Shown piece by piece: positions 1-64,000 of a DNA stretch of 64,000 bases (the stretch's first letter is position 1; each line of letters begins with the position of its first letter). Origin of the DNA: Abditibacterium sp. (lineage in GTDB: Bacteria > Armatimonadota > Abditibacteriia > Abditibacteriales > Abditibacteriaceae); NCBI GenBank assembly GCA_030448265.1, contig JAUJNG010000010.1, forward strand, positions 1 to 64,000, given 5' to 3'. The position numbers were made by a program, and so were the translations under genes. Below the pieces are notes generated by a model. That model was not told the origin of the DNA and did not search any database. It saw only the letters and a list, made by a program, of their open reading frames with translations.

Positions 1-2
1 TC

Positions 3-134
3 TTGCTCGAGGCGGGCGTGCACTTCGGGCACCAGACGAAGCGCTGGAACCCAAATATGAAGACTTTCAAATTTAACCAGCGCAAAGCCAAACTCATCAG
101 ATTAATACAGAAGAAGGTGCTGCTGCAGAAGTAA
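3..134 (+). pseudogene. rpsB-like N-terminal fragment (ribosomal protein S2), truncated
   Basis: Frame 3 reads [20 protein letters not shown], the signature of the N-terminus of ribosomal protein S2, then loses similarity and stops at 132-134. A normal S2 is about 230-260 residues, so only some 43 residues are present before the stop. It runs off the left edge of the window. The following 450 bases include an extreme homopolymer tract, so a misassembled or low-quality contig end is as likely as a real pseudogene. Confidence 0.45.
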
Positions 135-265
135 GCCTATAACATAGACAGCTCAGTGGCACCCACTGCAACGAAACTCAACAATGTGCCACCAAAATAT
201 CTCCCCCCGCTTGTGGCCGCGTCTGTGTGTTTTGTACTATAAAATTTTATACTATTTGTTTTTTA

Positions 266-346
266 GGGGCGCGGGGTGGGGGGGGGGCGGGCGGGGGTGG
301 GCCCGCCCCCGCCCCCAGCCGCACCCCCCCCCCCCCCCCCACCCCT
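266..346. other. extreme G-run / C-run tract, probable artefact or hairpin
   Basis: A run of G-rich sequence (266-301) is followed directly by C-rich sequence (302-346), making an imperfect fold-back hairpin. Nothing else in the window resembles it. Bases 135-610 hold no recognisable gene. The AT-rich stretch at 236-264 also differs from the rest of the window. Confidence 0.6.
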
Positions 347-610
347 ACGAACCTTTGCAAAGGCTGCGGTGCGACTTTTCAAACTGACTCTGAGAGGCGT
401 TTGCCATGTTCCGAGATATTCGACACAGTGCCAAGTGCCATCGGCGCATCGAACTCACTGCAGTTCCACGCTGAGATTGCATCACCAGCAGCAATCGTGG
501 GGTGGTGCCGACCTCAACCCACCCATCCAGGCTGCGCGCGGCGGTCTGCCGAGCATTGAGAGCGCTTTACAAACGCTCCAGCTCCAAATGAGAACGCGAT
601 GAACTGGGGT

Positions 611-1258
611 TTATTCGTCGCGCAGCCAGCCGCGCCGCAGGGCGTAGCGCACGATGTCGGCGCGCGTGGTGAGGCCCAGTTTTTCGCCGATTTTGGCTTT
701 GTGGCCCTCGATGGTCTTCACGCTCAGATGCAGCTGCGCGGCGATTTCGCGGTTGGTGTGGCCCCACGCCACCAGCATCAGCACTTCGGTTTCGCGCGGC
801 GAGAGGCCGCCGTCGCCGATTTCGCCCGTCACCGGATTGACGTAGCCGCCCACGACGTGGCCGGCGATGGCGGGATCGAGATGGACGCCGCCCCGCGCTA
901 CCACACGAATCGCGTTCGCCAACTCCTGCGAGGCCGCTTTTTTGAGGACGTAGCCCACCGCGCCCGACGCCAGAAGCTGGCGAATGTGCGCCTCGTCCTG
1001 GTAGGCCGAAACCGCCAAAACCTTGATTTCGGGGCAGGTGGTGAGAATGCGCTCGGTCGCCTGGGCGCCGTTGAGGTCGGGCATCGACACGTCCATCACG
1101 ATGACATCGGGCCGCAGTTCGCGCGCCGCTTTCCAGGCTTCGTTGCCGTCGCCCGCCTCGCCCACGACTTCCATGTCGTCCTGAGTTTCGATGAGCAACC
1201 GCAAGCCCTCGCGCACTAAGGCATGGTCGTCGGCGATGAGAATTCGGACTTTTTCCAT
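611..1258 (-). CDS. NarL/FixJ-family response regulator
   Basis: This is a 215-residue DNA-binding response regulator. The N-terminal receiver domain shows the acidic pair (IADDH) near residue 10, the phospho-acceptor Asp in VIVMDVSMPD and the conserved Lys in YVLKKA. The C-terminal LuxR-type helix-turn-helix reads LSPRETEVLMLVAWGHTNRE followed by KTIEGHKAKI. The ATG at 1258 is chosen over the upstream one at 1288 because AAGGGGGG lies at the right distance. It follows the histidine kinase ending at 1429 on the same strand, so the two probably form a cognate pair. Inputs and targets are unknown. Confidence 0.93.
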   Translation of the reverse strand: MEKVRILIADDHALVREGLRLLIETQDDMEVVGEAGDGNEAWKAARELRPDVIVMDVSMPDLNGAQATERILTTCPEIKVLAVSAYQDEAHIRQLLASGAVGYVLKKAASQELANAIRVVARGGVHLDPAIAGHVVGGYVNPVTGEIGDGGLSPRETEVLMLVAWGHTNREIAAQLHLSVKTIEGHKAKIGEKLGLTTRADIVRYALRRGWLRDE

Positions 1259-1307
1259 CTTAATCCCCCCTTCACAATTTCCCATCATATCTCAAAAAGG
1301 GAGCGGT

Positions 1308-1443
1308 GAACTCGCTCGTTGAGTTTTCAACACAGAGAACACGGAGAGACAGAGGAAAACAGAGAACTCAAATCACAAACCAAACCCTCTGTGTCCCTCT
1401 GTCTCTCCGTGTTCTCTGTGTTGAAAACTCAACGAGCGAGTTC
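1308..1443. repeat. long palindrome, CACAGAG-type family
   Basis: Arms 1308-1355 and 1396-1443 are perfect inverted copies of 48 bp with a 40-bp centre. The words CACAGAGAACACGG and AGACAGAGG recur in the palindromes at 11531, 53578 and 63593. The last four codons and the stop codon of the histidine kinase lie inside the right arm. Confidence 0.9.
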
Positions 1444-3054
1444 ATCCCTGACTTTTCGCTCCAGCGCCGCGCGCGCGAAGATTGCGGTGCCTTCGCCCCC
1501 CTGCGACTCAATTTCGAGGCTGCCGCCGATGGCTTCCATGCGCTCGCGCATCCCCAAGAGGCCCAGACGGTTTTCGCCGATTTCGGCGGGGTTGAAGCCG
1601 CGCCCGTCGTCTTCGACGATCAAAACGACTTGATGGTCGCCGCCTTCGAGGACGATGCTCACCGTTTTGGCGTCGGCGTGGCGCGCGATGTTGCTCAGCG
1701 CCTCCTGCGCGACGCGGTAGAGCACGGTTTCGAGATGCGGCGCCAGACGGCTTTCGCCCAGGCCGCGCGTCACGAAATCAGTGGCGATGCCGCTTCGCGC
1801 GCTCCATTCGCCCAGCGATTGGCGCAGCGCGACCAGCAAACCGAGGTTGTCGAGCGCGGCGGGGCGCAGTTCCCAGGCCAGAGTGTGCATTTGATCCATC
1901 AAACCGGCGGCCAGATCGCGCACGCGCTTGGTGCGCTCGATGAGGTCGGGCGAAAGCTGCGGCGCGGCGTCAAGAGCGAGGGCGTCGATGCTCATCAGCA
2001 TCGCGGTGAGGGTCTGGCCCATCTGGTCGTGCAGTTCGCGCGAAATGCGGTGGCGCTCCTCTTCCTGCGCGCTCACCAGGCGCGTGAGAAGATGGCTGCG
2101 CGCGGCTTCGGCGCGCTGGCGCTGCTCGACTTCGCGCTGCAACTGCTCGACCGTCGCGGCCAGTTCGCGGGTGCGTCTTTGCACGCGCGCTTCGAGTTCG
2201 TCGCGCGCGCCGTGCAGCTCTTCCTCGATGGCTTTGCGCGCCGAAATGTCCCAGATCACGCCGCTAATGCGCGTGGCGCGGCCTTCTTTGTCCTGAGCCG
2301 TCACACCGCCCGCCGCCGCGATCCAGCGCACATTTTCGGGGTCGCCCACCATGATGCGGCCCTCCAGTTCAAACTGCTCGTGCGCCTCGACAGTGCGCCG
2401 CACCGCCTCGACCATGCGCGCGCGGTCGTCGGGGTGGAGAAGGGCGACGATGGCTTCGAGCTGTTGGGGGTCGTCTTGCGGCTCCATGCCCATCAAGCGA
2501 AAATGCCAGGCGTTCCACCAGCCCAGACGAGTTTCGACATCCCAGTCGAACGATCCCAGCCGCGCCGCATCGAGCGCGATGCGCCAGCGCTCTTCGTTTT
2601 CCGCGAGGGCGGTTTCGGCCTTTTTATGCGCCGAAACATCCATCGCCACGCCCAGAATCTGGCTCGCGCGCCCGTTTTCGTCGCGGCCAAACACCACTTC
2701 ACGCGCCTGAATCCAACGGTAGGAACCGTCGAAATGCCGCATCCGAAATTCGCTTTCCATCACCTGCCCATCCGAAAGCGCCCCGAAACGCGCTGTTTCC
2801 GATAGGCGCATCGCCGCATCGTCGGGATGAACGAGGGCCGCGACCAAATCGCTCTCCCAACTCGCGATTTGCTCCGGCGTGTAGCCCAGAACGGGACGCA
2901 CCGCTTCATTGATGAAAAGGTTGCGACCCTGCTTGACATCGAAGACGTAAAGCATTCCTGGCATCGCCGCCGTGAGGCGCTCCATCCACAGCGAATGCGG
3001 CCCGTCGGCGGCGATGTGCTGCAGAAAAGAAGCGTTGGGGGCGTCGAGTTTCAT
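1429..3054 (-). CDS. PAS-domain sensor histidine kinase (NarX/DegS type)
   Basis: A 541-residue probable cytoplasmic sensor kinase. Two PAS/PAC units span about residues 25-145 and 150-275. A coiled coil follows, then a HisKA_3 dimerisation domain with the phospho-acceptor His at about 342 in RISRELHDQMGQT. The HATPase domain has an N-box (EALSNIARHA) and G-boxes (DDGRGF, GLLGMRERM). No transmembrane segment is seen. The start at MKLDAPNASF (3054) is preferred because the longer ORF would translate the upstream repeat at 3083-3254. It should phosphorylate the response regulator at 611-1258. The C-terminus ELAR is encoded by a palindrome arm. Confidence 0.9.
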   Translation of the reverse strand: MKLDAPNASFLQHIAADGPHSLWMERLTAAMPGMLYVFDVKQGRNLFINEAVRPVLGYTPEQIASWESDLVAALVHPDDAAMRLSETARFGALSDGQVMESEFRMRHFDGSYRWIQAREVVFGRDENGRASQILGVAMDVSAHKKAETALAENEERWRIALDAARLGSFDWDVETRLGWWNAWHFRLMGMEPQDDPQQLEAIVALLHPDDRARMVEAVRRTVEAHEQFELEGRIMVGDPENVRWIAAAGGVTAQDKEGRATRISGVIWDISARKAIEEELHGARDELEARVQRRTRELAATVEQLQREVEQRQRAEAARSHLLTRLVSAQEEERHRISRELHDQMGQTLTAMLMSIDALALDAAPQLSPDLIERTKRVRDLAAGLMDQMHTLAWELRPAALDNLGLLVALRQSLGEWSARSGIATDFVTRGLGESRLAPHLETVLYRVAQEALSNIARHADAKTVSIVLEGGDHQVVLIVEDDGRGFNPAEIGENRLGLLGMRERMEAIGGSLEIESQGGEGTAIFARAALERKVRDELAR

Positions 3055-3082
3055 GGGAATGCTTGAGAGCGCCTCAAGGAAT

Positions 3083-3254
3083 GAACCACAGAGGCATAAG
3101 GACGCAGAGAAAATTAAAGTGGAATTGGCCTCCAACCCAAATAACTCCACTCAATGTGCGACTTCCGAAACCTCCCCCGCCCCCTCCTTACGAAGTCGGG
3201 TGCCCTCTGGGCGACGGCGGGGGAGGTTTTGCGCGTCTCTTTGCCTTTGTGGTT
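3083..3254. repeat. imperfect intergenic inverted repeat, CACAGAG-type
   Basis: The left part (AACCACAGAGGCATAAGGA) and the right part (rc AACCACAAAGGCAAAGAGA) are imperfect inverted copies. A second pair, CCTCCCCCGCC and GGCGGGGGAGG, is nested inside (about 3171-3231). The element fills the gap between the divergent kinase gene and the degenerate gene at 3312. Confidence 0.6.
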
Positions 3255-3311
3255 ATTGATTAACACAATTTTAGTTTTGCCACTGTCGTTTGACAGCGTA
3301 TCACCCCTGGA

Positions 3312-4238
3312 GTGTGCGCTTCGATAGCCTGGGCGCAGCCCAACGAGACGCCGACAACTATTACCCAGCCGCCGCAGCAGCCACGCCGCGTTCGCCCCGC
3401 CGAGCCAGGCACGCAAATCACGCAGGATCTGACCGAGTTCATCGCGATTCTCAACAGCGACGCCATTTTTCCCAACGGCCTGCGTTTCATATCGGGCGCG
3501 CATCGGTTATTTCGGGGCCAACGACTGGGCGCGCGATGCTCAGCGTCTGCGCGACGTGTTTCGCTTTCAAATCGACAACATTTCCGTCGATAAAATCGAA
3601 GGCGACATCGCGACTGCGACGGTGATTTACCATTTCAAAACCGTCGATAACATCCCCAATAACGCTGAAGCGAGACGCCGCACCACGCTTTTAGCGGAAG
3701 AGAAGACGGAAACCCTCACGCTCGAACTCGGCACGTTTTCGCTCAATCCCGAAAAAATCTGGCAAATCGTGCCTTTCACCGAACAGCCCGCCGAACCGAT
3801 GCTTGACGGCAAAAGTGGATTTTTAGGTTACGCCGCTTATATGCTGGCCCAAAAACAGGGGCCGGACGCGCAACTGCACGCCAGACCAACGCGGAACAAT
3901 CTCACACAGTTGGGTTTGGGCGTCTTGCAGTTCGTGCAGGACTGGGACGAGCGTTTCGCCTTCGCGCCCGAATACGCGCGCCAATCCCTGATGCCTTATG
4001 TGAGATCCAACGAGGTTTTTCTGATTCCAGGCTCGCGCGAACCCCACGCTTTCAACGGCCATCTCAGCGACAAAACCTGGCGCAAATCGATGAAGTGGCG
4101 CGCACTGCGCTGTTCTACGAAGGCGCCGACGAAAAACCGATTTTTCGCTACGACGGCAAAGCCGCCATTGGTTTTGTCGATGGCCACGTCGCGCTCGTTT
4201 CGCCCGAAGAAGCCAAGAACCTGATTTGGAAGCCGTGA
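3312..4238 (+). pseudogene. secreted H-X9-DG-like protein, N-truncated with two frameshifts
   Basis: Three segments in alternating frames read as one protein. Frame 0 runs from a GTG at 3312 (tail of a signal peptide ending IAWAQ, then QITQDLTEFIAILNSDAIFP). Frame 1 runs from about 3490 (RIGYFGANDWARDAQRLRDV onward). Frame 0 resumes from about 4077 (LAQIDEVARTALFYEGADEK, FRYDGKAAIGFVDGHVALVS, ending IWKP). The C-terminus resembles the H-X9-DG region of DUF1559 prepilin-like proteins, but no prepilin leader is visible. The hydrophobic core of the signal peptide is missing, because an in-frame stop at 3291 lies just upstream, next to the repeat. It is either a decayed gene or one with sequencing errors. 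Confidence 0.7.
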
Positions 4239-4353
4239 AAGTTAAGGAAAAATCGAATCGAAACTTGGAAAAGCAGGAAATTGCCTCTCGTCGATACCGT
4301 TTCCGAACGGGCCGAGCGCGTCGAACCGGCTGTCGCGCTCTCAAATGGGCAAT

Positions 4354-4582
4354 AGACCTCTTTCATAAGTTGTTCGCTCGACTGAAGTCGGCGCTATGGG
4401 CCAGCAAGCTGGCTCACTTTCGGCCTGCGCCGAAAAAAGCAAGGGGTTGTTTTCCCGCGCAGGCGGGAAGTTAGCACCGCAGGTGCCCATCACCCTCTGG
4501 GTCAGCGCCGACTTCAGTCGAGCGAACAATCCGTGCGTAAGTCCTAAATCCGAGGCTTTGAACCACTTTTGCAAGAGGTCTG
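4354..4582. repeat. large nested palindrome
   Basis: Arms 4370-4395 and 4504-4529 (TTGTTCGCTCGACTGAAGTC...) are perfect 26-bp inverted copies. An outer pair, AGACCTCTT and AAGAGGTCT, extends the structure. The centre holds short hairpins (GCCAGCAAGCTGGC; GCACCGCAGGTGC). No gene lies between 4239 and 4637. Confidence 0.85.
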
Positions 4583-4584
4583 AT

Positions 4585-4616
4585 CAAAAAACGCCGCGCT
4601 CAACAGAGCGCGGCGT
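4585..4616 (-). terminator. intrinsic terminator of the 4638-5210 gene
   Basis: A perfect 10-bp stem (ACGCCGCGCT / AGCGCGGCGT) with a 6-base loop is followed on the minus strand by TTTTTT. It lies 22 bases past the stop codon of the minus-strand gene. Confidence 0.88.
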
Positions 4617-4637
4617 CTTGAGTTGGGGTTTGTCGAA

Positions 4638-5210
4638 TTAACGCAGTTCGACATCGCTCTTGGTGAGCGTCACGACACCGGTCGGGCTGACCGTGCCCCT
4701 CAAATTGAGGTGCAGCCGGAAATTGGGCGCTTTGCCCTGCCCGATCAGACCGAAATTCGCGCCCGTGCGGAAGTTGACGCCATCGGAATCGGTGCGCGCC
4801 TGGGTGTTGCTGGCGCCCACCAGACGAAATACGGTGCCGTCGGGAGCCGTCACCGTAGCGCCCTGTGGATTGACCTGAACTTTGATCTGCGAACCGTCAT
4901 TTCTCTGTTTGACGCTGAAGCGCACGTTGACCGACCCACTGAGCCGGAAAGTCTGGCCATTGACGACGATGCTTTGTCCGTCGAGAGAGACAACTTGCTG
5001 CGATTTCACATCGCCAGCCTGAGTGGAATCGTTTTTGCCGTCCTCCCTGCGCTCGTTGCGCTCATTTTTACGACCTTCCTTGCGCTCTTTGCGCTCTTCC
5101 TTGCGCTCTTTACGCTCTTCGCGGTCGTCTTTCGCCGTTGCAGGCACGCTCGAAATCGCCGTGCCGCCAGCCACCAGCGCGGCCAGAATCATCCAATTAT
5201 GGTTTTTCAT
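4638..5210 (-). CDS. secreted hypothetical protein with Lys/Glu/Arg-rich repeat
   Basis: A 190-residue exported protein of unknown function. It starts MKNHNWMILAALVAGG with a cleavable signal peptide (VPATA). A highly charged low-complexity segment of Lys-Glu-Arg repeats (about residues 27-55, e.g. REERKERKEERKERK) follows, then a beta-rich domain of about 130 residues without recognised motifs. The start at 5210 has a GGAGG Shine-Dalgarno 8 bases upstream. An identifiable terminator follows, and it appears monocistronic. Confidence 0.8.
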   Translation of the reverse strand: MKNHNWMILAALVAGGTAISSVPATAKDDREERKERKEERKERKEGRKNERNERREDGKNDSTQAGDVKSQQVVSLDGQSIVVNGQTFRLSGSVNVRFSVKQRNDGSQIKVQVNPQGATVTAPDGTVFRLVGASNTQARTDSDGVNFRTGANFGLIGQGKAPNFRLHLNLRGTVSPTGVVTLTKSDVELR

Positions 5211-5321
5211 AGGGTTTGTCCTCCAAAGACCAAACTTAGTCGCTCGCCAATTGGCATGGTTCAACTTTAAAGTTAAAGCGACGGCGTTTGATTAGCGAAT
5301 GAGAAGAAAATGGCACTCGAA

Positions 5322-5363
5322 CAAGAAAGCGCCCCGATTCGAAAGAATCGGGGCGCTTTCTTG
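5322..5363 (-). terminator. intrinsic terminator after groEL
   Basis: Perfect 19-bp arms around a 4-base loop (GATTC-GAAA-GAATC on the plus strand) begin 16 bases past the groEL stop. The minus strand ends in TTTCTTG. The hairpin can act on both strands. Confidence 0.9.
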
Positions 5364-5379
5364 GGCGCGAGGCCGGAAT

Positions 5380-7072
<1,693 letters not shown>

Positions 7073-7075
7073 GAC

Positions 7076-7369
7076 CTACGCGGTTTTAACCGCCAGAATG
7101 CTGGATTCGTCGAGAATCAAAAACTCTTTGCCATCGACTTTGATTTCCGTCCCGCCGTATTTCGAGTAGATGACGAGGTCGCCTTCTTTCACGGAAACGG
7201 AAACTTTTTCGCCGGAATCAAGGGTGCGGCCTTCGCCGACGGCGATCACGGTGCCCTCCTGGGGGCGTTCTTTGGCGGTGTCGGGCAGGACGATGCCCCC
7301 CGACGTGGTTTCGCCGGCGGTGCTGGGCTGGACAAGAACTTTGTCGCCCAATGGTTTAATTGAAGCCAT
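7076..7369 (-). CDS. groES: co-chaperonin GroES (Hsp10)
   Basis: A 97-residue lid of the GroEL chamber. It begins [14 protein letters not shown], with the mobile-loop region ([19 protein letters not shown]) and the C-terminal ILAVKTA intact. The start at 7369 has AAGGAG about 13 bases upstream. It is the first gene of a groES-groEL operon and lies directly downstream of a CIRCE operator, so HrcA-type heat-shock repression is expected. No hrcA gene is in the window. Confidence 0.98.
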
Positions 7370-7403
7370 AGTTTGGGTTGCTCCTTGGGAACTTTGCGGA
7401 TTT

Positions 7404-7431
7404 TTAGCACTCTCGAATAGGAGAGTGCTAA
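7404..7431 (-). promoter_or_regulatory. CIRCE operator (HrcA site)
   Basis: TTAGCACTC (7404-7412) and GAGTGCTAA (7423-7431) form the canonical CIRCE arms. The palindrome extends to 11-bp arms with a 6-base centre, so the spacer between the canonical 9-mers is 10 rather than the usual 9. It lies between the promoter and the groES start. Confidence 0.93.
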
Positions 7432-7444
7432 CTTCCAAGGCATT

Positions 7445-7473
7445 ATTCTAAGCGCGATGGAAGCGCGCGTCAA
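7445..7473 (-). promoter_or_regulatory. groESL sigma70-type promoter
   Basis: On the minus strand TTGACG (7468-7473), a 17-base spacer and TAGAAT (7445-7450) precede the CIRCE element. The predicted transcription start falls in or next to the operator. Confidence 0.8.
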
Positions 7474-7535
7474 CGGGTTTAACCGAAATTTTAAGCAGGA
7501 ATTTAGGGCAGGGGCGTGAAAAGGAGCTTTGCCAG

Positions 7536-7564
7536 GCGACATTCCCAACAGAGAGTGCTATAAT
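7536..7564 (+). promoter_or_regulatory. promoter for the 7618 gene with a CIRCE half-site
   Basis: GCGACA (7536-7541), 17 bases, then a perfect TATAAT (7559-7564). The -10 overlaps GAGAGTGCTA (7551-7560), identical to ten bases of the right CIRCE arm. No matching left arm is present. Confidence 0.55.
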
Positions 7565-7617
7565 CATCGCCAATCTTGTGTCGCACGAGTCGTCAAGTGA
7601 GACACGCAGGAGACACT

Positions 7618-7995
7618 ATGCAAAACCCTAATTACGGTTCGGGCGGCGGCAATATCCCGCCCATCACCCCGCCGACGGGCGGAAACTTGCCGTCTTCGGG
7701 CGGCGGGCAGGTCAACGCCACTTTGCTCCTTGTTCTGGGCGTTCTGGGCATCCTTTGCTGCGGCTTTCTGGCACCGGTCACCTGGGTGATGAGCAACAGT
7801 GCCATGGCCACCCTCAACGCCGGCGGCGGCAAAGAAAGCGACCGCTCGATGGTCAACATCGCGCGCATTCTGGGCATTGTCGGCACCGTGCTTCTGGTTT
7901 TGAGCTTGTTGTGGCTCGTTGTCGGCGGCGGGCTCGCGGCTATCACTGCCGGAAGCCGTCCGCCTGGAACAGGAATGCCGCCAATACCTCGTTGA
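7618..7995 (+). CDS. small two-TM membrane protein
   Basis: A 125-residue protein with a Gly/Pro-rich N-terminal tail (about residues 1-34) and two transmembrane helices (about 35-58, with LGILCCGFL, and about 81-105). The layout resembles DUF4190-type membrane proteins, where the intervening segment faces one side of the membrane. The start at 7618 has CAGGAGA upstream; the longer ORF start lacks this. The function is unknown. The next gene starts 26 bases downstream and may be co-transcribed. Confidence 0.75.
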   Translation: MQNPNYGSGGGNIPPITPPTGGNLPSSGGGQVNATLLLVLGVLGILCCGFLAPVTWVMSNSAMATLNAGGGKESDRSMVNIARILGIVGTVLLVLSLLWLVVGGGLAAITAGSRPPGTGMPPIPR

Positions 7996-8020
7996 TCGAC
8001 TCGGCTCTTTTCAGAACACG

Positions 8021-8821
8021 ATGCAACCGCCCAACGCGCCGGATTTTCCCGACCCCAATGAGCCACTACGCCCGCCCGAAACTGCGGCGCGCACTGCGCC
8101 TCCGATTAGCCCTGCGCGTGGGCCGGTGATTTCTTTCGATGCCATCAGCGACGCCTGGAATCTTTTTCGCGCCGACATTGCAGTTTGGATAGGGGTTTCG
8201 TTTCTGTTGCTCGCTACCCACACCGCTTTCACTTTTTGGTTCTTGTTTACCCTGCCCGACCCCGCGACGGGGCGACAGTTCAATCCCCTGTTCTGGCTGG
8301 CCCTGGTTCTCTTTGCCCTGGTTGGCACGTTTATACATGGCGGAATGTTTCGCATCGCGCTGGGCCAAATTCGCAGCGGACGCGCTCGCTTCGGCGATTT
8401 ATGGAGTTCCATCGACTCGCTCCCCACTTTGCTCGTCGTCACTTTCCTTGAAGTGCTGGCCATCGGGCTGGGAGCGTGCTTTTGTCTGCTGCCAGGACTG
8501 ATTTTGATGGGCCTGCTCATATTCGCCGCGCCCCTCGTGGTTGACCCGCACAAAAGAATGGGCGTGATGGCGTCTCTTTCCACTTCGTTCGAGGTTCTCA
8601 AACCGCAGATGTGGATGGCTGTGGCTTTTGCACTGGTGTGCTACCTGCTGGCGAATGCGGGGCAGGCTCTTTGCGGCATCGGGGTGTTGGTCACGATGCC
8701 GCTTTTCTACCTTTCCATGACGGTGGCCTACCACGATTTTTTCTTCAGCGATCAAGCGCCGCCATCGCTTTCGCCCGCCGCCTGGCAGCCGCCTCCCCCC
8801 ATCGCCGACCCGCGCGGCTAA
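8021..8821 (+). CDS. multi-pass membrane protein, hypothetical
   Basis: A 266-residue integral membrane protein with a Pro-rich cytoplasmic N-terminus (about residues 1-40) and around five or six hydrophobic segments (for example IAVWIGVSFLLLATH, FLEVLAIGLGACFCLLPGLI, VLVTMPLFYLSMTVAYHDFF). The pattern resembles the DUF975 / GlpM-like membrane-domain proteins, but no defining motif is seen. ATG 8021 is chosen because earlier in-frame codons overlap the upstream gene. Function unknown. Confidence 0.75.
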   Translation: MQPPNAPDFPDPNEPLRPPETAARTAPPISPARGPVISFDAISDAWNLFRADIAVWIGVSFLLLATHTAFTFWFLFTLPDPATGRQFNPLFWLALVLFALVGTFIHGGMFRIALGQIRSGRARFGDLWSSIDSLPTLLVVTFLEVLAIGLGACFCLLPGLILMGLLIFAAPLVVDPHKRMGVMASLSTSFEVLKPQMWMAVAFALVCYLLANAGQALCGIGVLVTMPLFYLSMTVAYHDFFFSDQAPPSLSPAAWQPPPPIADPRG

Positions 8822-8892
8822 CTCGCCGCGATGCGTTTCCAAACGTCACACTGTAAAGCGATCCGATTCCCTTCGATTCGGCTCTCTTTGCC

Positions 8893-9282
8893 ATGCGTTT
8901 TCGTCCGCGATTTTCCGTTTTCGCCCTCATCTGCGGCGCGGTTCTGGCGCTTTCTCTGGCCCTGCCGCTTCCCAATGACGGCACCATTTTGGGTCTGCCC
9001 TCGCTGTGCCCGTTTCATAACGTGACGGGAGTTCCCTGCCCTGGCTGCGGCCTGACGCGCTCTTTCGTGTGTCTGGCGCACGGGCAAATCGCGGCGGCGT
9101 TCGAGTTTCATCCGCTTGGCCCGCTTTTGTTCGCGGGCGCGGTGGCGAGCGTCTTTTTCGCGTTTTGGACGCCCCCAAATTTGTCTTATCGCGCGCAAAA
9201 ATGGGCGCTGGCGCTGGGCGCGACGCTCATCGCTGCGAGTTGGACGCTGAGATTGAGCGGCGTCTGGCCGCTTCCGACCTAA
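8893..9282 (+). CDS. DUF2752 membrane protein
   Basis: A 129-residue protein with the DUF2752 hallmark CPFHNVTGVPCPGCGLTRS near residues 39-57, followed by two further hydrophobic segments. The Cys-rich motif sits between membrane helices. DUF2752 proteins are widespread and uncharacterised. The gene follows other small membrane-protein genes on the same strand. Confidence 0.88.
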   Translation: MRFRPRFSVFALICGAVLALSLALPLPNDGTILGLPSLCPFHNVTGVPCPGCGLTRSFVCLAHGQIAAAFEFHPLGPLLFAGAVASVFFAFWTPPNLSYRAQKWALALGATLIAASWTLRLSGVWPLPT

Positions 9283-9291
9283 ACTTGTCGC

Positions 9292-9807
9292 ATGACAAAT
9301 TTCAGCCGACTTTTTGAACAACTGGAAACCAAAACGCCCGCGCTTTTCCCTTCTCAGCCCGCCGATGCCGCACTCTCACCCCAAATCCTCGCCGCCGATT
9401 TATTCGAGGGAAAACGCGGCGAGATGGTCGAAAACTGCCGCGCCGGACTGCTCCTCTGGAACGACGACCTGGACGGCGCGCATCCCATCGTGCAAAATAT
9501 CGAAACCCCGACCGGCAGTTTCTGGCACGCCATTATTCACCGCCGCGAAGCCGATTTTTCCAATGCGCGCTACTGGTGGAACCGGACGGGCGCACATCCG
9601 GTTTTCGAGGAAATCGGCGATCTCGTTTTGCACCGCGTTCCCGATTTTCCGCTTTTAGATGAACTGCGCGGCGGCTGGAGTCCGGTCGCCTTCACCAATT
9701 TTTGTCAAAAGGCCAAAGGGGACGGCGCGTTTCTGGCTCCTCTCGCGGAAACCCAGCGCATTGAGATGAAATTGCTCCTCGAATGGTGCGCGTCGCAAAT
9801 CAAATAG
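9292..9807 (+). CDS. conserved hypothetical protein, HRREADFSN motif
   Basis: A 171-residue soluble protein that starts 10 bases after the DUF2752 gene. A strongly conserved-looking core reads HPIVQNIETPTGSFWHAIIH, then RREADFSNARYWWNRTGAHP, with several His/Arg/Trp residues that could form an active site. I recognise the core as recurring in uncharacterised proteins of diverse soil bacteria but cannot assign an activity. The stop codon TAG is part of the following palindrome. Confidence 0.75.
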   Translation: MTNFSRLFEQLETKTPALFPSQPADAALSPQILAADLFEGKRGEMVENCRAGLLLWNDDLDGAHPIVQNIETPTGSFWHAIIHRREADFSNARYWWNRTGAHPVFEEIGDLVLHRVPDFPLLDELRGGWSPVAFTNFCQKAKGDGAFLAPLAETQRIEMKLLLEWCASQIK

Positions 9808-9866
9808 GTGGCTGAGTGGTTAGGTTGTTGGGTTGTTAATCAACCACCTAACCACCCAGCCACCTA
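9805..9866. repeat. palindrome in the nnrD 5' leader
   Basis: Arms 9805-9830 and 9841-9866 are 26 bp with two mismatches (TAGGTGGCTGAGTGGTTAGG...), with a 10-base loop. The left arm contains the stop codon of the upstream gene. The right arm ends 8 bases before the nnrD start. Confidence 0.88.
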
Positions 9867-9874
9867 ACCATCCC

Positions 9875-10786
9875 ATGAACTTCCAAAAACTCGACATCGA
9901 CCTGCTCAAAACCATGCCGCTCCCCGACTGGGGCGACGACGCCAACAAAGGCACGCGCGGCAAATTGCTCCTTATCGGCGGCTCGGCGCGCATTCCTGGC
10001 GCGGCGATTCTGGCGGCGCGCGCCGCGCTGCGCTGCGGCTGCGGCACCGTCCGGCTCGCCGCGCCGCAGGGTGTGGCGATTCAAATCGGCATCGCGGTGC
10101 CCGAACTGATGGTGATTCCGCTTCCCGAAACCTCGGACGGCACCATCGCGCGCGCCGCACTGGAGGTCATCGCGGAACAGTTCAAAGCGTGTCAGGCGGT
10201 CGTTCTGGGGCCAGGACTCGATGAAAACGACGAAACCGATGCCCTCTCGCGCGAAATCGCCGATGGCTCGCCGCTTCCGACCCTCATTGATGCTCAGGCG
10301 CTGACTGCGCTGGGCACCAAAGCCAAAATGGGCGAGGCGCCGCGCGTTTTGACGCCGCACGTCGTCGAGTTCGAAGCGATTTCGGGCAAGGAAGTCGCGG
10401 ACAATGACCGCGTGAAAATCGCGCACGATTTCGCCGCAAAAAGCGGCGCGACCCTCGTTTTGAAGGGCCGCGAAAGCGTCATCGCCTCGCCCAAAGAAAC
10501 GCCGGTGCAAAACGAAGCCGGTTCGCGCGCGCTGGGCACCGCCGGTTCGGGCGACGTTCTGGCCGGCATCATCGGCAGCTTTCTGGCGCAGGGGCTGAGC
10601 GCGCAGCAGGCGGCGATCTGGGGCGTGCATTTTCACGCTCTGGCGGGTGAAGCCGTCGCCAAAGACGGCGGCGAAGATGGCGTCATGGCGCGCGATTTCA
10701 TCGAACGGCTGCCCTCGATTCAGAAGTATTTGCGGCGCCAAACGCACTCCGACAAAAAGGGCGGCTTCGGATTGCGGCATGGCTAA
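9875..10786 (+). CDS. nnrD: ADP-dependent (S)-NAD(P)H-hydrate dehydratase
   Basis: A 303-residue YjeF C-terminal / ribokinase-fold enzyme that repairs hydrated NADH and NADPH using ADP. It shows the KGTRGKLLLIGGS start of the domain, the central VVLGPGLDEND loop and the nucleotide-binding and catalytic GTAGSGDVLAGIIG with its Asp. The epimerase (NnrE) half that is often fused at the N-terminus is absent. ATG 9875 is used; the longer ORF would translate the palindrome. C-terminal residues after about 290 are poorly conserved. Confidence 0.92.
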   Translation: MNFQKLDIDLLKTMPLPDWGDDANKGTRGKLLLIGGSARIPGAAILAARAALRCGCGTVRLAAPQGVAIQIGIAVPELMVIPLPETSDGTIARAALEVIAEQFKACQAVVLGPGLDENDETDALSREIADGSPLPTLIDAQALTALGTKAKMGEAPRVLTPHVVEFEAISGKEVADNDRVKIAHDFAAKSGATLVLKGRESVIASPKETPVQNEAGSRALGTAGSGDVLAGIIGSFLAQGLSAQQAAIWGVHFHALAGEAVAKDGGEDGVMARDFIERLPSIQKYLRRQTHSDKKGGFGLRHG

Positions 10787-10836
10787 AAGCTCCGTTTGAA
10801 TTGAAAACACAGATGAACGCGACGCACTGACATTTT

Positions 10837-11505
10837 ATGCCTCCCCGCATTCTGGCCATCGGCGACATTCACGGCTGCTCGCGCGCACTGAATTCATTGC
10901 TCGAATCGGTCGCGCCGCGCGACGAAGACACGCTGATTTTTCTGGGCGACTATGTGGATCGCGGCCCCGATTCGCGCGGCGTCATCGAACAGCTCATCGC
11001 GCTTTCCCTTCGGCCTCATTTCATCGCGCTGCGCGGCAATCACGACGAATGGATGCTGCGCGCCCGCCATTCGCGCCAGTGGCTTCATTCCTGGCTTCAA
11101 AAAGGTGTCGGGGGAATGGCGACACTCGAATCGTATGGCGCGCACTCCTTCGACGACATTCCCCCTTCTCACTGGGATTTTTTGGAATCGACCCGATTTT
11201 TCTACGAAACCGATCACTTTCTTTTCGCCCACGCCGGTTTAGACGGTGATTTACCGCTCGAAGACCAGAGCGAAGAAACACTCCTGTGGCTCCGCGTGAC
11301 CGAAACGGCGCCCCATTTTTCCGGCAAAACTTTCATTTGCGGCCACACTTCGCAAAAAAATGGCGTGCCCCTCGATCTGGGACACGCCATCTGCATCGAT
11401 ACTTTCGCGCACGGCGGCGGCTGGCTTTCGGCTCTCGACTGCGACTCTCGACAGCTTTTTCAGGCCAATCAAAGCGGCGAAACGCGGGTGTTGTGGCTCG
11501 ACTAA
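10837..11505 (+). CDS. Ser/Thr-type metallophosphatase (PrpA/ApaH-like)
   Basis: A 222-residue PPP-family phosphatase with all metal-binding motifs: GDIHG (residue ~8), GDYVDRGPDS (~34), LRGNHDEWML (~67), FAHAGLDGD and CGHTSQKNG. Length and motifs fit bacterial phosphoprotein phosphatases or small bis-tetraphosphatases. Substrate cannot be decided. The gene seems monocistronic, and a long palindrome follows 26 bases later. Confidence 0.9.
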   Translation: MPPRILAIGDIHGCSRALNSLLESVAPRDEDTLIFLGDYVDRGPDSRGVIEQLIALSLRPHFIALRGNHDEWMLRARHSRQWLHSWLQKGVGGMATLESYGAHSFDDIPPSHWDFLESTRFFYETDHFLFAHAGLDGDLPLEDQSEETLLWLRVTETAPHFSGKTFICGHTSQKNGVPLDLGHAICIDTFAHGGGWLSALDCDSRQLFQANQSGETRVLWLD

Positions 11506-11530
11506 GCCCCCATCCCAAGAACGATGGTGC

Positions 11531-11669
11531 GGGTTAGAGATTTCAACACGGAGAACACGAAGGAACAGAGGGATGCAAAGAGAATTTCGCGGTTTTCGAG
11601 ACTAACATTGTTTCTAAATCTCTGTAAACCTCTGTCCCTTCGTGTTCTCTGTGTTGAAATCTCCAACCC
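11531..11669. repeat. long palindrome, CACAGAG-type family
   Basis: Arms 11531-11571 and 11629-11669 are near-perfect inverted copies (AGATTTCAACACRGAGAACA core). The sequence is clearly related to the palindrome at 1308-1443. It lies between convergent genes and could act as a bidirectional terminator. Confidence 0.88.
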
Positions 11670-11692
11670 GCTCCCTGCCTCTTTGAATACTC

Positions 11693-13090
11693 TCATTCGC
11701 CCTTTGGCGCCGTTTTTGGGCGTCGGGGCGCGGGATTTTGAGCCACCCTGGGCCGCGCCGTGACGCGCGACAAATAGTAAGGACTGCGGATGAGCGAGCG
11801 GTAAAGATTGACTTCCTGCTGCCCAAAGGGAGCCGGTTTGCCTTCCTCGACGCCGCCGCCGATGCGATAATCGGCCCACTCGTTTTTGAACCACGAAATC
11901 TCGCCGGTGGGACTTTGCGCCGGAATATATTCGCGCTTGGCGATTTGAAACCACACAATCGCCTTCACCTGTGGGAACTGCTTGTCAATTGGCTCGACGA
12001 ACTTCTGTGTTTTATGCTGCGTGGTGCCGTAGACGCCCTGCATCCAGCCGTATTCCTTGTCGTTCCACTGGCCGATTTTCCAGTCGCGGGTTAGCTGCGC
12101 GCGCTGCGCGACCGTTAAATCGGTGCGAAACGACAGCGTCGCACTGGTTTCGCAAATCATGATCGGCTTTTTCTTCCACTGGCCGTAGAGCAGATAAAAG
12201 TTGACGCTTTCGTTGGCGGGCGTTTTGGGGTCGTCGGTCATGTCGTGGGTCAGGTTGTGCGCGAACTGGCCGCCCCACAGGCGCGCGCCTGGCATGGGCA
12301 GCGTCCAGCCGCGTTCGTAGATGTCGATGCCCACCCAGTCCACCACGTCATCGCCAGGGTAGAAAGGCCGAAACACGTCGCGCTTTTCGCCGCCCAGCAG
12401 CCCGCCGTTGGGACACCAGATCAGCGCGGCGTTGGGCGCGTAGCGGCGAAACATCGACGCCATATTGCGATACGCCTGGCGATAATGGGCGGCGGTGAAA
12501 CCGGTGCCTTCGTCGGGATCGCGCTTCATGTTCTGGTTTTTGTCCGTCCACTCGGCCCAGGGATACCAACTGCCGTTCATTTCGTGCGCGAAACGGATGA
12601 AGACCGGCTTGTTCCAGCGTCCGACGCCCTGCGCGTAGGCTTTGGTGGCTTCAAAGGCTTTGGAGCCAGGTTTCCAGTCGAGAAACATCGCGGGCTGAAA
12701 CGGTTCGAGGGTCAAAATCGGCGTCGCGCCCACGTTGTTGGTCGCCTGAGCGAATTTTGCGGACGAAATCCAGCCGTTGGCATCGGCGTCCCAGGTTCCG
12801 AACTCGCCCTGGATGTTGGGAAAATGCTGGAAGTGCATATACAGCGCGTGGGAACGGCCCGTCGATTTACCGAAATTCGACATTTGCGCCGTGAGCTGCG
12901 CCACATGATCGCCGCCGATCTGTGTGGTGTCGAGCGCCGCGCCCAGATAGGCGCCGCGCGCCGGTTCGTAGAGACCAGGCTTGACCGGCCCGACGGGTTT
13001 ATCGGGCGAAATGGGTTCGGCCTGGGAGACGCACGCCGCCACCAGGGCGGAAAGCGCGAAGCACACGGGGAAAAGAGGATGGCGTTTCAT
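11693..13090 (-). CDS. GH26-like secreted glycanase (beta-mannanase type)
   Basis: A 465-residue protein with a lipoprotein-type signal (ALSALVAAC) in the first 20 residues, then a TIM-barrel glycosidase. The GH26 acid/base motif FIRFAHEMNGSWYPW is near residue 165. The likely nucleophile Glu is in IMICETSATLS, and VDWVGIDIYERGW lies between them. GH26 enzymes cut beta-mannans or related beta-glucans, and here it is probably surface-anchored. ATG 13090 is preferred because it gives the signal peptide, although no good Shine-Dalgarno is visible. The C-terminus is a basic Pro/Arg tail. Confidence 0.85.
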   Translation of the reverse strand: MKRHPLFPVCFALSALVAACVSQAEPISPDKPVGPVKPGLYEPARGAYLGAALDTTQIGGDHVAQLTAQMSNFGKSTGRSHALYMHFQHFPNIQGEFGTWDADANGWISSAKFAQATNNVGATPILTLEPFQPAMFLDWKPGSKAFEATKAYAQGVGRWNKPVFIRFAHEMNGSWYPWAEWTDKNQNMKRDPDEGTGFTAAHYRQAYRNMASMFRRYAPNAALIWCPNGGLLGGEKRDVFRPFYPGDDVVDWVGIDIYERGWTLPMPGARLWGGQFAHNLTHDMTDDPKTPANESVNFYLLYGQWKKKPIMICETSATLSFRTDLTVAQRAQLTRDWKIGQWNDKEYGWMQGVYGTTQHKTQKFVEPIDKQFPQVKAIVWFQIAKREYIPAQSPTGEISWFKNEWADYRIGGGVEEGKPAPFGQQEVNLYRSLIRSPYYLSRVTARPRVAQNPAPRRPKTAPKGE

Positions 13091-13223
13091 AAAAGCAAGG
13101 GGGCGAGAGAGCAAGGTCGTGGCGACCGCGCCAGGAGGACGAACGATGCGCGACATGGTTCTAATGCGACGCCAAAGGGCGCGTCGGGGTGCCCATCGGG
13201 AAGAAAGTTGCCAACGGGAGGAA

Positions 13224-13357
13224 TGACCGGTTCCCTCTCCGCTTGCGGGGAGGGTTAGGGAGAGGTGAGCCGAAAGAGTGGCTGTTCCTGAATCGGGCGC
13301 TCACTTGCACCGCCCACCCCTCCCTAACCCTCCCCGCAAGCGGAGAGGGAACGGTCA
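13224..13357. repeat. long palindrome between divergent genes
   Basis: Arms 13224-13267 and 13315-13357 (GTTCCCTCTCCGCTTGCGGG...) are about 43 bp and nearly perfect. This element lies between divergent genes (GH26 and rfbD), so it cannot be a shared terminator. It sits upstream of both starts. Confidence 0.9.
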
Positions 13358-13389
13358 GCCAACGGCTCAACCGGTTAAAATGGAGCGCG

Positions 13390-14265
13390 ATGAATTCGCC
13401 TCGCACCATTTTAATCACCGGCGCTCGCGGCCAGTTGGCGCGCGCTCTGGCAATTGCCGCGCCGCCGCAAATCGAAATCATGACCCTGGAACGCACCGAA
13501 CTTGACATTTGTGACGCCGCCGCCGTGCGCGCCGCGCTCGAAACCCATCGCCCCGACTTCGTTTTCAACGGCGCTGCTTACAATTTGGTGGACATTGCCG
13601 AGGCCGATGGCGCGCGCGCCGCTTTGGAAATCAACGCGCTTGGCCCCGCGAATCTGGCGGCGGCGTGCCGCGATGCAGGCGCGCGTTTGGTGCATTTTTC
13701 GACCGATTTCGTCTTCGACGGCACCAAAACAACGCCCTATGACGAGAACGACAAGCCCCATCCGCTCGGCGTTTACGCCGCTTCCAAATTGTGCGGCGAA
13801 AACGTGGTTCTGGCCGCTTCGCCGCGCCATCTCGTGATTCGCGTCTGCCGTTTGTTTGGCCCCGTCGAAGCGCAAACCCAAAAACCAGGCGGCAACTTCC
13901 CGCTCCTGATGCTCAAACTGGGCCGCGAAAGGGGAAAAGTGCGCGTCGTGGACGATCAAATCGGCTCGCCCAGCTACACGCCTGACCTGGCGCGCGGCGT
14001 CTGGCAACTGCTCGAACGCGCTGACGGCGGCGCTTTTCATCTTTCCAACGCGGGCGAAGTCTCGTTCGCCGATTACGCCGCCGAAATCTTCCAAATCGCG
14101 GGCGTGGAGTGCGAAGTCGAGCGCGTTTCGAGCGCCGACTACGGCGCACCGGCGGCGCGTCCGCTCTACTCGACTCTTTCTAACGCCAAAGCACATTCTC
14201 TGGGCGTGACGCCGCTTCGCGAGTGGCGCGAGGCACTGCGCGAGTTTTTGGGATCTCACGCCTGA
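13390..14265 (+). CDS. rfbD: dTDP-4-dehydrorhamnose reductase
   Basis: A 291-residue extended short-chain dehydrogenase catalysing the last step of dTDP-L-rhamnose synthesis (NADPH reduction of dTDP-4-dehydro-L-rhamnose). It shows the nucleotide-binding ITGARGQLARAL at the N-terminus, FSTDFVFDG, the catalytic Tyr/Lys pair in YAASKLCGE and RVCRLFGP. The other rfb genes are not adjacent. The stop overlaps the next gene (TGATG), indicating translational coupling to the ATPase. Confidence 0.93.
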   Translation: MNSPRTILITGARGQLARALAIAAPPQIEIMTLERTELDICDAAAVRAALETHRPDFVFNGAAYNLVDIAEADGARAALEINALGPANLAAACRDAGARLVHFSTDFVFDGTKTTPYDENDKPHPLGVYAASKLCGENVVLAASPRHLVIRVCRLFGPVEAQTQKPGGNFPLLMLKLGRERGKVRVVDDQIGSPSYTPDLARGVWQLLERADGGAFHLSNAGEVSFADYAAEIFQIAGVECEVERVSSADYGAPAARPLYSTLSNAKAHSLGVTPLREWREALREFLGSHA

Positions 14266-15071
14266 TGCTCCATCTGCGCCGCGTCGAAATGAAACCGAAC
14301 GCGCCCAATGGCGCATTTCCCTTTGCGTTGCCGCTCGTGCGCCATTTCGAGCCACTCCAACTCGACAGCGCCGTCACCTTCTTCACCGGCGAAAACGGCG
14401 CCGGAAAATCGACGTTGCTGGAAGCCATCGCCGCCAGCGCGGGTTTACCGGCAGCGGGCGGATTCGACATCGAAAGTGACGAATCGCTGGGCGCGGCGCG
14501 AAAGTGGGGCAAATATCTGCGTTTGAGTTGGGCCAGCCGCACGCGGCGCGGCTTTTTCCTGCGCGCCGAAGACTTTTTTCGCTTTCAGCATCGCGTCAAC
14601 GCGGGGCAGCGCGAACTGGGCGACCTGGCCGCGCAATACGAAGCCGAAATCGCCGACAACCCGCGCGAAGAGGCCAATATCCGCCGCGCTCAGGGCTACA
14701 TCCTGGCGCAGCAGCGCGAACTGCGCGAAAGATACGGCGAAAACGCTGATGCGCGCTCGCACGGCGAAGCCTTCCTCCACTTTTTCGAGCAGAGACTGGT
14801 GCCAGGCGGCCTCTATTTGCTCGACGAACCCGAAGCGCCGCTTTCGCCGCTTCGCCAACTCGCGTTTTTGTCGCTCCTCAAGCAGTTCACGGCGCGCGAG
14901 TGCCAGTTCCTCATCGTGACTCATTCGCCGATTCTAATGGCCTTTCCAGGCGCGCAACTGCTCGATTTCAACGTCGCTCCCATTCGTCCTATCGCTTACG
15001 ACGAAGTCGAGGGCGTCGCCCTGACGCGCGCCTTTTTGAACGCGCCCGACGCCTATCTGCGGCGATTGTAA
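14265..15071 (+). CDS. AAA/ABC-type ATPase (COG3910-like)
   Basis: A 268-residue stand-alone P-loop ATPase: Walker A FTGENGAGKSTLLEAI near residue 38, and Walker B YLLDEPEAPLS near residue 185. An H-loop-like VTHSPILMAF follows. A charged helical region lies between the Walker motifs. There is no membrane partner nearby. Its start overlaps the rfbD stop by one base. Similar predicted ATPases are uncharacterised. Confidence 0.85.
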   Translation: MLHLRRVEMKPNAPNGAFPFALPLVRHFEPLQLDSAVTFFTGENGAGKSTLLEAIAASAGLPAAGGFDIESDESLGAARKWGKYLRLSWASRTRRGFFLRAEDFFRFQHRVNAGQRELGDLAAQYEAEIADNPREEANIRRAQGYILAQQRELRERYGENADARSHGEAFLHFFEQRLVPGGLYLLDEPEAPLSPLRQLAFLSLLKQFTARECQFLIVTHSPILMAFPGAQLLDFNVAPIRPIAYDEVEGVALTRAFLNAPDAYLRRL

Positions 15072-15073
15072 GA

Positions 15074-15170
15074 AGCGACATGAAGTCGCAGCCAACGAAA
15101 CTGTCGGCCTTCGCCGACAACCCCCGTCAACGAAGGTTGACGATTTCGTTGGCTGCGACTTCATGTCGCT
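15074..15170. repeat. cloverleaf palindrome (outer stem plus two hairpins)
   Basis: Perfect outer arms 15074-15100 and 15144-15170 (AGCGACATGAAGTCGCAGCC...) enclose two hairpins. One is GTCGGCCTTCGCCGAC and the other is GTCAACGAAGGTTGAC. The hairpin cores CCTTCG and CGAAGG are complementary to each other. The same architecture recurs at 59555-59670, and a half copy is at 32305. Confidence 0.9.
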
Positions 15171-15213
15171 TTTGAGCCGCGCAAGTCTTCACAGAAAGGC
15201 GCCGCATGATGCA

Positions 15214-15242
15214 TTGTATTATAAGGAGGGAAACGGTATAAT
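15214..15242 (+). promoter_or_regulatory. gyrB promoter
   Basis: TTGTAT (15214-15219), a 17-base spacer and a perfect TATAAT (15237-15242) lie about 90 bases upstream of the gyrB start. Confidence 0.75.
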
Positions 15243-15253
15243 TTAATCCAGTG

Positions 15254-15297
15254 AAAGCGCGCCCCGACCGGCTATTTTGGCCCAGAGCGCGCTTTTT
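15254..15297 (+). terminator. terminator-like hairpin in the gyrB leader (possible attenuator)
   Basis: A perfect 9-bp stem, AAAGCGCGC (15254-15262) and GCGCGCTTT (15287-15295), is followed by TTCTTT. It lies downstream of the promoter and 37 bases before the gyrB ATG. There is no plus-strand gene it could end other than the ATPase gene finishing at 15071. Confidence 0.6.
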
Positions 15298-15333
15298 CTT
15301 TGCCACCTCCCTTTTGGAACCCCAAACACCCTC

Positions 15334-18300
15334 ATGGCCGACACAAAACCAACCAAAAACACCACCAACAGTGGCTACAACGCCGAAAACATCACCGTCC
15401 TGGAAGGTCTCGAAGCGGTGCGGATGCGCCCAGGCATGTATATCGGCTCGACCGACGAACGCGGCGTTTTCGTGCTGCTGCGCGAAGTGCTCGACAACTC
15501 GACCGACGAAGCGATGGCGGGCTTTGCCAATCACGTCATCGTGCGCGCTCTGCCCGACAACAAAGTTCAGGTCGAAGACAACGGGCGCGGCATTCCAGTC
15601 GATATGCACGAAGGAACCGGCAAAAGCGCCCTCGAAGTCGTGATGACCAAGCTCCACGCGGGCGGCAAGTTCAAGCAGGGCACGGAAGATTCCAACTATT
15701 CGACCTCCGCCGGACTCAACGGCGTGGGCGTTTCGTGCGTCAACGCGCTTTCGACCCAGACCATTGTCGAAGTCAAGCGCAACGGCAAGTTGTATCGCCA
15801 GGAGTTTTCCATTGGCGAACCGCTCGGCCCCGTCGAAATCGTGGGCGACGCCGAGGGAACCGGCACGACCGTCACCTACAGGGCCGATGACTCGATTTTC
15901 CAGCATATGTCGGGCGAACTCATCGAACTCGACTTAGATTTGGTGGTGAAGCGCCTGCGCGAGCTGTCCTACCTCATTCCTGGCTGCAAGTTTTCATTCG
16001 AGAACCAGCGCGGCGAAAAGCCAGCCTCGGTGACTTTCATCACCAAAGGCGGTCTGCCGGAATTTGTGGAAGACCTCAACAAGAGCAAAACGCCGCTTTT
16101 CCCGCGCGCCATTCATTTCAAGGGCGTTCGCAAAGATGAGAACGGGCCGAAAACCATCGAAGTGGAAGTCGCGCTGCAATACAACGACTCTTACCACGAC
16201 ACCATCATCGCCTTTGGCAACTCGATTCACAACATTCACGGCGGCTTGCACGAATCGGGCTTCAAAACCGGCCTGACGCGCGCGGTTTTGAACTACGCCA
16301 AGCGCAAAAACCTGCTCAAGGACAAAGACCCCAAAATCGAAGGCGACGACGTGCGCGAAGGCCTGGTCGCCATCATTTCGGTGAAGGTGTCCGACCCGAT
16401 TTTCTCGTCGCAGGCCAAAGAACGCCTCGCCGGCCCGACCTTCATCGAAGGCGCCGTCAACTCGCTGGTGGGCGAAGGTTTGACCGAATATCTTGAAGAA
16501 AACCCGCGCATCGCCGAGAAGATCGTCCAGAAAGCGGTGATTGCGGCGCAGGCGCGCGAAGCGGCCAAAAAAGCCAAGGATTTGGTGCAGCGCAAAAGCG
16601 CGCTCGAATCGGATTCGCTGCCAGGCAAACTGGCCGACTGCTCGGAAAAAGACCCGCGTTTGTGCGAGATTTTCCTGGTCGAGGGCGATTCGGCGGGCGG
16701 ATGCTTTTCGGGCGATACACTGGTGGCACTCGCCGATGGGCGCAATGTGTCTTTTGAAGATTTAGTCGCCGAGCAAAACGCGGGCAAGGAACATTTCGTC
16801 TACACCATTCGCCGCGACGGAAAAATCGGCGTCGAGCGCGCGCTTCACGCCCGCGTCACCAAGAAAAACACTCGCGTTGTCGCGGTGACTCTGGACAACG
16901 GCGAGCGCATTGTTTGCACGCCAGACCATCGCTTCATGCTGCGCGACGGCTCTTACAAAGCAGCCGCGCAACTACAGGGCGATGATTCGCTGATGCCGCT
17001 TTATCGCAAAATTTCCGACAAAAACGAGGCGGGCATCACCATCGACGGCTACGAAATGGCTCTTGACCCCCGAAGCGGACAGTGGCAGTTCACCCACGTT
17101 CTGGCGGATCGGTGGAATCGCTGGCAGGGTTTTTACGCCCTGGAATCGGGCGCGCACTGCCATCACATCGACTTCAACAAGCGCAACAACGACCCGACGA
17201 ATCTGGTTCGTTTGAGCGCGCAGGCGCATCTGGAACTGCACCGCGCGCACGCTTCCCGAACGCTGCACCGGCCTGAAGTGATTGAAAAGTGCCGCCAGAT
17301 TCACCGGAGCGACGAATTTCGCGCCGCGATGAGTGCGCGAATGCAGCAGCCGCAAACCCGCGAAGTTTTGAGTGAGCAGGCCAAAGCGCAGTGGACCGAC
17401 CCCAATTATAAAGCGGAAATGACGGCGCGCTGGCGCGAGTTTTACGACGCAAATCCCGCTTATCGCGCGCAAAACGCGGCGAATCTTGACGCGGCGCAGC
17501 GTGAATTCTGGAAGTGCGAAGAGAACCGAAACGCTCAGTCACAGCGCACGCGCGCGTATTTCGAGGCCCATCCCGCCGCGCGCGAAGAGTTGTCGCGCCT
17601 CGCTCAGGCGCAGTGGAGCGATGCCGAACTTCGCGCCTGGCGCGCCGAGGCGACGCGCGCACAGTGGACGCCGCAGTTCCGCGAGTCGCGCCGCGAAGCG
17701 CTGCGCGCGACGTATCTGCGAAAGTCACTCGCGACCTTGCGTGACTGCGGCGGCGATGTCAAGTCTTACGAGGCGACGCGCAAAACGAGCCGCGACATGT
17801 CGGTTTTGCGCTTCGATTCGCTGTGCGGACGCTATTTCGAGGGCGACGCCGCACGCGCTCTCGAAGCCGCCGCGCATTTCAATCATCGCGTGGTATCGGT
17901 CGAGACTCTATGTGAAACCATTGACGTCTTCGACATTGAAGTGCCCCGCACCCACAATTTCGCGCTGGCGTCGGGCGTTTTCGTTCACAACAGCGCCAAA
18001 CAGGGCCGCGACCGCAAATTCCAGGCGATTTTGCCGCTCCGAGGCAAAATCATCAACGTCGAAAAGAACCGGCTCGACCGCATTCTGGGCAACGAAGAAA
18101 TTCGCGCCATGATTACCGCGTTCGGGACGGGCATCGCCGACCGCGTGGATTACGACGATATCGCCGAGCAAATCGAGGAAATGGAGCAGGGCGCGCTCGA
18201 TCTCGCGCCCGACGCCGATGGCGAGACGCCGAGTCTGGACGGCGCTTCCAATGGCGCCGCTTCGGATGGTGGCTCGGCGCGCAAACGCTCCAGCAAGGGC

Positions 18301-18768
18301 GGCAAAGTCAACTCCGCCTTCGATATTCAGCGCTTGCGCTACGACCGCATCATCATCATGTGCGACGCCGACGTGGACGGCTCTCACATCCGCACCCTTT
18401 TGCTGACGTTTTTGTTCCGCTATATGCGTCCGCTCGTCGAATCGGGGCACATTTACATCGCCAAGCCGCCGCTTTATTCGATTCGACGCGGCAAGAAGAT
18501 CGAATACGCCTACACCGACGCCGAGCGCGACAAGATGCTCAAGGGCACGCGCGGCGACGTGGGCCGCTTCAAGGGACTGGGCGAGATGAATCCCGAAGAG
18601 TTGTGGTCAACTACGATGGTGCCGGAGAATCGCCTCTTGATGCAGGTCACGCTCGAAGACGTGGCCGAAGCTGACCAGATTTTCTCGATTTTGATGGGCG
18701 ATGCGGTCGAGCCGCGCAAGCTGTTCATCGAGGAAAACGCGCAGTTGGTGGCGGATCTGGACGTGTAA
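15334..18768 (+). CDS. gyrB: DNA gyrase subunit B, intein-containing precursor
   Basis: A 1144-residue precursor of the ATPase subunit of gyrase. The GHKL ATPase domain (VLEGLEAVRMRPGMYIG; EVLDNSTDEA; VEDNGRGIPVD) and transducer domain precede the TOPRIM motif EGDSAGG, where an intein interrupts the host protein (residues 457-886). After splicing, EGDSAGG joins SAKQGRDRKFQ, leaving a host protein of about 714 residues. This is longer than a minimal GyrB. Part of the excess is a low-complexity acidic/Ser-Gly insert (GALDLAPDADGETPSLDGAS...) before the TOPRIM DADVDGSHI. It has its own promoter and a possible leader attenuator. The downstream TA genes follow at 3 bases. Confidence 0.97.
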   Translation: MADTKPTKNTTNSGYNAENITVLEGLEAVRMRPGMYIGSTDERGVFVLLREVLDNSTDEAMAGFANHVIVRALPDNKVQVEDNGRGIPVDMHEGTGKSALEVVMTKLHAGGKFKQGTEDSNYSTSAGLNGVGVSCVNALSTQTIVEVKRNGKLYRQEFSIGEPLGPVEIVGDAEGTGTTVTYRADDSIFQHMSGELIELDLDLVVKRLRELSYLIPGCKFSFENQRGEKPASVTFITKGGLPEFVEDLNKSKTPLFPRAIHFKGVRKDENGPKTIEVEVALQYNDSYHDTIIAFGNSIHNIHGGLHESGFKTGLTRAVLNYAKRKNLLKDKDPKIEGDDVREGLVAIISVKVSDPIFSSQAKERLAGPTFIEGAVNSLVGEGLTEYLEENPRIAEKIVQKAVIAAQAREAAKKAKDLVQRKSALESDSLPGKLADCSEKDPRLCEIFLVEGDSAGGCFSGDTLVALADGRNVSFEDLVAEQNAGKEHFVYTIRRDGKIGVERALHARVTKKNTRVVAVTLDNGERIVCTPDHRFMLRDGSYKAAAQLQGDDSLMPLYRKISDKNEAGITIDGYEMALDPRSGQWQFTHVLADRWNRWQGFYALESGAHCHHIDFNKRNNDPTNLVRLSAQAHLELHRAHASRTLHRPEVIEKCRQIHRSDEFRAAMSARMQQPQTREVLSEQAKAQWTDPNYKAEMTARWREFYDANPAYRAQNAANLDAAQREFWKCEENRNAQSQRTRAYFEAHPAAREELSRLAQAQWSDAELRAWRAEATRAQWTPQFRESRREALRATYLRKSLATLRDCGGDVKSYEATRKTSRDMSVLRFDSLCGRYFEGDAARALEAAAHFNHRVVSVETLCETIDVFDIEVPRTHNFALASGVFVHNSAKQGRDRKFQAILPLRGKIINVEKNRLDRILGNEEIRAMITAFGTGIADRVDYDDIAEQIEEMEQGALDLAPDADGETPSLDGASNGAASDGGSARKRSSKGGKVNSAFDIQRLRYDRIIIMCDADVDGSHIRTLLLTFLFRYMRPLVESGHIYIAKPPLYSIRRGKKIEYAYTDAERDKMLKGTRGDVGRFKGLGEMNPEELWSTTMVPENRLLMQVTLEDVAEADQIFSILMGDAVEPRKLFIEENAQLVADLDV
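16702..17991 (+). other. GyrB intein with HNH homing endonuclease
   Basis: A 430-residue intein in the GyrB TOPRIM motif. It has Cys1 (CFSGDTLVALADG), block B with TPDHRFML, and the C-terminal block F/G DVFDIEVPRTHNFALASG ending VFVHN, with Ser as the +1 residue. All splice residues are present. The centre carries an HNH nuclease (HCHHIDFNKRNNDPTNL; AHLELHRAH), followed by Trp-rich repeats (AQWTDPNYK, AQWSDAELR, AQWTPQFRE). From memory it closely resembles the Synechocystis GyrB intein in insertion site, size and order of parts. Splicing and the nuclease both look functional. Confidence 0.95.
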
Positions 18769-18771
18769 ATC

Positions 18772-19023
18772 ATGGCAGCAACACTTTCTCGTTTCATTGT
18801 GAGCGATCCGGCCATTTGTCATGGCGCGCCGACGTTTCGCGGCACGCGCATCCTGGTCGCCGACGTTTTGGAGCAGGTCGCGTCCGGCATGGCGTGGGAA
18901 TCCATCATCGAAGAATGGCGTGGTGCCGTTTCGCGTGAATCGCTCGCCGAAGCGGTGCAACTGGCGCGCGTCAGTTTGCTTCAACACGCGGATGAACTGG
19001 TTGTCGAACGGTTGGCGGCTTAG
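18772..19023 (+). CDS. DUF433 antitoxin
   Basis: An 83-residue DUF433 (VapB45-like) antitoxin with the family signature ICHGAPTFRGTRILVADVLE and a winged-helix-like C-terminal half. DUF433 proteins usually precede a DUF5615 PIN-like toxin, as here. It starts 3 bases after the gyrB stop and ends 5 bases before the toxin gene, so it may be co-transcribed with gyrB. Confidence 0.9.
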   Translation: MAATLSRFIVSDPAICHGAPTFRGTRILVADVLEQVASGMAWESIIEEWRGAVSRESLAEAVQLARVSLLQHADELVVERLAA

Positions 19024-19028
19024 TTTCG

Positions 19029-19411
19029 ATGCTGGTTTTAGACGAGAACATCATCGAAAGTCAAGCGCAACTGCTGCGCGGCTGGCGTTTTTCGCCCCGT
19101 CAAATCGGAGTCGATGTAGGGCGGCAGGGGATGAAAGATGACGAAGTGATTCCTCTGCTGCACTCGCTCCATCAACCCACGTTTTTCACGCGCGACTTGC
19201 AATTTTACGAGGTGACGCTCCGCATCGCGGCTTTTGCATCGTAGTTTTAGCCCTAGGACAGAATGAAGTCGCTTCTTTTGTGCGCCGTGTGCGCCAACAT
19301 CCAGAATTGAATTCATTCGCCAAACGACGACAAAAGTTGCTTCGTGTGGGGCACAGCGGGGTTCTTGTTAAAGAGCTTCACGTCGCAGTCGAAAAGAGAA
19401 TCGCCTGGTGA
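19029..19411 (+). pseudogene. DUF5615 PIN-like toxin, frameshifted
   Basis: The N-terminal frame (LVLDENIIESQAQLLRGWRF ... DDEVIPLLHSLHQPTFFTRD) runs to a stop at 19242. The rest of a normal DUF5615 protein continues in another frame from about 19235: CIVVLALGQNEVASFVRRVR, HPELNSFAKRR, ending at 19411. The active-site Asp residues in LDEN and TRD are present. One base change near 19232-19240 would restore a protein of about 127 residues. Either the toxin is inactivated or this is a sequencing error. Confidence 0.85.
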
Positions 19412-19428
19412 TGAACAAAACGAGTTTA

Positions 19429-19510
19429 GAGGTGAATCAAATGTCAAAACAGGAACTGATGGAATTGGTCGCGCCGCTTTCGCCCGCAGAACGGCGCGAA
19501 CTGCGCGAAC
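19429..19510 (+). repeat. 82-bp direct repeat, copy 1 (antitoxin 5' end)
   Basis: Copies at 19429-19510 and 20134-20215 differ at two positions. Each holds the Shine-Dalgarno (GAGGTGAATCAA), the ATG and the first 23 codons of an antitoxin gene. After this the two genes diverge abruptly. Confidence 0.93.
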
Positions 19511-19674
19511 TGTTGGAGGAGGCGCCTGAGCCAATGACGGCGGAAGCCTTGAAAAACGACCCTTTCATGAAGGTGTTGGCCGAAATTGACAAGAGGCCGC
19601 CCGCCGATTTGCCGTCGGACTTTGCAATCAACCACGATTATTACCTTCATGGAGGCGAGAAGCGTGAGCCGTGA
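19441..19674 (+). CDS. antitoxin of a PIN-toxin pair
   Basis: A 77-residue acidic small protein (MSKQELMELVAPLSPAERRE ...). It lies directly before a PIN-domain gene whose GTG start overlaps its last 11 bases, the usual layout of a VapBC-type pair. ATG 19441 is chosen for the GAGGTG ribosome site 6 bases upstream, the same context as the duplicated copy at 20146. The C-terminal part (after about residue 30) presumably binds the toxin. Family name uncertain. Confidence 0.8.
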   Translation: MSKQELMELVAPLSPAERRELRELLEEAPEPMTAEALKNDPFMKVLAEIDKRPPADLPSDFAINHDYYLHGGEKREP

Positions 19675-20083
19675 CAGCGTGTTCGTTGATACCGGCGCCT
19701 GGATTTCTCTGCTTTCTAAAAACGATAGATACCGCGTTCGCGCTCTGGAAGTGATGCGGCAGTTGAGAGTGGAGAATCGTTCTTTAGTCACTTCCAGCGC
19801 CGTAGTTTTAGAAGTTGGCGATGGTCTGGCCACGCGCGGCCTTCGCCATTTCAATGCGGATTTTCGCATTTTGCTCGCTGCACCCAGAGTAGAAACCGTT
19901 TTTATTGATGCCGTGTGGCTCGATGCTGGGTGGAGATTGTTTGCCGCTCGACCAGACAAGCACTGGAGTCTCACTGACTGCCTGTCCTTCGCCATCATGC
20001 GCGAACATAATCTAAACGACGCCTTCGCCCACGACCACCACTTCGAGCAGGCCGGATTCACCGCTCTGCTTCGCCAAAATTAA
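19664..20083 (+). CDS. PIN-domain toxin (VapC-like ribonuclease)
   Basis: A 139-residue PIN-domain protein with the four conserved acidic positions: Asp in VFVDTGAWIS, Glu in VVLEVGD, Asp in WSLTDCLSFAIM and Asp in AFAHDHHFEQAGF. It is expected to be a Mg-dependent ribonuclease restrained by the upstream antitoxin. GTG 19664 is chosen because GGAGG lies about 10 bases upstream and because it overlaps the antitoxin stop. The gyrA start remnant begins 4 bases after its stop. Confidence 0.88.
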   Translation: MSRDSVFVDTGAWISLLSKNDRYRVRALEVMRQLRVENRSLVTSSAVVLEVGDGLATRGLRHFNADFRILLAAPRVETVFIDAVWLDAGWRLFAARPDKHWSLTDCLSFAIMREHNLNDAFAHDHHFEQAGFTALLRQN

Positions 20084-20086
20084 ACC

Positions 20087-20116
20087 ATGTCACTTCTCCC
20101 TCCCCCCGAACAGGAA
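20087..20116 (+). repeat. remnant copy of the gyrA 5' end
   Basis: Thirty bases encode MSLLPPPEQE followed at once by TAA. They match 21991-22020, the first ten codons of gyrA, at 28 of 30 positions, and both differences are synonymous. It marks the right boundary of the PIN cassette just as the true gyrA start marks the right boundary of the TcmP cassette. Confidence 0.92.
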
Positions 20117-20133
20117 TAAACCAAATGTTTTTT

Positions 20134-20215
20134 GAGGTGAATCAAATGTCGAAACAGGAACTGATGGAATTGGTCGCGCCGCTTTCGCCCGCAGAGCGGC
20201 GCGAACTGCGCGAAC
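20134..20215 (+). repeat. 82-bp direct repeat, copy 2 (antitoxin 5' end)
   Basis: The second copy of the 19429-19510 repeat, with two mismatches. It forms the left boundary of the second cassette, 18 bases after the gyrA remnant. Confidence 0.93.
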
Positions 20216-20355
20216 CACTGGATGAAGCGGATCCGCTACCTTCCAAACCGATATTTCCTCTTCGCGGCACGCTGGGCGTGATGCACCAGCCTTTTGAACC
20301 CGCCGTCTCGCAGTCCGAGTGGGAGGCGTTGTGCCAAGAGGAGTTACATGATTGA
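20146..20355 (+). CDS. chimeric antitoxin-like protein without a toxin
   Basis: A 69-residue protein. The first 23 residues are those of the 19441 antitoxin; the rest (PIFPLRGTLGVMHQPFEPAV SQSEWEALCQEELHD) is unrelated and resembles the C-terminus of other small VapB/DUF2281-like antitoxins. No toxin follows. Instead its last 8 bases overlap the tcmP start, with GAGGAG as ribosome site. It could be a recombination hybrid or could now serve the TcmP pair. Confidence 0.7.
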   Translation: MSKQELMELVAPLSPAERRELREPLDEADPLPSKPIFPLRGTLGVMHQPFEPAVSQSEWEALCQEELHD

Positions 20356-21232
20356 GCAGCGTTTTGGTGGAACATGGACGCAGCGAAAGCTGGATGTCAT
20401 TCAGGATTACTTGCCTGCTTATGCCCGCATTTTCGCAAAGAATGAACGGGCACAGTTTTTAAAGACTGTTTATGTAGATGCATTTGCGGGAACCGGCTAC
20501 ATAACGCCTCCTTCTCATCAAGATGAAAATTTGAGCCTCCTTGCAGAACTCCAAGAACCAGAGGTGCAAAAAGTTTTGAAAGGCAGTGCTCAAATAGCTT
20601 TGGATATGGAACCGTGGAAATTTGACCACTACGTTTTCATAGAGAAAGAGCCTGATTATGCAAAAGAACTTCATCTTCTCAAAAACCAACACATCAATGC
20701 GGGGATTTCTATTCAAATCGAGCGAGCGGATGCGAACGTCTTTCTTCCGCAGTGGTGTTTAGAGCAAGACTGGAAAAAGACAAGGGCTGTCATCTTTCTT
20801 GATCCATTTAGCGTTGAATTAGAGTGGAGCACTTTAGAAGCAATCTCACAAGGAAAAGTAGATGTTTGGTTTTTATGGCCTATTGGGCAAGCTGTGAACA
20901 GAATGTTGACGAAGAAAGCTCTACCCCCACTCTCTTGGCAACGGCGGTTGGACACAATATTTGGGACCAGAGAATGGATAGAACGGTTTTATGCCCCAGA
21001 TCAGCCAAAACAATTAGGGCTTTTTGGTGAGAAGGAAGCGGCTCCAGTGAAGGTAGCTGGTTTTCAACAAATTGGCGAGTTCTTTCTCGAAAGATTGGGC
21101 ACCATATTCACTTATGTGGCTCCTCAGCCCCTCTATTTGACGAACTCGCGCAATAACCCGCTTTACTTGTTGTGCTTTGCAACGCATAATCTGACGGGCC
21201 TAAAGATAGCCAATGATCTTCTAACTCGCTGA
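20348..21232 (+). CDS. tcmP: three-Cys-motif partner protein TcmP
   Basis: A 294-residue protein of the TcmP family. Typical features are the N-terminal KLDVIQDYLPAYARIF, then VYVDAFAGTGY, FIEKEPDYAKELHLLK and AVIFLDPFSVELEWSTLEAI, an arrangement resembling a methyltransferase-like Rossmann fold. TcmP is named for its genetic linkage to Gp37/Gp68-type three-Cys proteins, and that partner overlaps it by one base here. The coding sequence is visibly AT-richer than its neighbours, a sign of horizontal transfer. Molecular role unknown. Confidence 0.9.
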   Translation: MIEQRFGGTWTQRKLDVIQDYLPAYARIFAKNERAQFLKTVYVDAFAGTGYITPPSHQDENLSLLAELQEPEVQKVLKGSAQIALDMEPWKFDHYVFIEKEPDYAKELHLLKNQHINAGISIQIERADANVFLPQWCLEQDWKKTRAVIFLDPFSVELEWSTLEAISQGKVDVWFLWPIGQAVNRMLTKKALPPLSWQRRLDTIFGTREWIERFYAPDQPKQLGLFGEKEAAPVKVAGFQQIGEFFLERLGTIFTYVAPQPLYLTNSRNNPLYLLCFATHNLTGLKIANDLLTR

Positions 21233-21978
21233 TGGCTCAACACTCCTCTATCGAATGGACAGACCACACTTTTAATCCGTGGTGGGGCTGCACCAAGGTT
21301 TCGGACGGCTGCAAATTTTGTTATGCCGAAGCTATTGCTAACCGCTATGGACAAAATGTGTGGGGGCCAACGGCTGCGCGCCGCACTTTCGGCGAAAATC
21401 ACTGGCGCGAGCCGTTGAAATGGAATGAGGCAGCCGAAAGAAATGGCGAGCGTGCCCGCGTCTTTTGCGCTTCGATGGCCGATGTCTTCGATGAGCGGGC
21501 GCCGGTTGAAGAACGCGAGAGACTGTGGGAATTGATTCGCCAAACGCCGCACCTTGATTGGCAAATCCTCACCAAACGCCCGCAACTTATCGCCGAAAAT
21601 CTGCCCCTCGATTGGGGCGACGGCTACGAAAACGTCTGGCTCGGCACCAGCGTGGAAGACAAGCGCGTTGTTGAACGCATCGTTCAATTGTCTGCCGTTC
21701 CCGCCGTCGTGCATTTTCTCTCTCTTGAACCTCTCATTGGCCCTCTTCCCAATTTGCCGCTCGATGATATTCAATGGGTCATCGTCGGCGGCGAGAGCGG
21801 CCCGAAGTCGCGTTTCATGTCTCCCCTCTGGGTCGAAGACATTCGGCACCAGTGCGAGGCCGCCAGCGTGCCTTTTTTCTTCAAACAGTGGGGCGGCGCC
21901 CGCAAAAAGCAAGCGGGCCGCGAACTCAATGGCCGTTTTTACAACGAGATGCCGCGAGTCGCCCAAACCATCCGTTAA
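21232..21978 (+). CDS. phage Gp37/Gp68-family three-Cys protein (DUF5131)
   Basis: A 248-residue protein beginning SSIEWTDHTFNPWWGCTKVS with the cluster Cys-x6-Cys-x2-Cys (GCTKVSDGCKFCYAE), suggestive of an iron-sulfur or zinc site as in radical-SAM-like proteins. Further motifs are VFCASMADVFD, LTKRPQ, VWLGTSVEDKR, LEPLIGP and VIVGGESGPKSR. It is the usual partner of TcmP, and the ATG overlaps the tcmP stop (TGATG). The family occurs in phages and mobile elements. Function unproven. Confidence 0.93.
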   Translation: MAQHSSIEWTDHTFNPWWGCTKVSDGCKFCYAEAIANRYGQNVWGPTAARRTFGENHWREPLKWNEAAERNGERARVFCASMADVFDERAPVEERERLWELIRQTPHLDWQILTKRPQLIAENLPLDWGDGYENVWLGTSVEDKRVVERIVQLSAVPAVVHFLSLEPLIGPLPNLPLDDIQWVIVGGESGPKSRFMSPLWVEDIRHQCEAASVPFFFKQWGGARKKQAGRELNGRFYNEMPRVAQTIR

Positions 21979-21990
21979 CTCCCTAATCTT

Positions 21991-24595
<2,605 letters not shown>

Positions 24596-24597
<2 letters not shown>

Positions 24598-24641
24598 AAC
24601 GAAAACCCGCGATGACTTATGTCATCGCGGGTTTTCGTTTT
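24596..24641 (+). terminator. gyrA intrinsic terminator
   Basis: Perfect 21-bp arms around a TTAT loop, ending in GTTTT. The upstream arm starts inside the gyrA stop codon. The downstream arm ends 18 bases before the next start codon. Confidence 0.9.
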
Positions 24642-24659
24642 GGTTCCAAGAGGTATAAA

Positions 24660-24947
24660 ATGGACAACATGACGGACACCACGAAAGCGTTGCGATTCGC
24701 TCATTCCATGTCATGGGCGACACTTTTTCTCAGCATCGGAGTCTTGTTAGTGATTGCGCTGTCTTATCTCAGCGGTCAAACCAGCAAAGACAGTTTTTCG
24801 ACCCTCACTGCGTTGCTTTTGACCACGACGGCTTCCAGTCTTCAGGGAATTGTCACCAACATTCGCTGGAAATTCGTATTTCTCGCGTTTCAACTGCTGT
24901 TTTTGTTCTTCGCGATTCGCTTTCTGGTGCTTTCGTCGAACTCGTAG
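24660..24947 (+). CDS. small membrane protein, hypothetical
   Basis: A 95-residue protein with two or three hydrophobic segments (WATLFLSIGVLLVIALSYL; LLTTTASSLQGIV; FVFLAFQLLFLFFAIRFLVL). AAGAGG precedes the ATG at 24660. Its TAG stop lies in the left arm of a palindrome. The gyrA terminator is immediately upstream, so it needs its own promoter or read-through. Function unknown. Confidence 0.65.
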   Translation: MDNMTDTTKALRFAHSMSWATLFLSIGVLLVIALSYLSGQTSKDSFSTLTALLLTTTASSLQGIVTNIRWKFVFLAFQLLFLFFAIRFLVLSSNS

Positions 24948-25016
24948 GGACATGGTTTGCCGTGTTCTTCGAGCCACTATTACGCTTTCCAAGGACACGG
25001 CAAGTCCTGTCCCTAC
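24944..25016. repeat. palindrome, GTAGGGACA type
   Basis: Arms 24944-24969 and 24991-25016 are 26 bp with four mismatches (GTAGGGACATGG... / rc GTAGGGACAGGA...). The GGGACAnG word is also in the palindrome at 30145-30229, so the two may be one family. Confidence 0.8.
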
Positions 25017-25059
25017 CAGAGCGCAAAAGAGCGTAAAATCAAGAAGAGGTTTCCCAATT

Positions 25060-26217
25060 ATGAAGCGAATTCTGCCCCTTCTTCTATCGCTGGCCATTGC
25101 TCCGCTCGCGCACGCGGCGCCCGCGACAAAAGCGAAAGCCCCCCAGAATCGAACCAACGCGGCGGCAGTCGCGCTTTTGGAGAAGTCGGCCCGCTCTTAC
25201 GCAAAACTGCGCGGTCTTTCGATGCGCTTCACCGAGGTTTCGCGACACGACGGCAAAACCACTCAGGGGAGCGGCCTGATTCTCGTTGCGCGGCCCGCTC
25301 TGGCGAGAATCGAGTTCAACTCGGCGGGAAAAACTTTGATGGTCGTGGGCGACGCCAAGAAAACCAGGGTTTTACGCGACCCGAAAATGTTTGCGACCAG
25401 CCAGGTTCTGGACGAGAATCCGGTGCAAAGCGTGCTGGGGCAAATCCCCTCGTGGTCACGCCTGCCTCTTGAATTTCTGACAATAGGCGAGAATCCGCTC
25501 ACCGCTAACGCAGATTTTTGGTGGGAAAATGTGACCTTGCTGCCCGACAACGGGGTCGCAATGACGGCTCGCTTTAGCCCCTCCGCCCCAACTCCTGAAT
25601 TTCGGCTTTTCTTCGACAAAAAGAACGCGCTGTTGCGCCGCGTCGAAACGCGAACAGTTTTTCGCGGCCAGGAAAGTCGCAGCGTGACGACGATTTCCGA
25701 TGTGAAACTCAATCCAAAATTCGCGCCCGACGCTTTCGTTTTCACGCCGCCCCTGGGCGCGCAAGAGCAAATCCTGCCGCCGCGTTACAATCCCCAACTC
25801 AAAGTTGGCGCCGCGCCCCTCCCACTCACGCGCACCGATTTAAAGGGCCGGTCGCACGCGCTTGAGAGTTATCGCAGCAAAGTAGTGCTGCTCGATTTCT
25901 GGGCGACGTGGTGCGTCCCCTGCATTGAGGAACTGCCCAATCTGCTGGGCAATTACCAGAAATATAAGGCTCAAGGATTAGAGGTTATTGGGGTAGCACT
26001 TGATGAGGACAAAAGCGTGCTCACCGATTTCTTGGCAACTCATAAGTTGCCTTGGCCGCAAATATTCGATGGCCAAATTTTGGACGGTGAAAACGCGACG
26101 CGCTACGGCGTGCAGGGCATTCCCTTCACACTTCTCATAGGACGCGATGGGAAAATCGCCGCCGTCAATCCGCGCGGGCCGCAACTCGAAAAGGCGATTC
26201 GAAAAGCCTTGAAATAG
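25060..26217 (+). CDS. secreted LolA-like/DUF2092 - TlpA thioredoxin fusion
   Basis: A 385-residue exported protein. A signal peptide (MKRILPLLLSLAIAPLAHAA) is followed by an outer-membrane-lipoprotein-sorting-like / DUF2092 beta domain (about residues 35-240). A C-terminal TlpA/ResA-type thioredoxin domain (about 250-385) has the redox pair in FWATWCVPCIEELP and the cis-Pro loop GIPFTLLIG. It probably acts as an extracytoplasmic thiol-disulfide reductase tethered to a lipid- or lipoprotein-binding domain. The function of the fusion is inferred only. Confidence 0.88.
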   Translation: MKRILPLLLSLAIAPLAHAAPATKAKAPQNRTNAAAVALLEKSARSYAKLRGLSMRFTEVSRHDGKTTQGSGLILVARPALARIEFNSAGKTLMVVGDAKKTRVLRDPKMFATSQVLDENPVQSVLGQIPSWSRLPLEFLTIGENPLTANADFWWENVTLLPDNGVAMTARFSPSAPTPEFRLFFDKKNALLRRVETRTVFRGQESRSVTTISDVKLNPKFAPDAFVFTPPLGAQEQILPPRYNPQLKVGAAPLPLTRTDLKGRSHALESYRSKVVLLDFWATWCVPCIEELPNLLGNYQKYKAQGLEVIGVALDEDKSVLTDFLATHKLPWPQIFDGQILDGENATRYGVQGIPFTLLIGRDGKIAAVNPRGPQLEKAIRKALK

Positions 26218-26227
26218 GCTCGAAACG

Positions 26228-26260
26228 AAAAAGACGGCGCTAAACGGCGGCGTCTTTTTG
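26228..26260 (+). terminator. intrinsic terminator after the TlpA fusion gene
   Basis: AAAAAGACG and CGTCTTTTT arms enclose a short GC-rich centre. A T-run follows on the plus strand. Confidence 0.85.
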
Positions 26261-26350
26261 GGTTTCGCTTCATTCCCATTACAAAATCCGAGCGCGGTGC
26301 TATGCTAATTTCGGCGCTTCCAAACGCCCTGATTTCGAAGGAGAATGGAC

Positions 26351-27523
26351 ATGAACCGTAAATTTCACTCGCTTGTGCTGCTGCTGGCCCTTGGTTTCGC
26401 GTCCGTCGCAGCACCCGATTTCGCGGCTGTGGCGTTGGCCCAGACCGACGACGACCTCGACAACGATTCGCCTGCCGATGCTCTGATTGCCGCCGCCGGT
26501 GAGGGCGACCTTGCGGCAGCGCGGCGTCTGCTTCAGGCCGGAGTGAAGGTGGACGCGCGCGGTGACTACGGTTTCACTGCGCTGATGATGGCATCGGCCT
26601 CGGGGGAGGTGGAGATGGTGAAATGGCTGCTCGCGCGCGGCGCCAACCCCGCGCTCAAAGAGCCTTCCGAGGGCGCGACGGCGCTGACACTGGCGCAGGA
26701 AGCCAAAAAACCGGCGGTCGTGGCGCTTTTGCGCGGCGCGAAACCGAGCGCGGCGGTTCGCCCCAGCGCCGCGCGGGCCACTCGTCGCGCCGTTGCCCCC
26801 AAAACGCCGGTTCGCATCGCTCAGGCGCGGCCCGCGAGAACGAAAATCGCCGCCCCGACGCGCGCGCTTCCGGCGGGGCGCGCCATTGAGGGCGGGCTGT
26901 ATTTTCGAATTCAGTCGTATTTCATCGGCACATCGCTTTCCATCAATCAGGAACATTTCGCGTTCTGGCCCGATGGCCGAATGGTTCGTGGCGTTCCCAA
27001 AGGCGGTTTAGAATTCTTCGATTACGCGGCGGCGCGGCAAAAGGAGCCGTCGAACACCGGCACTTATCGCATCGCGGGGAACAAAATCACCTTCAACATG
27101 GCCGACGGCAAAAGTGAAACCCACGATTTCAAGCGCGTGCCTGGCGGGTTCAACCTCGATGGCATTTTCACGTCGCGGCAGAAAAGCTACAAGCCGAACC
27201 AGCGTCTCGCGGGCCTTTATGACGGCGGGGCGAGCGCGAGCGGAGGCGGAACTTATGTGGCCAACGTGAAAAGTCTGGAATTCGCGGCGAACGGCACTTT
27301 TAAAGGCAGCACCATCGGTGCATTGAGCGCCGACACCAGCGCCGGAACCATGACGGGAAGCAGCGAAACCCAAGATGCGGGGACGTATACGCTGGGCGGC
27401 AACACGCTGGTGCTGCGGCACAAGGGCGGCGCCGTCACGCGACACACGGTTTATCCCTATGACATGGGCGGCGGCAAAACCGCGATTAACGTGGACGGCG
27501 TGATGCTGCACAAACGCAGGTAA
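26351..27523 (+). CDS. secreted ankyrin-repeat protein
   Basis: A 390-residue exported protein. A signal peptide comes first. Two to three ankyrin repeats follow at about residues 38-135 (DALIAAAGEGDLAAARRLLQ; DYGFTALMMASASGEVEMVK; GATALTLAQEAKKPAVVALL). An Ala/Arg/Pro-rich linker and a beta-rich C-terminal domain that looks like a lipocalin-type barrel (about 175-390) complete it. Start 26351 is preferred over 26345 because GAAGGAG is then properly spaced. The ankyrins suggest protein binding outside the cytoplasm. Partner unknown. Confidence 0.85.
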   Translation: MNRKFHSLVLLLALGFASVAAPDFAAVALAQTDDDLDNDSPADALIAAAGEGDLAAARRLLQAGVKVDARGDYGFTALMMASASGEVEMVKWLLARGANPALKEPSEGATALTLAQEAKKPAVVALLRGAKPSAAVRPSAARATRRAVAPKTPVRIAQARPARTKIAAPTRALPAGRAIEGGLYFRIQSYFIGTSLSINQEHFAFWPDGRMVRGVPKGGLEFFDYAAARQKEPSNTGTYRIAGNKITFNMADGKSETHDFKRVPGGFNLDGIFTSRQKSYKPNQRLAGLYDGGASASGGGTYVANVKSLEFAANGTFKGSTIGALSADTSAGTMTGSSETQDAGTYTLGGNTLVLRHKGGAVTRHTVYPYDMGGGKTAINVDGVMLHKRR

Positions 27524-27540
27524 ACCGCGCTGAAAACGAA

Positions 27541-27575
27541 AAAGAGCCGCTTCGATTGAAGCGACTCTTTCTTTT
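27541..27575 (+). terminator. intrinsic terminator
   Basis: A stem AAAGAGCCGCTTC / GAAGCGACTCTTT with a GATT loop is followed by CTTTT on the plus strand. Confidence 0.88.
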
Positions 27576-27712
27576 ATAGCGAATCCGAATAGCCTTTGCC
27601 GTTTGATGTCGCATCTTTGGGAGCGTAGGCATCTTGCCTGCAACTTCTCTGCGATGCAGGCAAGATGCCTGCGCTCCCAAACCACCGGAACATCTTAATC
27701 GGATTCGCTATA
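27575..27712. repeat. compound palindrome at the end of the DHS-like gene
   Basis: Outer arms TATAGCGAATCCGA (27575-27588) and its complement (27699-27712) enclose an inner palindrome of 26-bp arms with one mismatch (27617-27642 and 27655-27680, TTGGGAGCGTAGGCATC...). It directly follows the stop codon of the minus-strand gene at 27714. Confidence 0.88.
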
Positions 27713-27713
27713 A

Positions 27714-29075
27714 TCATACTTCCCCGACATCCAGTGCCCCCGTCCCGCGCAGTTTCTCCAACGCTTCCAAAAGTTCCGGTTTCTCTTCATACCATTCCTT
27801 GATGCGCGCCATGTTTTTCTTGCTGCCCGCGACTTTCAGAAAATCTTTCAACAACGCTTTACGCTGGGTAAACAAACGCGGCGCACCGCTCGGACGAATC
27901 AATCCCCGCACTTCGGGGTTTTCGTTTAGCATCCGCTCTTTCTTTTTCGGAGAAAGCGATTCATATTCCTTAACGAACTCGCGGCGACGTTCGAAAAGTG
28001 AATACGCCATGGGCCAGAATATCTGTGTATAGTCGCCGTAAACTGATGTTGTCGTGTCGCGGAAAGTATCGCGGTCGATTTTTCCCCACGAAACGGCTTC
28101 GGCGGGCGGGCAACTGCTTAAAGAGCCGTCTGTCACCGGCGCCGAGGTGATTTGCAAATCGTATTTGTAGCCGCGCACTTCATATTTGCCGCTATCGAGC
28201 ATAAAGTTTTGCAATAGGGAGGGTTCCGGTTGGAGCGCGAAGTTTTTGGGCACGCCGCCGCCCATAATCAAAATGCCCAGATCGCCGACGGGATTGGAAA
28301 ACAAACCCCAGAAGTGGTAAGCGCACGATTCGATAACGTCCTGCAACGCGTCGTATTTGAAACCGAACTCGCTACCGTAAAGCTCGGAGTGCATTTTGAG
28401 CGGCAGCATTCCCAGAGAGTTGGAGCCGTCGCCAGGCGCGCCGACGAAAATCGGCACGCCGTATTCGTAGCACGTCGCCACAAGACCGTGTTCGATGCCG
28501 CGCGCTTCCTCAAGCGTATGATAGACCTTGCCCATGCGGTAGTTGCGCTCGGTCGTGGTCATCGGGTGCTGGAATTCGGGCTGGGCGAACATCCAGCGCG
28601 AAACCCTGTCCTGGTCTTCGAGAATTTCCTCTTTGAAACCGACATCGAAAACCCGAATCACGCGGTTGTCGCGCAAGAGGCCGTCGTCCGATGCGGGGTC
28701 AACGCTTCTCACGGGGCGCTCCCACTTCTGACCTTTTTTCGCGGGTTTGCCGAAGACGTCGTGGCCGTCGTGATAGACGAGCGCATCAGTCGTGGAGATG
28801 GCCGCGATGTATCCGGCGCGCACCATCGAATTGATCCAGAAACGAGTCTGGTTCGACAAACTGCCGATGCCCGACACGGTGAGAACGAGCGGCACTTCCT
28901 CGACAATGGCGCGATAAAGAATCTGGTAGGCCGCGCTCTGGGTTGAGGCGCCGCAGGCGCGCGGCAGGTTCATGAAGGCTTCGTGCATCGAGAAGCACGA
29001 GTCGATGGGCTTGGTGGAAACGGGCGCGCCGAGCAGGTTCATGTCGGTTTCGCGGCGTTGGGATTTGGATCGCAT
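27714..29075 (-). CDS. deoxyhypusine-synthase family protein
   Basis: A 453-residue homologue of deoxyhypusine synthase, the NAD-dependent enzyme that transfers the aminobutyl group of spermidine. It has ALVYHDGHD near the N-terminus, IMGGGVPKNF as the NAD-loop equivalent and the catalytic-Lys region AEAVSWGKID near residue 340. It is longer than the archaeal/eukaryal enzyme, with an extra C-terminal helical tail. Bacterial members act on small amines such as putrescine (homospermidine) or on unknown substrates, and bacteria lack eIF5A. A terminator-like hairpin lies in its leader. Confidence 0.88.
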   Translation of the reverse strand: MRSKSQRRETDMNLLGAPVSTKPIDSCFSMHEAFMNLPRACGASTQSAAYQILYRAIVEEVPLVLTVSGIGSLSNQTRFWINSMVRAGYIAAISTTDALVYHDGHDVFGKPAKKGQKWERPVRSVDPASDDGLLRDNRVIRVFDVGFKEEILEDQDRVSRWMFAQPEFQHPMTTTERNYRMGKVYHTLEEARGIEHGLVATCYEYGVPIFVGAPGDGSNSLGMLPLKMHSELYGSEFGFKYDALQDVIESCAYHFWGLFSNPVGDLGILIMGGGVPKNFALQPEPSLLQNFMLDSGKYEVRGYKYDLQITSAPVTDGSLSSCPPAEAVSWGKIDRDTFRDTTTSVYGDYTQIFWPMAYSLFERRREFVKEYESLSPKKKERMLNENPEVRGLIRPSGAPRLFTQRKALLKDFLKVAGSKKNMARIKEWYEEKPELLEALEKLRGTGALDVGEV

Positions 29076-29097
29076 AATTGATAGGTTCCTGAGACAA

Positions 29098-29134
29098 AAG
29101 AAAACGGGGCGAAACCGAAGGCGGTTTCGCCCCG
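29098..29134 (-). terminator. terminator hairpin just upstream of the DHS-like gene
   Basis: On the minus strand a perfect 13-bp stem CGGGGCGAAACCG / CGGTTTCGCCCCG is followed by TTTTCTTTT. It lies only about 23-30 bases before the start codon at 29075. It may end the upstream operon or attenuate the gene. Confidence 0.85.
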
Positions 29135-29196
29135 TGAAAGAGCCGTGTGGCAAACGAATTTTACAAAATCGGGGCTGGGGAGATGTTAACGCCGCA

Positions 29197-29281
29197 AGGC
29201 GGGACTTACGTCCTCTTCCAATCAGGGTGTGTCGCAATTGCAACTGCGTTCCTCGATTGGAAGAGGACGTAAGTCCCGCCT
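29197..29281. repeat. perfect-arm palindrome
   Basis: Arms 29197-29223 and 29255-29281 are perfect 27-bp inverted copies (AGGCGGGACTTACGTCCTC...). The centre holds a small CGCAATTGC-type hairpin. It ends 4 bases past the stop of the gene at 29286. Confidence 0.9.
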
Positions 29282-29285
29282 CCTT

Positions 29286-30119
29286 TCAGTTGGAGTGCGG
29301 CGCCGCTCTATCCGTCGCCTTTGGCTTAACCGCTGGACGAACCGGCGCGCCGCCCGCGCCCGCTTTGAGTTGCGGCGCCTGGCGCGCGACGGCCCACACA
29401 TCGGCGGCGGGGACGATGGCGGCGATATATTGGTCGGTCTGGTTGAACGAGGCGCGGCGCGAGGGCAAAACCCGCAGCGAGACGAGGCCAATGAGCTGTC
29501 CCGATTCGTTAAACGCGACCTCGCCCAGGCGCGAGAGGTAGCTGATGGGCAAAACGTAAAGCGTGCGGGGGCGTTTCATCACGGCCAGAAGGCGCGCGTT
29601 TTCGACCGAGGAGAGCCGCCCGCCCGCTTTGCCGAGGCGTCCGAGCAGGGTGACGGTATCGCCCTGCGCCGCGACGCCTTTGGCCGAGGCGAAGGGCAGC
29701 GCGGGGAGTTTGAGGGGTCGAAGCGGGCGCAAAAAGGCGAGATTGCGGTCTTTGTCGCGCAAAACCAGGCGCGCGGGGACTTCGCCGCCTTCGGGGAGCA
29801 GGATTTTGGCGCCCGTCACGTTGGTCACGGCGCCGCCATCGCCCTCATTGTCGCCGCGCAGCGAAGTCGGGTCGATGGCGGTGTTGGTGGTGGCGACCAG
29901 GCCCGACGCATCGACGATCACGCCTTCGGCTTCGAGTTCGATCTGGTCGCCCGACTCGCCGCGACTGATGACAACCGCGACGGTGACGATGCTGGGCGCG
30001 TATTTCTGCGCGACGGCGCGCAGGCGGTTGCCCGCTTCGTCGGCGCGGGCTGGAAAAAGGGGGAAGGAGGTGGCGAGGGCGAGTAAGAAGAATAGCGGGA
30101 GGAGGGAGCGGATTTTCAT
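29286..30119 (-). CDS. secreted trypsin-fold protein lacking catalytic residues
   Basis: A 277-residue exported protein. After a signal peptide (MKIRSLLPLFFLLALATSF) it follows the order of S1C proteases: PSIVTVAVVIS, a GVIVDASGLVATTNTAID segment where active enzymes have TNxHV, RNLAFLRPLR where active enzymes have SDLA, and AFNESGQLIGLVSLR where GNSGGP is expected. His and Ser are missing, so it looks like a pseudoprotease. No PDZ domain is present. It is downstream of the active HtrA gene on the same strand and could be its regulator or substrate adaptor. Confidence 0.72.
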   Translation of the reverse strand: MKIRSLLPLFFLLALATSFPLFPARADEAGNRLRAVAQKYAPSIVTVAVVISRGESGDQIELEAEGVIVDASGLVATTNTAIDPTSLRGDNEGDGGAVTNVTGAKILLPEGGEVPARLVLRDKDRNLAFLRPLRPLKLPALPFASAKGVAAQGDTVTLLGRLGKAGGRLSSVENARLLAVMKRPRTLYVLPISYLSRLGEVAFNESGQLIGLVSLRVLPSRRASFNQTDQYIAAIVPAADVWAVARQAPQLKAGAGGAPVRPAVKPKATDRAAPHSN

Positions 30120-30144
30120 AAAAATCGGTGGCCGGAAGCACTTA

Positions 30145-30229
30145 CGATTGGAGGGACATGACGTATCGTGTCCGTTGGACAACCTGCTGCTCTTTCGAGC
30201 GGACACGACACGTCGTGTCCCTACAATCG
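30145..30229. repeat. palindrome, GGGACA type
   Basis: Arms 30145-30174 and 30200-30229 are 30 bp with three mismatches (CGATTGGAGGGACATGACGT...). It lies between two genes of the same strand (HtrA and the pseudoprotease). Confidence 0.85.
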
Positions 30230-30244
30230 GCCCGTGTGGAAGTT

Positions 30245-32281
30245 TCAGCGTCCGTTCGACCAGGGCGTTTTGACGGTGTGAAACTGAGTATGAACGCCGT
30301 GCGCGACGAAAAACGTCGAGCGCGCCGGTTTGTTTTTGGCGAGGTTATCGAAGGCGGCCTGCGCGGTTTTGATGTCGTTGACCGGCACACCGTCAACTGA
30401 AACCAGCAGGTCGCCGCTGTGGATTCCGGCGACATCGGCCCAGCCGCCCTGGACGACATCGGTGAGATAGACGCCCTTCTGGCCTTCGCCCGCCTCGCCG
30501 CGCTTGCGATCCCAGAAGGAAATATCGCGCAGTGTGAGGCCGAAATTGGGGTCGCGGTAGGTGGGCAGTTCACGCTCGGCGCGCGGCGCGGCGACGAGTT
30601 TGACGTTTATCGTTTGGGGCTTGCCGCCGCGCACCACGCGCAGTTTGGCGCTCGCGCCGACGTTGTATTCGCGCAGCATCGCCCAGAAGACTTCGACGTT
30701 CTCGGCGGCATCGACTTCGACCGGCGCGCCGTCGATGGCGGCGATGACATCGCCATTTTGCAGCGGCGTGCCGGTCGCCAGAAGGCGCGTGACGCGAACG
30801 CCCGCCGCGCCTTCGGGCAGCTTGAGAAGCGCCGCCAGCGAGGGCGTGAGCGCCTGCACCGACACCGGCAGCCACGCTTTGCGAACCTCGGCGCTGGCGT
30901 CGATGATTCCGGCGCGATTGAGCCGCGCCGCCGCCAGAATGCGCTCGCCGCTGCGCATTACTTCCACTAAAACCGGCGTGCCCTCATCGGAGCGCGGCAC
31001 CTTTTCGCTGAGGCGCGCCAGGGTCGCGGCATCGGCGACGGGCTGGCGGTTGAGGCTCACGATGATGTCTTCTTCCTGCAACGGCGGTTCCGCCGTCGCC
31101 GCCGCGCCGCCTTCCAGAATGCCCGTCACCAGAACGCCCCTGGTGTCGGCCAATCGCTGGCGAATCGCGGCGAGGGTGGTGATGTCGCTGGCGGTCATGT
31201 CCCAGCCGCGCATTTCGCGCCCCTGCGCCCAGGCGCGCGGGCGAACGGTGGGAAGCAGAGAAACCGTCTGATTTTGCCCGCCGCGCTCCAGAGTAATCTC
31301 GACCGGCGCGCCCACGGGCCACGAACCGATGCGGTTGTTGATGTCGGGCAGTTCTTCGGCGAACGTCGCATTGAGCGCGAATTCCCCGCCGTTCCAGCGC
31401 GCGCTTTGGAGGATGTCGCCAGGCGCGATGCCCGCGATTTGCGCGGGCGAATTGGGCAGCACGCCCGCGACCAGAACGCCGCTTTTGGCGCTCGATGTGG
31501 CCAGGCGCGGTTGGAGCGACAGGCCGGTGTAGGCGCGCGTCACGCTGCCTTTTTGGATCAAATCTTCGACGACGGGACGCGCCAGCGAAGCCGGAATTGC
31601 GCCTGACAGCCCGACTTCCATTTCGTTGATGCCCACGATTTCGCCGCGCAGATTGACCAGAGGCCCGCCCGAATTGCCAGGATAAATCGCCGCATCGTGG
31701 GCGATCCAGCGCACAATCGAGCCGGTGTCCTCGTCGTCGAGCGTCACGGCATCCAGACCGAAGGAGATCAGTTCCAGATTGGAAACGATGCCCGCCGTCA
31801 CCGACTGCGAAATCGCGTGCGGCGAACCCAGCGCCAACACCGGATCACCGACGCGCAACGCCTTGTCGTCGCCCCAGCGCGCGGTGGGAAACGGCCCACC
31901 TTCGATTTTGACAATCGCCAGATCGGAAAGCGGGTCGGTGCCGATGAGTTTGCCCTCGACTTCGCTTTTATCGGCGAGGGTGACGTAAATCGCGCGCGAG
32001 TTGCCCGCGACGTGGTGATTGGTCACGATGTGGCCGTCGCTCGAAATGAGGGCACCCGATCCGTAGGATTCCGAGCGCTGTTCGCGGCCATACTCCGCCG
32101 AACTTTCGATGACGCGAAGCCGCACCAGAACGGGCCGTAGCTGCGCCGCGATGTCTTGAATGGTGGCGGCAGTTGGCGCCGCCGTCGGAGCGGGAGCGTC
32201 TTGCGCGCGCGCCGGAAGCGAGGCGAGAGTGACGCAACAGAGAAATACGAGGAGGGAAAAGGAAAATCGAGGGTTTGGCAT
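30245..32281 (-). CDS. HtrA/DegP-like serine protease with four PDZ domains
   Basis: A 678-residue envelope protease. It has a signal peptide (cleavage near ARA), then an S1C trypsin domain with catalytic His90 (TNHHVAG), Asp120 (SDLAIVKI) and Ser204 (PGNSGGPLVN). About four PDZ-like modules follow (near residues 250-350, 370-450, 480-560 and 600-670; carboxylate-loop regions include LQPRL, GWDM, WLPV and FGLT). Classical DegP has two PDZ domains, so this is an expanded version. It is a likely periplasmic quality-control protease. ATG 32281 gives the signal peptide. Confidence 0.92.
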   Translation of the reverse strand: MPNPRFSFSLLVFLCCVTLASLPARAQDAPAPTAAPTAATIQDIAAQLRPVLVRLRVIESSAEYGREQRSESYGSGALISSDGHIVTNHHVAGNSRAIYVTLADKSEVEGKLIGTDPLSDLAIVKIEGGPFPTARWGDDKALRVGDPVLALGSPHAISQSVTAGIVSNLELISFGLDAVTLDDEDTGSIVRWIAHDAAIYPGNSGGPLVNLRGEIVGINEMEVGLSGAIPASLARPVVEDLIQKGSVTRAYTGLSLQPRLATSSAKSGVLVAGVLPNSPAQIAGIAPGDILQSARWNGGEFALNATFAEELPDINNRIGSWPVGAPVEITLERGGQNQTVSLLPTVRPRAWAQGREMRGWDMTASDITTLAAIRQRLADTRGVLVTGILEGGAAATAEPPLQEEDIIVSLNRQPVADAATLARLSEKVPRSDEGTPVLVEVMRSGERILAAARLNRAGIIDASAEVRKAWLPVSVQALTPSLAALLKLPEGAAGVRVTRLLATGTPLQNGDVIAAIDGAPVEVDAAENVEVFWAMLREYNVGASAKLRVVRGGKPQTINVKLVAAPRAERELPTYRDPNFGLTLRDISFWDRKRGEAGEGQKGVYLTDVVQGGWADVAGIHSGDLLVSVDGVPVNDIKTAQAAFDNLAKNKPARSTFFVAHGVHTQFHTVKTPWSNGR

Positions 32282-32304
32282 GAGTTGGCAGGATTTCAAG
32301 CGGG

Positions 32305-32351
32305 GTTGTCGGCGAAGGCCGACAATTTCGTTGGCTGCGAATTTATTTCGC
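32305..32351. repeat. half copy of the cloverleaf palindrome
   Basis: GTCGGCGAAGGCCGAC followed by ATTTCGTTGGCTGCGA is the second hairpin plus the start of the right outer arm of the element at 15074-15170. The left half is absent. The arm diverges into TTTATTTCGC. Confidence 0.78.
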
Positions 32352-32425
32352 TTTTTCGTCGCTTCCAGAGTATCCGAAAAGCAACGCCGCTCCGCCCCAC
32401 CCGTCTTGCCAATTCCCCCTTTCTC

Positions 32426-33418
32426 ATGCAAGTTCTCGACAAAAAAGGCATCCATCTGCCCGAACACGATTTGTGGCTCGACCCGCATCACGCGCGGCCC
32501 GTCGCCTGGGTGTCGCACGCGCACGCCGACCATATGAAGAAGCACAGCCGCGTTTTCGCCACGCCCGCCACCGCCGCCATGATGCACGCGCGCGGCGCGG
32601 TCAAATCGAAATTTCATCATCTGGAATGGCGCGAGGAAGTGCCCTGGAATCGCGCCCGCGTCTCGTTTTATCCCGCCGGACACGTTTTGGGATCGGCGCA
32701 GATGCTGGTTGAGTCAAATGGCGTTCGTCTGCTCTATTCGGGCGATTTCAAGCTGCGCGATTCGCTGTCCGCCGAAAAAATCGAGGTTCCGAGCGCCGAT
32801 ATTGTGGTCATGGAAACCACCTTCGGTCTCCCGCGCTACCGTTTTCCCGATTCGAACACCGTTCTGGCGCAAATCGGCGCCTGGTGCCGCGAAGTTTTGG
32901 ATCGCGGCGCGATTCCGGCGATTTTTTGCTATTCGCTGGGCAAAGGCCAGGAAGTTCTGGCCGGACTCGCGGGCTGCGATTTCCCCATTTTTCTCCACGC
33001 CAAACACGGCCAAATCTCGCAGATTTACGCCTCGCACGGCATCGAATTTCCCGATTTCGAGGTTCACCAAAGCGGCGACGACATCGACGGCGTGTTGCTG
33101 TGCGCTTCGCAGTGCAAACGCTCGAAATGGTGGCACGAATTGACCTCCAGACGCCGCGTCGAAACCGCGTATGTTTCGGGCTGGGCCTTGGGCGCGCATC
33201 CGGCGCGCTTCGGCTGCGACGCGGCGTTCGCGCTCTCTGATCACGCCGGTTACGAGGATTTAATCGAATATGTGCGCTTGAGCGGCGCGCGAAAAGTGTG
33301 GACGACGCACGGATTTTGCGAGGAATTCGCCGCCGATTTGCGCGCGCTGGGCCTGGAGGCCGCGCCGCTTCGCGCCGCGAAACTGGCGCCGCCTCCGGCG
33401 CAGCTTTGTTTGTTTTAA
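32426..33418 (+). CDS. DNA-ligase-associated MBL-fold exonuclease
   Basis: A 330-residue metallo-beta-lactamase / beta-CASP protein of the ligase-associated exonuclease type. It has the metal motif WVSHAHADHMKKH, FYPAGHVLGSAQML, LLYSGDFKLRD and METTFGLPRY. The beta-CASP part has FCYSLGKGQEVL, ALSDHAGYEDLI and KVWTTHGF. In other bacteria this family is linked to an ATP-dependent ligase, which lies 0.7 kb away on the opposite strand (34094-35779). Both are probably used in DNA repair. Confidence 0.9.
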   Translation: MQVLDKKGIHLPEHDLWLDPHHARPVAWVSHAHADHMKKHSRVFATPATAAMMHARGAVKSKFHHLEWREEVPWNRARVSFYPAGHVLGSAQMLVESNGVRLLYSGDFKLRDSLSAEKIEVPSADIVVMETTFGLPRYRFPDSNTVLAQIGAWCREVLDRGAIPAIFCYSLGKGQEVLAGLAGCDFPIFLHAKHGQISQIYASHGIEFPDFEVHQSGDDIDGVLLCASQCKRSKWWHELTSRRRVETAYVSGWALGAHPARFGCDAAFALSDHAGYEDLIEYVRLSGARKVWTTHGFCEEFAADLRALGLEAAPLRAAKLAPPPAQLCLF

Positions 33419-33440
33419 AATGGAAGCGAGAGGTTTTACC

Positions 33441-34004
33441 ATGAATCCCCCATCCAATTCGCGTGTATTGGCCAAGTTTGCCGTCGCGGGCGTGGTTTTG
33501 CTGCTCGGCGCTCTGGGTTTGAGCGGTTTTTTCGCGCCCTCATCTGACGCGGCGTTCGAGACGGTATCCGACCCCACGCTCGCCCAAAACGCGCCGCCGC
33601 AGTGGAAAACCGCCACGCCCGCCCAGCGCAGTGCCGGAGGCGCGGCGATTCGCGCGCAACTCGACGCTTTCAAGAAAGGGCAGTGGGACAAAGCGATTTC
33701 CTTTCAGAGCGCCACTTTGAAACGCAATTTCACTTCGACAGCGGCGTTTCGCGCCATGATGGAGCGCACTTATCCGCAGTTCATCCGTTTCAAAACCGTC
33801 AGCTTCGGGCCGGCGCGCGCGACGGGGCCTTATCTGCAAATAGCCGTCAAACTCACCGGCAACGACGGCACCACGACGGACGCGATTTACACTCTCGTCA
33901 AAGAAAAAGCCGGTTATCGCATTGATGGCGTAAGTGGCGGCGCCGTGCCTCCGCCCGCACCCAGAGCGCCGGTGCGGCCTGAAAAACCCGCCGATTTCGT
34001 TTGA
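33441..34004 (+). CDS. DUF4864-like membrane-anchored protein
   Basis: A 187-residue protein with an N-terminal membrane anchor or signal (KFAVAGVVLLLGALGLSGFF) and a domain of about 100 residues resembling DUF4864 (IRAQLDAFKKGQWDKAISFQ; FRAMMERTYPQFIRFKTVSF). The C-terminal tail is Pro-rich. GAGAGG precedes the ATG at 33441. It follows the exonuclease gene by 22 bases. Function unknown. Confidence 0.78.
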   Translation: MNPPSNSRVLAKFAVAGVVLLLGALGLSGFFAPSSDAAFETVSDPTLAQNAPPQWKTATPAQRSAGGAAIRAQLDAFKKGQWDKAISFQSATLKRNFTSTAAFRAMMERTYPQFIRFKTVSFGPARATGPYLQIAVKLTGNDGTTTDAIYTLVKEKAGYRIDGVSGGAVPPPAPRAPVRPEKPADFV

Positions 34005-34009
34005 TTGAT

Positions 34010-34073
34010 CCAAGTTGCCAGCTACGGCTGCCAGAAGGATGAAGTCTCCTGGCAGCCGTAGCTGGCAACTTGG
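34010..34073. repeat. perfect-arm palindrome
   Basis: Arms 34010-34034 and 34049-34073 are perfect 25-bp inverted copies (CCAAGTTGCCAGCTACGGCT...). It lies between convergent genes. Confidence 0.92.
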
Positions 34074-34093
34074 GTTAAGTAATCCAAATCGAA

Positions 34094-35779
34094 TTACTCC
34101 GCCAGTTTCGCCACCGTTTCGAGGGTGTCGATTTCTTCGACCGGTTTATCGTCTCGAATCCGCAAAATGCGCGGGAAACGCAGCGCGAAACCACCCTTGT
34201 GGCGCGGCGAACTCTGCACGCGGTCGAAAGTGATTTCCAAAACGATTTTCGGCTCCACGACGCGCACCCGTCCGTGCGCGAAACTTTGCACCGTGTGCGC
34301 GAGAAACCACTCGTTCAGGGTGGCAATTTCCGCATCAGTGAGGCCGGAATAGGCTTTCCCCACGTTCAACAGCGTGCCATCAGTCTCCGAAGCGCGCACC
34401 GCGAAGGTGTAGTCGGAATAGAATTTCGAGCGCCGTCCGTTGCCCGCTTCCACACTGGTGACCACGACATCGAGCGTCGCCACTGCTCTTTTCATTTTGA
34501 GCCACTCGCGCCCGCGCCGTCCTGGTTTGTAAATCGAGCGCGGGTCTTTGATCATCAAGCCCTCGTTGCCGCGCGAGCGCGCCGCGTCGAACTCCTCATC
34601 GAGATGCATCACATCGCAGAACCCCCGCGAAACGGCAAGTCGCGCCCGATTTTGGTCGAAATTCAAGGTTTCGAGCGCGGCGCGGCGGGCTGCAAACGGC
34701 GATTCGAGCAGAATTTCGCCCGCGAAAAGCGCGTCGTAGGCGATAAAGGCGACCGGAATCTCGTTCAAAATTGCGGGCGAGGGCGTTTTGCGGCCCAGAC
34801 GCTTTTGCAAAAGTTGAAACGGCGCGATGGTTTCGCCCTGAAGCGGCACGATTTCGCCGTCGAGGACAATTCCCGCGCAGTCTGCGGGCAACAGCGCGGC
34901 GAGGGGCGCGAGCAAATCGGGAAACGCGCCGGTGATTTCGTCCAGAGTGCGCGAAAAAAGCGCGACGCGGCGATTTTCGATCACGGCGCTATGCAAAACT
35001 TCATCGCCCTCGACGTGCGGCGCGACGTGAACCTGAGCGCGAATGCCGTCGAATTTGTCCTCGACCACGAACGTGTCCGGCATCTGACGCGCCACGTCGC
35101 TGAGGTCGGCGGCGGGGGTGGCGAGCATGAATTTGAGCGGATGAAAGAGGGCGAATCGCGCGCTTTCGAGTTGATTGCGGCGCGCCAGAAGCGCGACGGC
35201 TCCCAGATCGCCGCTCAGCATATTGGCGCGCTGCACCAGAGCCACGCTTTGCCCCGCCAAACGCGCGATGGCGTCTTCGACCGCGCCTTCTTTGAGGCCG
35301 ATTCGCAAATCGTCGGACAGCATTTTGACGAAGTATTTCGCTTCGAGCGCACCGCACCGCCCCAAAACCTCGACCACGCGCGCGAGTTTGGCTTTGGAGC
35401 CGCTCGTTTGCGCCAGAAGCGCGATTTCTGCCTCGATTTGCGCCAGATCGAGCGTCGCGTCGCCCCCAATCGCGGCCCGCTCCCACGCTTCGGAGGCCAG
35501 ATCGCCGCTGTCGCCGCGCGCCACCAAGCGTTCGCGCAGCCAATTTTCCTCACAATGCGAAACGGTTTGAATCGCCGCGAAGAGCAGCGCGCCGCCGATG
35601 TTGACGGTGCGGCCTTCGCGCATTGGAAAGAGATGGCCGCCGAAATAAAGCGCGGCGCGGCGCAGGTTTTCGTCGCTTAAGGTCGAAAAGTATTCGCCTA
35701 AAATGCGCGCTTTTTCGAGGCGCGAAGTCGTGGCGGCGACCGCTTCGGCGGTGCGGCAGAAAGCGAGGAATTGGGACAT
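34094..35779 (-). CDS. ATP-dependent DNA ligase
   Basis: A 561-residue ligase. An N-terminal DNA-binding domain (residues ~1-230) precedes the adenylation domain with nucleophile Lys242 in VVEDKFDGIRAQVH. The motif sequences FSRTLDEITGAF, VLDGEIVPLQ and EGLMIKDPRS follow, then an OB domain starting RGREWLKMKRAVATLDVVVT. It matches the ligase type paired with the MBL-fold exonuclease at 32426. It seals nicks using ATP and is distinct from the NAD-dependent replicative LigA. Confidence 0.93.
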   Translation of the reverse strand: MSQFLAFCRTAEAVAATTSRLEKARILGEYFSTLSDENLRRAALYFGGHLFPMREGRTVNIGGALLFAAIQTVSHCEENWLRERLVARGDSGDLASEAWERAAIGGDATLDLAQIEAEIALLAQTSGSKAKLARVVEVLGRCGALEAKYFVKMLSDDLRIGLKEGAVEDAIARLAGQSVALVQRANMLSGDLGAVALLARRNQLESARFALFHPLKFMLATPAADLSDVARQMPDTFVVEDKFDGIRAQVHVAPHVEGDEVLHSAVIENRRVALFSRTLDEITGAFPDLLAPLAALLPADCAGIVLDGEIVPLQGETIAPFQLLQKRLGRKTPSPAILNEIPVAFIAYDALFAGEILLESPFAARRAALETLNFDQNRARLAVSRGFCDVMHLDEEFDAARSRGNEGLMIKDPRSIYKPGRRGREWLKMKRAVATLDVVVTSVEAGNGRRSKFYSDYTFAVRASETDGTLLNVGKAYSGLTDAEIATLNEWFLAHTVQSFAHGRVRVVEPKIVLEITFDRVQSSPRHKGGFALRFPRILRIRDDKPVEEIDTLETVAKLAE

Positions 35780-35810
35780 GGCTAAGGCAAGAGATTAGTT
35801 TCCCGCCACC

Positions 35811-35898
35811 TGGAGAACGCGAAGCGTCAGCGAGTGAAGCTCGACTGCAAAGACAAAGTGACGGTCAGGCCTCACTCGCTGACGCTTCGCGTTCTCCA
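35811..35898. repeat. palindrome overlapping the glycosylase 3' end
   Basis: Arms 35811-35838 and 35871-35898 are 28 bp with one mismatch (TGGAGAACGCGAAGCGTCAG...). The right arm encodes the last residues of the glycosylase (GEREASASEA). Confidence 0.9.
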
Positions 35899-36860
35899 AT
35901 GGCGGCGCGCTTGGAGCGAGGCTTCTTCACCCTCTCAAAGCGCGCCATATCGACGTTCTGGCAGTTCGGGCAAAAATAAATGATGCGCGCGCGCTCGTCG
36001 CCAGGTTCGTTTTCGTCGTCGCCGTCGGGGGTGCGATAGACGACCTGTTTTTTCTGTTTGACCGGCGTTTCGCACACCAGACACGGCAGATTGGTGCGCC
36101 GAAACACAGCGTGGCGCGCGCCGTATTCGCGGATTTGCGCGCCGTAAGACAACGAAGTGTCGCTCAATAATCGCTCGCGCAGCGCGGGCGGAACCGAGAC
36201 GCCCTCGCCCTCGAACGCGCGGCGCGCCACGCGGGGGATTTCTTCGCTCAGCGCGGCGAGTTCTGCGGATGAAAGCTCGCCGACACGTTTGTAAGGGTCG
36301 ATACGGCAGAAAAAGAGGATGTCGGCGCGCAGGTAGTTGCCGATTCCGGCGCTGATGCGCTGGTCGAGCAGAACCGCGCCGATTTCGCGTTCCAGATTTT
36401 CTTCACTTAGCAAACGCTTGCGCCACAGCGCGGCGTCGAACGGGCCGTCGTAGGGCAAAATGTCGGGGCCGAGGGTGCGTAGATTCTCGATTTTTTGATA
36501 GGGTTCACCCTGGAAAATTTCGAAAACCGGCGCGGAAAGAAGAATGGCGATGGCGGCGGGCGTTTCGATGCGGGCGCGCTCGCGGCGGTCGATTTCGATA
36601 GTCTCCCCGCCGCCGTAAACCGACCAACGGCCCCACATCATCAGGTGGGAGTGAAAGCCGATTTCGCCTTCAAAAACACCGAAAAGATGCTTGCCGTGCG
36701 AGCGAATCCGCTCGATAATGCGGCCTGGGAAGAGGTCGGGATGCTCGGACAGAAAGGCTTTGGCGTCGCGGGTGCGGGCGGAGAGATGGGTTACCGGTTG
36801 GTTTTCGAGCGCGTTCGCCAGTTGGACGGCGTAGCGTCTCACTTCGGGGCCTTCGGGCAT
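35865..36860 (-). CDS. Fpg/Nei-family DNA glycosylase
   Basis: A 331-residue base-excision repair enzyme. The N-terminus MPEGPEVRRYA has the catalytic Pro2 and Glu3. LLDQRISAGIGNYLRADILF is the H2TH region. A C-terminal zinc finger has Cys pairs in LPCLVCETP and YFCPNCQN, with the spacer enlarged by an acidic insert (GDDENEPGDE). ATG 36860 fixes the processed N-terminal Pro. The last ten residues are supplied by a palindrome arm. Whether it prefers 8-oxoG or oxidised pyrimidines is undecided. Confidence 0.92.
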   Translation of the reverse strand: MPEGPEVRRYAVQLANALENQPVTHLSARTRDAKAFLSEHPDLFPGRIIERIRSHGKHLFGVFEGEIGFHSHLMMWGRWSVYGGGETIEIDRRERARIETPAAIAILLSAPVFEIFQGEPYQKIENLRTLGPDILPYDGPFDAALWRKRLLSEENLEREIGAVLLDQRISAGIGNYLRADILFFCRIDPYKRVGELSSAELAALSEEIPRVARRAFEGEGVSVPPALRERLLSDTSLSYGAQIREYGARHAVFRRTNLPCLVCETPVKQKKQVVYRTPDGDDENEPGDERARIIYFCPNCQNVDMARFERVKKPRSKRAAIGEREASASEA

Positions 36861-36909
36861 GGGTGGGCACGAATGCCAAATTCGCGCCAGAGAAAAGACC
36901 ACAAGCGAG

Positions 36910-39270
36910 TCAGGCTTTGCCATTCAAACTGCGCTGGATGGTTTCGCGCAGCGTTTGGTTATCGGTGCGCGACTTGACCAGGGTTGCGATGACGCTGCGC
37001 GCTTGCTGAGAACTGGGTTCGCTGGCGGAAAACAGAATCACCGGCACCGCAGGGTCGCAGGCGCCAAGCAGGGGCAAAAGGTCGAGGCCGTTGCCGTCGG
37101 GCAGGCCGATGTCGAGAATGGCGAGGTCAAAATGGCCGTTTTTCAAGAGGTCGCGCGCCTCGCGCAGCGAAGTCGCGGCGACGATTTGCACGCTGTTTTC
37201 CAGAATCATCGCGGTGATGCGGCGCACGTCGGCATCGTCTTCGACGTGAAGCACGCGCGCCGTGCCATCGCGCCTAAACTGCGCCAGAACCGCTTGCAGA
37301 CGAGGCGTGTCGATGGGTTTGCTGATCCAGTCGAGAACGCCAAAAGCTTCGCCGCGTAGTTGACCTTCCTCGCAGAAGGCAGAAATCACCACGACCGGCC
37401 ATTCGCGTTTGGTTTGGTCGGCGCGCAGTTCGGCGAGAAGTTCGAGTCCGTCGCCGTCGGGCAATAGCAAATCGAGCAGCAGACCCGCGTAATGTTCTCG
37501 TTTTAATAAGTCGCGCGCCTCGCCCAATGTCGGCGCGATGGCGGCGCGATAGCCGTTTTGCTCGACAATCAGGCGCAAATGCTGCGCGACTTCGCCATCG
37601 TCCTCGCAAATAAGAATGCACGGCAGAGAAGTCTCGACTTCGGGCGCAATGGCCGCCTGGGGAGCAGCGTGCAACGGCAAATCAAAGAAGAAAGTCGCGC
37701 CCGTTTCGCCATCGAGTGGCGGTAGATAATCCAAAATTCCGCCGTGCTTTTCCACAATCGCGCGCGCAATGGCCAGACCCAATCCCGTCCCGCCCTGCCT
37801 GCGCGTCGAAGAAGAATCGGCCTGGGTGAACTTCTCGAACAGGCGCGGCACGAACTCGCTCGAAACACCTGGCCCTTCATCGCGCACACTCACCCGAACC
37901 ATCTCGCCTCGCACCTGCGCGCTCAGATGAACCGCGCCCCCTGAAGGCGTGAACTTGCACCCATTCGAGAGCAGATTCGACAGCACCTGCTGCAAACGGC
38001 TTTCCTCGCCCAGCACTTCCATGCCGTCGAGCGAGGCGCTGTTCTCCACAACCAGACGCACGCCCAGAGGCTCGCCATAGGCGCTGTTTTGCTCGCGGGC
38101 GTTTTCCAAAAGCTCGCGCAGCGAGAGCGGATGCAAATCGAACTTTATTTCTTCGCTTTCGATTTTCTCGATGTCGAGGATGTCGTTGATGAGCAGGACG
38201 AGACGGTCGCTGTTTTTCTGGGCGATGTCGAGCATCTGCTTGGCGCTGGGAGGCATCGGCCCTGCGGCGCCGCCCGCCAGAAGGCCCAGCGCGCCGCGAA
38301 TCGAGGTGAGGGGGGTGCGAAGTTCGTGCGAAACCACGCTCACGAACTCGTTTTTGACCCGCTCGGCGCGCACCCGCTCGGTGATATTTTCGGTGAGCAT
38401 GATGAGGCCGCCGATCTGTCCGCGCGCGTCGCGCCAGGGCCGCACTTCCCATTGCAGCAGCTCGACAAATCCATCGGGCCGCACCAATTCATCTTTTTCG
38501 CAGCGTTCGACGGCGCCCGCCAAAACGCGCTTGTGCGTTTCCTTCCAGCGCTGCGGAATGTGGGGGAAGACCTCGTAGTGATGCAGACCTTCTAAATTGC
38601 GGCCCGCGAGGTCATAATCGGTCAAAAAGCGCCGCGAAACCACGATGTAGCGCAGATCGCGGTCGAGCATGGCGATGGCGGCGGGCGCGTGTTCGACGAA
38701 CTCGCGCAGCAGCGCGGCGTTGGCGGCCAGATGCGATAAAGCCTGGGCGCGCGCGGCGTCGGCGGTTTGCAGGCGCCGCACGGTGCGCCACAATTCGAGC
38801 TGCGCCATCGCCTGGCGCGAGAGCGCCGCCAGCGATTCGAGCTGCGAGGGCGAAAGCTGGCGCGGCGTGTTGTCGGCCACGCACAGCGTTCCCAGGCGAA
38901 AGCCTTCGGGCGTGACCAAAGGCGCTCCGGCGTAAAAACGTAGATTGGTGGCGCCGGTGACGAGTTCGTTATCGAGAAACCGCGCGTCCTGAGCGGTATC
39001 GGGCACCTCAAGGACTTCCCCGTCGAGAATGGCGTGGGCGCAAAACGAAAGTTCGCGCGGGGTTTCCTCCATATCCAGACCGCGATGCGATTTGAACCAC
39101 TGGCGGTCACGGTCAACGAGGGTCAGCAGAGAAATGGGCGCCCCGCAAATCTGCGCCGCGAGAAACGTCAAATCGTCGTATTGCTGTTCGGGGAGAGTGT
39201 CGAGAATCTGGTAAAGCTCCAGATTCTCCTGGCGCCTGCGTTCGTCGGGCGGCAAAGGGGCAGCGGGCAT
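36910..39270 (-). CDS. hybrid histidine kinase, GAF-PAS-HisKA-HATPase-REC-REC
   Basis: A 786-residue soluble kinase. GAF domain about 20-165, PAS about 190-300, HisKA with the phospho-acceptor His315 in VSVVSHELRTPLTS, HATPase about 420-540 (GGTGLGLAIARAIVEKHGG), then two receiver domains (LLLDLLLPDGDG and LAILDIGLPDGNG, with acceptor Asp in each). There is no DNA-binding or HPt domain, so output must go through another protein. No transmembrane helix is seen. It lies 49 bases after the glycosylase start region in divergent sense to nothing else, and appears monocistronic. Confidence 0.93.
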   Translation of the reverse strand: MPAAPLPPDERRRQENLELYQILDTLPEQQYDDLTFLAAQICGAPISLLTLVDRDRQWFKSHRGLDMEETPRELSFCAHAILDGEVLEVPDTAQDARFLDNELVTGATNLRFYAGAPLVTPEGFRLGTLCVADNTPRQLSPSQLESLAALSRQAMAQLELWRTVRRLQTADAARAQALSHLAANAALLREFVEHAPAAIAMLDRDLRYIVVSRRFLTDYDLAGRNLEGLHHYEVFPHIPQRWKETHKRVLAGAVERCEKDELVRPDGFVELLQWEVRPWRDARGQIGGLIMLTENITERVRAERVKNEFVSVVSHELRTPLTSIRGALGLLAGGAAGPMPPSAKQMLDIAQKNSDRLVLLINDILDIEKIESEEIKFDLHPLSLRELLENAREQNSAYGEPLGVRLVVENSASLDGMEVLGEESRLQQVLSNLLSNGCKFTPSGGAVHLSAQVRGEMVRVSVRDEGPGVSSEFVPRLFEKFTQADSSSTRRQGGTGLGLAIARAIVEKHGGILDYLPPLDGETGATFFFDLPLHAAPQAAIAPEVETSLPCILICEDDGEVAQHLRLIVEQNGYRAAIAPTLGEARDLLKREHYAGLLLDLLLPDGDGLELLAELRADQTKREWPVVVISAFCEEGQLRGEAFGVLDWISKPIDTPRLQAVLAQFRRDGTARVLHVEDDADVRRITAMILENSVQIVAATSLREARDLLKNGHFDLAILDIGLPDGNGLDLLPLLGACDPAVPVILFSASEPSSQQARSVIATLVKSRTDNQTLRETIQRSLNGKA

Positions 39271-39287
39271 GATTTTAGAAGAAAGAG

Positions 39288-39327
39288 AGTAGAGGTTAGA
39301 TGAGTTGTCTCGCTTCTAACCTCTACT
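39288..39327. repeat. small palindrome spanning the oxidoreductase stop
   Basis: Arms AGTAGAGGTTAGA (39288-39300) and TCTAACCTCTACT (39315-39327) are perfect. The TAG stop of the minus-strand oxidoreductase lies in the right arm. It could act as a terminator, although no T-run follows. Confidence 0.8.
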
Positions 39328-40287
39328 TAGAACGATTTTGCCGCGCGCGCCGCTTTCCATGATGGCGCGGTGCGCCTGGGGCGCTTCCTGGAGCGAAAAC
39401 TGGCGTCCGACGAGCGGCTGGAGTTCGCCGTTTCCGAGTCCGATTCCCAAATCGGCGTGAATGAGTTTTAAATCGGTGGGCAAGGCGTTGAAGAGCGTCA
39501 TGCCGAAAAGGGTGGCGTCGCGCATCATCCAATCGCGCGGATTGACTTCGACTGAGCCGCGATTGCCGATCACCACGATGCGGCCAAACGGCGCCAGAAC
39601 ATCGGGGTCGCGGCCCAGATTCACGTTGGCGAGCATTTCGAGAATAATGTCGCAGCCGCGCCCGCACGTCATGCCCAGCACATCGCTCAGATAATCGGGC
39701 GCGTTGTGATTGGCCGTATATTTCACGCCCAGACTTTCCAAAAAGGCTTCGCCCTCACTGCTTCCGGCGCTGCCGCCGACCTGAAGTCCCGCGCGCTGCG
39801 CGAGTTGAATCGCCGCGACGCCCACGCCGCCCGTCGCGCCGTGAACGAAGACGAACTCGCCCGCTTTCGCGCCTGCTTTGCCGAACAGCGCGCGGTGCGC
39901 CGTCGCGTAGGGCACGCCCAGAGCCGCGCCCTGCTCGAAAGAGATACCATCGGGCAAACGAAACACTTCGCTCTGATCGCACAAACAAAACTCGGCGTAA
40001 GTGCCCGAACCTTTGGGCGCGTAAAGATAAACGCGGTCGCCGATGTTCCAACCTTCGACATGTGGCCCGACGGCGGAAATTTCGCCCGCGCCGTCGCTGC
40101 CAGGCGTATAAGGGAGCGGGCCGGAATTGTAAGGCGGCGTTCCGGCACGGCGATAAGTTTCGACCGGATTGACGCCCGCCGCGTGGATTTTCACTACGAC
40201 CTGTCCGCTTTGCGGCGTCAAATCGGGAATTTCTTCGAGCTTCAATTCTTCCGGCCCGCCGTATTGAGAAACAACGATAGCTTTCAT
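39316..40287 (-). CDS. zinc-independent quinone oxidoreductase (zeta-crystallin type)
   Basis: A 323-residue medium-chain dehydrogenase. It starts MKAIVVSQYGGPEELKLEEI and has HAAGVNPVETYRRAG, YTPGSDGAGEISAVG and the NADPH-binding FVHGATGGVGVAAIQLAQ. The zinc-binding Cys/His set of alcohol dehydrogenases is missing, as in QOR proteins that reduce quinones or enals with NADPH. The start overlaps the stop of the upstream membrane-protein gene (ATGA). Confidence 0.92.
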   Translation of the reverse strand: MKAIVVSQYGGPEELKLEEIPDLTPQSGQVVVKIHAAGVNPVETYRRAGTPPYNSGPLPYTPGSDGAGEISAVGPHVEGWNIGDRVYLYAPKGSGTYAEFCLCDQSEVFRLPDGISFEQGAALGVPYATAHRALFGKAGAKAGEFVFVHGATGGVGVAAIQLAQRAGLQVGGSAGSSEGEAFLESLGVKYTANHNAPDYLSDVLGMTCGRGCDIILEMLANVNLGRDPDVLAPFGRIVVIGNRGSVEVNPRDWMMRDATLFGMTLFNALPTDLKLIHADLGIGLGNGELQPLVGRQFSLQEAPQAHRAIMESGARGKIVLSRG

Positions 40288-40904
40288 AGCGCCTCAGTAT
40301 GGCGATTCGGGGAGGTTTGGGAATGGAAACGGGCGCGCGTTGGTTTTTGCAGCGCGCGCACCAACACGTTGAGCGTCAAACCTAAAGTGATGAGCATTAT
40401 CGCGAGTTGCCTTGGTGGATAGAGGGGCTTGAGCGGCACTTCCCGCGCTTGTTCCAGGTAGGAGTTGTATTTGGCGATTTGTTCTTCGGTCATCCGTTGC
40501 TGTTGTTCCTCGGTGAGTTCGGGGAGTCCGCTCAACCACTTTCTGGTAAGAACAGCCGAAAACAAAACATTGGCGTAACTTAGCACCGACAAGAGGGCGA
40601 GATTTGTCGCCACCCGCCACGCTTTTTTCTCGTCGCGGCGCAGGCGCAGCGACAAATTGAAGTGCCAGAACAATCCATAGACACCCAGAAACACCTGCAG
40701 GGGTTGAATAAGGAAATTCCAGCGTCGCCATTTGGAGAAAAACTCATCCTGGGTTGAAGCGTAAAACTTCGCCATGCGAAAAGGCGCCCAAACCAAACTC
40801 CAGATGGCTTGCAGCATCACGGCGTCAGCGAGGGCATCAGAAGTTGGAAACCGGCGCAGTTGATGCCAGGTTTGCGCGATGAGGGATTGCAGATTTGGTT
40901 TCAT
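40284..40904 (-). CDS. membrane protein, hypothetical
   Basis: A 206-residue protein with about three hydrophobic segments (PLQVFLGVYGLFWHFNLSLR; LLSVLSYANVLFSAVL; QLAIMLITLGLTLNVLVRAL) and a glutamine/glutamate-rich stretch (ELTEEQQQRMTEEQ). No recognised family. It is translationally coupled to the quinone oxidoreductase by a 4-base overlap. Confidence 0.75.
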   Translation of the reverse strand: MKPNLQSLIAQTWHQLRRFPTSDALADAVMLQAIWSLVWAPFRMAKFYASTQDEFFSKWRRWNFLIQPLQVFLGVYGLFWHFNLSLRLRRDEKKAWRVATNLALLSVLSYANVLFSAVLTRKWLSGLPELTEEQQQRMTEEQIAKYNSYLEQAREVPLKPLYPPRQLAIMLITLGLTLNVLVRALQKPTRARFHSQTSPNRHTEAL

Positions 40905-41025
40905 AAAAGCCTGCGAAGGGAGGCTTCACTCCTTCCGTGAGTATGGCTCCCACAACGCGCGACGCCCATTCTCCACGCCAAATCGCGGCCTGTCACGGCT
41001 TCTTAAATTATTTTTCGCGCCGATG

Positions 41026-41054
41026 TTTGAATTCGGTCTAATCTGGGTATAATA
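41026..41054 (+). promoter_or_regulatory. promoter of the regulator gene
   Basis: TATAAT at 41049-41054 is preceded by GTTTGA/TTTGAA at 41026-41032 with a 16-17 base spacer. It ends 26 bases before the regulator ATG. Bases 40905-41025 show no gene. Confidence 0.55.
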
Positions 41055-41080
41055 AATTTCAAGTTCGCTTTGGGTCTAAA

Positions 41081-42262
41081 ATGTCTTCTGTTGCTCCCTC
41101 GGTTTCTCGCTCCCTCCCTGCGATTGAAAGTTCGGCGCCGCGCGCACGGGCGGCGCGCACCCTGCGCGACTGGATCGCCGATGGCACTTTGCCCGCCGGC
41201 CAGCCCCTGCCGCGCGAAGACGAGTTGGCGCGTCAGATCGGTGTCAGTCGGGGCACGCTCCGCAGTGCCTTGACGATGCTGGATGAAGAAAACCTGTTTC
41301 GCTCCAATGGCGGGCGACTCCGCATCGTGGCGCCGCGCGAGACCGCTTCGCAGCCGGCCGGTGGTCTTTTGCGCGATGCCGTGGCCGTGTTGACGCACGA
41401 AAGCCGTCCTTTGGAAGAGCAACACGAAGAGGGCTGGCTCGGCTTCATCGTGCAGGGCGCGTTGCAGGCCGCGCACGACGCGCATTTGCACGCCCTGACG
41501 CTTCATCCCAACACCCTGAATGGCACCGCGCTCGAACATCTGGCGCTGGCCTCGCCCCTGGGCGTGGTGGTCAGCGATTTAATGCGGTCGGGCGGCGATG
41601 TGTTGGGATGGGCGAACCGTCTGCAAGCGAGCCGTTTGCGTGTCGTGGTTTACGGCTCGGCGCCCGAACTGGGAGGCTTTGATCGCGTGGCTTCCGATCA
41701 CGCCGCCGGCTGCTATGAACTGACGCGCTTTTTGCTGCAAGCGGGGCGACGCGCTCCCCTGATGCTGTGGCCTGCCGTTCACGCCGATGCCCACTGGTTC
41801 GCGCCTCGGCTCGAAGGCCACCGGCGCGCCATGCGCGAAGCCGGCCTGGAGCCGCTCCAACCGGTTTTCGTGCCCTCCATGCCCAATCCGCAGGAAGAAG
41901 GCGATTTCGAAGCGCGTTTTCAGGTTTCGACCCGACTTCTGGCGGGCCATCTCATCGAACATTTGCCTCACGTGGATGCGCTTTTGTGCGCCACCGACCG
42001 CGACCTGTTCGGTGCCGCCGCCGCCTGCCGTTTGTTTGGCAAGGTGCCTGGCCAGGACGTGCTTCTGGCGGGCTACGACAACTACTGGATGGAATGTGCC
42101 GAGCTCGCTTTCGAGCCGGTTGTGCCCGCCGCGACGGTGGACAAGCGCAACCGCCTTCTGGGACGCGCGCTCATCGACCTGCTGCTGGAACGGGCCAAAA
42201 ACGAGCTGCCCGCTTCACCTCAACTGCGCCTCATCGCGCCCCAAATGGTCGTCCCCGCTTAA
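41081..42262 (+). CDS. GntR-HTH / LacI-sensor transcriptional regulator
   Basis: A 393-residue regulator. The N-terminal GntR winged helix (about residues 20-90) has LRDWIADGTLPAGQPLPRED and QIGVSRGTLRSALTMLDEEN. The C-terminal periplasmic-binding-like sensor (about 100-393) has LGVVVSDLM, DALLCATDRDLFGAAAACRL and VLLAGYDNYWM. The AraR-like layout suggests a sugar-responsive repressor. The adjacent prepilin and glycosidase genes are the obvious candidate targets. No operator was identified. Confidence 0.88.
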   Translation: MSSVAPSVSRSLPAIESSAPRARAARTLRDWIADGTLPAGQPLPREDELARQIGVSRGTLRSALTMLDEENLFRSNGGRLRIVAPRETASQPAGGLLRDAVAVLTHESRPLEEQHEEGWLGFIVQGALQAAHDAHLHALTLHPNTLNGTALEHLALASPLGVVVSDLMRSGGDVLGWANRLQASRLRVVVYGSAPELGGFDRVASDHAAGCYELTRFLLQAGRRAPLMLWPAVHADAHWFAPRLEGHRRAMREAGLEPLQPVFVPSMPNPQEEGDFEARFQVSTRLLAGHLIEHLPHVDALLCATDRDLFGAAAACRLFGKVPGQDVLLAGYDNYWMECAELAFEPVVPAATVDKRNRLLGRALIDLLLERAKNELPASPQLRLIAPQMVVPA

Positions 42263-42314
42263 AGATGTATTTTTCGCTTCGAGCCGACTAATTTTGATAG
42301 AAAAAGGAATTTCC

Positions 42315-43057
42315 ATGATTTCCCCGTTTCCCCTACCCGCCGCAACGCCTTCACCCTCATCGAATTGCTCGTCGTTATAGCCATAATTGTTATCCTCGCC
42401 GCGATTTTGTTTCCGGTCTTCGGACGCGCCCGCGAAAACGCGCGCAAAACCAGCTGCGCCAGCAACATGAAGCAGCTCAGCCTGGGTATGCTGCAATATG
42501 TGCAGGATTACGACGAGTATTTCCCGCCCCAGAATGCCGGCGGCGCCGCATTTTCCCAAGTCGTGCAGCCTTACGTCAAAAGCACGCAGATGATGGTCTG
42601 CCCGTCGAATCCCAACAATGCGATAGTTGCGCGCGACCCGCTCCCTGCCACCACTGCCCGCGGGGCCTATCCAGCGATTATGACATCCTACGCCGTGACA
42701 GGCAGCGGCTTCTCATCGCGTATCGGGGTCCTTGACTTCGGTGACTTCCGGCAAAGAGCCCTGCACATATCGACTATTGAGTCTCCCTCGCTCGTCCTCG
42801 CCTATGTCGAGAGCCTGAACAGGTATGCTGAGTTCGATCCGGTCAACGGCAACGCCAACCCCCAATTCAACCTTTTCGCGGGTCATCTGGGCATGAGCAA
42901 CTACGCTTTTGCCGATGGCCACGTCAAAGCGATGAAACCCCTGGCGACCTTGACGCCTACCAATCTGTGGACGCGCGACAATCGCGCCTTCGACAACACT
43001 TCGCAGACCAACACGGCAAGGGCGATGTTGGCCCGCGCTCAAACGAAATACAACTGA
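42315..43057 (+). CDS. DUF1559 prepilin-like protein, N-terminal frameshift
   Basis: The type IV prepilin leader and helix ([20 protein letters not shown]) is followed by a DUF1559 domain, [20 protein letters not shown] ... ending with the H-X9-DG motif [14 protein letters not shown]. The ATG at 42315 (ribosome site AAAAAGGA) is out of frame with the leader by one base: reading ISPFPL from the ATG would need one extra C in the C-run at 42329-42333 to continue into TRRNAFTL. No other start codon lies in frame. A sequencing error is likely. These proteins are exported by a pseudopilin-type machinery and their role is unclear. Confidence 0.85.
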
Positions 43058-43103
43058 GGCCACTGGAGCCACTGGCCGCGAGTCTCATCACCAATCAAAA
43101 CAA

Positions 43104-43135
43104 CAGCCCCGCTCCGCAATCGCGGAGCGGGGCTG
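43104..43135 (+). other. strong GC hairpin before the 43190 gene
   Basis: CAGCCCCGCTCCG and CGGAGCGGGGCTG form a perfect 13-bp stem. No T-run follows, so it is not a canonical terminator. It may be a processing or stability element between the prepilin and the next gene. Confidence 0.6.
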
Positions 43136-43189
43136 CGCCGACCCTGGCGCAAGAAGTCAGGAAACCTCTGGCACATCTGACAGGACATC

Positions 43190-46100
43190 ATGAACGCTCT
43201 CCCCTTTTACCGTGCTTTACTGTGCGCGCTGCTGTTGACACCTCCCATGCAAACCGCATGTTTGGCCCAGGAAACCACGGATTCGGTTGAAATCATCTTC
43301 GACAAAACGCCCATCGAGCGCGGCTTGACCTTCGACCGCGAAGGCGTCAAGCCCACGACGGTCAAATTCGGCGACGAGGAATCGCCGGCGTGGGTTGCGG
43401 AAAACAGCATCGAGCCAACGATGGGCTGGGCGCGCTCGTTTCGCTTCAAAATCACCGATCCGAGGTTTCAAAACGGCGGGCGGCCCACGGTCGATGTCGA
43501 AATCACCTACCATATGCCCGCCGCCGCCAATTGGACGCTCAAGGCCGACACCAAGAGTGGCAGCAAACAAGTGGTCAGCGGCTGGGGCAACACCACCACA
43601 TGGCGCACTCAAAAATTTCGCGTCGATGACGTTTATTTCGGCGCCCGCGACCCCAAAAGCGGCGAGAAACTGGCAGTGGACGGCTTCGATTTGCGAATGG
43701 ACGGCACCAACAGCAGTCTCTTTTTGAAGTCCATCAAAATCACCGGCTACGACCCGAAAAAGGATGTGAACTGGGCGCGAATGCTCAAAACCAACCAAAT
43801 CGAAACCGACACGGCGGGCGGAATTTTCGTCTTCAAACGCGCGTCGCGCCACGAAATCCGCGTGCCGCTGCAAAACCTGGCTCACGTCGCGCGTCCGGTG
43901 TTCTACCGCTTCGAGGTTTCCGGCTACGACGACAGAAGCCGTCACAGCGCGAGCGGGGAAATCAATCTGGCGCCCGACTCGACCACGCCCGTGCCGCTCG
44001 CCTTCGACACCCGCGCCTGGCCGCTTGGCCCCTACGACGCTAAATTGTCGCTGTTCCTGAATCAAGGCGACAAAACGCCGGTCTACTCGCGCACTTTGCG
44101 AGTGGGCATCGTTAGCGACGCGGTTTTGCCCAAAGCGCGCCCAGGCGAGTTTCTTTTCGGACTCGACGCCGCCAACACCTACATTTACGATACCCAGGAC
44201 AGAAACGGATTCGCGTTTTATCGCTTGATGGGCGTGGATATTCTGCGCGATGTGCATCGCAAAGGCGAAGCGACCAACGCGGAAACGGTCGGCCAATCGC
44301 TGGAGCGTCTGGCGAGGGAAAATTTGCAGGCCATGTTGATGGAGGGGCCGCCGCGCGACGGCGACGCCGCGCGCAAAGCCGCGGATCTGGCGAACACCGT
44401 CGCGCGGGTGGAAGAGATCGCGCGGCGCCACGCGGGGCGCGGCGCGGGCAAAATTCGCTACTTCGAACTGGGCAACGAGCCGGATCTGCCGTTTTTCTAC
44501 CCTGGCACCATGACCGAATACGCCCGCGCTTTCGAAGCGATGCGCGCCGCCATCAAACGCGGCGCCGCGCAGCGCGGACTCAGGCCCGACGACACAGTTG
44601 TGATGAACGGTGGCCTCTCGTTCGCGGGGCCGGAAGGCGACCGGCGTTCGCGCGAGTTTTTGCAGGTCGTGGACGGCGCGGCGCTCGACGCCATCGCCTA
44701 TCACGGTCACGGCAAGGGCGGCGAATCCGAGCGCAGCGCTCTGGAACGCGCGCGCGAAGCCGCCGCCAAAGGTGGAAAAGCCAACGCGCGCTTCATCGAA
44801 ACCGAGTCCGGCTTTTCCGGCAACGACCGCAACGGTTTGATGGAACAGGCGCGCACTCTGGTCGAAAAACTGACTTACGCGCAGTCGCAAAACATGGAAA
44901 CCTTCATGTTTTTCCGCCTCTTCATGGAAGGCAGCGGCAGCGAGGGCGGCTACGGCCTCACCGACAACCTTTTGGAGCCGCGCCCCTCGGTGATGGCATA
45001 TCGCAACCTGGTCGAGCGCCTGCGCCACCATGCTTTCGTCAAAAACGTCGATTTCGCGCGCGCGCTGAACGCGCCTGGCCTCAACGCCTACCTTTTTGAA
45101 GAGCGCAACGCTCAGGGCGCCGCGACGGGCCGCAAAACGTTGGTGGCGTGGTCGGAAAAACCCGCGCAGTTCGATGTGTCGCTGCGCCTCGACGCCCGCA
45201 CCGGCACAGTTTCGAGCGCGCAAAATTACGACCTCTTCGGCAATGCCACGCCCACCAAAACCGTCGCGGGCAACATCGCCACGCTTCCAGTCGGCACCGA
45301 ACCGGTGTTCCTGACATGGCAGTCGAGTGGCGCCAGTTCCCTGGTCGATGTCGCGCCCTCGCTGCTCACGGTCAGCGCTGGGGAGCCGCTTCTGGTTGGC
45401 ACCACGACCCAGATTCCGGTTCTGGCGCGTAATCCCGACGCGCGCGCCCAGGCCGCCGAAATCCGCGTCGAGCCGTTCGCGCGCGTGCCGATTAGAGCGA
45501 CGGTTTCGCCCGCCAAAATCACGCTGCGCGCCGATGGCGAGCCGGTCGAATCGCAAATCGCCGTCACTTTGAGCCGCTTCGATGCGCCGCTCGCGCTGCC
45601 GACGTGGTGGAAAGTGTTCACCGACATCGACGCCGCGAAACTGTCACCCGCAGCCTTGAACTCCATCCCCGATACCGTCGCGGGCGCCAAAAATCCGCTC
45701 GCAGGGCGATGGGTTTCGAGCCAGAGTTTCGCGGGCGGAGAGCGCCTGGAAATCGCGCGCCTCGCGGGTGGATTCGGCGAAAAACGCGCCGCGCTCGCGG
45801 TCACAACCATTGATGCGCCGCGCGACATGATTTTGCCCGTCGCCGCCAGCGCCGACTGGTATATGCAGTGGAACGTCAACGGACGCGAGGTTTACAGCAC
45901 GCTCGAAAAGGGCAATGAGCACGGCGGCCTGGCCGACCACACTTTCAATTTACCGCTCAAAAAGGGCCGCAACGTGCTTTCGGCGCTGGTTTTGAGCGGT
46001 TCGGGCGGCTGGAAACTGGAGTTTGGCGGCCCCAAAGAGCGCGAACTCGCGCTGAGCGCCGGAACCGATCCCGACCGCGTGGTGGTTTCGCTCGTGGCCG

Positions 46101-46699
46101 GCGGAAAAACCGTGTCGCAACAGGTCGTGCCGCTGCAAATCAGCGCGCCGATTCCATCCTTGGGCGGCGCCGCGCCCACGAATCTGGCGGGCTGGATGCC
46201 GTTGCAGCCGCTCGCGGTGCTGGGCGAAGCCAACGTCACCAACTTCTTCGTCACGCAGCCCGATCAATCGCGCTGGTATCGGGGAGAAGCCGACTTGTCG
46301 GCCCTCGTCTGGCTGCGTGACGGCGGACAAAATCTGCACCTTTATGTCGCGGCGACCGACGACCAACTGGTCGAGGCCAAAAATGCCGCCGATCTCCCAA
46401 ATGCCGACAGTCTGCGCGTTTTGATCCGCGACGAAGCCGGAAAAACTCTCGTTGACACGCGCGCCGGACTGATCGGCGGAAAAGCGGTGTCAACCGGCAC
46501 GCCAAACCTCCAAACCACGATTACCCGCGAAGGCGGGCGCACTTTTTACGCTCTGACGATGCCGAAAACTCTGGTTGGCAAGGCGCCGTTTCGCTTGTCG
46601 CTGTCGCTTTGCGACAACGATTCCAACTTCCTCAAGCAAAAACTCGATCTGAGCGATGCCAGAGGTCTGCGGCTGATGGCATCAAGTCCGGCTGAATGA
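43190..46699 (+). CDS. large secreted GH-A-clan glycosidase-like protein
   Basis: A 1169-residue exported protein. After a signal peptide come beta-sandwich domains (about residues 30-310). A TIM barrel (about 315-620) resembles GH39/GH-A enzymes, with the acid/base-type motif KIRYFELGNEPDLPFF and the nucleophile-type ARFIETESGFSGN. Beta domains follow (about 640-960), then a C-terminal carbohydrate-binding-like module with PDQSRWYRGEADLSALVWLR and RVLIRDEAGK, reminiscent of CBM9/DOMON folds. Probably extracellular plant-polysaccharide breakdown; substrate unknown. Confidence 0.8.
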   Translation: MNALPFYRALLCALLLTPPMQTACLAQETTDSVEIIFDKTPIERGLTFDREGVKPTTVKFGDEESPAWVAENSIEPTMGWARSFRFKITDPRFQNGGRPTVDVEITYHMPAAANWTLKADTKSGSKQVVSGWGNTTTWRTQKFRVDDVYFGARDPKSGEKLAVDGFDLRMDGTNSSLFLKSIKITGYDPKKDVNWARMLKTNQIETDTAGGIFVFKRASRHEIRVPLQNLAHVARPVFYRFEVSGYDDRSRHSASGEINLAPDSTTPVPLAFDTRAWPLGPYDAKLSLFLNQGDKTPVYSRTLRVGIVSDAVLPKARPGEFLFGLDAANTYIYDTQDRNGFAFYRLMGVDILRDVHRKGEATNAETVGQSLERLARENLQAMLMEGPPRDGDAARKAADLANTVARVEEIARRHAGRGAGKIRYFELGNEPDLPFFYPGTMTEYARAFEAMRAAIKRGAAQRGLRPDDTVVMNGGLSFAGPEGDRRSREFLQVVDGAALDAIAYHGHGKGGESERSALERAREAAAKGGKANARFIETESGFSGNDRNGLMEQARTLVEKLTYAQSQNMETFMFFRLFMEGSGSEGGYGLTDNLLEPRPSVMAYRNLVERLRHHAFVKNVDFARALNAPGLNAYLFEERNAQGAATGRKTLVAWSEKPAQFDVSLRLDARTGTVSSAQNYDLFGNATPTKTVAGNIATLPVGTEPVFLTWQSSGASSLVDVAPSLLTVSAGEPLLVGTTTQIPVLARNPDARAQAAEIRVEPFARVPIRATVSPAKITLRADGEPVESQIAVTLSRFDAPLALPTWWKVFTDIDAAKLSPAALNSIPDTVAGAKNPLAGRWVSSQSFAGGERLEIARLAGGFGEKRAALAVTTIDAPRDMILPVAASADWYMQWNVNGREVYSTLEKGNEHGGLADHTFNLPLKKGRNVLSALVLSGSGGWKLEFGGPKERELALSAGTDPDRVVVSLVAGGKTVSQQVVPLQISAPIPSLGGAAPTNLAGWMPLQPLAVLGEANVTNFFVTQPDQSRWYRGEADLSALVWLRDGGQNLHLYVAATDDQLVEAKNAADLPNADSLRVLIRDEAGKTLVDTRAGLIGGKAVSTGTPNLQTTITREGGRTFYALTMPKTLVGKAPFRLSLSLCDNDSNFLKQKLDLSDARGLRLMASSPAE

Positions 46700-46706
46700 A
46701 ACTTTT

Positions 46707-46790
46707 ATGACAACACGAATTTTTTGGAGCGCCCTGGCTGTCTTGAGCGCGCTTTCCGCTTCCGCCTGCGCCCTGCATGAACCTTTTTGA
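46707..46790 (+). CDS. orphan signal-peptide ORF (27 residues)
   Basis: It reads MTTRIFWSALAVLSALSASA then CALHEPF and stop: a complete signal peptide with a Cys at the expected lipidation point but no mature protein. It overlaps the start of the GH43-like gene in another frame. It looks like the remnant of an exported version of a neighbouring gene, or a small leader ORF. Confidence 0.45.
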   Translation: MTTRIFWSALAVLSALSASACALHEPF

Positions 46791-47679
46791 CATCCCCATC
46801 CGCGACCCCTTCATCCTGCCCCACGCTGGGGACGAACTGTATTATTTGTTCGGCACGACGCGCCTCGCCCCCGCCGCGCACGCGCTCGGCGGCGGCTTCG
46901 ACTGCTACCTCAGCCCCGATCTGCAAACGTGGGACGGCCCGTTTCCAGTTTTCAACGCGAGGGGCGAACTGGCGAATCTTCCCCACTTCTGGGCGCCCGA
47001 AGTTCACGAGCGTGACGGCGCGTTCTGGATGTTCGCTTCGATGGGCACCTCGACCAAACGCGGCACCTACATCCTGCGCTCGGCTCACCCGCGCGGGCCA
47101 TTTGAACTTTGGGGCGACGGGCTGCTCACGCCGCCGCAGCAAATGGCCATCGACGGCACGCCGTTCTGGGATGAAAACGGGCAGCCCTGGCTGGTCTATT
47201 GTCACGAATGGGTGCAGTTGACCGACGGAACCATGTGCGCGCGGCGTCTCAGCCACGATTTGAAGCGAGGCGAAGGCGAACCCATCGTTTTGTTCGCCGC
47301 TTCCGATGCGCCCTGGTCGGGCGCGGTCGCGCAGGGCGAAATGGCGGCGTCTTTTGTCACCGACGGCCCGTTTTTTCGCCGCATGAAAAGCGGCGAACTG
47401 GCGATGCTGTGGTCGAGTCGCGGCGATTTCGGCTACGATGTGGGCGTCGCGCGCTCGCAAAACGGCGTTCTCGGCCCCTGGAAGCACGACGCGGAGCCGA
47501 TTTACGGCCACAACGGCGGGCACGGGATGCTGTTTCGCCTTTTCGAGGGCGAGGAACGTCTCGTTTTGCACACCGAAAAACACGGCTGGGGCCGCGAACA
47601 CGCGATTTTGCTGTCCGTTGAAGAGGAAAACGGACAGCTTCTCGTCCAGGCGCAGCGCGAATCCTGCCAGGATTTTTAG
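46777..47679 (+). CDS. GH43-like glycosidase, cytoplasmic
   Basis: A 300-residue five-bladed beta-propeller enzyme of the GH43 type. The conserved residues are in FDIPIRDPFILPH (base Asp), MAIDGTPFWDENGQPWLVYC (pKa-modulating Asp) and FVTDGPFFRRMKSGELAMLW. These enzymes act on arabinosides or xylosides. No signal peptide is present in frame, although the adjoining orphan signal-peptide ORF ends inside it. The start at 46777 has no clear Shine-Dalgarno. Confidence 0.85.
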   Translation: MNLFDIPIRDPFILPHAGDELYYLFGTTRLAPAAHALGGGFDCYLSPDLQTWDGPFPVFNARGELANLPHFWAPEVHERDGAFWMFASMGTSTKRGTYILRSAHPRGPFELWGDGLLTPPQQMAIDGTPFWDENGQPWLVYCHEWVQLTDGTMCARRLSHDLKRGEGEPIVLFAASDAPWSGAVAQGEMAASFVTDGPFFRRMKSGELAMLWSSRGDFGYDVGVARSQNGVLGPWKHDAEPIYGHNGGHGMLFRLFEGEERLVLHTEKHGWGREHAILLSVEEENGQLLVQAQRESCQDF

Positions 47680-47755
47680 CTGCATCGCGGCGCGTGATGG
47701 AACTGCTGGAGCAACCCGCTTCGCACTCGAAAAACAGCCCACCCCATAGATTTTT

Positions 47756-50700
47756 ATGTCAACTCAGACCCTTTTCCGCGCCCTCGCCCTTCTGGGCGCC
47801 GTTTCTACTTCCGCTTGGGCGCAGGACGTGCCGCTCGTCGCGTCTTACCCGATGGAGCCGGACGCTGACGCCCAAAAACTGCTGGATAGCGGGCCGCTCA
47901 AAATCGAAGGCAGTGTGCGTTCGGGCGCCAAAATCGTTCCCAATGGCGTGCGCGGCAACGCGCTTTATCTATCGGGCGAAGGCGAACAGAGCCAGGCGCG
48001 GGTCACCAAAGGCGGCGTTTTGAACCGGCTCGGCTCGCCGCTCACGATTTCGCTGTGGGTCAAGCCGGAAAAATTTCCTAAAAACGACGCGCCAATTCTC
48101 ACCAAGCGCAGCGCGGCGTGGCAGAGCGCGCCGTTCGAACTCGACATCAGTCCCAGCGGAAACCTGGGCGTCAACCTCAACAACGGCGCGCAATGGGCCG
48201 GTGTGTGGTTTGACCGCGTTTTCAAAGTCGGGACTTGGACGCACGTCGCCGTTTCGCACGCCCCCGATGGCGAATTGGTGGTTTACGTGGACGGCAAAGA
48301 GCGCCGCCGCCAAAAGTTCGGCGGCTCTCTGGCCTCCAACGACAATCCGCTCGCGTTTGGCTGGATGCAAAACATGGATTTCCCTGGCGGCGCGCGCTCG
48401 CCGTTTCAAGGCTGGATCGATGAGGTGCGCCTTTACGCCGCCGTTTTGACGCCCGAACAAATCATCGCCGACAAAGACGGGCTTTTAACCGCGACTCGGC
48501 CCGCCAAAGACAGCGATTTCGCCGCTCCCACGCACTACGTCGCGCTGCGTCTGGCGCGCTACGACGCGCCGCTTTCTTCCACTCACGGGCGTGGTTTCGT
48601 CAACGCCAAAGCCGAGCGAATTGGCGGGCCAGATGCGGTGGATTGGCCGCAATTTTCTTTGAGCGGCCAGCCCATCTGGGACAAAGACGCTGAAGAAAGC
48701 CGCTTTTTGCCCCTGCGCGACGGCGACGCGGCGCGTTCGCTCTTCCAGCGCCCCGATGACGAGGTAATTTCGCCAGGAAACCATTGGCTGCGGCCCCTCA
48801 AAGGCTTTTTGCACCGCGACGTTATCACCAGTGACCGCACCGCGCGCACCGACGAAAATCAGTATCAATTGTGGACTTTTCCGATTGAAATTCGCGGCGC
48901 GGGCGAAAGCGACGTGCGCGACGTAGTTTTAAAATATAGCGACGCCGAAATTTATCGCAACGCGGGGCCGCTGCGTTCGCTCACGCTGCTTTTGCCGCAA
49001 AACGAAGGCGGAAAGCCGTATGAATTGTCGGTCGCGGGCCGCGCGCCGGTGCGCTTCGATGTCGGTTTGAAGCCGGTTGTGCCAGGAAACCCGCGAAATG
49101 AACTGTTGCCGCTCAATGTGACGCTCGCGGGCGCGCCCAAAATCACGGTTTCCAACGCGAAACCCGCCTTTGGCGCCCAGAAAGAATGGGACGCCGATTT
49201 AAAACGCCTCGCTCTGGCGATGGCCGCGACCCAGACCACCGACGTTCTCTCCTCGCGCCGCGCCGAGGCCGCCAAAAACCACAATGGTGGGGCCGACACG
49301 CCGCCAATGCTGGCCTATTACCCGATGGAGCCGGACAGCGCGAACCCCCAAAGGGTGGCCGACATTGGGCCGCTCGGCTTCGACGGCAACCCGCAGGAAG
49401 CGGCCTTCGCGGGCGGCAGCAAGCGCGACAACGCGCTGCAACTGGGCGGAGGGAAAGCGCGCGCCAGCTTCAAAATCAAGCCGCTTGACGGGCCAATTAA
49501 GACTCTGACTGTCGCGTTCTGGGTGCGCCTGGACGAATCGCCGCGCGGCGGAAATCCGGCGATTCTGGTGACCAAAAGGCCCGCGCCCTACTCCACCACG
49601 CCTTTCGCACTCGAAGTCGCGCCCGACGGCACTTTGGGTTTCAACGGCAACAACGGCGCCTGGCAAAACTTCGCTTCCAGGAAAAAATTGACGCCTGGCG
49701 AGTGGCATCACATCGCCCTCACGCTGCAAAGCGGCGACGCCGCGCGGCTTTATTTCGACGGCGAAGCGGCGGGCAGCAAAAAACTGAGCGAAGCGCCTTT
49801 TGTGGCCAATACCGCCCCCGTTGTCTTCGGCTACGAAGAAAACGCCGCTTTCCCTGGCGGCGCGCGTTCCGGCTTTGTCGGCGCCTTCGACGAAGCACGC
49901 ATCTATCTCGCGGCGCTTTCGCCCGAACAAATCAAGGCGGAGATGGCCGGAACTCTGGCCGCCCGCGCGCCGCAAGGCATCGCCGCGCCCGCAAAAGCGG
50001 CAACGCCGGTCGCCGCCCAAGCCAGCGCGCCGCGCCCGCTTTCGTGGCGCGAGCGTATCGGCATCGACGTGCCGCGTTCGCCGCTCTCGATTTACAGCGT
50101 ATCGCTGCCGCACGGCATGAGCGGCGGGCATTTTCTCAAAAGCGCGCACGGCCCCGCGATCCAGTGGTTCGACAAGGGCAAAAGATTCCCTGGCAGCGCG
50201 AGCGATTACGCGAACTATCTCGCCGACACCGGTTACGACCGCGTTTTTGAACAGGCGGGCGACAATGCTTTCAGCGAAGGCGTCGGCGAAGCCAAATTCG
50301 ACCAGCTCGCACGGGCGCTCAAAGCGCGCGGTATTGGGTTGGGTCTGACGCCCGATGTGGATTGGAAACGGCCTTTTCTAACTCATCCCAACGTCGCGTT
50401 TCTCTCCCACAACCTTCCCGACTGGCACGCGCCGCTTTATCGGAGCCTGCAACTGGCGACGCAGCGACTCCATCGCAACGGCAACTTCGCGGGCGTCTCG
50501 ATTGGCGCCGATGGCGGCAGCGGTTACGTTCCGTTCTGGGACTGGGCGCCGCCCAACCCTGGCACGCCGTGGAGCGAAGCGCATCTCGTCCAGTTCGGCG
50601 AAAAACGGCCCGTCGCCGCCAAAGCTACCGGCGGCAGCGCCCCGACGCGGGAATATCTCGACTACATCGCCGCGCACGACAAAACCGCAGGGCAATACGG

Positions 50701-52618
50701 CTATTTCGCGCGCGCCGTGCGCGAAGTCGCGCCTGGCGCGGCGGTGACGACCGGCAGTTATGGCCCTGGCGGGGTCGGCGCACGCGGCGGCGCGCCCTGG
50801 GCGACCAATCCTGGCAAGGAAATCTTCGCCGCCCTGCCCGTTTTGCAGGCTTACGATTGGGACGAAACCCTGGCGCACAAACCGCTTTACAACGTCGCCT
50901 CGCTCGACCGTTTGCAGAGTTACCACCCCGACAAGCCGGCCTGGGCCTTGATGGACGATTTTTATCTCAAATTTGGGCGCGAGTCGCGCCAGCGCGCCTA
51001 CGCTCTGGCCCTGACGCGCGGCGTGTCGGCGATTGGCCCCAACTGGCTCGCGCAGCCGTCGGGCGAACAGGCCAATCCCGAAAAAGCCGCCGCTCAAAAG
51101 GAACTTTACTCCTACCTTCGCCGCATGGGCGGCGCCTACGCGGGCACGCGGCCCAACGCCACGATTGGCATTCTTTATGTCCATCCGCAGTCGCTGCTGC
51201 GCCGTTTCAACCAGACCGGCGACAACAAAATCTCCGACGCCGAACTTCTGGCCGCTTCGCACGACGGCAAAACGCGCGAGGCGCTGTTTATGGCTCACGC
51301 GGCGGGCTGGCCCGCGCGCCTCATCACGCCCGAAGAATGGAAACGCGGTCTGCCCGCCGAGATGAAAGCGGTTCTGCTCACCGGCCTCACCCCGACCGAC
51401 GGCACCTGGAACTGGTGGGACGGATTGGAATCTCAACTCAAAACTTTTGCCCAAAACGGCGGAAGGTTGTTGCTGGACAACGAATCGGTCGTTCCGGCGG
51501 GCGTCGAAGGCACCCAAACCGGACTGCAAATTCGCGGCTACATCACCCAGGGCGACGGCGCCTCGCACGGCCAGTCGCCCGACAAAACGCCGCTTCTTTT
51601 CGCGCGCAACGCGGCCAATCTGCCGCTTCTCAAAACCGCGATGCAGGGCATCGCCGCGCCGCTCGCGGTTTCGGGTGATTCAACGATTTGGGCGATTCCG
51701 CACACGACCGGCGATGTTCAATACCTCACCGTCGTCAACAACGCCGTCGAAGCGGGCCAGACCACCGAAAAGGCGTTCAATCCCAAGGTTGCGACGCTGA
51801 ATTGGAACACCTCGCGGCCCCTCTACGACCTGCGAAGCGGCAAAAAGCTCGCGCTCGACGCCGCCCAAACGGTGGATTTGACCAAAGACGCTTTCGCCAC
51901 TTTCGCTCTGCCGCCGAGTGAGATTTCCGCCCCGCGCGTCGCCATTTCGCGCGACGAACAGGGTTTTTACCAGGCGAAGGCGCACATCGGCGACGGCAAT
52001 CTGCGCGGCGTGCCGATGGAGTTTTCTATCGAAAAAGACGGCCAAAAAGCGACAGTTTTCGCATCGTCCGGCGCCGCGACGCGCCTGCCGATTTTTGAAA
52101 AGGGCGCCTATTCCATCACCGCGACGGAACTGCTTTCGGGATTGTCGGGCAAACTCGAATGGAAGCAGGACGCCGATTTCGCGCCGCCCTCCGAGGCCGC
52201 CGCGTCGCTGGCGACTTTCGCGGCGCGCAAGGATGCGCCTTTGGTTGTCGCTCTCACGCCCGAACAGCAAAAAGACCTCAAAATCGTCGCGTTGGCGAAG
52301 AGAATCGCCGATTTTTACGCCAAAAATGGCCGCAAAGTCGAAACGCGAACCCTTGCGCCCCGCGAAGTCGTGACGGGGCTTCAGCCCAACCGCTTGATGC
52401 AAAAATACCCGCAGTGGCAGACCATCGAAGCCGATCTGGTGTTGCTGGGCAGCGCCGCTACCAACCCGCTGATTTTCGATCAGGAGCGCGGCGGTTTGCT
52501 CGCAGACAAGGCCGCGCAGGTGACGTTTTCGCCGTTCGTGGGCGAATTCCACGCGCTCAACCTCATTGGCAGCGACGCGGCGAGTCTGGCGGCGGCATTT
52601 GATGCGGTGGCCAGGTGA
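47756..52618 (+). CDS. 1620-residue secreted protein with two LamG domains and a TIM-barrel-like region
   Basis: A signal peptide (MSTQTLFRALALLGAVSTSA, WAQ) precedes two LamG/concanavalin-like modules at about residues 25-240 and 515-745; each ends DEVRLYAAVLTPEQI or DEARIYLAALSPEQI. A glycosidase-like barrel follows (about 770-1150), with YDRVFEQAGDNAFSEGVGEA, GVSIGADGGSGYVPFWDWAP and PAWALMDDFYLKFGRE. The C-terminal region is beta-rich. The barrel does not match a family I can name. The neighbours suggest polysaccharide attack outside the cell. It ends at a bidirectional terminator. Confidence 0.82.
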   Translation: MSTQTLFRALALLGAVSTSAWAQDVPLVASYPMEPDADAQKLLDSGPLKIEGSVRSGAKIVPNGVRGNALYLSGEGEQSQARVTKGGVLNRLGSPLTISLWVKPEKFPKNDAPILTKRSAAWQSAPFELDISPSGNLGVNLNNGAQWAGVWFDRVFKVGTWTHVAVSHAPDGELVVYVDGKERRRQKFGGSLASNDNPLAFGWMQNMDFPGGARSPFQGWIDEVRLYAAVLTPEQIIADKDGLLTATRPAKDSDFAAPTHYVALRLARYDAPLSSTHGRGFVNAKAERIGGPDAVDWPQFSLSGQPIWDKDAEESRFLPLRDGDAARSLFQRPDDEVISPGNHWLRPLKGFLHRDVITSDRTARTDENQYQLWTFPIEIRGAGESDVRDVVLKYSDAEIYRNAGPLRSLTLLLPQNEGGKPYELSVAGRAPVRFDVGLKPVVPGNPRNELLPLNVTLAGAPKITVSNAKPAFGAQKEWDADLKRLALAMAATQTTDVLSSRRAEAAKNHNGGADTPPMLAYYPMEPDSANPQRVADIGPLGFDGNPQEAAFAGGSKRDNALQLGGGKARASFKIKPLDGPIKTLTVAFWVRLDESPRGGNPAILVTKRPAPYSTTPFALEVAPDGTLGFNGNNGAWQNFASRKKLTPGEWHHIALTLQSGDAARLYFDGEAAGSKKLSEAPFVANTAPVVFGYEENAAFPGGARSGFVGAFDEARIYLAALSPEQIKAEMAGTLAARAPQGIAAPAKAATPVAAQASAPRPLSWRERIGIDVPRSPLSIYSVSLPHGMSGGHFLKSAHGPAIQWFDKGKRFPGSASDYANYLADTGYDRVFEQAGDNAFSEGVGEAKFDQLARALKARGIGLGLTPDVDWKRPFLTHPNVAFLSHNLPDWHAPLYRSLQLATQRLHRNGNFAGVSIGADGGSGYVPFWDWAPPNPGTPWSEAHLVQFGEKRPVAAKATGGSAPTREYLDYIAAHDKTAGQYGYFARAVREVAPGAAVTTGSYGPGGVGARGGAPWATNPGKEIFAALPVLQAYDWDETLAHKPLYNVASLDRLQSYHPDKPAWALMDDFYLKFGRESRQRAYALALTRGVSAIGPNWLAQPSGEQANPEKAAAQKELYSYLRRMGGAYAGTRPNATIGILYVHPQSLLRRFNQTGDNKISDAELLAASHDGKTREALFMAHAAGWPARLITPEEWKRGLPAEMKAVLLTGLTPTDGTWNWWDGLESQLKTFAQNGGRLLLDNESVVPAGVEGTQTGLQIRGYITQGDGASHGQSPDKTPLLFARNAANLPLLKTAMQGIAAPLAVSGDSTIWAIPHTTGDVQYLTVVNNAVEAGQTTEKAFNPKVATLNWNTSRPLYDLRSGKKLALDAAQTVDLTKDAFATFALPPSEISAPRVAISRDEQGFYQAKAHIGDGNLRGVPMEFSIEKDGQKATVFASSGAATRLPIFEKGAYSITATELLSGLSGKLEWKQDADFAPPSEAAASLATFAARKDAPLVVALTPEQQKDLKIVALAKRIADFYAKNGRKVETRTLAPREVVTGLQPNRLMQKYPQWQTIEADLVLLGSAATNPLIFDQERGGLLADKAAQVTFSPFVGEFHALNLIGSDAASLAAAFDAVAR

Positions 52619-52638
52619 TTATCCGCATGACACCCGCA

Positions 52639-52674
52639 GAAGAGGGCGAGACCGTGAGGTCTGCGCCCTCTTTT
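52639..52674. terminator. bidirectional terminator between convergent genes
   Basis: AAGAGGGCGAGACC and GGTCTGCGCCCTCTT form a stem with one bulge, and TTTT follows on the plus strand. The stop codon of the aldo/keto reductase lies at its right edge. Confidence 0.85.
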
Positions 52675-53566
52675 AGCCCTTGCCTTGCCAATTTTGCCCG
52701 CCGACTTCGCGCCAGCGCGCGCCAATCGAATCGAAAAGTGCGGCATCGAGCGGGCCGTCTTCCAAAAGGGCGGCATTTTTCGTCCAGCGCGAGGGGTTTT
52801 TCGTGCCCACAATCGCGGTCGAAACGCCATGCTGCAACGTCCAGCGCAGCGCGATGCTCGCCGCGTCGTCGGCATCCTTGCCCCAATCGAAATCGAGTTC
52901 GCGCCAACGATCTTGATAAGGCCGGTGATAATGACCGTCTTCGAAAAGGTCGTCATAGCGCCACACCGCGTTGGCGATGGGACGTTTGGCGATGACGCCC
53001 ATGCCATTTTGCAGCGCGAGAGGAATGTAACTTGTGCCGCCATTCTGGTCGCAAACGCTCAGCGAAGTCTGCAACGTGTCGAAAAGACCGGTCTCGACCA
53101 CCCATTGCGCGGCTTCGTTGTCGCCGGAATAACCGATGAAGCGCGTTTTGCCCGCTTGCTGCGCGCGTTTTAAGACTTCGATGACTTCGCCGCGCTTGAG
53201 CTGCTCTAACGAACAGGTGTGAAGCTGAATCAAATCCACGCAATCGGATTGCAGGCGTTGCAGCGAACGCTCGATGGAGCGTTCCATGAGCGAAATATCC
53301 CAATCTTCACCTTCCAACCCCGAAGCGTGCCCGACTTTGGTGAAAAGATGAAATTCGCCGCGCCGGTGCGAAATCGCGCGCCCGATTTTCTCTTCGGAAT
53401 CCATGTAGCATTCGGCGGTATCGATGGTGTTGAGTCCCGCGTCAAGGGCGGCATGAAGCAGAGTTTCCACGTCGTTTTGCGGTGCGCCCTCAAAGCCGAT
53501 TTCGGCGCCGCCAAAGCCCAGAACCGAAACGTCCAGACCGGTTTTTCCTAATTTTCGATGTTCCAT
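52673..53566 (-). CDS. aldo/keto reductase
   Basis: A 297-residue NADPH-dependent reductase with the catalytic tetrad: Asp and Tyr in TIDTAECYMDSEEKIG, Lys in FHLFTKVGHA and His in DLIQLHTCS. It begins MEHRKLGKTGLDVSVLGFGG. Substrate unknown. ATG 53566 is used because the longer ORF translates the upstream palindrome. It lies downstream of sucD, separated by a palindrome. Confidence 0.92.
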   Translation of the reverse strand: MEHRKLGKTGLDVSVLGFGGAEIGFEGAPQNDVETLLHAALDAGLNTIDTAECYMDSEEKIGRAISHRRGEFHLFTKVGHASGLEGEDWDISLMERSIERSLQRLQSDCVDLIQLHTCSLEQLKRGEVIEVLKRAQQAGKTRFIGYSGDNEAAQWVVETGLFDTLQTSLSVCDQNGGTSYIPLALQNGMGVIAKRPIANAVWRYDDLFEDGHYHRPYQDRWRELDFDWGKDADDAASIALRWTLQHGVSTAIVGTKNPSRWTKNAALLEDGPLDAALFDSIGARWREVGGQNWQGKG

Positions 53567-53577
53567 AATGAAGAGGG

Positions 53578-53672
53578 TTCTCACAAAGAAACAAAGGTCA
53601 CACAAAGAACACGAAGAGAAATCCAAGAAAAATCTTCGTGTTCATTGTGCGATCTTTGTTTCTTTGTGAGAA
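53578..53672. repeat. long palindrome after sucD
   Basis: Arms 53578-53617 and 53633-53672 are 40 bp with three mismatches (TTCTCACAAAGAAACAAAGG...). It resembles the CACAGAG and CACAAAAAG families. It lies 6 bases past the sucD stop. Confidence 0.9.
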
Positions 53673-53678
53673 ATGAAG

Positions 53679-54563
53679 TTAGCGTCCCAGAATTTCTTTC
53701 AAAAGTCCTGGCACCTGCGACGGCAAATCCACGACTTGCACGTTCGCCGCGCCAAACGCTTCGATTTTGCTCTTGGCCGAACCCGCGCTGCCTGAAACAA
53801 TCGCGCCCGCATGGCCCATTTGCTTGCCAGGAGGCGCAGTTTTGCCCGCGATGAAGGCCACCACCGGCTTGCTCATGTGGTTTTTGATGAATTCCGCCGC
53901 TTTTTCTTCGTCGTCGCCGCCGATTTCGCCGCTCAAAACCACCGCTTTGGTCGCCTCATCGGCCTCGAACCAGCCCAGAACGTCGACGAAACTCGAACCG
54001 ATAATCGGATCGCCGCCGATGCCCACGCACGTTGACTGGCCCATGCCATTGCGGGTCAGTTCATCGACGATTTCATAAGTCAGCGTGCCGCTCCGCGAAA
54101 CCACGCCGATGTCACCAGAGGAGAAAATCGAGGCCGGAACGATGCCGATTTTGCATTCGCCAGGCGTAATCAGTCCAGGACAGTTCGGCCCGATCATCCA
54201 GCCGTCGCGCTCTTTCACGAAACGATAAACGCGCATCATGTCCTGAATCGGGATGCCCTCGGTGATGCACACGATGCCTTTCACGCCCGCGTCGGCGGAT
54301 TCCAGAACCGCGTCGGCACCAAAGGGCGGCGGCACGAAAATCACCGAAACGTCGGCGCCGGTCATTTTGACGGCTTCGGCGACGGTGTTGAAAACCGGCA
54401 CGGTGTCGTCGCCGTGTTCGACCATCTGCCCGCCCTTGCCAGGCGTGACGCCGGCGACGATTTTGGTGCCGTATTCGAGCATTTGCTGGGTGTGAAACAG
54501 CCCCTCGCGGCCCGTGATGCCCTGCACGACGACTTTGGTTTGTTTGTTGATGAGAATGCTCAT
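53679..54563 (-). CDS. sucD: succinyl-CoA ligase subunit alpha
   Basis: A 294-residue alpha subunit of succinyl-CoA synthetase in the TCA cycle. The CoA-binding fold has [20 protein letters not shown], the phospho-His lies in [15 protein letters not shown], and [15 protein letters not shown] is present. Unusually it does not adjoin sucC: seven genes (3.4 kb) on the same strand separate them. A long palindrome follows the gene. Confidence 0.97.
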
Positions 54564-54575
54564 AATTGGTTGGTT

Positions 54576-54999
54576 TTAGGTGTTAATGCCTCGTTCGCTG
54601 GCGTTGGGCCAGAGGTTAGCGGCCTCATCCAGGTCGGGATGAGAAATCGCGGCGTATTTTTCACTTTCCGCGCGGTCAAGTGGAATTGGCGTGCCTCGCA
54701 CCGCTTCGATCTCATCGGCCCGCCAATCGCCGCGCGTGATTTTAGCTTGAGCGAAAGCCTCGAAATGCTCTCCAGCATACGATAACCGAAAAAACATCAT
54801 TTGGTGTTGCTCATGACTCCAATCGGGATGAACAGCTTCGATGCGTTCAAAAAGCAGCGCCTGGATTTGCCCGTTGTAAGCGAATCCCCGCGCGGCTCGT
54901 TCGCCCAGCGTAAAGAGTGCGCCAGTGCTGCACATCGACTTTCATCGGAAACGACGGGTAAAAACGCGGTTCAGGCCGAAAGTGGGAATTTTGGGTCAT
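54576..54999 (-). pseudogene. conserved hypothetical gene, apparent frameshift near 54910
   Basis: A start at 54999 (overlapping the end of the upstream gene) reads MTQNSHFRPEPRFYPSFPMK then VDVQHWRTL. After about 54910 the sequence continues in a second frame with TLGERAARGFAYNGQIQALL and FERIEAVHPDWSHEQHQMMF. A one-base change in the run CTCTTT joins the two into a protein of about 140 residues with no gap. No family recognised. It may be intact if the shift is an error. Confidence 0.65.
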
Positions 55000-55420
55000 C
55001 GTCGTTGCTCTCTTTCAAAATCTCGCGCCACTTGTCGGCTTCACGAGAATTCCACTGAGTGATCTCCTGGCGCCGACGCCACACCAGAACGGCTATTATT
55101 AGCTCACCAGGCGTTCTAAGAAGTGACCAAGGCCACATTTTCTTACCTAACTGCTCCCATTCTGGTGCAAAAAACGTGATGTGGTAACTCTGCCCTTCAA
55201 CCACAAAATCGACCTGCCAGCCGTCTTTGCGCCACCGAATCTCTGTCACGTCCTCAAGCCGCACGCGAAACACACCAGGCCGTTTTGCCCCCGCCAACCG
55301 CAGTTTGCCGTTTTTAAAACTCAAGGCAAGTTCGTCGTGGCACAAAAACAAGCGCTCTCCATCGCCCCTCGTCGCTTGAACGGACGAGCGGATTTCGAAC
55401 GTCTCACTTTCGCTCTTCAT
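54971..55420 (-). CDS. hypothetical PH-like protein
   Basis: A 149-residue protein of unknown function. The first 100 residues (LFLCHDELALSFKNGKLRLA; FRVRLEDVTEIRWRKDGWQV) have the alternating pattern of a bacterial PH-like domain. One hydrophobic stretch (PGELIIAVLVW) and an acidic C-terminus follow. Its last bases overlap the start of the downstream gene, so the two are probably co-translated. Confidence 0.65.
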   Translation of the reverse strand: MKSESETFEIRSSVQATRGDGERLFLCHDELALSFKNGKLRLAGAKRPGVFRVRLEDVTEIRWRKDGWQVDFVVEGQSYHITFFAPEWEQLGKKMWPWSLLRTPGELIIAVLVWRRRQEITQWNSREADKWREILKESNDDDPKFPLSA

Positions 55421-55422
55421 TT

Positions 55423-55830
55423 TCAGCGCCCGCGAAACCCGCCTTTATCCATGTCGCGGCGGTCTTTTTTGGTCGGACGCCCTTCACCGCGCGCGACTTT
55501 GGGAGCCGAAAACGCGCCCGCGAAAAGGTCGTCTTTGGGCGTGGGTGGCGGGCTTTCGTCGCGGTAAGCCTCTTTCGCGATTTCTTTGGCGAGCTGCTTG
55601 GGCGGCACGCTCAAAACCACGAATTTGCGCTCGTTGCCTCCCTTGGAAATTTCGATGACATCGTTTTCCTTGACCGAGGCGGCGGCTTTGGTTCGATGCC
55701 CATTCAAACGCACTTTGCCGCCGTTGCAATCTTCGGTCGCTTCGCTGCGCGATTTGTAAAGGCACACCTGTTTGAGCCACAAATCGAGGCGATTGCGTTC
55801 GCCCTTGTCGGCTTCTTCCTTATTCGCCAT
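55423..55830 (-). CDS. S4-domain RNA-binding protein (Hsp15-like)
   Basis: A 135-residue protein. The S4 domain (about residues 13-60) reads RLDLWLKQVCLYKSRSEATE then GGKVRLNGHRTKAAASVKEN, followed by a basic C-terminal tail. It is close to HslR/Hsp15, which binds stalled 50S subunits with nascent chains. ATG 55830 overlaps the stop of the upstream gene by 11 bases. Confidence 0.88.
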   Translation of the reverse strand: MANKEEADKGERNRLDLWLKQVCLYKSRSEATEDCNGGKVRLNGHRTKAAASVKENDVIEISKGGNERKFVVLSVPPKQLAKEIAKEAYRDESPPPTPKDDLFAGAFSAPKVARGEGRPTKKDRRDMDKGGFRGR

Positions 55831-56092
55831 GTTTCGGCTCCGCGTCTTTGGTTTCGATGATTTCGAGATGATGCACGCGCAAAACGCGCACTTCCAATTC
55901 GCCGATTTGCGCCCGTTTGAGCCGCAGCCGTTTAATCGAAAGGCGCCCGATGGACAATGCGCCAATCGCCAGCGCACCGATGGCAAAAGCGCCTAATGCA
56001 AAAGCGCCCAGCGCGAGAGCGCCGCTTGCCGCCGCGCCCGTCGCCGAAGCGCCCTGGCCTTGCGCGAGTTGAAATTGAATGGGTTTTTTCAT
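55820..56092 (-). CDS. small protein with five-residue A(L/I)GAx repeats
   Basis: A 90-residue protein. Residues 14-58 are a tandem of about eight pentamers (GALAL GAFAL GAFAI GALAI GALSI GRLSI KRLRL ...). A spacing of five with a conserved aliphatic position suggests a right-handed quadrilateral beta-helix as in pentapeptide-repeat proteins, although the usual A(D/N)LxX code is altered. The end is polar (VHHLEIIETKDAEPK). Unknown function, translationally coupled to the S4 gene. Confidence 0.7.
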   Translation of the reverse strand: MKKPIQFQLAQGQGASATGAAASGALALGAFALGAFAIGALAIGALSIGRLSIKRLRLKRAQIGELEVRVLRVHHLEIIETKDAEPKHGE

Positions 56093-56111
56093 GGTTCTAC
56101 CTTGCGATTCG

Positions 56112-56217
56112 GTCATTCCGAGGAGGCACGACGAGGAATCGGTTGCATTTTCGGCTCGTTTTGGCGGAAGTGAAACGAAACTCTTACCGATTCCTCGTCG
56201 TGCCTCCTCGGAATGAC
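56112..56217. repeat. perfect-arm palindrome
   Basis: Arms 56112-56143 and 56186-56217 are perfect 32-bp inverted copies (GTCATTCCGAGGAGGCACGA...). It lies between two same-strand genes and contains no obvious promoter. Confidence 0.92.
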
Positions 56218-56227
56218 AGGCATGAGG

Positions 56228-57082
56228 CTATTTCGCCGCCGCATTGCCATACCAATCGCGCACCCGCACCTGAATTCGGCTCCCCGCCAGAGCTTTCGCA
56301 AATTGTTGGGGGTTGTCGTTGGCTTTGGTGAACGGATAGCGATAATGATAGGGATAAACGATTTTGGGTTTGAAGGCGCGCGCACCGGCGGCGGCTTCCT
56401 GGGGCGTCATGGTGAAGGGCAAATTCATCGGCAAAAACGCGATGTCGATGTTTTTGAGCGCCTTCATTTCCGGCGTCGCTTCGGTATCGCCCGCGATGTA
56501 GATGCGCTTGCCGCCGAGCGTGAGAATGTAGCCGTTGAACTCGCCTTTGGGATGAAATTTTTGGCCAGGTTTGGGGCCGCGCACGAGGTTATACATCGGC
56601 ACGGCTTCTAAATGAAACTGCGGTTTTTGGCGTCCAATGTCGAAGCCGTTTTTCGTTATATATCTTGTGCCGTCACCTAAAACCATAGCGCCAGTTTTGA
56701 AATCGTATCTTGTGCCGTTTTTCAAAACTCTGACAGCATTTGGCGTGAAAAGACTAAATAGCGTGTCACGCGCGGCCTCAGGCGCGAAAACGTGAACAGA
56801 TCCCTTTCCCGTTATCCGTTTAAGCGCATTTACATCCAAATGATCCGGATGTGTATGGGTAATCAAAACGAAATCCGCCTTTTTAGCGCCCGTGTAATCG
56901 CCTGCCGAAAACGGATCGACGTGAATCACTTTTCCGCCGTATTCGATTTGCAAACTGCCGTGATAAATCGGCGTGATGCGAATCGCGCCGCCCTGAGCGG
57001 GAATCACATCAGGCGCAGGCAGTGCATTCGCCCGTGCGCTGAGCGTGCCCGCGAGCGCCAAAACCAGAAGAAATTTCCTCAT
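56228..57082 (-). CDS. exported MBL-fold hydrolase (UlaG-like)
   Basis: A 284-residue protein. It has a signal peptide (MRKFLLVLALAGTLSARANA). The metal-binding motif is FVLITHTHPDHLDVNA, with downstream ligands in YIAGDTEATPEM and YPYHYRYPF. The fold group includes UlaG lactonases and related hydrolases. Its start overlaps the stop of the sugar-isomerase-like gene (ATGA), so the two are translated together. Substrate unknown. Confidence 0.88.
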   Translation of the reverse strand: MRKFLLVLALAGTLSARANALPAPDVIPAQGGAIRITPIYHGSLQIEYGGKVIHVDPFSAGDYTGAKKADFVLITHTHPDHLDVNALKRITGKGSVHVFAPEAARDTLFSLFTPNAVRVLKNGTRYDFKTGAMVLGDGTRYITKNGFDIGRQKPQFHLEAVPMYNLVRGPKPGQKFHPKGEFNGYILTLGGKRIYIAGDTEATPEMKALKNIDIAFLPMNLPFTMTPQEAAAGARAFKPKIVYPYHYRYPFTKANDNPQQFAKALAGSRIQVRVRDWYGNAAAK

Positions 57083-57840
57083 TTGTCCATTCCCCTGAGG
57101 TTTTTCAAACAGCGCGCCACGCATTCGTGGGGCGAGTTGGGTTCGGGATAGCGCTCCTGTTCGACGATGAAATACTGCGTCGGAGCGCCTTCGAGCGCCG
57201 CGAAAATGCCGTTCCAATCCGAATCGTCTTCGCCGATGTAATACCGTTCGAAATCTTTGGAAAATGGCTTGAGGTGAACCGTGGTGAGGCGGCTTTTCCA
57301 CTGCTCGATAAAGGGAATCGGGTCGGCGGCGCCTTCCTGGGCGTTGCCGGTGTCGAGTTGCAGAATGACTTCGGGCGGCGTGTTGGCCGCCAGAAGTTCC
57401 ATCGTGAAATCGCCGTTTTGGCCGAACGGCTCGAATTCCCAGCCGTGATTGTGATAGCCGATGCGCGCCCCGAATTCGGCGGCGGTTTGCGAGGCTTGCG
57501 TCAGTTTTTCCGCCAAACGCAAAGCGCCATCGCGCGTGCCGCGATATTCGGCGCCCACGCCTGGAACGATCAAAAACGAATTGCCGAAAGTCGCGTTGAA
57601 CGCGGCGGTTTCCTGCACATTTTGATCGGAAACGCTTTCCAGCGAAGTGTGCGTTCCGGCGCATTTGAGGCCGGTTTCGTCAAGCAGGGCTTTGAGTTCC
57701 TCGGCGCTCATGTTGTGATAACCGGCGAATTCGACGGCTTCGTAGCCCATTTGCGCGACGGCGCGAATGGTGGCGGGAAAATCCTGGGCGCTGTCGGCGC
57801 GCAGGGAGTAGAGTTGGAGTGCGAGGGGTGTTTTGGACAT
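57079..57840 (-). CDS. sugar phosphate isomerase/epimerase-like TIM barrel
   Basis: A 253-residue AP-endonuclease-family-2 / xylose-isomerase-like barrel. It has LALQLYSLRADSAQDFPATI, YHNHGWEFEPFGQNGD, LQLDTGNAQEGAADP, TTVHLKPFSKD and FIVEQERYPE, giving the usual Glu/Asp/His metal set. Such proteins isomerise sugars or inosose-type substrates. It forms an operon with the MBL-fold gene. Confidence 0.9.
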   Translation of the reverse strand: MSKTPLALQLYSLRADSAQDFPATIRAVAQMGYEAVEFAGYHNMSAEELKALLDETGLKCAGTHTSLESVSDQNVQETAAFNATFGNSFLIVPGVGAEYRGTRDGALRLAEKLTQASQTAAEFGARIGYHNHGWEFEPFGQNGDFTMELLAANTPPEVILQLDTGNAQEGAADPIPFIEQWKSRLTTVHLKPFSKDFERYYIGEDDSDWNGIFAALEGAPTQYFIVEQERYPEPNSPHECVARCLKNLRGMDK

Positions 57841-57856
57841 ATAATTTTTCTTTTAA

Positions 57857-57936
57857 TAGCCACAAAAAGTCACAAAAAGAACAAACAGGGTGTTTCGACA
57901 GCTCAATTTTTGTTCTTTTCGTGACTTTTGTGGCCA
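57857..57936. repeat. palindrome, CACAAAAAGTC type, after sucC
   Basis: TAGCCACAAAAAGTCACAAA (from 57857) and its near-complement (57910-57936) form arms of about 27 bp. It lies 5 bases past the sucC stop and before the next same-strand gene. Confidence 0.85.
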
Positions 57937-57940
57937 ATAT

Positions 57941-59077
57941 TTAGTTTTGGTTAACGAGCGCGACGATTTTCTGCGCGCCTTCCTGCATCGTGGCCGCGCC
58001 GACAAGCGGCGATCCTTCCAGCAAAGCCAGACCTTCCGCAGCGCGCGTTCCCGTCAGGCGAACCACAATCGGCACCTTGATATCGATGATTTCAATTGCC
58101 GAAAGCATGCCTTTGGCGACCTCATCGCCGCGCGTGATGCCGCCGAAAATGTTGAAAAAGATGCCTTTGACATTCTTATCGAGCAAAACCGTGTCGATGG
58201 CCTGCGTCACGACTTCGGCTTTGGCGCCGCCGCCGATGTCGAGAAAGTTCGCCGGTCGTCCGCCTTCGCGCTGCACCACGTCGAGCGTCGTCATGACAAG
58301 GCCGGCGCCGTTGCCGATGATGCCGATATCGCCTTCCAAACGCACATAAGTGAGGCCGCGTTTGTGGGCTTCGGCTTCAATGGGATCGTCTTCCTGTTCT
58401 TCCTGAAACTGCGCCAGATCGGGATGGCGAAAGAGCGCGTTGTCGTCCAGAACGATTTTGGAGTCGGCGGCGATGAGTTTGCCGTCGCCGGTCAAAACCA
58501 ACGGGTTGATTTCGGCGAGCGAGCAGTCGTAGTCGAGATACACCTTATAAAGCGCCTTCAAAAACGCGCCCATGCCTTTGAGCGCCGTCGGCGGCAGATT
58601 GGCCTCGAAACCTAATTGGCGAATCTGAAAATCCTGCAAGCCGATGGCGGGATCGAGATGCAGTTTGGCAATCGCGGCAGGGTTTTGTTCGGCAACGACT
58701 TCGATTTCGATGCCGCCTTCTTTGGAGACCATCACGATGTTGCGCCGCGCGGCGCGGTCGGTGGTGATGCCCAGATAATACTCTTCCTTGATGTCGGCGG
58801 CCTCTTCGACCAGAACCCGTTCGACTTTGAGACCTTTGATCTCCATGCCGATGATCTGCGCGGCGACGGCGCGCGCTTCGTCGGGGTCTTTGGCGAGTTT
58901 GATTCCGCCCGCTTTGCCTCGTCCGCCGGCGTGAACCTGCGCTTTGACGACCACGGTTTTGCCGATTTCGGCGGCGATGGAAGCGGCTTCGTCGGGCGAA
59001 AACGCGACGCGGCCCTGGGGAATGGGCACGCCGTATTTGGCGAAAATTTCTTTGCCCTGGTATTCGAGTAGTTTCAT
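57941..59077 (-). CDS. sucC: succinyl-CoA ligase subunit beta
   Basis: A 378-residue ADP/GDP-forming beta subunit. ATP-grasp N-terminus MKLLEYQGKEIFAKYGVPIP, nucleotide-binding VVKAQVHAGGRGKAGG, and the C-terminal domain with GNGAGLVMTTLDVV and FFNIFGGITRGDEVA. It pairs with sucD at 53679, 3.4 kb downstream. ATG 59077 is the start; upstream residues of the longer ORF come from a palindrome. Confidence 0.97.
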   Translation of the reverse strand: MKLLEYQGKEIFAKYGVPIPQGRVAFSPDEAASIAAEIGKTVVVKAQVHAGGRGKAGGIKLAKDPDEARAVAAQIIGMEIKGLKVERVLVEEAADIKEEYYLGITTDRAARRNIVMVSKEGGIEIEVVAEQNPAAIAKLHLDPAIGLQDFQIRQLGFEANLPPTALKGMGAFLKALYKVYLDYDCSLAEINPLVLTGDGKLIAADSKIVLDDNALFRHPDLAQFQEEQEDDPIEAEAHKRGLTYVRLEGDIGIIGNGAGLVMTTLDVVQREGGRPANFLDIGGGAKAEVVTQAIDTVLLDKNVKGIFFNIFGGITRGDEVAKGMLSAIEIIDIKVPIVVRLTGTRAAEGLALLEGSPLVGAATMQEGAQKIVALVNQN

Positions 59078-59087
59078 GGTAATTTCT

Positions 59088-59162
59088 TTCAATGTTGAGC
59101 GTTCAATGTCCAATGTTGAGCTTTAAACATTGAACATTGGACATTGAACGCTCAACATTGAA
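59088..59162. repeat. perfect palindrome in the sucC leader
   Basis: Arms 59088-59117 and 59133-59162 are perfect 30-bp inverted copies (TTCAATGTTGAGCGTTCAAT...). It occupies the whole gap between the small coiled-coil gene (stop at 59166) and sucC (start 59077). The sequence itself is built from the word TTCAATGT. Confidence 0.93.
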
Positions 59163-59165
59163 CAT

Positions 59166-59477
59166 TTAGCCTTCGGACAGCCGCCGCACCTCGTAGGAGA
59201 ATTTCACGGCGTCTTCGACAAATTTGGTGATGTTTTCTTCTTCGCGCAGAACTTGAATCTGCTCTTCGATTTCGTCCAGTTTCTGCTGCAAAACGGCGCG
59301 TTCGCCGGCATCGTGGGCGACTTCGAGATCGCGTTCGATGCGGCTCCGGCGCCCTTGCAGCGCGGCGACGTAGTTCGCCCATTGCTCGGCGCGCAGCGAG
59401 CCTTCGAGCGCTTCGTCGATGGCGTCGTCGATGTTTTCGTTGGGCGCGCTGGGGAGTCGTTCGTGGTCGGGTCTCAT
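59166..59477 (-). CDS. small coiled-coil protein
   Basis: A 103-residue acidic helical protein (SRIERDLEVAHDAGERAVLQ then QKLDEIEEQIQVLREEENIT) with heptad-like periodicity over residues ~40-80. Nothing identifies its function. It lies directly upstream of the sucC palindrome. Confidence 0.7.
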   Translation of the reverse strand: MRPDHERLPSAPNENIDDAIDEALEGSLRAEQWANYVAALQGRRSRIERDLEVAHDAGERAVLQQKLDEIEEQIQVLREEENITKFVEDAVKFSYEVRRLSEG

Positions 59478-59554
59478 CGCTGGTCTCCTCGGTGGATAGC
59501 GCCAGTTTAGTGCCCAAGACGCTCGCGCGATGAGTTATTTAATCCAGATTGCCA

Positions 59555-59670
59555 CCTGCCAGCGAATAAATTCGCCGCAAAGGAAAACGAAGTCCGCCTT
59601 CGCGGACTGAGATCGCAACCTGCGAAGGCAGGTTTTGCTCTTCTTTGCGGCGAATTTATTCGCTGGCAGG
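59555..59670. repeat. cloverleaf palindrome, second copy
   Basis: Perfect 28-bp outer arms (59555-59582, 59643-59670; CCTGCCAGCGAATAAATTCG...) enclose two hairpins, AGTCCGCCTTCGCGGACT and AACCTGCGAAGGCAGGTT. The outer-arm and stem sequences differ from 15074-15170, but the architecture and CCTTCG/CGAAGG cores are the same. The right arm overlaps the 3' end of the interrupted gene. Confidence 0.92.
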
Positions 59671-59970
59671 CGAAGCGCCGCCAGGAGCGGGAAACGCGGG
59701 CCACACGACCCGCAGTTCGACGTCTGAAAGCTCGCTTTCGAAAACCGTCGCGACGGGCTGTCTGGGGTCGGCGATGGCGCGAATTTCCAGGATACCACCT
59801 GGTTTTTCGGGCACATAATGAACCGCGACGGGCGGTTTAAACTCTTTGAAATTGGGGTCTTTGGACGCCGCCGCAATTTGCGCCACTCGCGCCCAGTCGC
59901 GCGACTGGGCCGCCTGCACGAGCGCGGGGACGTCGTGGGGCAGCACGTTGTAGGGCGTTTTGGAAATAAA

Positions 59971-60554
59971 GAATCCCCGCAGCAAGCTACGGGGTATTTG
60001 AATAGAAGGAGTGTAACTTTTGTTGTCAAGTGTCGAAGAGCACCAACTGCTGCTGATGCAAGGTCTGGTAAGTGCCTGTGCCCTGTTTTCTCACATAATC
60101 CGCGATGGTCTGTGCGTTGCCATGTTGTCCCACCGTCGAGATGAAGTAGCCACTCGACCAAAACGCGCCGCCCCACAGCTTCTTCTTGACTTGAGGGTAG
60201 CGCGAGAGCACTTCGCGTGCGGTCAAGCTCTTGATTTTTTGTGCGAGTTGCTGCGGGCTGTAAGTCGGCACGCTCTGCACCAAAAAGTGGACGTGGTCGC
60301 GGTCAGTGCCAATCTCGATGAACACGATCTCGTAGCGACACGCGATCTCCAGGCACACCTCGCGCAACACCGCGTCCACCTGTTCATCGATCACCACCCG
60401 ACGATACTTGGTGGGACACACCAGATGATAAAGCAACACCGACACGTTGTGGCTTTTGTGCCGGAACACCACTTGGCCTTCTGAACTCATACGTCCAGTT
60501 TGCCCTCACACTTCCAATCCGCAGCAAGCTGCGGGGTATCTAACCCAAGAGAAT
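59971..60554 (-). mobile_element. IS200/IS605-like insertion sequence, tnpA only
   Basis: A 584-bp element carrying only a Y1 transposase. Each end bears a subterminal hairpin: CCCCGCAGCAAGCTACGGGG on the left and CCGCAGCAAGCTGCGG on the right. GAA(T) is shared at both junctions. The interrupted gene is restored in frame on removal. There is no tnpB. Confidence 0.88.
60026..60490 (-). CDS. tnpA: Y1 transposase TnpA (IS200 family)
   Basis: A 154-residue single-strand transposase. It has the HUH pair in GTDRDHVHFLVQS, LYHLVCPTKYRRVVID near the start, and the catalytic Tyr in QTIADYVRKQGTG. It has full length and looks intact. It recognises the terminal hairpins of the element. Confidence 0.95.
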   Translation of the reverse strand: MSSEGQVVFRHKSHNVSVLLYHLVCPTKYRRVVIDEQVDAVLREVCLEIACRYEIVFIEIGTDRDHVHFLVQSVPTYSPQQLAQKIKSLTAREVLSRYPQVKKKLWGGAFWSSGYFISTVGQHGNAQTIADYVRKQGTGTYQTLHQQQLVLFDT

Positions 60555-60832
60555 GAACCAGCGATTGCGCTCTTCGCTGTAGCGCCGCCCCGCCGCGAAA
60601 TACATCACCAGGGTCGCGGCGATGGCGCAGAGCAATCCTTCGATGCCCAGCAACGCCCAGAACATTCCCCTGCTAATGTTGGCACCGCGCCCGCGCCGTC
60701 CGGAGACTTCCAGACCGCTTTGCGCGCGCTGTTCCAGATATTGGCGTGTTGTGGCGATGGGCGATTCGGATTGGGGTGTGGTCGCGGCGCGCCCGCCCTG
60801 CACCTGGCCGCGATGCGATTGGGCTTCCTGAC

Positions 60833-61201
60833 TCAGCGCCATCGAAAAAGCGAGGAGTCCCGCCAGAAAGCCGACCAGGGCCGCCAGATTCGCATTACGC
60901 ACTTTTTACGCACTTTGCCGAAATGAATGGCCGGAAAAAAGGCCGCTCCGGTGAGCGCGCCCAGAAGCGCCGCGCCGATGAGAACCGTCCACAGCGAGGA
61001 AAAAAGCCCCATCCCGAAATGCGCGGTTTTGTCGTAGAGAAACGCGGTTAATCCTGGCGCCATCAAAAACGTGACCAAAATGAGCGGCCAGCCCATCGGC
61101 CCGACTTTGCCGCTCGGTTTATAGCCCCGCAATGCCGTCAGAGGCTGCGAAGGAGGATTAGCGCCTGCGCCGGAAGGAAGATTTGCGGGAGAAGGATTCA
61201 T
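60833..61201 (-). CDS. small membrane protein, hypothetical
   Basis: A 122-residue protein: Pro/Ser-rich N-terminus, then two transmembrane helices (PLILVTFLMAPGLTAFLYD; LWTVLIGAALLGALTGAAFF). The C-terminus is basic. Its last 70 bases overlap the start of the interrupted gene in another frame, which is unusual. It has its own promoter 43 bases upstream (61244-61272). Confidence 0.7.
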   Translation of the reverse strand: MNPSPANLPSGAGANPPSQPLTALRGYKPSGKVGPMGWPLILVTFLMAPGLTAFLYDKTAHFGMGLFSSLWTVLIGAALLGALTGAAFFPAIHFGKVRKKCVMRIWRPWSAFWRDSSLFRWR

Positions 61202-61243
61202 TTTTCGTCCTTGAAAATCTGGGGGAATGAGGAAGCAACTCCC

Positions 61244-61272
61244 ATTGTCCCACAGCGCGCGGGCGGTGACAA
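61244..61272 (-). promoter_or_regulatory. promoter with conserved spacer, copy 1
   Basis: On the minus strand TTGTCA, 17 bases, GACAAT. The 33-bp segment 61241-61273 is closely similar to 63541-63573, including the spacer (GCGCGCTGTGG). Confidence 0.65.
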
Positions 61273-61294
61273 CACGCACTGAACAGGCCCGACT

Positions 61295-62338
61295 TCAAGG
61301 CGATTTCTGGCCGATGCGGGGAAAGAGCGCGAGTCCTTCGGGCGGAATCGGGCCTTCCCAGAACGGGTTGTTGGCTTTGCCAGGCGGATAAATCGATAAA
61401 ATCGCCTCGGTGTCGGGCGGACAGGTATAAACCGCGACCTGAGCGCCAGAGTTGCCGTCGATTTTGGATTCCCTGCCGATTTTGCCTACCATGCCCCAGT
61501 CGCCCTTTTGCGCGCACTCCACGATGGCGTCGATGTGGGCGGGATGAACATCATAAAAAAACTTCTTTTTCCACCAGCGATCTTTTTCTTCGTTGAACCT
61601 CGCGCCCGCCGCGCCCAATGCCGCCAAGATCGCAAAAATGGCCACCAGGCCGATTTGTCCGGCCAGATAAAACCAGAATCCAGCGCCCTGAAACGTCATT
61701 GCCGTGCCCGATGACGCACCCCTGATGCGGTGCGAATCGGTGCTGACCAGCGAGATGCCCGACTGCGCGCGGTCTTGCATCCAGAGGCGGAAATAGCGCG
61801 GCGGCGATAAAAACTGCTCGACGCGGGGCCGCACCTGCGCTGTCGGGAGACCATTGCGCCGTGTGATGGCCTGGGTAAATCCCGCGACGTATTCCTCGCG
61901 CTGCGACCACGCGCTCAGGCCCAGAAAAGTCGAATAAGCCAGCAGCGCCGCGACCGTCGCCACCCCAACGGCGATGGCGCGATTGCGGCACTTTCCCGCC
62001 TTGATGAGCGGCCACAGCGCGCAGCCGAGGGCGAAACCGAACGCCATTTCGGAAAACAGCGCGACGTTGCCGAACTGGTAAACCCAGAAATACAGCGCGC
62101 CAATGGACAGGGCCGCGAGCGGGACGCCCGCCACAAACAGCGGCAATGCCGCGCTGCCGACGCGGCCCGACGACTGGTGAACGGTGTGTTTGGGCGTTGT
62201 GGGCAGCGCGTAGTAGGCCGGCTGCACGTTGGCGGAGGTGTTGGCCGCGAAAATATCGCCGACCGAGGCTTTGGCCCCCTTCGGCGCGGGTTTCGGCTCG
62301 TTCGGATCGGAAAACGGATTGTTGGACGGCTCTTTCAT
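61295..62338 (-). CDS. multi-TM membrane protein, family of the interrupted gene
   Basis: A 347-residue protein with about five hydrophobic segments (ALPLFVAGVPLAALSIGALY; FSEMAFGFALGCALWPLI; AIAVGVATVAALLAYSTFLG; IGLVAIFAILAALGAAGA). A soluble C-terminal domain begins KKKFFYDVHPAHIDAIVECA and ends IGQKSP. The N-terminus is Pro/Asn-rich. The C-terminal half is paralogous to the IS-interrupted gene. Its start overlaps the stop of the upstream gene (ATGA), so the two are one operon. Confidence 0.78.
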   Translation of the reverse strand: MKEPSNNPFSDPNEPKPAPKGAKASVGDIFAANTSANVQPAYYALPTTPKHTVHQSSGRVGSAALPLFVAGVPLAALSIGALYFWVYQFGNVALFSEMAFGFALGCALWPLIKAGKCRNRAIAVGVATVAALLAYSTFLGLSAWSQREEYVAGFTQAITRRNGLPTAQVRPRVEQFLSPPRYFRLWMQDRAQSGISLVSTDSHRIRGASSGTAMTFQGAGFWFYLAGQIGLVAIFAILAALGAAGARFNEEKDRWWKKKFFYDVHPAHIDAIVECAQKGDWGMVGKIGRESKIDGNSGAQVAVYTCPPDTEAILSIYPPGKANNPFWEGPIPPEGLALFPRIGQKSP

Positions 62339-63414
62339 GCGCGCACACCTCCCTGCGAGAGTTCCTTTTGCACCTCGGCGCGCTCGCTGAGCGAATTGAA
62401 GCTCAAAATCGCCGTGGTTTTTTTGCTTTTGTCGGCCTCGTCACAGTAGCGCAGACGCAGCGCGGGTTTGCCTCGCGCTCCCGCGTAAAACAGGCCCTCT
62501 TCGATGTGCAGCGTGCCGGACTGCGGCGCGCTGAGCCACACACCGACCTGGCTTTGCGTGACCTGGCCGTTGAAGCGCGGAGAAGCGTCAATGTGCGAGG
62601 CAAACGCCAACTGGCCGCCTTCGAGTTCGATGAGGACGCTGGGCATCTCCCAGAAGCGCGACGCAACTTTTTCATTGAGGCGCAGCTTGCCGCTAAAGCG
62701 CAGCGCCGGCCCGTTTTGTGGCGCCTGCGCCGTTTCACCGAGCGCGCTTGAATCTGAAAACGGCGAAGCGGCGCCGTTCCCCTGAGTCGCGCGGGATTTG
62801 GTGCGACGAAAGAAAATGTGCTTTTGGAGCGAAGAGAGCAAAAACAGGACGGAAATCGCGGCCAGTCCACTCATGACAACGGTTGTAGTCAGCGGATTGC
62901 CTGGCGTTTGGCCTTCGGACAATTCGAGCGAGCTATCCATCACGAGCGGAGCGTATTTGGGAACTGCGGCGCTGAGGTCGTCTCGCAAATCCGACGGCAC
63001 GCTCCACATCATGCCGGTGAGCGTCACCTTTTGCGCCTGGTTGCCGCCGTGAACTTCGTCGCCCGCGTGGACGAAAAAGCCGCTTTTGGTTTTCAGATCG
63101 ACGAGCGGCACCAGGTCGAAATGCTCGCTGCCTTTGGAAACATCGAGTTTCATCGGCGGCAGCAGGGTGCCCGTCACGGCGACGTAGCGGTGCTGAAAAT
63201 CGGTGCGCCCCAGTTGCAAAAACTCGGTGACGCTCATCGCCTGGGGTGTTTGGCCGTTGGAAACGGCATCGCGGCGCGCATCGTTGGCGATAATGGCGAA
63301 CAGCGCGCACGCACCGAGGAGCCACCAGTTGAGCGGCAGGCCATTCACAGTGTTGCGCGACATTTTGTGGCTCGCGGCGGCAATCAGACCCATCAGAGAA
63401 TAAAAGGGATGCAT
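62335..63414 (-). CDS. membrane protein, hypothetical
   Basis: A 359-residue protein with an N-terminal TM (WWLLGACALFAIIAND) and a second TM (TTTVVMSGLAAISVLFLLSS). An external loop of about 130 residues lies between them (SVTEFLQLGRTDFQHRYVAV). The C-terminal soluble beta domain (LRFSGKLRLNEKVASRFWEM ...) looks DUF-like. No recognised family. It is translated just before the 61295 gene in the same operon. Confidence 0.72.
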   Translation of the reverse strand: MHPFYSLMGLIAAASHKMSRNTVNGLPLNWWLLGACALFAIIANDARRDAVSNGQTPQAMSVTEFLQLGRTDFQHRYVAVTGTLLPPMKLDVSKGSEHFDLVPLVDLKTKSGFFVHAGDEVHGGNQAQKVTLTGMMWSVPSDLRDDLSAAVPKYAPLVMDSSLELSEGQTPGNPLTTTVVMSGLAAISVLFLLSSLQKHIFFRRTKSRATQGNGAASPFSDSSALGETAQAPQNGPALRFSGKLRLNEKVASRFWEMPSVLIELEGGQLAFASHIDASPRFNGQVTQSQVGVWLSAPQSGTLHIEEGLFYAGARGKPALRLRYCDEADKSKKTTAILSFNSLSERAEVQKELSQGGVRA

Positions 63415-63543
63415 ATGAGTGGAAATCTATGTGATAGATTCAACAGATGATGGGTGTTCGGGGTGCGAATGAGTTCACGGGCAGTGCATCTCAAGGTGTG
63501 CCTATTTCGGCCCAGGAGCAAGTAAAATGGGAGAGCAATTCCC

Positions 63544-63572
63544 ATTGTTCCACAGCGCGCAGGGCATGACAA
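63544..63572 (-). promoter_or_regulatory. promoter with conserved spacer, copy 2
   Basis: On the minus strand TTGTCA, 17 bases, AACAAT. The segment is almost the same as at 61244-61272, with a longer leader (about 120 bases) to the gene at 63414. Confidence 0.65.
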
Positions 63573-63592
63573 TACGGTTTGCCAGGATCGTT

Positions 63593-63704
63593 CAGCTGGC
63601 TGTGAACCACAGAGGCACGGAGCCACAGAGAAAAGGAATGCCCTATAAAATCCCAACTTTTCCTCTTCTCTGTGCCTCCGTGCCTCTGTGGTTGACAGCC
63701 AGCT
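63593..63704. repeat. long palindrome, CACAGAG-type family
   Basis: Arms 63593-63637 and 63661-63704 are about 44 bp with three or four mismatches. The core (CCACAGAGGCACGGAG) is the CACAGAG family word. It lies between divergent genes. Confidence 0.9.
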
Positions 63705-63779
63705 CGATACCTCTCCAGGTTGCAACGGCGATTTGACGACGAGACTTCAGTAGATTGCCGTCTCATCTCACCCCGACAG

Positions 63780-63809
63780 TTGCGCCCGCAAAATGCGGCG
63801 TGTTATAAA
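63780..63809 (+). promoter_or_regulatory. promoter for the permease gene
   Basis: TTGCGC (63780-63785), 18 bases, TATAAA (63804-63809), followed by a second TATAAA (63817-63822) inside a direct repeat of GCGTGTTATAAA. Confidence 0.45.
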
Positions 63810-63820
63810 GGCGTGTTATA

Positions 63821-63856
63821 AAAACGGCGGCAGTTAAAGCCAACTGCCGTCGTTTT
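63821..63856 (+). promoter_or_regulatory. hairpin abutting the permease start codon
   Basis: AAAACGGCGGCAGTT and AACTGCCGTCGTTTT form a 15-bp stem with one mismatch and a 6-base loop, ending directly at the ATG. No Shine-Dalgarno is visible. There is no plus-strand gene upstream that it could terminate. Confidence 0.65.
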
Positions 63857-64000
63857 ATGGCCGCTTCTCCTCCCATTTCGCCGTCTCCCATCGTTCCCAC
63901 GCGCCGCTCGTTCGCGTGGCGCTCCCATTCCGTGAGTCTGCTGACCTGGACTTTATGCGCCCTCATTTTCGGCCCATTTTTGATTTATCCGGTCATTCAG
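63857..64000 (+). CDS. ABC-type sugar permease (partial, N-terminus)
   Basis: The window holds 48 codons. A Pro/Ser-rich leader (MAASPPISPSPIVPTRRSFA) is followed by SVSLLTWTLCALIFGPFLIY PVIQ, the start of the first membrane helix with the PFLIYP pattern of MalF-type sugar permeases. The rest lies beyond the edge. Assignment rests on this short stretch. Confidence 0.55.
   Translation, partial: MAASPPISPSPIVPTRRSFAWRSHSVSLLTWTLCALIFGPFLIYPVIQ

Follow-up and report, generated by a model that had tools for sequence, protein, structure and literature searches.

Palindromic elements in the window

The stretch of Abditibacterium sp. DNA that is considered here (positions 1 to 64,000 of contig JAUJNG010000010.1, assembly GCA_030448265.1; the window, 64,000 nt in full) contains two near-perfect palindromes that adjoin the ends of genes, one behind the gene of an ABC-type ATPase and the other at the end of a gene read from 59985 to 59656, which terminates at a stop codon provided by the palindrome. 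An initial annotation of this DNA described the two as sharing a common plan with CCTTCG and CGAAGG hairpins, and noticed a half copy at 32305-32351. This description was borne out, and the exact limits are 15073-15171, 59555-59670 and, for the half copy, 32302-32356. Both palindromes consist of two perfect 28 bp outer arms, separated by 43 nt in the first and by 60 nt in the second, and in both the intervening stretch carries two inner hairpins with CCTTCG and CGAAGG. When folded as single-stranded DNA, they reach -50.6 kcal/mol (z = -15.8) and -51.4 kcal/mol (z = -12.5), respectively, values that in either case were equalled by none of 200 dinucleotide shuffles. The element at 32302-32356 is a true half copy of family A, that is, of the 15073 type, with one arm and two hairpins (z = -4.5). 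The features, none of which is assigned a strand, are the following:

15073..15171, no strand: complete family A gene-less doublet, starting 1 bp past the TAA stop (ends 15071) of the ABC-type ATPase gene
15075..15089, no strand: mini-hairpin H1 in the left arm of the 15073 copy, GCGAC-atgaa-GTCGC; self-complementary across A copies, with C/G, A/T and T/A as the three alleles
15102..15119, no strand: inner hairpin H2 of the 15073 copy, TGTCGGC-CTTC-GCCGACA
15126..15141, no strand: inner hairpin H3 of the 15073 copy, GTCAACGAAGGTTGAC, with paired changes relative to H2
15155..15169, no strand: mini-hairpin H4 in the right arm of the 15073 copy, GCGAC-ttcat-GTCGC
32302..32356, no strand: family A half copy, one arm with hairpins H3 and H4, upstream of a protease gene
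59555..59670, no strand: family B gene-less doublet; the preceding gene ends at a TAA (59656-59658, minus strand) that is part of its right arm
59591..59608, no strand: inner hairpin of the 59555 copy, AGTCCGC-CTTC-GCGGACT
59617..59634, no strand: inner hairpin of the 59555 copy, AACCTGC-GAAG-GCAGGTT

No RNA family of Rfam reached its gathering score within the 64,000-nt window. The intergenic space of the host is full of palindromes, and the window holds further long inverted repeats, mostly intergenic and unrelated to the elements above (1307-1444, 13230-13352, 29197-29281, 34010-34073, 35811-35898 and 59088-59162); the palindrome of the 29197 type is found again elsewhere in the genome (L009, L065). 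A GyrB gene with an apparent intein occupies 15334-18768 (ORF of 1163 aa, CFSGDT...VHNS junctions).

Copy number and architecture

Searching the 4.95 Mb host assembly, a MAG that is 93% complete, with each element by BLAST yielded tens of sites, and the covariance-model search that had been called for in the initial annotation, carried out with two models, gave at least 134 and at least 127 scored matches with both strands counted. Altogether, the host genome harbors at least 138 non-redundant copies with mutually unrelated flanks, so the two palindromes of the window are by no means the only ones; nor is one stem derived from the other without compensatory changes, such changes being common. 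The copies form four related groups, namely A (at least 35 copies, AGCGACATGAAGTCGC-AGCC-AACGAAA), A3 (at least 11, GGCGAATGAATTCGC-AGCC-AGAAAAAGG), B (at least 60, CAGCGAATAAATTCGC-CGCAAAGG) and B2 (at least 32, CAGCGACTAAAGTCAC-CGCAACAACGACGCG). The suggestion that stems differ while their pairing is kept thus holds inside each family, where the compensatory changes are seen, but not for the pair from which it was drawn, as the elements at 15073 and 59555 differ simply by being distinct elements of families A and B.

Each arm is built of an outer mini-hairpin (H1 or H4) and an inner hairpin (H2 or H3). In H1 of family A, one pair is C-G, A-T or T-A (16, 9 and 4 copies, respectively), and it is the same in both arms of a copy. 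Among B and B2, four copies combine one arm of each type, with pairing kept within the arms but lost between them, and 25 copies of A and A3 carry two unlike inner hairpins, in which Watson-Crick pairs account for 140/150 local positions (93%) as against 58/150 cross-arm positions (39%). Hence, in these heterodimers, pairing is maintained for each individual hairpin. The 46 nt arm of family A is 88% identical among copies, and the filler between the hairpins, mostly 14-17 nt long, is 45% identical (36% when shuffled). Palindrome-correcting replication could also help to keep the outer arms identical.

Three further apparent half copies (C40:20860, C24:28563 and C42:1) were tried as singlets and rejected, as they reflect gaps in the assembly or the end of a contig. 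At L222 3890-3905, L268 1667-1676 and L269 1-64, arms of family A border on runs of N or on a contig end, which suggests that A-type palindromes cause assembly failures in MAGs.

Both A and B are absent genome-wide from a genome of the same genus (G001), which stands at about 80% to the host in sucC, too far for an alignment of intergenic regions that would reveal empty sites. This absence fits either a gain after the divergence or a loss in G001.

Position relative to genes and the possibility of an RNA function

The placement of the copies relative to stop codons, to which the initial annotation had drawn attention, is distinctive. Nearly all copies (136/138) are intergenic, and the median copy lies 9 bp from a stop codon. 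Genes were called by codon usage, with the window as the training set; as this caller is crude, single distances may be off. In 26 cases, the copy itself provides the stop codon at element positions 8-10, through a TAA or TGA in H1 of B or B2. Convergent gene pairs hold 31 copies and divergent ones 16; between tandem genes, 69 of 89 copies are closer to the stop of the upstream gene (median 5 bp) than to the start of the downstream one (median 53 bp). REPs are likewise found mostly behind genes (PMC3733652).

Such a distribution, together with stems that are much better conserved than the filler, is what would be expected if A and B persisted mainly as RNA elements, i.e., terminators or stabilizers of mRNA 3'-ends, under host selection, with their mobility long past. 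However, the position behind stop codons is also compatible with mere tolerance of insertions, both strands fold equally, and A and B are, as noted above, entirely missing from the genome of the same genus. A G-U bias was considered as an RNA-specific signature and rejected: in the orientation in which the upstream gene is transcribed, the mismatches in the outer stem comprise 27 G-U, 20 A-C and 40 others, without a clear excess of G-U and, hence, with nothing that would point to RNA in particular. The RNA processing envisaged in the initial annotation thus finds no specific support, and we regard persistence as host-selected RNA elements as unlikely.

Nesting in an IS5-family MITE

Many copies of B2 form the center of an IS5-like MITE, the 19 bp ends of which, TAGACCTCTTGCAAAAGTG, gave 63 hits; the host has, at C7:159203-160058, an IS5-like transposase with the same ends. 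Part of the spread of B2 is, probably, IS5-type (DDE) transposition of this composite. Other copies of the MITE hold different palindromes, among them doublets of GTAG-type REPs and members of the GTCATTCCGAGG family, which occurs also at 56112-56217; the presence of several unrelated cores in the same MITE indicates that the core is separable from it. Palindromic doublets centered in another palindrome are known among REP dimers (A. variabilis GTAG-15, H. neapolitanus CGTC-1; PMC3733652), whereas in the present case an IS5-family MITE with several unrelated cores forms the outer palindrome.

Were A and B themselves MITEs of a DDE transposon, with the outer palindrome as the terminal inverted repeat, the B2 composite and its matching transposase would be accounted for; yet the same MITE bears the other cores, DDE-type terminal repeats surround many B2 copies (the IS5-like shell) but were not observed around A, A3 and the majority of B copies, 9-mers common to the flanks are rare for A and B and absent for A3, and no target duplication was noticed at the edges of A and B in an inspection made without statistics, so that this origin appears very improbable. 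The palindromy between left and right flanks (10 copies with runs of at least 7, against a shuffled mean of 1.6) was weighed as proof of insertion of A and B into terminator hairpins and rejected, since it stems largely from the IS5 MITE around B2.

Two loci in the window are related to this MITE family or to its cores. At 4354-4582, an unrelated palindromic core with CGACTGAAGTCG, one of the several cores borne by this MITE family, lies between IS5-family MITE ends, AGACCTCTTGCAAAAGTG, one of which is degenerate. At 56112-56217, there is a 32 bp inverted repeat GTCATTCCGAGGAGGCACGACGAGGAATCGGT, relatives of which are cores of IS5-type MITEs at L277, L288 and L298.

Candidate enzymes: IS200 and RAYT

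The enzyme nearest to the family B copy of the window is an IS200 transposase (60026-60490, NF033573), 356 bp from 59555-59670. It was rejected as the mobilizer because it is a bystander in a host gene and its end hairpins are unlike; the IS200 ends of the host genome, ACCCCGCCGCTTGCGG.., do not match those of A and B. This IS200 copy, at about 59965-60557 with tnpA on the minus strand, splits a host membrane-protein gene into 60540-60902 and 59656-59985. Elsewhere in the host genome, two IS200 copies lie inside arms of B elements at TTTATTC/TTCATTC, which is explained by the occurrence of the IS200 target in B arms; one further copy (L065) sits beside another palindrome.

The initial annotation hinted at a REP-associated tyrosine transposase, and the possibility that A and B represent classical REPINs mobilized by a RAYT (class 2 TnpA-REP) deserves attention given that inverted doublets, variable spacers, compensatory changes and a position 3' of genes are all traits of REPINs and REPs (PMC3116915, PMC3733652) and that the host possesses a RAYT (C38:279681). 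Nevertheless, both flanks of this RAYT gene carry GTAG-type REPs, GTAGGGGCGTAGCGTGCTACGCCC, that are unrelated to A and B, and it was therefore rejected as their mobilizer. Furthermore, where GTAG would stand, the alignments of A and B show an inward-facing CAAC or CAAA (reverse complement GTTG/TTTG), and homology searches found neither RAYT nor IS200 at the 55 loci selected by an element pattern (see below). With neither a GTAG foot nor a RAYT partner, A and B are not REPINs in the strict sense, although they are REPIN-like in their working, and mobilization by a RAYT seems to us highly unlikely. The host RAYT locus is a classical REPtron, with the gene between doublets of the GTAG-type REPs (L175 2530-3225), so this host maintains at least two parallel palindrome systems.

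The Y---Q--HH clade of Y1 transposases

A scan of genomes with the DNA pattern GCGACTRAAGTCRCSGCAACA gave 55 named loci, not all of which are true B2-like elements. Elements of B2 type with the same four-hairpin plan occur in Gemmatimonadota, in Anaerolineae and other Chloroflexota, and in an Abditibacteriaceae MAG. At five of the 55 loci, there is a Y1 gene with the motif Y---Q--HH, adjacent in four cases and about 1.5 kb away in one. The Y1 gene of L361 has a half element 33 bp upstream of it, and a full element follows 9 bp downstream; L320, L318 and L317 show a similar arrangement, and in L104 a further relative has the element beside the Y1 gene. In a genome of the host's own taxonomic family (G002, locus L092), a broken copy of the Y1 gene lies between two full B2-like elements.

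The proteins of this clade are about 138-141 aa long, contain Y1_Tnp as the single Pfam domain along with the H-x-H signature, and match solved transposases of the IS200/IS605 type, e.g., ISHp608 TnpA; the Y---Q--HH motif is present in 29 of 30. In the tree, the clade splits from the IS200s and RAYTs of the host with support 96/90, a grouping that is partly due to selection because a profile was used to collect the proteins. Genes of the clade are present in 32 of 101 genomes, including the same-genus G001, which has two of them yet neither A nor B. The host itself has one (C7:135281-135691), beside a doublet of the same plan that belongs to another family, C, with several further copies in the host; no inverted arms above the shuffled range were found around this gene (score 10.5).

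Of 30 Y1 genes examined in this clade, about 24 are flanked by inverted arms (score of at least 14; shuffled 95% limit, 12.5), and many of these arms show the plan of H1 plus inner hairpin, as exemplified by GGGATTAAAATCCCGCGCTATGACGCAAAGTCCGCCTTCGCGGACT in L378, which has exactly the inner hairpin of B. A Y1 protein of the clade is encoded in G002 at C12:202100-202510. In G002, the arm of the intact Y1 gene, which is of the family C type, forms 36 inverted pairs: 35 have 15-58 nt between the arms, and one has 577 bp that enclose the gene. Arms of one type that occur once around a gene and many times without it constitute the strongest evidence that gene-less doublets are derivatives of gene-bearing transposons of the Y---Q--HH clade. 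The host assembly, at its 93% completeness, yielded no gene-bearing element with arms of the A or B type.

Taken together, these data make it likely that A and B are gene-less, non-autonomous, REPIN-like derivatives of subclass-1.2 (Y---Q--HH) Y1 transposons. For A, the connection would be through the shared architecture, and for B and B2 through the architecture as well as the related elements beside Y1 genes in other genomes; in this host, too, a transposase of this kind would be the presumed partner. Accordingly, of the options raised in the initial annotation, a mobile element that copies as a hairpin is well supported, with Y1 transposases linked to the same architecture in several genomes, and the hint at a tyrosine transposase proved right as to the Y1 type but not as to the clade, which is other than that of the classical RAYTs.

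A possible mechanism and its relation to known systems

The spread of A and B can be envisaged as follows. Each element consists of two inverted ends of about 45-50 nt and a short filler, in place of which gene-bearing relatives have the gene of a small HUH Y1 transposase (Y---Q--HH, subclass 1.2). When the region becomes single-stranded, e.g., on the lagging strand, the arms may fold, and the Y1 enzyme would recognize the hairpins of both ends, cut and rejoin single strands, and thereby move or copy the element. The proposed recognition of folded ends would explain why hairpin pairing is kept, while the filler, presumably not read, would drift. Copies would build up where they are tolerated, directly behind stop codons, and their TAA or TGA could replace the gene's own stop.

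The likeness to REPINs and REP doublets with their RAYTs (PMC3116915) is extensive, including high-copy, extragenic, hairpin-forming inverted doublets with compensatory changes, spacers less conserved than the ends, singlets as remnants, and a transposase partner of the Y1 type. Unlike REPINs, A and B have no GTAG foot and carry two hairpins per arm, the partner clade is Y---Q--HH (subclass 1.2) rather than the Y---NP RAYT, and in copies that bear a gene, the arms surround it as the ends of an insertion sequence would.

The motif Y---Q--HH defines subclass 1.2 of TnpA-Y1, which was described as generally devoid of terminal IS200 secondary structures or IS properties and as occurring mostly in Cyanobacteria and Bacteroidetes (PMC6006769). 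The clade considered here shares with this subclass the diagnostic motif, the short core and the low copy number per genome, but differs from its description in being flanked by multi-hairpin inverted arms and accompanied by gene-less copies in high numbers. A literature search of limited reach found no paper on subclass 1.2 later than PMC6006769. A comparable layout is that of the TIRYT/TIRtron (PMC3733652), with a Y1 gene between long terminal inverted repeats that are also dispersed as dimers; however, TIRYTs mostly belong to subclass 2.1, with an HTH tail, the end motif GGGGWSAS and no Y---Q--HH, and the clade proteins are not of the Y---NP type with an HTH tail that marks TIRYTs.

Implications

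The best-known gene-less DNA that spreads via Y1 enzymes is that of REPs and REPINs, and RAYTs and tagged REPs underlie the cases that have been described. We lean towards the view that subclass 1.2 provides the transposase for a class of widely distributed transposons, the multi-hairpin arms of which spread also as high-copy gene-less doublets, making up a second REPIN-like system, apart from RAYT and REP, that colonizes the first bases behind stop codons and even supplies stops. A subclass that was without an assigned element in 2018 would thereby gain a candidate substrate, for which G002, with one gene-bearing pair of arms and 35 gene-less ones, offers an internal test genome. An element of the A/B type would, in addition, explain a frequent class of palindromes in the intergenic regions of MAGs, as well as some of the assembly gaps.
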